A stretch of DNA of 25,038 nucleotides, from positions 1-25,038 of the IMG/VR virus record IMGVR_UViG_3300037586_005309; one strand, given 5' to 3'. Source of the stretch: a virus. The notes beneath the pieces were generated by a model. That model made no database searches and was not told the DNA's origin. It was given only the letters and a program-made list of their open reading frames with translations. Positions within the stretch are counted from its first letter, which is position 1, and every line of letters starts with the position of its first letter. Positions 1 through 25,038 of the stretch are shown here, piece after piece. The position numbers and the translations under genes were made by a program.

Positions 1-720
1 TTAGGTGCGTGGCCCACCTCGACGGAATACGGGTTTATAGGGCATAGTTATCAAGACCACCATGGGAGCGGCAGGCACTTGAAATATAACATCGCAATTG
101 GCTCAGGTGGAGATCTAAATTTAAACGCTGTTGCTGGTAACGATATGTATTTCAGGATTGGTGGCGTAATGAAGGCTGGTATCGATAGCAATGGTTTTTT
201 TGGTATTGGGCCCAACGCAGGATACGATTGGACCCCATCAGCACAATTGCATGTGTCTTCATCTGATGATGAGATGGCCTTTTTGTGTCACGATGCACAA
301 CAAAATCCTGTATTGGCAGTGACGGGTTCAAACCGTGTCGGCATCGGCACGGCAACACCCAACTCCACCTTTCAAGTTAGTGGCTCGCAGGCCGGAAATT
401 ATACAGTTATTACTGGTGATATGACGTTAAATGAAACTCACTACATAGCAGACCTTACCGGCGCCGTTGATGCAACCGTAACTCTTCCAGATGTTGAGAA
501 AATTTCTGGAAGAATATATCACATTTTGAGTACCGGCCAGAGCGGGGAGGAGTGGACCCTTACGATTACCGGCTCTGGCGGTCAGTTTATGGGCTCGAGC
601 CAGGAGTCGGGCCCAGAGGAATCAATCGAGATTGTGGGCAGTTCTCAAAGTGTTTCGGTGGTGAGTACTGGCACATATTGGTTTATTTTTGTAGATAACA
701 GGCAGCAGGAACACGGTTAG
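1..720 (+). CDS. Fibre/appendage-like virion protein, 5' partial
   Basis: The reading frame is open from the first base of the window to the TAG at 718-720, giving at least 239 residues; the true start lies upstream. The first start codon inside the window is a TTG at 79, but nothing marks it as real because the frame is coding-like before it. The protein has short repeats of the kind GIGP..(A)QLHVSS and GIGTATPNSTFQVSG, which are common in phage tail fibres and appendage proteins where each repeat adds a beta layer. It then has a Thr/Gly/Ser-rich C-terminal part that looks all-beta. The next gene follows after 9 bases. I infer a virion surface protein; whether it is a tail fibre, neck appendage or head decoration cannot be told. 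Confidence 0.6.
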   Translation, partial: LGAWPTSTEYGFIGHSYQDHHGSGRHLKYNIAIGSGGDLNLNAVAGNDMYFRIGGVMKAGIDSNGFFGIGPNAGYDWTPSAQLHVSSSDDEMAFLCHDAQQNPVLAVTGSNRVGIGTATPNSTFQVSGSQAGNYTVITGDMTLNETHYIADLTGAVDATVTLPDVEKISGRIYHILSTGQSGEEWTLTITGSGGQFMGSSQESGPEESIEIVGSSQSVSVVSTGTYWFIFVDNRQQEHG

Positions 721-729
721 GAGAATAAA

Positions 730-1425
730 ATGGCAATAAATGGCGCATATGTTTGCGATATAAAATCAGATCAAACGATCAAGGGCAAGAAAACATTTAT
801 TAAAGAAGTAGCAGCACCCGCGTTTGTTTTAAAAGAAGGAATAAAAATAACAAAAACAAAAGATGGAGCTGTTAGCATTAATAGTTGTCTACGAGCCCAC
901 AAGTTTGAAGGAGACGCATCAGGCTTAAAAAACTTTTCTGTTAAAAACATGAATACTGACGAGATCCAGGCATCTATCGCAATAAATGGATTAGATTACC
1001 TTTTAGTACAAAAGATTTTAGATGGAGAAGGGGAACTAAAGAAAATAAAAATCAATGATTTGTTAACCTTGATACCTTCCAAGAATGGCAGCCTCTTTAA
1101 CTTTATTAACAACGGGACAAACAAAGGAGAAGGTGCAGAAGTATTTAAAAGACGGCATTCTTCCGGGCGCTCTCAAACTTTATATTTTAGAACATTAACT
1201 AGCGGGCCAAACATAGAATTGGTCCAAAATGAAAACGAAATCGACATAAATTTAAAGGACAATATTGTTGTATCGGCGATCAGCGCCGTTGAAAGCTTGA
1301 CAGTCCCGTGTAAAAATATCGACAAAGTTAAAAACCCTATTGATGGGATGATTATATATGATGAGAGAAATAAGCGGTTTTGTGGCCGCGCCGCCGGCAA
1401 GTGGGTACCCCTCCACAGCCCATAA
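730..1425 (+). CDS. Hypothetical structural protein, fibre-like
   Basis: This 231-residue protein starts at an ATG preceded by TAGGAG, a good ribosome binding site that overlaps the stop of the upstream fibre-like gene, so the two are probably co-translated. The middle is rich in Lys, Ile and Asn. The C-terminal end (about residues 205-231) reads DGMIIYDERNKRFCGRAAGKWVPL, the 'new feature value on a displayed object' style of ending often seen on phage fibre and appendage proteins. I do not recognise a family. Its lysine codons are AAA-biased (16 AAA to 9 AAG by my count), unlike the capsid gene downstream. A role in the virion surface is inferred from position and style only. Confidence 0.5.
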   Translation: MAINGAYVCDIKSDQTIKGKKTFIKEVAAPAFVLKEGIKITKTKDGAVSINSCLRAHKFEGDASGLKNFSVKNMNTDEIQASIAINGLDYLLVQKILDGEGELKKIKINDLLTLIPSKNGSLFNFINNGTNKGEGAEVFKRRHSSGRSQTLYFRTLTSGPNIELVQNENEIDINLKDNIVVSAISAVESLTVPCKNIDKVKNPIDGMIIYDERNKRFCGRAAGKWVPLHSP

Positions 1426-1451
1426 AAAACTGCTTTTATCAATACTTATCA

Positions 1452-1459
1452 CTATTTAT
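1452..1459 (+). promoter_or_regulatory. Candidate late promoter box CTATTTAT
   Basis: CTATTTAT lies in the 66-base gap before the scaffold gene; the last A of TATTTA is 34 bases before the ATG. The same core recurs at the same distance before four other structural genes. It differs from the T4 late box TATAAATA. The promoter role is inferred. Confidence 0.4.
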
Positions 1460-1491
1460 TTGTGAACACGTATGAGATCAGGAGTAAATTT

Positions 1492-2529
1492 ATGTCTTCA
1501 TTGTTAGAACAAGCCATTGTAGACGCCTCAGCGCTCAAGGAAGCAGCGCTTAAGAATGCTGAAAGTGCAGTACTAGAGAAATATTCTGGAGAGGTAAAAA
1601 ACGCCCTGGATACTTTATTAGAACAGGATATGGGAATGCCCATGCCGATGCCAGCCGCGGCGCCGATGGGTGTTGCGCCAGATGCTTCTTTTATTGATGA
1701 TGTGCCCCTTGCTCATGAAGATTCGAGCCTGGGTGGCCCTGATGATGAAGAAGTAATTGAAATCGATTTTGATGATTTGAGAGCGCGCCTTCATGCCGAA
1801 GAGGAAGAGGGAATTGAACCTCTCCCTTCTGAGATGATGGGCTCAGAGGAAACAGCTGAAGAAATATTCGGCGCTGAGGAGGTTCCTGCTGGAGCAGAGC
1901 CGCTCCCCGAAGTAGAACCTTTGGCAGAAGATATTGAAATTTCTGATGAACTTTTAGATGCTATCGCAGAAGAGCTCACTGTCGACGTGTCGGCCCAGCT
2001 AGGTGGCTGGGCCCCCGTAGCGAGCGGGCTCACAACCCCACATGTTAAAGAAATGGAAGCTGAAGAGGCTGCTGTTGCAGCGCAATCAGAAGAAGCTACC
2101 GAAGAAGAAGAAAAATATGTGGAACTTTATGAATCACAACTAACCAACCTCCAAAGAGAGGTTGGTGGTTTGAGGTCTTTGCTTGTAGAAGCAAAAGACC
2201 AATTAAATATTTTGATATTAGAAAACGCCAAACTTCTATATCAAAACAAGGCTTTGAATAGCGCCTCCTTGAATGAGCGACAAAAAGAAAAGATTGTCGA
2301 AGCTGTTCGTAACGCCAGTTCAGTAGAAGAGACGAAGATGTTGTTTGAAACGCTTCAAAGCGCAGTGGGCGGTCACAGGACTCGCCGTATAGAATCACTT
2401 CGCGAAGCCGTTAGTCGACCAACCACTTCTATGCTTCTAAGTTCAAATAGCTATAGGGGCAGCAACGCTTCTACTACTGTTGATCCAAATATGGATCGAA
2501 TGTTACGTTTGGCAGGTTTAAAACAATAA
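1492..2529 (+). CDS. 22: Prohead core scaffold protein (gp22-like)
   Basis: I chose the ATG at 1492 because AGGAG lies a few bases upstream; a GTG at 1462 in the same frame lacks this and sits next to the promoter-like box. The product has 345 residues against 269 in T4 gp22. The N-terminus (LLEQAIVDASALKEAALKNA) is helical. A long stretch from about residue 60 to 210 is very acidic with runs of Glu. A predicted coiled coil follows, with ESQLTNLQREVGGLRSLL and then LNERQKEKIVEAV, and the protein ends in MDRMLRLAGLKQ. This acid core, coiled coil and short basic end match T4-type scaffolds, which fill the prohead and are degraded by the gp21 protease. Its place directly before the major capsid gene supports the call. 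No gp21 gene is visible, so it must lie outside the window. Confidence 0.8.
   Translation: MSSLLEQAIVDASALKEAALKNAESAVLEKYSGEVKNALDTLLEQDMGMPMPMPAAAPMGVAPDASFIDDVPLAHEDSSLGGPDDEEVIEIDFDDLRARLHAEEEEGIEPLPSEMMGSEETAEEIFGAEEVPAGAEPLPEVEPLAEDIEISDELLDAIAEELTVDVSAQLGGWAPVASGLTTPHVKEMEAEEAAVAAQSEEATEEEEKYVELYESQLTNLQREVGGLRSLLVEAKDQLNILILENAKLLYQNKALNSASLNERQKEKIVEAVRNASSVEETKMLFETLQSAVGGHRTRRIESLREAVSRPTTSMLLSSNSYRGSNASTTVDPNMDRMLRLAGLKQ
1992..2013 (+). repeat. Perfect inverted repeat, 8-bp arms, 6-base loop
   Basis: GGCCCAGC at 1992-1999 and GCTGGGCC at 2006-2013 are perfect complements around a 6-base loop, inside the scaffold gene. No T run follows, so it is not a standard terminator. It may be an RNA hairpin or chance. 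Confidence 0.4.
2143..2166 (+). repeat. Perfect inverted repeat, 9-bp arms, 6-base loop
   Basis: ACCAACCTC at 2143-2151 pairs perfectly with GAGGTTGGT at 2158-2166, again with a 6-base loop, inside the scaffold gene where the coiled coil is encoded. No T run follows. Function unknown. Confidence 0.4.
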
Positions 2530-2536
2530 AACATAT

Positions 2537-2543
2537 AGGAGGT
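2537..2543 (+). promoter_or_regulatory. Strong ribosome binding site of the capsid gene
   Basis: AGGAGGT matches the 16S rRNA anti-Shine-Dalgarno end over 7 bases, 10 bases before the ATG at 2554. It is the longest such match in the window, fitting the very high output needed for a major capsid protein. Confidence 0.75.
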
Positions 2544-2553
2544 TATATAAAAA

Positions 2554-4362
2554 ATGTCTATTGTACAAAAGTTAACCGAAGGTATTATTAATCGTGACCT
2601 AGCTAAGGATGGTGCGGCTCTTGTCTCCAAGTGGGAAAAGACGGGCCTCCTTGAGGGTCTCGAAGGTGATAGTCTTCGAAACGGAATGGCCAGCTTGCTT
2701 GAAAACCAAGCTAAAGAGCTACTCCGTGAGTCTTCCACCATGAGTGGTGGAGACGTTGAGGGTTTCGCAGCTGTTGCGTTTCCCCTGGTTCGTCGTGTAT
2801 TCGGCAACCTAATTGCTAATGATCTAGTTAGCGTCCAGCCGATGAGTCTGCCTAGCGGCCTCATCTTCTTCCTTGACTTTACGGTCTCGCAGGAGATCGG
2901 CGACGGCGCCGGCCTTAATAATGGTCGTCTAGGCTATCCTACTGCATCTTCTCTCTTCGGAGGCAATGTAGTTGGTAGCGAACTCACCGGTGGTGTTGAT
3001 CTATCTGGTGTGTGGGCCGAACGCGGTCCTTACGGGATGAATAACGGCTATGCGTCGCCGACTGGCTCTACGGATATTACGTTGAAGGCTATTAATTATG
3101 CTGCGACGCAGACCGCCGGTTGTCTTTTCCTGACAGGAACTGTTGGTGGTTCGAACGTCGATCTTAACAGGTCGGTCATGTTCGATGCAGATTTGTCCGG
3201 CGCTGTTGTCGCCGTTGTCCAGCTTCCGCAGGCTCAGTTGACGAGCTCCGGCGGAGGTACATTAAATTTTGATGATCTGGTCACAGTCAACTTCAACCTT
3301 TACCGGGACACTGCTGTTACCGCTGGTGGTTTTGCCAGAACGGCGGGATTCTCGGGCTCCCAGGTGCGTCGACTGACTCACTTCTCGGGCTCTGATCGTA
3401 ACAACGATATCCTGTTGGTGTTCTCAGCCTCGTCTGGAGTCAATGCCGAACGCCTAGCGAACTCCCTAACGGGGGCAGACGGCGCCGGAACAGGTCTTGG
3501 TTGGACAGTCACGATGCCGCTTGAAGACAACTTCAACGCGGGCGGAGCGATTGGTTCAGTTATTGGTGCTACACCTTGGGGCTTGGAAAACAACAAGAAC
3601 ATCCCCGAGATCGACATCAAGGTTGATTCGATTGCCGTTACGGCAGTCACCAAGAAGCTCAAGGCCAAGTGGACCCCAGAGTTGGGACAGGATCTTAATG
3701 CCTATCACAACCTGGATGCCGAGGTCGAGCTTACTCAGATTCTATCTGAGCAGATTGCTCTTGAAATTGATCGTGAGATCCTAGAAGATCTTATCGTGGG
3801 TGCAACTGGTGCTATTCGGTACTGGTCACGCGCGCCTGGTCGATTCCTTGATCGCACTAACGGTAAGGAAGTGGGAGCCTCTACGGTTACCCCCGACTTC
3901 ACTGGTAATGTGAGTGAGTGGTATGAAACCCTTATTGAGACTATTAATGATGTCTCAGCCGTAATCCACCGTAAGACTCTACGGGGTGGTGCTAACTTCA
4001 TCGTCTGCGGACCTGAAGTTGCTAATATCCTTGAGTTCACGGCTGGTTTCCGTGCCAACGTTGCTGTTGACAGCGACAAGGGCACTGCTGGCGCCGTCAA
4101 GGTTGGTTCTCTGTCTAAGAAGTGGGACGTTTTTGTCGATCCTTACTTCTTGCGGAACATCGTCCTGGTCGGTCGCAAGGGAAGCAGTTTCCTAGAGAGC
4201 GGATATGTTTACGCTCCCTACGTGCCGCTGCAGACCACGCCTACCATTTTCGGAGTAGAGGACTTCGTGCCCCGTAAGGGAGTCATGACTCGCTACGCCA
4301 AGAAGATGGTGCGCCCAGACATGTATGGCCTGGTGGTCATTAGTGATCTGAACATCGGTTAG
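2554..4362 (+). CDS. 23: Major capsid protein (gp23-like)
   Basis: The 602-residue product (T4 gp23 has 521) is the main shell protein. Family landmarks are LLENQAKELL near residues 48-57 in the pro-region, PLVRRVFGNLIANDLVSVQPM near 77-97, and the highly conserved core around residues 355-415 with KKLKAKWTPELGQDLNAYHN and then LDAEVELTQILSEQI. T4-type capsid proteins are cut by the gp21 protease after a (L/I)-x-E motif; L57-R58-E59 is the best candidate site here, before a Ser/Gly-rich linker. The gene has the strongest ribosome binding site in the window and is followed by a terminator. By my count, 21 of its 22 lysines use AAG, in contrast to the AAA-biased gene at 730-1425, as expected for a highly expressed gene. 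It is probably co-transcribed with the scaffold 24 bases upstream. Confidence 0.96.
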   Translation: MSIVQKLTEGIINRDLAKDGAALVSKWEKTGLLEGLEGDSLRNGMASLLENQAKELLRESSTMSGGDVEGFAAVAFPLVRRVFGNLIANDLVSVQPMSLPSGLIFFLDFTVSQEIGDGAGLNNGRLGYPTASSLFGGNVVGSELTGGVDLSGVWAERGPYGMNNGYASPTGSTDITLKAINYAATQTAGCLFLTGTVGGSNVDLNRSVMFDADLSGAVVAVVQLPQAQLTSSGGGTLNFDDLVTVNFNLYRDTAVTAGGFARTAGFSGSQVRRLTHFSGSDRNNDILLVFSASSGVNAERLANSLTGADGAGTGLGWTVTMPLEDNFNAGGAIGSVIGATPWGLENNKNIPEIDIKVDSIAVTAVTKKLKAKWTPELGQDLNAYHNLDAEVELTQILSEQIALEIDREILEDLIVGATGAIRYWSRAPGRFLDRTNGKEVGASTVTPDFTGNVSEWYETLIETINDVSAVIHRKTLRGGANFIVCGPEVANILEFTAGFRANVAVDSDKGTAGAVKVGSLSKKWDVFVDPYFLRNIVLVGRKGSSFLESGYVYAPYVPLQTTPTIFGVEDFVPRKGVMTRYAKKMVRPDMYGLVVISDLNIG

Positions 4363-4394
4363 TATAAACCGTTCGTTTACGGGTAAATAATATT

Positions 4395-4425
4395 GAAAGC
4401 CTCGGCTCCTAGAGCCGGGGCTTTC
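4395..4425 (+). terminator. Hairpin terminator after the capsid gene
   Basis: GAAAGCCTCGGCTC (4395-4408) pairs with GAGCCGGGGCTTTC (4412-4425) over 14 pairs with a single T.G wobble and a 3-base loop. It is followed by TATTTAT, a weak T-rich tail. It lies 32 bases after the capsid stop, where T4-like phages also keep a terminator. The TATTTAT just after it overlaps the next candidate promoter box. Confidence 0.85.
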
Positions 4426-4432
4426 TATTTAT
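4425..4432 (+). promoter_or_regulatory. Candidate late promoter box CTATTTAT
   Basis: CTATTTAT begins on the last base of the terminator stem; the last A of TATTTA is 35 bases before the ATG at 4466. A back-to-back terminator and promoter would let the neck genes be set at a level separate from the capsid gene. Promoter role inferred. Confidence 0.4.
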
Positions 4433-4465
4433 GATAGTAGCACTACTTAGCATTGAGGGTAAGAC

Positions 4466-5731
4466 ATGGCAGTTCCCGTTTTAAAACCAGCTTCGACAAC
4501 CAATACAAACGTGCTGGGTGTAACCGGATCATATAAGAATGTGGCCGCGGCTCTTCCGTTTGGCATCTATGCGGGATCCTCAGACTTCCTTTCCGGCGCT
4601 GCAGACCAAGTAGCGTTCACTTATAAGAAGCTAGGTGGCGATGTTTTAGATATTGAACTAGCAGAAGGAAACGTTTACGCCGCTTATGAAGAAGCGGTTT
4701 TAGAATATTCTTACATAGTTAATATTCATCAATCCAAAAACTCTCTTTCTAGTTTTTTGGGCCACACTACGGCATCTTTTGATCAAGACGGAGAAATTAA
4801 ATCTGGAGACACCCTCTCGGGATCTCAGATTGAACTAAGATATCCAAAATTTGACTATGGATACATCCGACGTACCGCTGACAGGATGATTACCGAAACC
4901 GGCCTGGGAGGCACCCAGAACATATATTCGGGATCCTTTACGAGCGTCGCCAATCAGCAGGATTATGATCTTCAAAATATTATATCTTCCTCGGCAAATA
5001 CAGATACGGGTGTTCCTTATTACGGAAAGGTGGGGAATAAAAGAATTATTATCCGTAGAGTCTATTATAAGTCGCCCGGCGCCATGTGGCGATTTTATGG
5101 GTATTATGGTGGCTTCAGCGTCGTGGGAAACCTCAGAACCTATGGCCAATATGCAGATGATTCTACGTTTGATATTGTACCAGTTTGGCAGAACAAGCTA
5201 CAAGCCATGGCCTACGAGGACGCCCTTAATACAAGGGTCTCTCACTGGTCGTATGAAATAAAAAACAACAAGATGCGTATTTATCCGAAGCCCACGGCCG
5301 CCAGCCCAGATAAGTTCTGGTTTCAGTTTACTATCGAAGAAAATCCATGGGAAGAATCTTCTTCGGATAGACTTTCTGGCGTACAAGGGATTAATAATAT
5401 GAACACATTACCGTTCAAAAATATTGCCTATGTAAGTATTAACTCTATTGGCAAGCAGTGGATCCGCCGCTTTGCATTGGCTTTGGCCAAAGAGATGCTC
5501 GGGCAGATACGAGGCAAGTTTGCGTCGATTCCAATCCCAGGAGAATCAGTCACCTTAAACGCGTCCGACCTGCTGGCTCAAGCAAAAGCCGAACAAGATG
5601 CGTTGCGAGAGGAACTTAAAACAACGTTTGACGAACTGACGTATGTCAAGCTTGCCGAGACAGACGGCCTAATAGGGGATAATGCGGAAAAAGTATTGGG
5701 CGATATACCAACCGGCATCTATGTAGGGTAG
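4466..5731 (+). CDS. 13: Neck protein (gp13-like)
   Basis: The 421-residue product starts at an ATG with GAGGGT upstream. It is longer than T4 gp13 (309). The most telling part is the C-terminal third: WIRRFALALAKEMLGQIRGK (about residues 331-350), then PIPGESVTLNASDLLAQA and an acidic helix ending near DELTYV. This follows the T4-type gp13 pattern of a WI..-AL.KE..GQ..-KF helix, a PGG/PGE turn, and a final E-rich helix. The N-terminal half has EEAVLEYSYIVNIHQSKNSL and aromatic-rich beta segments (RRVYYKSPGAMWRFYGYYGG). In T4, gp13 and gp14 form the neck that closes the filled head and receives the tail. The next two genes look like gp14 and gp15, which strongly supports the call. Confidence 0.7.
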   Translation: MAVPVLKPASTTNTNVLGVTGSYKNVAAALPFGIYAGSSDFLSGAADQVAFTYKKLGGDVLDIELAEGNVYAAYEEAVLEYSYIVNIHQSKNSLSSFLGHTTASFDQDGEIKSGDTLSGSQIELRYPKFDYGYIRRTADRMITETGLGGTQNIYSGSFTSVANQQDYDLQNIISSSANTDTGVPYYGKVGNKRIIIRRVYYKSPGAMWRFYGYYGGFSVVGNLRTYGQYADDSTFDIVPVWQNKLQAMAYEDALNTRVSHWSYEIKNNKMRIYPKPTAASPDKFWFQFTIEENPWEESSSDRLSGVQGINNMNTLPFKNIAYVSINSIGKQWIRRFALALAKEMLGQIRGKFASIPIPGESVTLNASDLLAQAKAEQDALREELKTTFDELTYVKLAETDGLIGDNAEKVLGDIPTGIYVG

Positions 5732-5735
5732 TTAG

Positions 5736-6233
5736 ATGGGTAACCCGAACGATAAATGGACTCAGCCAGCGGCTCCTCCCCCTCCCATGTTTTTTGGGAA
5801 GAAAGAGCGCGATCTTGTCAAACAAGTTAATGATGAATTAGCAGAACGCGTTATAGGCCAAACCATAGTCTATTATCCTGTTGACATTGACAAAACAGAC
5901 TTTCATCCTTTGTATGGAGAAAGCGTTAATAAGGTATGTTTGCCTCCTGTTCGCGTATACGCCTATGTACAAGTAGAGAACGAGCAAACAAACGATAAAT
6001 ATTCGTATGAATACAAGACCAAGCTGTCAGTTCATTTTCACTATAAGAGATTAACCGCCGATCAAAATTTAAATGTTCGCGCAGGGGATTTTGTGCAGTA
6101 TGGCGATGTTTTTTATGAAATCGTGAGACTGTATGATGATACACGCTACTACTTTGGACAAGTATACCATCAGTTTCAAGTAAGTGCCGAATGCCGAAAG
6201 GCAAGAAAGGGGAATTTCAGTGTCACCGCGTAG
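5736..6233 (+). CDS. 14: Neck protein (gp14-like)
   Basis: This 165-residue protein begins 5 bases after the gp13-like gene and overlaps the next start, so translation is probably coupled. The N-terminus is Pro-rich (PAAPPPPMFFG), followed by a helix (KKERDLVKQVNDELAERVIG) and then QTIVYYPVDIDKTDFHPLYGE. A viral neck pattern of 'YYP-v-(6-8)-D..yGE' is typical of gp14-type proteins in T4-like phages. The rest (PVRVYAYVQVENE, SYEYKTKLSVHFHYKR, GDFVQYGDVFYEIVRLYDD) is beta-rich, compatible with a head-completion or head-tail connector fold. It is shorter than T4 gp14 (256). The call leans on position between gp13- and gp15-like genes; a general head-closure protein is the alternative. Confidence 0.6.
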   Translation: MGNPNDKWTQPAAPPPPMFFGKKERDLVKQVNDELAERVIGQTIVYYPVDIDKTDFHPLYGESVNKVCLPPVRVYAYVQVENEQTNDKYSYEYKTKLSVHFHYKRLTADQNLNVRAGDFVQYGDVFYEIVRLYDDTRYYFGQVYHQFQVSAECRKARKGNFSVTA

Positions 6234-7173
6234 TCAATCTATACAAACTCAAGAAGAGATCGAGAATCCGAAACAAAATACTTGGACTGGCGTTAAAGAT
6301 CCTTCTATTATACAAGAAATAGAGATGATGCCATCCACTCTTGAAACCATAGACTTTGCGGTTTATGATTTTTTGAATGATAGGCTGGACTTATCAACTA
6401 CCAGCAACGATGGGTTTAAAAAAGTGCCTATTATATGGGCTTCCACTGAGCGCGCTTTCCAGATTAAAGCAAATAAAGACTTGAGAGATAGAGACGAGAC
6501 ACTCGTTTTTCCTATCATCACCCTCGAACGAAAAGGGGCCACTAAAGATATCACCAAGCGCGCTATTCCTTACGCCAACATTCCTCCTAGTAAGGACTAT
6601 CCCGCTTACCGGGGGGGCACCATAACAATAGCCAGGCGTATCAATCAAAAAAAGACCGCTGAGTTTCAAAACAACATATCTCTCCGAAGATACAGTGGAG
6701 GCGTGAGGTCTATTGGGAAGGGCCAGCCAACATTTCCAGGGATTGTTGATAAAAAGACAGTTTATGAAACTATAACCATTCCGTTGCCAGTGTGGGTGTC
6801 GGTAAAGTATGAAATCAGCTTACGAACCGAATACCAACAGCAAATGAACGACTTAATAACGCCTCTATTACGACAAGGGGGAATGAATAGTATGCCCCGG
6901 CGCTTAGAGAGAGATGGACATAAATTTGAGGCCTTCATTGCGGGGAGTTTTGTTAATAATTCCAACAGTAATGGATTGCAAATGGAACTCAGAAACTATG
7001 AAACCATTGTGAGCCTGGATGTGCTCGGATATTTAATTGGCGACGGCCCCAATGACGATAGGCCCAAAGTAGTTATTAGAGAAAATGCAGTAGAAGTTAA
7101 AATTCCTCGCGAGCACGTTATCTTGGGGGACATAGATGAATATCTAGACGATCGTGGGTTTTACAGAGAATAG
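6220..7173 (+). CDS. 15: Tail sheath stabiliser / tail completion protein (gp15-like)
   Basis: I prefer the GTG at 6220 (317 residues), which has AAGAAAGGGGA upstream, over the in-frame GTG at 6184, which has none and would lengthen the overlap with the gp14-like gene. Two segments match T4 gp15. KKVPIIWASTERAFQIKANK (about residues 67-86) parallels the T4 'F-IRVPITYAS-KEHFM-KLNK' segment. VSVKYEISLRTEYQQQMNDL (about 194-213) parallels T4 'MIYELSIFTRYEDDMFQIVEQ'. In T4, gp15 caps the finished tail tube and sheath as a hexamer and is the surface that joins the neck. Gene order 13-14-15 is kept as in T4. The C-terminus DIDEYLDDRGFYRE is acidic. Confidence 0.75.
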   Translation: MSPRSQSIQTQEEIENPKQNTWTGVKDPSIIQEIEMMPSTLETIDFAVYDFLNDRLDLSTTSNDGFKKVPIIWASTERAFQIKANKDLRDRDETLVFPIITLERKGATKDITKRAIPYANIPPSKDYPAYRGGTITIARRINQKKTAEFQNNISLRRYSGGVRSIGKGQPTFPGIVDKKTVYETITIPLPVWVSVKYEISLRTEYQQQMNDLITPLLRQGGMNSMPRRLERDGHKFEAFIAGSFVNNSNSNGLQMELRNYETIVSLDVLGYLIGDGPNDDRPKVVIRENAVEVKIPREHVILGDIDEYLDDRGFYRE

Positions 7174-7205
7174 TAATAATAGTTGGACTTTGCTGCTTCA
7201 CTTTA

Positions 7206-7245
7206 CTATTTACTTAAGAAAACTTGCAGAAAATTAAGTATTTAG
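7206..7245 (+). promoter_or_regulatory. Two candidate late promoter boxes before the sheath gene
   Basis: CTATTTAC lies at 7206-7213 and GTATTTAG at 7238-7245. The second is 30 bases before the ATG, matching the distance at the other sites; the first is 62 bases away. Either or both could serve. The 100-base gap is otherwise A/T-rich with a good AAGGAG ribosome binding site at 7258-7263. Confidence 0.4.
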
Positions 7246-7273
7246 TTTTTGATAAAAAAGGAGAAGCCATATA

Positions 7274-10246
7274 ATGCCTGTTGATAGATTTAGATTTGTT
7301 TCGCCGGGCGTTTTCATTAATGAAATCGATCAGTCACAAACGCCCCAACGCGGAGCAGTCCCACCGGGCCCTGCGATTATTGGACGCAGCGCTCATGGGC
7401 CCGCAATGCTTCCGACCACTGTTGGTTCGTTTGACGAGTTCGTTCAAGTGTTCGGAAACCCTCTTCCTGGCGGCGAAGGTGGAGACGTTTGGAGAGATGG
7501 AAACAGGGCGGCCACCACTTACGCGGCATACGCTGCTCAGGCTTATCTAGCCAATAACGGCCCTGTCACTTTTGTGCGATTGCTTGGAGACCAAAGCCCA
7601 ATCGCCTCCTCCGCTCAATACGCCAAAGCCGGCTGGCTATATCCTAGTACCGCCCAAGATACTGTTGGCGGCGTCTATGGTCTATTTATAACGAACTCGG
7701 GTTCAGTTGCGTCCCCGCACGTTTCCGGTACCCTGGCGGCTTTGTGGTATTTGTCCAGTTCCGCCACCATTGAACTTATAGGTCCAGGACTAACCGGCGC
7801 CACCGCCGGATCCATCGTTCAAGGCAACGCGCTTATGGTAAACACGACTAGTTTGAGTTCGGGCGGTTCAACTGCGCAAGAGTTTAAAGTAAAAATCAAG
7901 GCCGGCGGCTCTGTCCAGGCGGAGACTACTTTTAACTTTGACGACACTAGTGGCCGATACATTAGAAAGGTTTTTAATACTAACCCCCAGATGGTTAATC
8001 CTAACATTACCACAACTACGAATAGGGAATACTATTTCTTAGGCGAAAGTTTTGAACGAAACATTAATGATTCGTTTAATTATGGAACCGATACGCTTTA
8101 CGGTGTTATTTTGGGCTTGTCCGCTTCTTGTTCTGATTTTCGGACGTCCTTTAAGCTGCCGCAGACGCCCCCTATTATTGCACAAGATGGTGGCGCTAGC
8201 GGGAGCTTTAATATTAACAATAGCGAAAGAGAGCTTTTCGTAGTAGTTGCCCAGGACGAAGCTGAGTGGGCACAGAATAATCTTAAAATATCTATTACAG
8301 ATATTAAAGACTCTCCCAATCCATCGTTTGAGCCATTCGGAACCTTCAGTCTCCAAGTGCGCGCCTTTGATGATAATGATAATAATCCAGTTGTTCTAGA
8401 AGAATATAGTAGGCTTAATCTCAACCCTAACTCGCCGAACTATATTGCTCGGAGAATAGGAGACATGCATGTGAGCTGGGATGCTGTTAATAAGAAGTAT
8501 AATCACCTGGGCCAATATGAAAATCAATCCAGATACATACGCATGAGTATGAACAATGATATTGATATGGGTCGCGGCGGTGAAGACTGGCTTCCCTTTG
8601 GTTTTAAGGGTGTTCCCAAGTATGAAGGGTTTAACTTCCGCACCGGCTCGACCGAGTGGTCTGATTTGGATCTCAATGTATCCTCCTCGGGTGCCAAGAC
8701 CGTAGTCGTGGAAGGAAGCGGCTCTATTATGAGCGCCTCCTGGGTCGACCCATCCTTCCCCCTTGTAAATGTTGGCGGCGACGGCACCGCCTCCCCCGGC
8801 ACGATACATATCACTGCTAGCTTTCAGTTTCCGGTACTTCCACTGCGGGTATCTTCTTCTGACGGGGGCCTTTTGGACAAGACAAATGCATACTGGGGCC
8901 TGCAAACTACGAAGAGTCGCACCTCTTTGGTGCCCGACAACTCTATCAAAGATATGTTGCGCATGCGTCCCATCGCTTTTGGTCGGATAACCCCCACTAG
9001 TGTATGCGAGCGAGGCCCTGGGTTCTCTTTGGATAATCTTTGCTGGGACGTCTCTACCGCTCAGGTAGGATATAGCGGCAGCTTAACCCGCGGGTTCGTC
9101 GATGGAACCAGCGCTGCAGCCGTTAAAACTATCGGCGGCGGACGACGCGCCGGCCGGTCTATGACCGCGATTAGCAGCTCCTATACAGAGCCTCTTAATC
9201 GTGGATACGATCGCTTTACGGTACCGATGTTTGGCGGCTTTGATGGCTTTAATATTAGTGATTCAGAGCCCTTCACGAACTCAACAACTTTGGGTGGTGA
9301 AGCTCCTTCGACTGCCCCAGAGGATAAAGACTACGCTATGCTTTATACTGTAAAGAAAGCAATCGATACAGTCGCCGATCCGGACATGGTGAATATTAAC
9401 TTGGCCTCTGTTCCGGGCATGACCCCGCGAGCAGTTACCGATCACTTATTGAATATGGCTTTGGATCGCTCTGACACTTTGGCAGTTATCGACCTGGAGG
9501 GCGGCTACACTCCGGCTACGGAAAATTCGAGTAGCTTTGTTGACCGCCTCGGAAGTGCTGCCACCACGATTACTAATATTAAGACACGCGCTTTAAACAA
9601 TAGTTATGGAGCGGCTTACTATCCATGGGTGCAGATGCGCGATACTCTGGTGGGTACCCGCGTATGGCTGCCCCCCTCTGTGGCGGCTCTTGGTACCTAT
9701 GGTTCCTCTGCGCGCTCATCAGAACTGTGGTTTGCGCCGGCTGGATTCAATCGAGGCGGCCTAAGTCGCGGCTCTGCTGGCCTTCCCACAACTTCGGTTT
9801 TGGAGAGGCTTACAAGCAAACAACGAGATGATCTTTATGAGGTTAACATTAATCCCATTGCATCATTTCCGTCCGAGGGTATTGTGGTGTTTGGTCAAAA
9901 AACTTTGCAAGCCACCCCATCAGCCCTCGATCGCGTGAATGTACGGAGGCTCCTGATCTTCTTGAAGAAGCAGATATCCAGGATTTCTACTAGGATTTTG
10001 TTTGATCCCAATATTGACGTAACATGGAATCGCTTCTTGGCAGAGGTACAACCTCTTCTAAGGTCGGTAAAATCTCGGTATGGCTTGAGTGAATATAGAG
10101 TCATACTAGATGAGACCACAACGACTCCCGATTTGGTTGATAGAAACATCATGTACGCCAAGGTGTTTTTGAAGCCTACGAGAGCTATTGAGTTTATTGC
10201 TTTGGACTTTATCATCACGCGCTCAGGAGCTTCGTTCGATGATTAA
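7274..10246 (+). CDS. 18: Tail sheath protein (gp18-like), enlarged
   Basis: The 990-residue product is the contractile sheath. It starts with RFRFVSPGVFINEIDQSQTP, the classic sheath N-terminus, and GPAIIGRSAHGPA follows. GGFDGFN occurs near residue 651. The conserved sheath C-terminal domain starts near 845 (LTSKQRDDLYEVNINPIASF) and holds VNVRRLLIFLKKQISRIS, then TWNRFLAEVQPLLRSVKSRYGL and ALDFIITRSG. T4 gp18 has 659 residues, so about 330 are extra, most likely in the middle (about 120-640), which carries several beta-rich, Ser/Gly-rich segments that probably face outwards. A strong ribosome binding site and its own promoter-like boxes fit high expression. The tube gene follows, the standard order for myoviruses. 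Confidence 0.95.
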   Translation: MPVDRFRFVSPGVFINEIDQSQTPQRGAVPPGPAIIGRSAHGPAMLPTTVGSFDEFVQVFGNPLPGGEGGDVWRDGNRAATTYAAYAAQAYLANNGPVTFVRLLGDQSPIASSAQYAKAGWLYPSTAQDTVGGVYGLFITNSGSVASPHVSGTLAALWYLSSSATIELIGPGLTGATAGSIVQGNALMVNTTSLSSGGSTAQEFKVKIKAGGSVQAETTFNFDDTSGRYIRKVFNTNPQMVNPNITTTTNREYYFLGESFERNINDSFNYGTDTLYGVILGLSASCSDFRTSFKLPQTPPIIAQDGGASGSFNINNSERELFVVVAQDEAEWAQNNLKISITDIKDSPNPSFEPFGTFSLQVRAFDDNDNNPVVLEEYSRLNLNPNSPNYIARRIGDMHVSWDAVNKKYNHLGQYENQSRYIRMSMNNDIDMGRGGEDWLPFGFKGVPKYEGFNFRTGSTEWSDLDLNVSSSGAKTVVVEGSGSIMSASWVDPSFPLVNVGGDGTASPGTIHITASFQFPVLPLRVSSSDGGLLDKTNAYWGLQTTKSRTSLVPDNSIKDMLRMRPIAFGRITPTSVCERGPGFSLDNLCWDVSTAQVGYSGSLTRGFVDGTSAAAVKTIGGGRRAGRSMTAISSSYTEPLNRGYDRFTVPMFGGFDGFNISDSEPFTNSTTLGGEAPSTAPEDKDYAMLYTVKKAIDTVADPDMVNINLASVPGMTPRAVTDHLLNMALDRSDTLAVIDLEGGYTPATENSSSFVDRLGSAATTITNIKTRALNNSYGAAYYPWVQMRDTLVGTRVWLPPSVAALGTYGSSARSSELWFAPAGFNRGGLSRGSAGLPTTSVLERLTSKQRDDLYEVNINPIASFPSEGIVVFGQKTLQATPSALDRVNVRRLLIFLKKQISRISTRILFDPNIDVTWNRFLAEVQPLLRSVKSRYGLSEYRVILDETTTTPDLVDRNIMYAKVFLKPTRAIEFIALDFIITRSGASFDD

Positions 10247-10305
10247 TAAAAAGAGGCTGATTTGGAATACTGCACTAATTAACGTAAACGGGAGTAACTA
10301 AGACA

Positions 10306-10869
10306 ATGGTGGGACAATTTTGGAATAACGCGGCCATGGAGCCAAAGCGATCACATCGTTTTTTGGTTGAATTTAATCTACCGGGACCAGCCGGAGGAAC
10401 TACGACGCAGATTTATGCTCGAAAAGTAACCAAGCCGGCCTACGATATTGGTCAGTCCGAACATAAGTTTTTGGGACAAACCTATTACTATCCCGGGGCC
10501 ATTACCTGGAATGACGTGGGAATCACATTGATTAACTCCGCCACTCCTGATTTCGATCTGCTGTTACAGATCCTACTAGAAAACGCGGGGTATGTTAACC
10601 CCGATGGCGTTTCGACTGCCCCGAGCGGTGTCACAGATGCCAGTACTGTCAACAAATTTGATGCTACGAATGCGATAGGAAGAGTTTTGATTAAAGAACT
10701 CAATGGTGAAGGTGCTCCTATTGGAGAATATGAGTTAAACAATGCCTGGGTTAAGGGCATAGCGTACGGCGATTTGGACTATGGCTCAGAAGAGCTCCTA
10801 ACCGTCGACGTAACCCTGCGGTACGACTGGGCTACTTATAATAACCAACCAGGCCGCGCTAGCGGGTAG
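10306..10869 (+). CDS. 19: Tail tube protein (gp19-like)
   Basis: The 187-residue product (T4 gp19 has 163) makes the inner tube through which DNA passes. The start MVGQFWNNAAMEPKRSHRFL matches the 'W...-ePkR..RF.v' opening of the family. YARKVTKPAYDIG, the GAITWNDVGITLINSATPDF segment and the final LTVDVTLRYDWATY strand are also typical. GGGAG lies about ten bases before the ATG. The gene sits 59 bases after the sheath gene; I see no promoter box or terminator in that gap, so it is probably transcribed with the sheath. Confidence 0.92.
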   Translation: MVGQFWNNAAMEPKRSHRFLVEFNLPGPAGGTTTQIYARKVTKPAYDIGQSEHKFLGQTYYYPGAITWNDVGITLINSATPDFDLLLQILLENAGYVNPDGVSTAPSGVTDASTVNKFDATNAIGRVLIKELNGEGAPIGEYELNNAWVKGIAYGDLDYGSEELLTVDVTLRYDWATYNNQPGRASG

Positions 10870-10878
10870 GGCTAAACA

Positions 10879-11709
10879 ATGCCTTTTTGGCAAGGATGGA
10901 ACGATCCCTACACTGAGCCAAAACGACCTTTTCGGTTTGTGGTACCGATGCCAGTGTTCGTTCCTCACGGCAGATTCGCCGGCATCAAAAAAATAAGCGA
11001 TATCGTAGAAGATGATTTAACTAGGGTCGTTAATCCGATGTACAATGCCGCATATCCAGGGGATGGCGGCGCATGGCCTGAATTTTTTGCTACAAGTTGC
11101 ACTAAGCCGGGTTTTAAAACAGACGTTTATAAATCTGATAACGTTCTTGACGGTTTCCCTAAGATTTTCCATGGGCAAGCAACGTTCTGGAATTTTGATC
11201 CTGTTACGGTAGAACTCATTGACACATACGACCAGGACTTGGCGTCCACCCTAACGACTTATTTGCTTGCTGGCTCTGGTGTGAAGCCCAACCACGTCCA
11301 GGGGACTGCCGTTGCGCGCCTCGAAGGAAAATTGATTCCCTTTTCGAATTGTATGACTGGAGAGTCTAGATTTGAAATAATTGAACTACTAGAGCACACA
11401 GCAAATCCTGGCGCGCCCCTCCAAAAGAAATTTAAGGCCCGTAAATATATTTTACATAATCCTTATATTAGTTCAGTAGATTTTGGAACATTTAACAGCA
11501 CCGATGAAGATTTTACCAAAGTTAAAATTACGCTGGCGTATGATTCATATGATTACGAGTTTATTCATCACCGCGGCGCCGCCACAGAATCCCACGACAA
11601 CCGAATTAGAATTAGACGCGACGCGCTGAGCGGCAGACACCACAGAAATCTTCGGAAGTATGAGATCACCCCCCGGCAAAGGCGCGCCCTTGCCGAGGAA
11701 GGGTCTTAA
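10879..11709 (+). CDS. Second tube-fold protein, gp19 paralogue (possibly gp54-like)
   Basis: This 276-residue protein is visibly related to the tube protein before it. Its opening FWQGWNDPYTEPKRPFRFVV parallels FWNNAAMEPKRSHRFLVEF. The middle ATFWNFDPVTVELIDTYDQD parallels AITWNDVGITLINSATPDF. The end YILHNPYISSVDFG...VKITLAYDSYDY parallels YELNNAWVKGIAYG...VDVTLRYDWATY. It has insertions between these blocks and a basic tail (residues about 240-276, rich in Arg and His) the tube protein lacks. In T4 the tube initiator gp54 has the tube fold, so this could be the initiator or an end-of-tube protein; it could also be a minor tube subunit. It starts 9 bases after the tube stop, at a TAGGGCTAAA junction that recurs before the tape measure gene. 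Confidence 0.7.
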   Translation: MPFWQGWNDPYTEPKRPFRFVVPMPVFVPHGRFAGIKKISDIVEDDLTRVVNPMYNAAYPGDGGAWPEFFATSCTKPGFKTDVYKSDNVLDGFPKIFHGQATFWNFDPVTVELIDTYDQDLASTLTTYLLAGSGVKPNHVQGTAVARLEGKLIPFSNCMTGESRFEIIELLEHTANPGAPLQKKFKARKYILHNPYISSVDFGTFNSTDEDFTKVKITLAYDSYDYEFIHHRGAATESHDNRIRIRRDALSGRHHRNLRKYEITPRQRRALAEEGS

Positions 11710-11737
11710 GGCACCGCAGATTAATTTAAATAAAAAC

Positions 11738-11745
11738 TTATTTAC
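11738..11745 (+). promoter_or_regulatory. Candidate late promoter box TTATTTAC
   Basis: TTATTTAC in the 68-base gap; the last A of TATTTA is 34 bases before the TTG start at 11778. Same core and distance as the other boxes. Promoter role inferred. Confidence 0.38.
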
Positions 11746-11777
11746 TGTTATAATTACTAACGAAAGAGAGGTGACTT

Positions 11778-12653
11778 TTGTCAATCCGAAACAATGAAGA
11801 TCGGTTTTCGGCCCCACAGCCGGATGCTGATCCCCCCGCACAAACACTACAAGAAGAGGGAACGCCCAGCAACCCCTTTTCGTTTGTCGTGCCCACTGAG
11901 TTTGTAGAACTTCCTAGCAGAGGAGAGTTTTATCCAACGTCGCACCCGTTACACAATCAGGAAACTATTGAAATACGTTATATGACCGCCAAGGAAGAAG
12001 ATATTTTAACCTCTCAAAGCCTGCTGGAAAAGGGGCTAGCCCTGGACAGATTGCTTGCTAATCTTATTGTAGACAAGCGTATCAAGCCAGAGGCTCTTTT
12101 AAGTGGCGATAGAAACGCTATTTTAATTGCCGCTCGAAAATCTGGCTACGGCGCAGACTACAATACAAAAGTCGCGTGCCCCCACTGTGGCGAATCTGAT
12201 ACTTATTTTTATGATCTAGAAAATGCTGAAGTAGTTTCTTCGCCCAACGATGAAAAATTGAAAGAGCTAGGAATAGTTCGCAATGAGGAAAATAACTTTG
12301 TAGTTACTCTTCCCAATAATCCGGTGGAGCTTACTTTTAAACTCCTAACTGGAAAAGAAGAGAACCTTCTCGTCAGGACTGCGGAGAAGCGTAAGAGGAA
12401 AAAGCAAGGAGACCACCTTATTACCGATCAACTTAAGTTAATGATCGTCTCTATTAACGAGTACACCGAAGCCCCCCTCATTGATAAGTTTGCTGAGACT
12501 ATGACATTGCCGGATGCAAGATTTTTGAGAGATATATATAGAAAAGTAACTCCCGCGATTGATTTGCGAAAGGAGTTCGTTTGTGACCAATGCAGTCACG
12601 TGGACGAAATCGACTTTCCCTTTACAACCGACTTTTTTTGGCCTCAACAATGA
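11778..12653 (+). CDS. 26: Baseplate protein, T4 gp26 family
   Basis: The 291-residue product starts at TTG, chosen because GAGAGG lies just upstream and no other start in this frame fits. The opening FVELPSRGEFYPTSHPLHN and the helix MTAKEEDILTSQSLLEKGLALDRLL are the signature of the T4 baseplate hub family that includes gp26 (T4 gp26 has 208 residues). CPHC at 134-137 and CDQC at 269-272 look like a zinc ribbon. The gene lies between the tube genes and the tape measure, the slot used for tail-assembly chaperones in other long-tailed phages. Its end contains a seven-T run from which a +1 slip would continue into the small ORF downstream. Confidence 0.82.
   Translation: MSIRNNEDRFSAPQPDADPPAQTLQEEGTPSNPFSFVVPTEFVELPSRGEFYPTSHPLHNQETIEIRYMTAKEEDILTSQSLLEKGLALDRLLANLIVDKRIKPEALLSGDRNAILIAARKSGYGADYNTKVACPHCGESDTYFYDLENAEVVSSPNDEKLKELGIVRNEENNFVVTLPNNPVELTFKLLTGKEENLLVRTAEKRKRKKQGDHLITDQLKLMIVSINEYTEAPLIDKFAETMTLPDARFLRDIYRKVTPAIDLRKEFVCDQCSHVDEIDFPFTTDFFWPQQ
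12633..12639 (+). promoter_or_regulatory. Candidate +1 frameshift site (seven T)
   Basis: In the gp26 frame the codons read GAC TTT TTT TGG, four codons before the stop at 12651-12653. The phenylalanine tRNA in the second TTT could move one base forward and still pair with TTT. The new frame reads GGC CTC AAC AAT GAA TAC ATG and continues with the small ORF. Whether it happens is inferred. Confidence 0.35.
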
Positions 12654-12657
12654 ATAC

Positions 12658-12873
12658 ATGGAGATTGTCTATGAGCAGTTCTTCATCTTAAAATACCACG
12701 GAGGCTGGAGCTTTACAGAGGCATACAACTTACCAGTTCAACTAAGAGAGTGGTTTCTTAGAAGACTGATTAAGCAGAAAAAAGATGAGCAAGAGGCCAT
12801 GGAAGATGCTTCTGGTTCCGGTACTGGGTCACGACACCAATTGGGCCCCGGCTCCAAGCCGCCTAAGCTTTAA
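12658..12873 (+). CDS. Small gp51-like baseplate assembly protein or frameshift extension of gp26
   Basis: From the ATG at 12658 the product has 71 residues: MEIVYEQFFILKYHGGWSFT, EAYNLPVQLREWFLRRLIKQ, then an acidic and Gly/Ser/Pro-rich tail. The ATG comes 4 bases after the gp26-like stop but has no Shine-Dalgarno match, so it would rely on coupling. The frame is open further upstream, back to an ATG at 12559, overlapping the gp26-like gene, and a +1 slip at the T run would join the two into one protein of about 363 residues. The YHGGWSF..AYNLP..LR.WF block reminds me of the short protein that follows gp26 in marine T4-like phages and is often labelled gp51 (hub assembly catalyst), but I am not sure of that family link. 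Confidence 0.6.
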   Translation: MEIVYEQFFILKYHGGWSFTEAYNLPVQLREWFLRRLIKQKKDEQEAMEDASGSGTGSRHQLGPGSKPPKL

Positions 12874-12885
12874 TTGATTTAAAGA

Positions 12886-12893
12886 CTATTTAT
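12886..12893 (+). promoter_or_regulatory. Candidate late promoter box CTATTTAT
   Basis: CTATTTAT in the 45-base gap after the small ORF; the last A of TATTTA is 27 bases before the GTG at 12919. Same core as the other boxes. Promoter role inferred. Confidence 0.38.
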
Positions 12894-12918
12894 TTTGTAT
12901 AACTGCGAGAAGCCTCCT

Positions 12919-13260
12919 GTGAATGATAAAAGTCTATCTCCGATAGTAGTTAATTTGAACGTCATGAAGGAAGGAAACTTGAATGAAAGTTTCCTTACTA
13001 TGTTTGGTGGCGCCATTGAAATGCTACTAACACGCATGTTTGGCGGCACCGATGTGACGGCCCCTCGATGGGCTAGTGTTCGTGGCACCCCTTCGCAGAT
13101 CGCATCATTTGGCGATGCTCTTTCTAGAGAAAAAAACTATATGGAAACCTTTATGAAGCACGGCCTCAATGATCCTCGTAGTTTTCGTAGTCGGCACGAG
13201 CTTGAAAAAGCGGTTGCGGCCTTTGAAAAAGAAACCGGCTTAAAATGGCCGTTTAAGTAG
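12919..13260 (+). CDS. Unknown small protein before the tape measure
   Basis: From the GTG at 12919 the product has 113 residues. A TTG at 12895 in the same frame would sit inside the promoter-like box, so I reject it; an ATG at 12964 is also possible. The upstream GAGAAG is only a weak ribosome binding site, so the start is uncertain. The protein has a hydrophobic segment (ESFLTMFGGAIEMLLTRMFGG, about residues 20-41), then a soluble helical half ending in ELEKAVAAFEKETGLKWPFK. I do not recognise a family. Its place between the gp26-like pair and the tape measure suggests a role in tail assembly. A 10-bp perfect inverted repeat lies in its early codons. Confidence 0.65.
   Translation: MNDKSLSPIVVNLNVMKEGNLNESFLTMFGGAIEMLLTRMFGGTDVTAPRWASVRGTPSQIASFGDALSREKNYMETFMKHGLNDPRSFRSRHELEKAVAAFEKETGLKWPFK
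12971..12996 (+). repeat. Perfect inverted repeat, 10-bp arms, 6-base loop
   Basis: AAGGAAACTT (12971-12980) pairs with AAGTTTCCTT (12987-12996) around GAATGA. It begins 52 bases after the chosen GTG and just after the alternative ATG at 12964, so it could slow early translation or shield the 5' side. No T run follows. Confidence 0.45.
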
Positions 13261-13269
13261 GGCTAAAGC

Positions 13270-15789
13270 ATGGTCGACCCCAAAGAACTCACTGACGCCG
13301 AAAGACTTAAGGCCCTCATGGATCAAATTAATGAGGGCGGTAGCCGGCGCATAGCCTTATTGGAACAAGAGAAGGCATTTCTGGGAGAAACCCGGGCGTT
13401 CACAGAGTCACAGCAAGAGCTTCTCAATATTAACCTCAACCTAGAACAATCACGCCTTCAAGTGCTACAACAGCAAACGGCGAAGAGCGTTGAAAAACTC
13501 TACAACATAAACTCAGAGATCAACACACTGCGCGAGACCGAGAGGATCAACAAAAAGCTCACGGAAAATGAAGAGGACAGGCTATGGACCCTCAAGAGGC
13601 AGTCAGCTGAGCAGCAGAAGCTGGTTAGTCTGGCGATGGAGAAACTTCGAACCGACCGGCTCGCACAACAGGCAGGCGCCAACCTCGCTAGCGCTCAACA
13701 GAACTTCTATAAAACGACCTTGGGCGTAAGTGATGCCTGGAAGACGACACTTACGGGGGCCATTGTACAGTCCGGATTTAATGTTCAGAAGATGTGGCAG
13801 AACACAAAGGGGATGCTTACCGCTAGTAATATGCTGGGCTCTACATGGATGAAGATTGTGGAGATGACAATCAAGGCGACCAGCGAATATGATTCAATGG
13901 CGGCTAAGATTCGACAGATATCCCATGGCGGTACCGGCCTTAACAGTTTGCAACAACAAACGATGCGCGCCCACATTTCAATGCGCGAATTCGGCGTAAG
14001 CATTCAAGATGCCGGCCAATCAACCGAGTCGCTGCTCAGAAGTATGGCATCTTTTTCGGTATCCTCGGCTCAGACCCGCGAGGCTTTGATACGCCAAACA
14101 AATCTACTTCAGGAAGTGGGCGTTGGGGCACAAGGATCGGCTCAAGCATTTAACTTTATGGACAAGGGTCTAAATATGACGACCCAACAATCTATTCGAT
14201 TATCAAATCGTCTGTTTGGTTTGTCTAAGGCCCTTAAGCAGCCTCCCGATGTCATTTTCAAAGACTGGGAGCAGGCCTCTAATGAACTAGCCAAGTACGG
14301 TGATCGAATGTATGAAGTGTTCGCCGGATTGTCGGCACAGGCGAAGAACACTGGACTCGCCGTGAGCCAGCTTATTGGCATAGCAGCACAGTTTGATACG
14401 TTCGATCAGGCGGGGCAGGCAGTAGGCCGACTTAATGCTATTCTCGGCGGCCCGTATCTTAATGCTATTGAGATGGTATATGCGACAGAGTCTGAACGTA
14501 TCGCCGCGATGCGAGAGTCGATATCGGTTTCAGGCCGAGTATTTACCCAGCTTAGTCGTCACGAGCAACAGGCCATTGCAGCAGCTGCCGGTATTAGAGA
14601 CATGTCCCAAGCCGCGATGCTTTTTGGCGGGAGTTCGCAAACATTTGAACGAGCAGCCGCCAGCCAAGAGGCTTTAGAGAAGAAGGCCAGAGGATCTCAA
14701 AGCGCTCTGAACAAGTTAAAGATGGCTGCTTATGGGCTTGCGGTTAACCTGGCGCCGGTTGTAGAAAAGATGGTAGGTTTTCTAGATATACTAACAAGGA
14801 TTGCTTCACATCCTGTGGGTCGCTTCCTGGGCACCCTCATTATATCAGTTGCTGTATTGACTAAAGGAATAAATGCCGCGGTCTCGGCGGGGAAAGCAAT
14901 GAAGGAGGCGTTCGGTGTACTAAAAAACGTAACAGGGATGTACAATAACACTCTACGGTTTCTTAGTATAACACAGAGAACCAATAATCTTCGGACCCAA
15001 CGGGCAATTGCGGCCGAGACTACAGCTGGCGCCACCAGAATGAGTCTTACCGGTCCGACAGGGCTTTTGGCTCGAGCCAATATGAGGTTGGGAGCCAGCT
15101 GGGGGGCCGCCCTCGCCCCCCTCGCTGCGCTGCTAGTCGGATATTATGCAATGAAGGCCATCGCCCCGGCGCTTAGCAACAGTATGCGCATGATCGCCCA
15201 AAGCGTGAGTATCGCCGCTATTGCGTGGGCCGGCTTAAACATGGCCAAGCAGGGCTTCAACCCTGCGGCCCTGGCAGTGGGCGCCCTAGCCCTCGGCGCC
15301 TTCGTGGGATCCCTCCAGTCTGCCAAGAATAAGGCCCGGGCCTATGAAGAGGGAACGCCGGTAGAGGGAGCAGAGGCAGGCCTTGCCATCGTTGGTGAAG
15401 CCAAGAAGCGCGAGGGTGTCGTCGTCAATCTGGCCGAGGGGCAGCAGGTGCTCAACAATGAAAACACTGAGAAGGTTTTAGCCGCGGGTCACCGGCGCCC
15501 CCCGCGCCCTGAAGTCGAAGGCGAGATGGAAACGATGCCTGCGGCACAACCAGGCGGCATGACGGCCACGGTCCAGGCCGCGATCGCGGAGGCGCTCGCG
15601 CCTGTCGTCAGCGCCCTCCAAGCCATAGCCAGCACAAGCGCAACTGCAGCCGCCACGGGCCCAGTCACAACCGGAGCCGCTGCCGGAGCGCCGGTGGGAA
15701 CCGCAGTCAACCTCTACCTTGATAGGGGGGTCCTGGGCTCGGCGATGGTCGAATATCTCAATAGTGATTCTGAACTGGCGGCAAGATAG
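13270..15789 (+). CDS. Tape measure protein
   Basis: The 839-residue product sets tail length and runs through the tube. Residues 1-135 are a long charged coiled coil (LEQSRLQVLQQQTAKSVEKL and similar). The middle is helical and Ala/Gln/Ser-rich. Hydrophobic segments typical of tape measures lie near 497-545 (RFLGTLIISVAVLTKGINAA) and 610-680 (APLAALLVGYYAMK and NPAALAVGALALGAFVGSL). A common tape-measure end motif follows near 708: LAIVGEAKKREGVVVNLAEG then QQVLNN, the 'vGEaG.e.vv.lp.GaqVl' pattern. The tail is Ala/Pro/Gly-rich. T4 gp29 has 590 residues; since length scales with tail length, a longer tail than T4 is expected. The last 500 bases are markedly more G+C-rich than the rest. Confidence 0.88.
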   Translation: MVDPKELTDAERLKALMDQINEGGSRRIALLEQEKAFLGETRAFTESQQELLNINLNLEQSRLQVLQQQTAKSVEKLYNINSEINTLRETERINKKLTENEEDRLWTLKRQSAEQQKLVSLAMEKLRTDRLAQQAGANLASAQQNFYKTTLGVSDAWKTTLTGAIVQSGFNVQKMWQNTKGMLTASNMLGSTWMKIVEMTIKATSEYDSMAAKIRQISHGGTGLNSLQQQTMRAHISMREFGVSIQDAGQSTESLLRSMASFSVSSAQTREALIRQTNLLQEVGVGAQGSAQAFNFMDKGLNMTTQQSIRLSNRLFGLSKALKQPPDVIFKDWEQASNELAKYGDRMYEVFAGLSAQAKNTGLAVSQLIGIAAQFDTFDQAGQAVGRLNAILGGPYLNAIEMVYATESERIAAMRESISVSGRVFTQLSRHEQQAIAAAAGIRDMSQAAMLFGGSSQTFERAAASQEALEKKARGSQSALNKLKMAAYGLAVNLAPVVEKMVGFLDILTRIASHPVGRFLGTLIISVAVLTKGINAAVSAGKAMKEAFGVLKNVTGMYNNTLRFLSITQRTNNLRTQRAIAAETTAGATRMSLTGPTGLLARANMRLGASWGAALAPLAALLVGYYAMKAIAPALSNSMRMIAQSVSIAAIAWAGLNMAKQGFNPAALAVGALALGAFVGSLQSAKNKARAYEEGTPVEGAEAGLAIVGEAKKREGVVVNLAEGQQVLNNENTEKVLAAGHRRPPRPEVEGEMETMPAAQPGGMTATVQAAIAEALAPVVSALQAIASTSATAAATGPVTTGAAAGAPVGTAVNLYLDRGVLGSAMVEYLNSDSELAAR

Positions 15790-15790
15790 C

Positions 15791-16870
15791 ATGCCTAACA
15801 AAGCAACCCTTCAGAATGTTCCCGCGCTTTTGAGGAAGCAGGGCAAGGATGCAACCGCGATAACGATGGAACTCGGAACGGGCTGGAACGGCTCTGTTAC
15901 GAAGTTCTCGTACGATGGTGTATTTGCCGCGGTCTACAAGGGGGGCACCCTTCCCGGCTGTGATATATCAAGTCCCATAGTAAAACACTGGCTTAAGCGC
16001 GAACTTTTACCATTGCTGGCGAGCCAGATTAATAGCGGCGCGCCGCTTGTCGACGATATCAACACCGACTATCTTCAATTGGAGTATGTGGCTTTAAAAA
16101 AGAAGATTAAAATACCGGGCAGTTTAGTGGTGTTTTCCGACAAGTATGCGCCTTCGTGGAAAAAAGAAAATGTTTATGGACGAATGGATCCTATAGCCAC
16201 ATTTCAAGGCACTGGAAGAAGCTTTGATCTTACCTGGCAAATAAATATTACAGGTCATGATAAAACTGGTCTGCTTAAGGCCGTTTCAGATGTGGCTAAG
16301 TTTATGTATCCTACATACGATGTGACAAATACTGTAAAGGGCACCGGCACGATGCGCGCCCCCCCGCTTCTTCGGTTTACACTAATTAGTGGCGTCGATG
16401 GCACTAACTTATCTCTGATAAGAAACACTTTGGACCCAGCTCAGGGGCTTTTGGGGATTGTGGATAGCTTTTCCTACGGCTCCTTTGTGGCTGGCAAGGG
16501 CGGGGGCGGAGAAATTAATATGGGACGCACACTGGTTGGTAACGAAATAATAGCCGCACCCACCCACACTGATCTTAATTTTAGCGTAACCGTACTCCAT
16601 CAAGACGGCAAAGTGGGATGGACATGGTCTGACGACGGCTTGAGTATTAGTTTTGGGCAGGGGAAGGGCTTTCCCTATGGGTATGGCACGACAGTTCCAG
16701 GCCTCGCGGCTTACCAGACCCAACCCCCCGACCCGGCGGCTCCTACCGTGGTACAAAATAGCAGAGCTCAGGATGATGCTGCTGCTGATGCCTCCGCGGC
16801 GGCAACAGACAGCATAACTGATGCGTCCTTTCCAGGCGCCGAGATACTTATTGAGGAAGATGTGAGTTAG
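15791..16870 (+). CDS. Baseplate tube-associated protein (gp48/gp54 type)
   Basis: I start it at the ATG at 15791, one base after the tape measure stop, giving 359 residues; the in-frame ATG at 15719 lies inside the tape measure gene. YGRMDPIATFQGTGRSFDLT (about residues 131-150), followed by WQI, a helix (KAVSDVAKFMYPTY) and then APPLLRFTLISG and LLGIVDSFSYG, is the pattern of baseplate proteins that cap the hub and start the tube: 'yGRmDPi..yq.T.R.i.lsw.i ... lyP.Y ... aPPLl.v.f ... GllG.id.f'. T4 gp48 (364 residues) and gp54 occupy this place. The C-terminal 50 residues are Ala/Asp/Ser-rich and acidic. I am confident of the baseplate role, less so of which T4 protein it equals. Confidence 0.65.
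   Translation: MPNKATLQNVPALLRKQGKDATAITMELGTGWNGSVTKFSYDGVFAAVYKGGTLPGCDISSPIVKHWLKRELLPLLASQINSGAPLVDDINTDYLQLEYVALKKKIKIPGSLVVFSDKYAPSWKKENVYGRMDPIATFQGTGRSFDLTWQINITGHDKTGLLKAVSDVAKFMYPTYDVTNTVKGTGTMRAPPLLRFTLISGVDGTNLSLIRNTLDPAQGLLGIVDSFSYGSFVAGKGGGGEINMGRTLVGNEIIAAPTHTDLNFSVTVLHQDGKVGWTWSDDGLSISFGQGKGFPYGYGTTVPGLAAYQTQPPDPAAPTVVQNSRAQDDAAADASAAATDSITDASFPGAEILIEEDVS
16034..16047. repeat. 14-base perfect palindrome
   Basis: AGCGGCG followed by CGCCGCT is a perfect 14-base palindrome with a GGCGCGCC centre inside the gp48/54-type gene. It encodes Ser-Gly-Ala-Pro-Leu in frame and may be chance. Confidence 0.3.
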
Positions 16871-16894
16871 ATCCAGGAACAAAGGAAAAATATT

Positions 16895-17233
16895 ATGACT
16901 TCAAGATATGATACAAGAACAATTTTTAAAAACAGAAACAATCTATACTATAATCTTTTTGAGGAGCGTGGTCTTAATCATATTGCTCAATATACGAGCC
17001 CTGTCCTTAGAAAGCTAACCCCGGCGCAATATCGAAGTATAGTGAGGACGGAACACATATGGACAATGGGAGATCGACTTTATAAGTTGGCCGCGGAACA
17101 CTATGGCGATCCTACATTGTGGTGGGTAATCGCACAATTTAATATGAAACCCACCGAGGCTCATTTCAAAGGGGGAGACGTTGTTTATATTCCTTTCCCT
17201 CTTGATCGTTTAATAGATTATTACGGAGCGTAG
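16895..17233 (+). CDS. 53: Baseplate wedge protein with LysM-like domain (gp53-like)
   Basis: The 112-residue product has a LysM-type stretch at about residues 52-100: TEHIWTMGDRLYKLAAEHYG, then DPTLWWVIAQFN and GGDVVYIPFPLDRLIDYY. This 'h.w..GD..y.lA..yYGdp.yWWiIa..N ... G..i.iP' pattern is that of T4 gp53 and its relatives, which bind the wedge to the central hub; T4 gp53 is longer (196). The N-terminal half (RTIFKNRNNLYYNLFEERGL) has the 'R......Y....l..rg...i..y.tp.l' pattern also seen in gp53 proteins. AAAGGA precedes the ATG, and the next gene starts 2 bases after the stop. Confidence 0.83.
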   Translation: MTSRYDTRTIFKNRNNLYYNLFEERGLNHIAQYTSPVLRKLTPAQYRSIVRTEHIWTMGDRLYKLAAEHYGDPTLWWVIAQFNMKPTEAHFKGGDVVYIPFPLDRLIDYYGA

Positions 17234-17235
17234 AT

Positions 17236-20200
17236 ATGGCAAAAAATCCTGCAAAATCTTTTAAAAGAATGCAAGAGGCCGCGAAGGGGGTGGATGGCGA
17301 TACTTTGGGAACAACTCTCGCATTTAATGGCCAGTGCTTTCTAATTCAAAACATGTTCGATTTGTCGAAAAACGCCGAACGGGCGCTGAACTCCGTCGCG
17401 GGCAACCAGCGCAACATCGAGCTCGCCCGCGCGCAGGTACAAGCCGGCACACATCGCCACCACGCCGCCGGGTGGCTTCCCGAGTCGGGCCTTAAGTATG
17501 TTGCTCCGATCCTTTCCTGTACGAACATCAAGCCCGCACAGACATATTCTAGAGTAGTTGGTACCGGATTCGCAGATAAGTTATTGAACCTAACAACTGA
17601 TAAAATGGCCATGTTGGTGCCAAAACTGAGGATTTTTAAAATAGAGTACGAGGGCCGCGAAGACAAAGATGGCTTTTTGCGGCCCGACTACGAGACAGGC
17701 AAAGACGTAGAACTGCTTTTTGAGGACTTTGTAGCATCCGATTCAATAGAAAAAATGTTTCAAATGCGCGGGGGTCGTCTAGGAGGTAGTGGCATTAAAA
17801 GCTTTAAGTGGTCCTTAAAAGGAGTTAACCCGGCCGAGGTTGATGCTAATATAACTGCCGAACTCGTTATTCATTTTAATGATGTGGCCGACGTGTTTAA
17901 AGATCAGTATGGTAAAGTGACCTATAAGGCCGGCCGCGCCGGAAAAGCTAGTTTTTTGGATCTAATTGTGCACGCTCCAAATAAAGTAATTCGTAGGGAT
18001 CCCAACAGTTCGGCGAGCCAAGCCGTCGACCCCCATCCCCAATACATGCTATATGATGGAAAGTTTTTTGAAATAAAGGCTGAAGTTGGGTGGCAGGTCC
18101 CACTCAAGGCCGGCAGAGGTGAGATTTTTACATCGGAGGAGCGAGACGCTATCAAGGAATCTCAAATACCGCTTTACATGCAACTTACAAAGCATCAGTT
18201 TGACTTTAATCAGGATGGATCAGCCGATTTAAAAATCAACTATCGCGCACGGTATGGATATCGAGAAGAGCAGTTTGATCTTATAGGGGTAAGCGACGCT
18301 ACAGAAGCCACAAGGGTAAGCGAAATCGAGGCTCGCATTAGTGAACTCGAAGGGGAAGAGGGCGCCAGCGATGAGACTCAGTATGAAGACGAGCTCGATC
18401 GGGCCGAAGAAGAGCTAGACAGCCTTTTGCAGAACAGATACAGTAAATTGTTGGAACAGCTAGTTGGCAATCAGAGCCAAGGTATACCATGCAAACTACT
18501 CACGACATTCGCAAGCGCTCTTCAGCTGCGTATGCTAAAAGGCGCACAACGTGGTCAAAGTGGCGACTACATGCCCGACGAGCTCAGCGCCATGGACCTA
18601 CAGACCGTCATGCGTCACGCTCGGGAAGACAATGCAACCGGCGGCCGCGCCCTTACCACACAGTGGGCCCCGGGGAGCGTCTGGAACCCGTTTGCTGGGG
18701 AAAAACCAGGGCCCCCTGTCCAAGGAGAGGACATCGGTATCGCCACGCGCGTATCTTCAGAAGATTTTTTCGTATCCCTTACAGGCGAGGCGGGCCAAGG
18801 AAGCGGTAGGCACCTGATGCCGCAGTTCTTTGCGGGCACTGACGTCATACCATACAATGATTTTGTTGCACAACATTCCAACGCCCCTCGGGCAGGCGAA
18901 CCCCTCGCGGCGGATATTGGAGTCGGCCCCGGTGGCCTAACAAGAGCACAGATGGAACGCGAACATCGAGGCAACGATAACCTCGACGCTCAACAGCGCA
19001 TCCTCGCCGGAGTAGAAAGCAGCCGCCTTGGCGAGGAGCGCCCAGCCGAGTTCGAGCGCGAGCCGCCGACCCTTACATCGTTTCGACAGCTTCACGGCGG
19101 TGCATCCGCGGGGTTTCCCGGGTCAAGCAATATCGGCAAGATGGCGGTAAACTTTTTCCTTCTAGGAGACTTGATTGATTCAGTTATTGAAGCCAACAAG
19201 CCGCGCACGGGGATCCCCCGCGGCATAGCACATGAAATCGCAAAGCAGCGATTAGCGTTGACCACTTTGGATTTGCAGTTTTTTAATTTAAAGTTGTTTT
19301 ATTACACAGCTCAAAACAATACAGCGTGGGGAACGCCGGCTGGTCGCGGCTCGCCGATACAGTTTTTTAAAAAAATCAGATATGGAGAGCTGTCTTTTTC
19401 AAAACAAGACGCGGAGAGGCTTTATAAGCCCATTAATATTGCATCACTCCCAATTCAATATGATTTTTTCATGGAGTGGTGGATGAGAAAAGTGGTGAAA
19501 CCCAAGAGGCAGAAGTACTATTTCAACCATTTTATCTCCGATCTCTTAACTGATCTGGTGGGCCCCATGTTGTCAGCAAGATGCTTTTATGGAATTCCAA
19601 CGCGTCAGGCACAGCTGACACAGCTCGATTTTATAACGGACAAAGGGGGTGCCTTTAAACAGCGGCTGTGGCCCCGGCGCAGCACACCTCGCGTTGCTTT
19701 TGTAGATGATCTAATATCGGACAGGATATTGCCAGCAAAAGTCACGGTGCGGGGCACTCGCCCTAGAAACCCGGGTCCCGATATCCATACAAATGTACGA
19801 ACCATTATGATGACCACGTTGGGCCTTACATATCTGGAAGGAGATTATGAGAAAGACACGGCCGGCGGCATATATCATTTTAAAGTAGGCCTGGACCGCG
19901 GTCTTCTGAAGGAGGCCAGCTTTGCGCGCGCAGATGCTCCTTATTTACGAGAAGCTAGAGTAAATCGAGATAAGTTTTTGGGCGCCGAACAACTCAGAGA
20001 GCTTTATAATGTTACGTTGCGCTTGTATGGCTCCCCGCTTTTGAAGCCGGGACAATATATATACGTAACTCCGGCCCCCCTAGGGTTTGGAAATCCCGCG
20101 AAGAAGAACTCGCCGGCGCGCTTTTTAGGGATCGGCGGCTATCATTTGGTAACAGAGGTCAACTCCACCACCGGTAGAGATGGCTATGAAACAACCGTTA

Positions 20201-20277
20201 AAGCGCTCCACCAAGCAATGCCGTACGCAGACCCCCACGCGGCCAACATCCTCGCCACTAACTGGGATATACGGTAG
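17236..20277 (+). CDS. Large baseplate hub-like structural protein
   Basis: This 1013-residue protein starts 2 bases after the gp53-like gene. An early segment (PKLRIFKIEYEGREDKDGFL, VELLFEDFVASDSIEKM, then GGRLGGSGIKSFKWSLKGVN PAEVD) looks like a baseplate domain seen in several T4-like phages. A charged coiled coil follows at about 352-400. A Gly/Pro-rich, G+C-rich stretch lies at about 415-630. The end (about 920-1013) has LYGSPLLKPGQYIYVTPAPL and LGIGGYHLVTEVNSTTGRDG, the 'G.P.l.PG..iyi ... lgigGyy.Vt.v' motif of hub and tail-tip proteins of the gp27/gpD kind. I infer the central hub or a protein bound to it. I see no lysozyme or peptidase signature. Confidence 0.55.
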   Translation: MAKNPAKSFKRMQEAAKGVDGDTLGTTLAFNGQCFLIQNMFDLSKNAERALNSVAGNQRNIELARAQVQAGTHRHHAAGWLPESGLKYVAPILSCTNIKPAQTYSRVVGTGFADKLLNLTTDKMAMLVPKLRIFKIEYEGREDKDGFLRPDYETGKDVELLFEDFVASDSIEKMFQMRGGRLGGSGIKSFKWSLKGVNPAEVDANITAELVIHFNDVADVFKDQYGKVTYKAGRAGKASFLDLIVHAPNKVIRRDPNSSASQAVDPHPQYMLYDGKFFEIKAEVGWQVPLKAGRGEIFTSEERDAIKESQIPLYMQLTKHQFDFNQDGSADLKINYRARYGYREEQFDLIGVSDATEATRVSEIEARISELEGEEGASDETQYEDELDRAEEELDSLLQNRYSKLLEQLVGNQSQGIPCKLLTTFASALQLRMLKGAQRGQSGDYMPDELSAMDLQTVMRHAREDNATGGRALTTQWAPGSVWNPFAGEKPGPPVQGEDIGIATRVSSEDFFVSLTGEAGQGSGRHLMPQFFAGTDVIPYNDFVAQHSNAPRAGEPLAADIGVGPGGLTRAQMEREHRGNDNLDAQQRILAGVESSRLGEERPAEFEREPPTLTSFRQLHGGASAGFPGSSNIGKMAVNFFLLGDLIDSVIEANKPRTGIPRGIAHEIAKQRLALTTLDLQFFNLKLFYYTAQNNTAWGTPAGRGSPIQFFKKIRYGELSFSKQDAERLYKPINIASLPIQYDFFMEWWMRKVVKPKRQKYYFNHFISDLLTDLVGPMLSARCFYGIPTRQAQLTQLDFITDKGGAFKQRLWPRRSTPRVAFVDDLISDRILPAKVTVRGTRPRNPGPDIHTNVRTIMMTTLGLTYLEGDYEKDTAGGIYHFKVGLDRGLLKEASFARADAPYLREARVNRDKFLGAEQLRELYNVTLRLYGSPLLKPGQYIYVTPAPLGFGNPAKKNSPARFLGIGGYHLVTEVNSTTGRDGYETTVKALHQAMPYADPHAANILATNWDIR

Positions 20278-20279
20278 CT

Positions 20280-21680
20280 ATGACGACGGAAGCCACAGGA
20301 AGTACTTTTCCCTACAACCTTATTGAGGCCATGAATCCTCTTGGAGCTAATGATTTAGGGAGCGAAGAGGCTTTTTACGAGCGTAAAAAATATAAAGACG
20401 CCCCGTATTTTCTGGATCTCCCGGTGCCCCTGAAATCATGGTATGATAAGCTTTACTTTGGAAGGGTAGATACTATTCAAAACGGTATCTTAGTTAAGAA
20501 CGGTATGGTTAACCCCCCGGGAATCATGAAGAAGATTGAAACCAAAACCGGAAACGTGTTTGTTTTAAACTTTGTCGCAGACGCTTTTGCAGATCTACGG
20601 GCTCATCTCAAAAGAGTATCTACCGTAGGTATCATTAATCAGAATAGTCTTTATAATGATATTGTTCCCGTTGAGGGCTACGGAGATTATACAAGCCGCT
20701 TCAAAAATCTTAATAAAATATGGGGAAGTCGGCTCACTACACGAATCAACTCTAAGAAACAAATAGCAGATCGAGTTTTGGATTTCAAAACTTACATGAA
20801 GGCGCTTCTGAACTATATGAGCTCAAAAGTAAATGACATGCCCCTCACTCTTAGTGGCTATGCGGTTTCTAATTTTGCTTCGCCGATGGTCTCAGGCCTC
20901 GCCGTTACACTAGCAACAGAAAACTATGGAGATGATGCTGTTAAGTTTCATAAGTATATTTTAGATCCCAACTTCACATATTTTGTTGAAGCTGCACGTA
21001 AGTATGGGTTTTATGTGGACCGCAATGCCCCCTGGAAGCTCATTGCGGATCCTCTTTCGGAGCCCATGCTTGGCTACCTGTCACATTATAAATATCCACT
21101 AATGGAGGAGATTGTAGATCCGAGCGATCCTGCATCGCCGACCAGCGTTAATAAAGAAAACTTTTTTAGTGCCTACTATCGAAAGACATACTTGTCGGAC
21201 GTAGCGGAGTTACAAAATACGCTCTTAAATATGTACAACGCTTTTGTCGACGACTATCCTCGAATAGTCAAAGAAACCACTGGCACCACGCAGTGCCCCC
21301 CGCGCTCCAAAGGTGCTGGTTATAAAGAGATTATCTCTCGCCACACAACCAACATAGCAACGCTTGAGACGTATGGCGATTTATATTGGTTAAATATATA
21401 TTTTAAAATTAGGATCCAAGAAGCAAACCTAGAGTACCCTCACTATAAACAAAAGTTTAATCAAGTAGCTCAAATCTATAAGGTATATGGCCTTGAACGA
21501 GCCACGCGTTATATAAATAACGAGATTAAACCTTATTTATATAATCTCCGGCTTGGCAAAAAAGGCTTGACACGAGATGTAGGAGTTGTTACAATAGGTA
21601 CAGTTAAAGATGCACCAACTGTGGTCGTGGGGGCTAGTGACTCTGGCGGAAGCGATATGGGCGGGGGCAGTTCTTATTAG
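20280..21680 (+). CDS. Unrecognised virion/baseplate protein
   Basis: This 466-residue protein starts 2 bases after the hub-like gene and is the last gene of the structural block. I do not recognise a family. It is rich in aromatic residues (FPYNLIEAMNPLGANDLG near the start; SWYDKLYFGRVDTIQNGILV; LDPNFTYFVEAARKYGFYVD near 230-250) and looks mostly helical with mixed parts. It ends in a Gly/Ser tail (SDSGGSDMGGGSSY). There is no signal peptide or membrane segment. Position after the hub suggests a baseplate or injected protein. The tight spacing implies it is translated together with the hub-like gene. Confidence 0.7.
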   Translation: MTTEATGSTFPYNLIEAMNPLGANDLGSEEAFYERKKYKDAPYFLDLPVPLKSWYDKLYFGRVDTIQNGILVKNGMVNPPGIMKKIETKTGNVFVLNFVADAFADLRAHLKRVSTVGIINQNSLYNDIVPVEGYGDYTSRFKNLNKIWGSRLTTRINSKKQIADRVLDFKTYMKALLNYMSSKVNDMPLTLSGYAVSNFASPMVSGLAVTLATENYGDDAVKFHKYILDPNFTYFVEAARKYGFYVDRNAPWKLIADPLSEPMLGYLSHYKYPLMEEIVDPSDPASPTSVNKENFFSAYYRKTYLSDVAELQNTLLNMYNAFVDDYPRIVKETTGTTQCPPRSKGAGYKEIISRHTTNIATLETYGDLYWLNIYFKIRIQEANLEYPHYKQKFNQVAQIYKVYGLERATRYINNEIKPYLYNLRLGKKGLTRDVGVVTIGTVKDAPTVVVGASDSGGSDMGGGSSY

Positions 21681-21688
21681 GGGGACCT

Positions 21689-22888
21689 TTGTATTTTCAA
21701 ACGCTGGATAGTAAAAACGAGTGCATAGGGTATTACGCAAATAAGGAGCTTCATTATCAAGAGCTACCGTTAGATGCCGACAAGACGTGGGACTACTCTC
21801 GCTCCTTAAAAGATAGGCATGTAGAGTATGCTCGTATTTACAGCGGAGGCAAGACGCTCGCCGAAGTATGTCCCGAAGATCTTAAGCCAACGTGGGACAA
21901 GATTATAAAACAGCTTCATGCGTTCCTTAAGTCTTTCAAGACAGGTAAGATTAACCTCGATGAGATTTGTATTTACAATCTGATCCCAGAGTTCTTTCTT
22001 TATGAGCTATGTGATGCTAAGAATGAGATTACAAAACACATTCTAAAGAGTTATGGGCGCCCCATCAATCATGATTTTATGGTGGATGTCATAAGGATGC
22101 TCTCAGATATTAAACAGCAGCCTTTGAATATAGATATTGATCCGATCAAGACAAAGCTCGTGTCCGTAAAAGGCAAAAACTTTCACAGGAAGCTCCAAAG
22201 GATTAGTCGCGTGTGCAGCTACAATCCGTTCGGCAGCATAACAGGCAGGCTTACAACAAAGCCCGGGACGTTTCCCATTTTAACGATGAGCAAAGAATAT
22301 CGCGGCTGCCTCCATCCGCAAAACGATTGGTTCTTGGAGCTAGATTACAACGCCGCAGAACTGCGAACGCTTATTGCGCTTACAGGACAGGAGCAGCCCA
22401 CGGGAGATATCCACGATTGGAACCTCAAGAATATTTATCACGGGACTGGCACCAGAGATACGGCCAAGAAGAGGATCTTTGCGTGGCTGTACAATCCCAA
22501 GTCAGAAGATAGTCTTTCAAATCGCGCCTACGATAAAGAACTAGTGAAAAATAAATACTGGGACGGCTCGGATGTTCATACCGAATTCGGAAGAACAATA
22601 AAAGGGGTTGACAATCACCATGCCTTAAGCTATACTATACAAAGTACGACGAGTGATTTGGTTTTGGCGAAAGCAGTTGAGATCCACGATCGCCTAAGAG
22701 AGAAGGAAAGTAATATAGCTTTTATGATGCATGATTCAATCGTTATAGATTTGAAGCACGACGAGAGGGAACTAATTCCAGAACTCATGAAGATTTTTGG
22801 TACCACCTCTTTCGGCGACTACAAGGTGAACGTAGCTCTTGGTAAAAACTTCGGAGACATGAAGGATTTAAATATCAATGGCGCGTAA
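21689..22888 (+). CDS. polA-like: Minimal family A DNA polymerase (polymerase domain only)
   Basis: The start is a TTG with AGGGGG just upstream. The 399-residue product covers only the polymerase part of a Pol I enzyme. TGRLTT lies at 185-190. Motif A is DYNAAELRTL with D219 and E224. Motif B (O helix) is RDTAKKRIFAWLY, with R256, K260, F264 and Y268 at the spacing of E. coli R754, K758, F762 and Y766. YTIQSTTSDL carries Q318, the Q849 equivalent. Motif C is MMHDSIVIDL: H348 and the metal-binding D349 are kept, but the usual Glu of HDE is Ser350. No 3'-5' or 5'-3' exonuclease domain is present. T4 uses a family B polymerase instead; a stand-alone PolA polymerase domain is known from the distant T4 relative RM378. 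It could be replicative with a separate exonuclease, or a repair enzyme. Confidence 0.88.
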   Translation: MYFQTLDSKNECIGYYANKELHYQELPLDADKTWDYSRSLKDRHVEYARIYSGGKTLAEVCPEDLKPTWDKIIKQLHAFLKSFKTGKINLDEICIYNLIPEFFLYELCDAKNEITKHILKSYGRPINHDFMVDVIRMLSDIKQQPLNIDIDPIKTKLVSVKGKNFHRKLQRISRVCSYNPFGSITGRLTTKPGTFPILTMSKEYRGCLHPQNDWFLELDYNAAELRTLIALTGQEQPTGDIHDWNLKNIYHGTGTRDTAKKRIFAWLYNPKSEDSLSNRAYDKELVKNKYWDGSDVHTEFGRTIKGVDNHHALSYTIQSTTSDLVLAKAVEIHDRLREKESNIAFMMHDSIVIDLKHDERELIPELMKIFGTTSFGDYKVNVALGKNFGDMKDLNINGA

Positions 22889-23186
22889 AAAATACAACAA
22901 GCTTGTTCGGGACTTAATCCCTGAGATTATTGAACAATCTGGTAAGAAGTGCAAGTGGCACAAGGCACGCGACGAGGCGCTGCCGTCTTACCTTGGTAAG
23001 AAGCTGGTAGAAGAGGCTAAAGAGTTTCAGAAGAACCCATCAAACGAAGAACTGGCGGACGTGATGGAAGTTATTCGCACTATCGAAAAAGTTATGGGAC
23101 TCAGTCGCTATGCTATGATGGGCATCAAGGCCTATAACAGGGGCGCTTTTGAGAATCATATTATTTTAGATTGGGTTGACGACTAA
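22878..23186 (+). CDS. MazG-like NTP pyrophosphatase
   Basis: The 102-residue protein overlaps the polymerase gene by 11 bases and the next gene by one (TAATG), so the three are translationally coupled. It opens with KYNKLVRDLIPEIIEQSGKK, the hallmark of small all-alpha NTP pyrophosphatases related to MazG and phosphoribosyl-ATP pyrophosphatase. The metal-binding set is E45-E46-x-x-E49 in LVEEAKEF and E58-x-x-D61 in EELADVMEV. Such enzymes cleave NTPs to NMP and pyrophosphate, clearing abnormal nucleotides, and in phages are thought to tune nucleotide pools or alarmone levels. Its place next to the polymerase suits nucleotide-pool care. Length is normal for the single-domain family. Confidence 0.85.
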   Translation: MARKKYNKLVRDLIPEIIEQSGKKCKWHKARDEALPSYLGKKLVEEAKEFQKNPSNEELADVMEVIRTIEKVMGLSRYAMMGIKAYNRGAFENHIILDWVDD

Positions 23187-24043
23187 TGAACATTATGGGC
23201 CTAGGACAGGCCGGATGTGCGATCGCGGACTGCTTCTCAAAGTTTCCTCAATATCAAATCTACAAGTTTGATACGGATCTTGTGGGAGAAAACTGTTTTA
23301 ATATTCCGAAGAGAAAAACTCACGAAGCGTACGAAAAAACTCCCCTAGACTTCAAAAAAGACTTGCAAAAGATATCAGGAGAAGTCATCTTCATTCTATG
23401 TGGCGCTGGGAGCATCACAGGGTGCACTCTGAGGCTCCTGGAGCAACTCTCAGACGTTTCGATATCTGTTTTGTACGTGGAGCCGGACGTGTCCTTCTTA
23501 AGCGAAACTGAGACGGCTCAGGAGAGGGTTGTAAAGAACGTCTTGCAAGAGTACGCCAGGTCCGGAGTGTTTGAAAGAATCTATTTGGTTTCCAACGCAC
23601 AGATAGAAAAAAGCATCGGAGACATCCCGATTATAAGCCACTACGATACAATAAATCAAGCCATTGTTAACACGATTCATATGGTAAATGTCTTCAGTAA
23701 CTCAGAGCCCGTCTTGGGCACATTTACAGAGCCCCATGAGATTGCCAGGATTTCTACGGTAGGGATTTTGAATATAGAAGAGGCCGAAGAAAAATGGTTT
23801 TATGACTTGCAATTGCCACGAGATGTGGTATACTATTATGGTATCAGTGAAGATGACTTAAAGACAGATGGAACTTTATTCAAGAGAATTAAAGAGTACA
23901 TCAAAGACAAACTTGAGGAAAAAATTAACGTGTCCTATGGAGTATACAAAACGAACTACGAACAGAAATATTGTTATTGCGTTAAGTATAGTTCTGTGGT
24001 ACAATCATACATAAATGAATTAGACGATCAGGATATTGGCTGA
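23186..24043 (+). CDS. Diverged tubulin/FtsZ-like GTPase
   Basis: The 285-residue protein follows the tubulin/FtsZ N-terminal plan. MGLGQAGCAIADCF (4-17) fits the T1 loop (FtsZ GVGGGGGNAVNRM). FDTD (28-31) fits the strand end before T2/T3. FILCGAGSITGCTLRLLEQL (69-88) fits the signature loop T4, with G-x-G-x-x-T-G kept but the GGGTGTG core degenerate. SVLYVEPDVSFLSETETAQE (94-113) parallels 'VVTKPF.FEG...A..G'. IYLVSNAQIE (132-141) parallels 'LIVIPNDRLL' with N137 kept. HYDTINQAIVNTIHMV (152-167) looks like helix H7. The T7 loop would be TEPHEIARISTVG (181-193), with E-x-x-E in place of the catalytic D-x-x-D. PhuZ and TubZ are known phage/plasmid members, which form filaments. A Rossmann-type NAD protein is the main alternative. 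Confidence 0.62.
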   Translation: MNIMGLGQAGCAIADCFSKFPQYQIYKFDTDLVGENCFNIPKRKTHEAYEKTPLDFKKDLQKISGEVIFILCGAGSITGCTLRLLEQLSDVSISVLYVEPDVSFLSETETAQERVVKNVLQEYARSGVFERIYLVSNAQIEKSIGDIPIISHYDTINQAIVNTIHMVNVFSNSEPVLGTFTEPHEIARISTVGILNIEEAEEKWFYDLQLPRDVVYYYGISEDDLKTDGTLFKRIKEYIKDKLEEKINVSYGVYKTNYEQKYCYCVKYSSVVQSYINELDDQDIG

Positions 24044-24047
24044 TCGT
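24024..24047 (+). promoter_or_regulatory. Hairpin in the leader of the gp32-like gene
   Basis: ACGATCAG (24024-24031) pairs perfectly with CTGATCGT (24040-24047) around an 8-base loop. It spans the stop codon of the tubulin-like gene and ends 30 bases before the gp32-like ATG. The bases between (CUCUAACCCAACCAUGAAAGG-like, A- and C-rich) look unstructured. No T run follows, so it is not a standard terminator. T4 gene 32 has a structured element followed by an unstructured leader to which gp32 binds to repress its own translation; this layout is similar. Confidence 0.45.
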
Positions 24048-24077
24048 ACTCTAACCCAACCATGAAAGGAAAACAAA

Positions 24078-24863
24078 ATGGGTATTAACTTAGATAAGAT
24101 GAGAGCTAAGCTCGCCACTCTCAAAGGACAAGGCGGCGACAGGGACAACTTTTGGCGTCCCGAAGATGGGACTCAGGCAATTCGCATTGTCCCCACTCCC
24201 GATGGAGACCCCTTCAAAGAGAAGTGGTTTCATTATAACCTGGGAAACACGCCAGGATTTTTATGTCCCAAGCGCAACTATAATGATGAGTGTTCGGTCT
24301 GCGAATTCGCCTCGAAGTTGTGGCGCGACGGCGTAGACAAGAACGATGATGAGAGTAAGAAGCTGGCTAAGAGCTTCTTCGTGCGTCCTCGTTTCTTTTC
24401 GCCCGTACTTGTACGCGGGGAAGAAGACAAGGGTGTACGCATTTGGGGCTATGGCAAGATGGCCTACGAGAACCTTCTCAGCCTCGTGCTTAACCCGGAA
24501 TATGGTGATATTACCGATCCAGAGACGGGTACGGACCTTACGATGACCTACGGGAAGCCTCCCGGCGCTTCGTTTCCACAGACGAAGCTCGTGCCTCGTC
24601 GTCGAAGCTCTGAGTTGTGTGAGGACATGACGGCAGAAAGCTGTGCCGAGTTGCTGGAGAGCATTCCAGAGTTCGACACACTGTTCGAGCGTAAAACATC
24701 AGAAGATGTTACAGCGCTTCTAGATACTTTTATGAGCTCGGGTGTAGAGGACCCCGAGGCGGTTTCGTCCGAGACCCAAAAGTTTGGTGGGACGACTTCT
24801 ACGACCACCGACGAAGAGCCTAATGCGGTGGACGCCGCATTCGCTGAGCTGGGCGCTCTGTAG
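24078..24863 (+). CDS. 32: Single-stranded DNA-binding protein (gp32-like)
   Basis: The 261-residue product (T4 gp32 has 301) covers single-stranded DNA in replication, recombination and repair. It opens with a basic N-terminus for cooperative binding (MGINLDKMRAKLATLKGQGG). FWRPEDGTQAIRIVPTPDGD begins the OB-fold, as in T4-like gp32. The zinc site H52, C63, C72, C75 matches the T4 H64, C77, C87, C90 order. An acidic tail (SETQKFGG..., TDEEPNAVDAAFAELGAL) is the usual site for binding partner proteins. AAAGGA lies upstream of the ATG. Lysine codons are mainly AAG and arginine mostly CGT/CGC, as in the capsid gene, suggesting high expression. The hairpin in its leader may allow autogenous control. 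Confidence 0.93.
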   Translation: MGINLDKMRAKLATLKGQGGDRDNFWRPEDGTQAIRIVPTPDGDPFKEKWFHYNLGNTPGFLCPKRNYNDECSVCEFASKLWRDGVDKNDDESKKLAKSFFVRPRFFSPVLVRGEEDKGVRIWGYGKMAYENLLSLVLNPEYGDITDPETGTDLTMTYGKPPGASFPQTKLVPRRRSSELCEDMTAESCAELLESIPEFDTLFERKTSEDVTALLDTFMSSGVEDPEAVSSETQKFGGTTSTTTDEEPNAVDAAFAELGAL

Positions 24864-24889
24864 CCCAGCCCTCCACTCCCGCAGGGAGG
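24848..24889 (+). promoter_or_regulatory. G+C-rich hairpins at the gp32-like stop codon
   Basis: GCTGGGC (24848-24854) pairs with GCCCAGC (24863-24869) across the TAG stop with an 8-base loop. CTCCC (24876-24880) pairs with GGGAG (24884-24888) around GCA. Neither has a T run, so they may be RNA processing or stability elements or a weak terminator. The rest of the 73-base gap up to the next ATG holds only a ribosome binding site, AAAGGA. Confidence 0.35.
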
Positions 24890-24936
24890 CCCGGGGTTAC
24901 AGGGGTCTCAAATAACACTCACTTGAAAGGAATAAA

Positions 24937-25038
24937 ATGAGTCTAGCAGAAACTTTGAGAAACTTGAACTTGCCAACCGATGCGGTGGCAGAACTATCAT
25001 ACGAGGCGGGCACTGATGTGTTCGTCCATAATGAAACC
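24937..25038 (+). CDS. Start of an unidentified gene, 3' partial
   Basis: An open frame starts at ATG 24937 with GAAAGGA about five bases upstream and runs to the window edge: 34 residues, MSLAETLRNLNLPTDAVAEL, SYEAGTDVFVHNET. Its place after the gp32-like gene and the good ribosome binding site make it real; a replication or recombination role is likely from context. The family cannot be told from so short a piece. Confidence 0.6.
   Translation, partial: MSLAETLRNLNLPTDAVAELSYEAGTDVFVHNET

Follow-up and report, generated by a model that had tools for sequence, protein, structure and literature searches.

How is the small open reading frame (ORF) behind a gp26-like gene in this viral DNA translated, and do the two together encode a pair of tail assembly chaperones produced by ribosomal frameshifting? 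The window, i.e., the whole stretch of 25,038 nucleotides that was analysed, carries a run of seven T (12633-12639) in the gp26-like ORF, where it is read GAC TTT TTT TGG CCT CAA CAA TGA, so that the motif TTTTTTTGGCCT lies four codons ahead of the stop. Relative to the gp26-like ORF, the small ORF lies in the +1 frame; it is open across the T-run and ends at 12873, and its listed start at 12559 is merely the first TTG after a stop. An earlier note on this DNA had proposed from this arrangement a +1 programmed frameshift that would fuse the two proteins. The seven-T run, the frame relation and the open small ORF on which it relied were confirmed in the letters 12633-12873. So was its remark that the ATG of the small ORF has no ribosome binding site, since no Shine-Dalgarno (SD) sequence was found ahead of it (upstream letters ggcctcaacaatgaatac), and other genes of the window do have one (gagaggtg before 11778, aggagg before 2554). 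Judging from sequence, this marine phage very probably obtains two versions of a helper in tail building from one gene, through a +1 skip at the T-run. Within the window, TTTTTTTGGCC was found once against 0.05 expected and TTTTTTTGG alone was unremarkable (2 against 0.64 expected); the significance of the shift site derives from its conservation across relatives and not from motif counts in the window. A DNA-level search of phage records with the region gave no match.

Features of the chaperone locus and its surroundings in the window
Feature	Coordinates	Strand	Details
Large protein ahead of the tube gene, presumed tail sheath	7274..10249	+	position; sheath annotated there in named relatives
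Tail tube protein	10306..10872	+	PHROG4542, E 6e-21
Second tube-like protein	10879..11709	+	PHROG4542, E 3.5e-5
gp26-like ORF, putative short tail assembly chaperone (TAC-N)	11778..12653	+	291 aa; zinc-ribbon CxxC pairs
Predicted frameshift product (TAC-NC)	11778..12873	+	11778-12638 joined to 12640-12873; 364 aa
Predicted shift site TTT TTT TGG CCT	12633..12644	+	tRNA-Phe from UUU (12636-12638) to UUU (12637-12639), +1
+1-frame segment, putative C-terminal domain (TAC-C)	12640..12873	+	77 codons and stop; three predicted helices
ATG of the small ORF	12658..12660	+	no SD; no ATG in 74/98 clusters
Probable tape measure protein	13270..15792	+	size and position

As the earlier note had it, the pair is placed between the tube genes, identified through PHROG4542, and the tape measure gene, recognized here by its size and position. 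Family searches of the Pfam and PHROG type returned no significant match for the probable tape measure protein; the homologous position is annotated as tape measure in the phages SP-15, LIS04 and immuto. The two tube-like proteins stand in tandem, and the second is clearly diverged. Another ORF (12895-13263, 121 aa as listed from a TTG), for which no family match was obtained, separates the chaperone locus from the probable tape measure gene, and a small ORF is likewise present between the chaperone locus and the tape measure position in Microcystis phage Mel-JY01.

We then considered the identity of the two proteins. The gp26-like ORF matched PF12322 (T4_baseplate; E 4e-14) and PHROG150 (E 1e-17), and it aligned with the Straboviridae gp26 profile (hhalign probability 96.2, E 2e-9). 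T4 gp26 is a paralogue of T4 gp51 over residues 1-193 of the latter (E 1.5e-22). In the PHROG150 alignment, gp26 and the window protein end at about column 235, whereas gp51 reaches column 280 of 282; gp51 therefore amounts to a gp26 with about 55 residues added, and the place of this tail is taken by the small ORF. Direct comparison of the small ORF with the gp51 tail gave a weak match in the right register (hhalign P 0.027). Among 68 small-ORF proteins, 6 matched phrog_634 (baseplate hub assembly catalyst, gp51-type; best E 0.008) and 29 weakly matched DUF6760 (PF20546; best E 3e-5). AlphaFold2 models reached a pLDDT of 90.2 for the gp26-like protein and 84.6 for the small domain. When the gp26-like model was searched against the PDB, the HK97 tail assembly chaperone 2ob9 was the only match with a probability above 0.1 (0.44; TM 0.53 by target); its E value of 1.0 is not significant alone, and this likeness between a predicted and a solved fold is suggestive and no more. 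Among viral models, the same model matched an uncharacterised phage protein (E 4e-20) and T4-like baseplate hub assembly proteins (E values down to 2e-15). The small domain had no match in a PDB fold search, sequence searches of solved structures with the gp26-like, small-ORF and gp51 profiles returned nothing meaningful, and neither lambda T nor P2 E' matched the small-domain profile significantly. By these comparisons, the small ORF is the probable counterpart of the C-terminal extension that separates T4 gp51 from its paralogue gp26, and not gp51 itself. The gp26-like protein would then be the short chaperone TAC-N, and the predicted fusion, with the junction ...TDFF-GLNNEYMEIVYEQFF... on translation, the long form TAC-NC and the equivalent of gp51. 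The label "gp51-like", which the small ORF had first been given, would thus hold for the extension found in gp51 and fails for gp51 as a whole.

The conservation of the putative shift site was investigated in relatives. An IMG/VR scan returned 80 relatives of the gp26-like protein and later seeds a further 84 loci, some of which re-fetched the same contigs; PA5oct and SP-15 as seeds contributed only 3 and 1 loci. Clustering of the gp26-like proteins at 80% identity gave 107 clusters, with the second ORF in the +1 frame in 101 and in the -1 frame in 6. The site could be placed in 98 of the +1 clusters: it is TTTTTTTGGCCT in 79, TTTCTTTGGCCT in 8 and TTCTTTTGGCCT in 3, and the rest are single or double variants such as TTTTTTTACCCT. 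Most of the +1 clusters that depart from TTTTTTTGGCCT have variants that still allow +1 re-pairing of the tRNA. The junction TTT TTT TGG CCT recurs in nearly all loci, so that the T-run and the frame relation, whose conservation the earlier note had singled out as telling, are kept down to a protein identity of 35%. Where the second position encodes Phe, the codon is TTT in every cluster (90/90), compared with 670 TTT to 199 TTC elsewhere in the same genes, a bias with a probability of about 7e-11 if clusters are independent. The extent over which both frames are open varies by phage, and common to all is only a stretch that begins 2 nt ahead of the T-run and reaches about 15 nt past its start. 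No conserved stimulator was found among the relatives, either as downstream folding (z of -0.68 versus -0.25 for the control) or as an SD sequence near the shift site. From the observed sequence, frame and conservation pattern, we infer the slip itself, and the relatives turn what was a suggestion into a well-supported inference.

Isolates have the same arrangement. The second ORF is in the +1 frame after TTTTTTTGG in Mel-JY01 and Rhodothermus phage RM378, and after TTTCTTTGG in Flavobacterium phage immuto, with the predicted junction peptides NFFGLSNEYR (Mel-JY01), ...ESFFGISYDSEEELEK (RM378) and ...SFLGLTPEYR (immuto). It is also +1, with less clear slip codons, in Bacillus phage SP-15, Listeria phage LIS04, Streptococcus phage SagM-GXN1, Streptomyces phage BRock and the metagenomic LR756508. 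Near the gp26 stop, the Firmicute phages LIS04, SagM-GXN1 and SP-15 (L085, L087, L089) have in common NCC CGA TTY, which may be an alternative site for a +1 slip. On a 125-kb contig of an Erysipelotrichaceae metagenome-assembled genome, a gp26-like gene (L197:1281-1979) carries TTT TTT CGT with the second ORF in +1; this contig probably stems from a large phage that was binned together with its host. Any single homopolymer count may be wrong, and the window is one contig without reads, so that the genes could in truth be fused or separate; however, the same arrangement, broken runs included, recurs in several isolates and in about 150 independent contigs. An error in the T count is refuted for the clade, and for the window it is hardly conceivable.

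The small ORF might instead be translated on its own, from the ATG at 12658 or by re-initiation after the gp26-like stop, with no need for a fusion. Indeed, this ATG lies just past the stop, an arrangement common to some relatives (L003, L004, L008), and in Atu_ph07 and LR756511 an ATG overlaps the stop. However, between the upstream stop and 12 codons past the site, the second frame has no ATG, GTG or TTG in 41 of the 98 clusters, where fusion is therefore the only ordinary route, and no ATG in 74. With start codons missing in so many clusters, separate initiation does not serve as a general explanation. Moreover, the second frame is open through the T-run in all clusters, natural in-frame fusions exist (see below), and the ATG of the window, devoid of an SD sequence, is most likely an internal Met codon and not a start. 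We consider independent translation highly improbable and retain the fusion by a slip.

The direction of this slip was deduced from tRNA re-pairing. One base 3', the P-site tRNA would re-pair on UUU U or CUU U in 94 clusters and on UUU C in a few others; LIS04, with UUU A, is an exception. The A-site codon is UGG in most clusters and UAC or UAU in a few. A -2 slip, with one extra Phe, would enter the same frame and give an otherwise identical fusion, and in a seven-T run UUU can also re-pair two bases back. In TTTCTTTGG and TTCTTTTGG, however, -2 re-pairing fails and +1 re-pairing is kept; +1 is therefore preferred, and a -2 slip appears very unlikely.

Each of the six -1 clusters carries either A AAT TTC or T TTT TTC, both canonical -1 heptamers. 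T TTT TTC precedes a second ORF in -1 in PA5oct, Atu_ph07, L182 and LR756511, and the marine contigs L050, L054 and L102-L111 read TTC TTC TGG, with the second ORF in -1 after the A AAT TTC heptamer. The junction of these marine contigs is invariant (A AAT TTC TTC TGG CCT), and the group is nested in the +1 clade. Lineages devoid of the T-run have thus moved the second ORF to -1 together with a matching heptamer; relatives with both proteins that lack the run or have another frame relation had been named beforehand as an observation that could count against frameshifting, and the outcome favours it. These lineages also bear on transcriptional slippage, by which RNA polymerase would drop one U on the seven-T homopolymer so that part of the mRNAs would encode the fusion in frame, with the same resulting frame as a +1 slip. 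Not only are their heptamers ribosomal signals, but at least 12 clusters with a broken run (TTTCTTTGG in 8, TTCTTT in 4) still have the second ORF in +1; slippage by the polymerase is thus about as improbable as separate translation, and a slip by the ribosome remains the preferred reading. In a quick tree of the 107 clusters, the L050/L107 branch falls inside the +1 clade, and the well-supported branches cannot be reconciled with fewer than two changes of direction; the deeper part of this tree is unsure because of its long branches.

DUF6760 also occurs in bacterial contractile-injection loci, beside a gp26-like protein with Cys pairs, and has tail sheath and tube genes next to it in the Bacteroidota loci. 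In three loci (L199, L200, L204) the gp26-like and DUF6760 segments are fused in frame, and these fusions give independent support that both segments belong to one protein. In three others (L198, L201, L202) the gp26-like ORF is shorter and DUF6760 overlaps it in the -1 frame: L201 has G GGA AAG with no start codon nearby, L198 a run of five G, and L202 an ATG overlapping the stop. Bacterial injection systems may thus also make a chaperone pair by frameshifting. A broader reading, to which we give an even chance, is that a large and mostly uncultured phage group has long kept one frameshift-made chaperone pair, and that on the tree the slip changed between +1 and -1 two or more times without ever leaving the same Phe-Phe codons, its direction being set by which synonymous codons are used (TTT TTT T, T TTT TTC, A AAT TTC); bacterial contractile injection systems would use the same pair through a -1 slip (L198, L201) or an in-frame fusion (L199, L200, L204).

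For the window, we propose with high confidence that TAC-N arises by termination and TAC-NC by the +1 slip, and that both act as tail chaperones in the manner of G/GT. Most ribosomes would terminate normally at 12651 and release TAC-N. In a minority, with tRNA-Phe on the second UUU and UGG in the A site, the tRNA would slip one base forward onto UUU, and translation would continue in the small ORF to give TAC-NC. By analogy with lambda G/GT, many copies of TAC-N would coat the tape measure protein, and a few of TAC-NC would add a helical C-terminal domain recruiting tube or initiator subunits; the ratio of the two forms is part of this proposal. Alternatively, the frameshift may be real and the proteins may serve as baseplate-hub chaperones, the classical role of T4 gp26 and gp51, which are listed as hub assembly chaperones (PMC3004832), rather than as tape-measure chaperones. 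In T4 the tape measure gp29 also belongs to the hub, so that the two roles overlap, and in SP-15, LIS04 and immuto the locus adjoins the tape measure gene; we regard a hub role alone as rather unlikely and favour the G/GT-like function.

The pair made by frameshifting would be present across a large number of uncultured myovirus contigs and also in isolates whose second ORF has been annotated as an independent hypothetical protein or left without annotation. The long form escapes annotation pipelines. The +1 and -1 versions of one orthologous site represent a natural experiment on the direction of slipping. Reportedly, Vladimirov, Gautam and Davidson named T4 26/51 in 2022 (Virology 566:9) and described frameshifting in several T4-like groups. 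We did not find the clade-wide +1 signal or the switching between +1 and -1 described in the literature, although +1 cases may be contained in that work. The idea of chaperones made by frameshifting is itself essentially known and already in print. A chaperone role for gp26/gp51-type proteins, as the earlier note had suggested, agrees with the published assignment of T4 gp26 and gp51 as tail assembly chaperones, in work cited in PMC10885494 and PMC12846349.

Among the closest known systems, lambda G/GT and P2 E/E+E' likewise have a short second domain; they differ in using a -1 slip and have no significant sequence relation to the window proteins, P2 E' and the small domain having only a faint W..E.Y pattern in common (hhalign P 0.017). 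SPP1 also has a +1 frameshift in a tail or chaperone gene; the proteins of SPP1 and HSTV-2 are unrelated to those of the window, and their slip codons are different as far as known. The frameshift of HSTV-2, described as "very likely +1" (PMC5009743), has the direction found here for a tail chaperone. At the CUU UGA site of E. coli prfB (RF2), the P-site tRNA re-pairs on UUU one base on, which is the same slip as in the CTT T variant; prfB differs by a stop codon in the A site, in contrast to the sense codon UGG, and by an SD stimulator upstream, of which no counterpart was found here. The DUF6760 loci have weak homology to the small ORF and an adjoining Cys-pair gp26-like protein, and differ by an in-frame fusion or a -1 overlap. 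The TAC-N/TAC-NC proteins of T4-like phages have a homologous short protein, and short and long forms with a common N-terminal part; their TAC-N genes carry polyT -1 signals (PMC12846349), as opposed to +1 at UUU-UGG here, and some T4-like phages have one short gene and one long fused gene (PMC10885494). T4 itself was rejected as a case of frameshifting, its gene 26 being followed by gene 25 and gene 51 lying on the other strand. In RB43 and Klebsiella phage RCIP0002 (L100, L101), gp51-like and gp26-like genes follow each other in tandem on the same strand, which fits an origin of the T4 pair by duplication. In T4, gp51 is required and is absent from the particle (PMC3004832), and as late as 2016 T4 was named in a review as the exception to G-T frameshifting (PMC5009743). 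With the present locus, genes 26 (short) and 51 (long) of T4 would become the exception, with gene duplication having taken the place of the frameshift.
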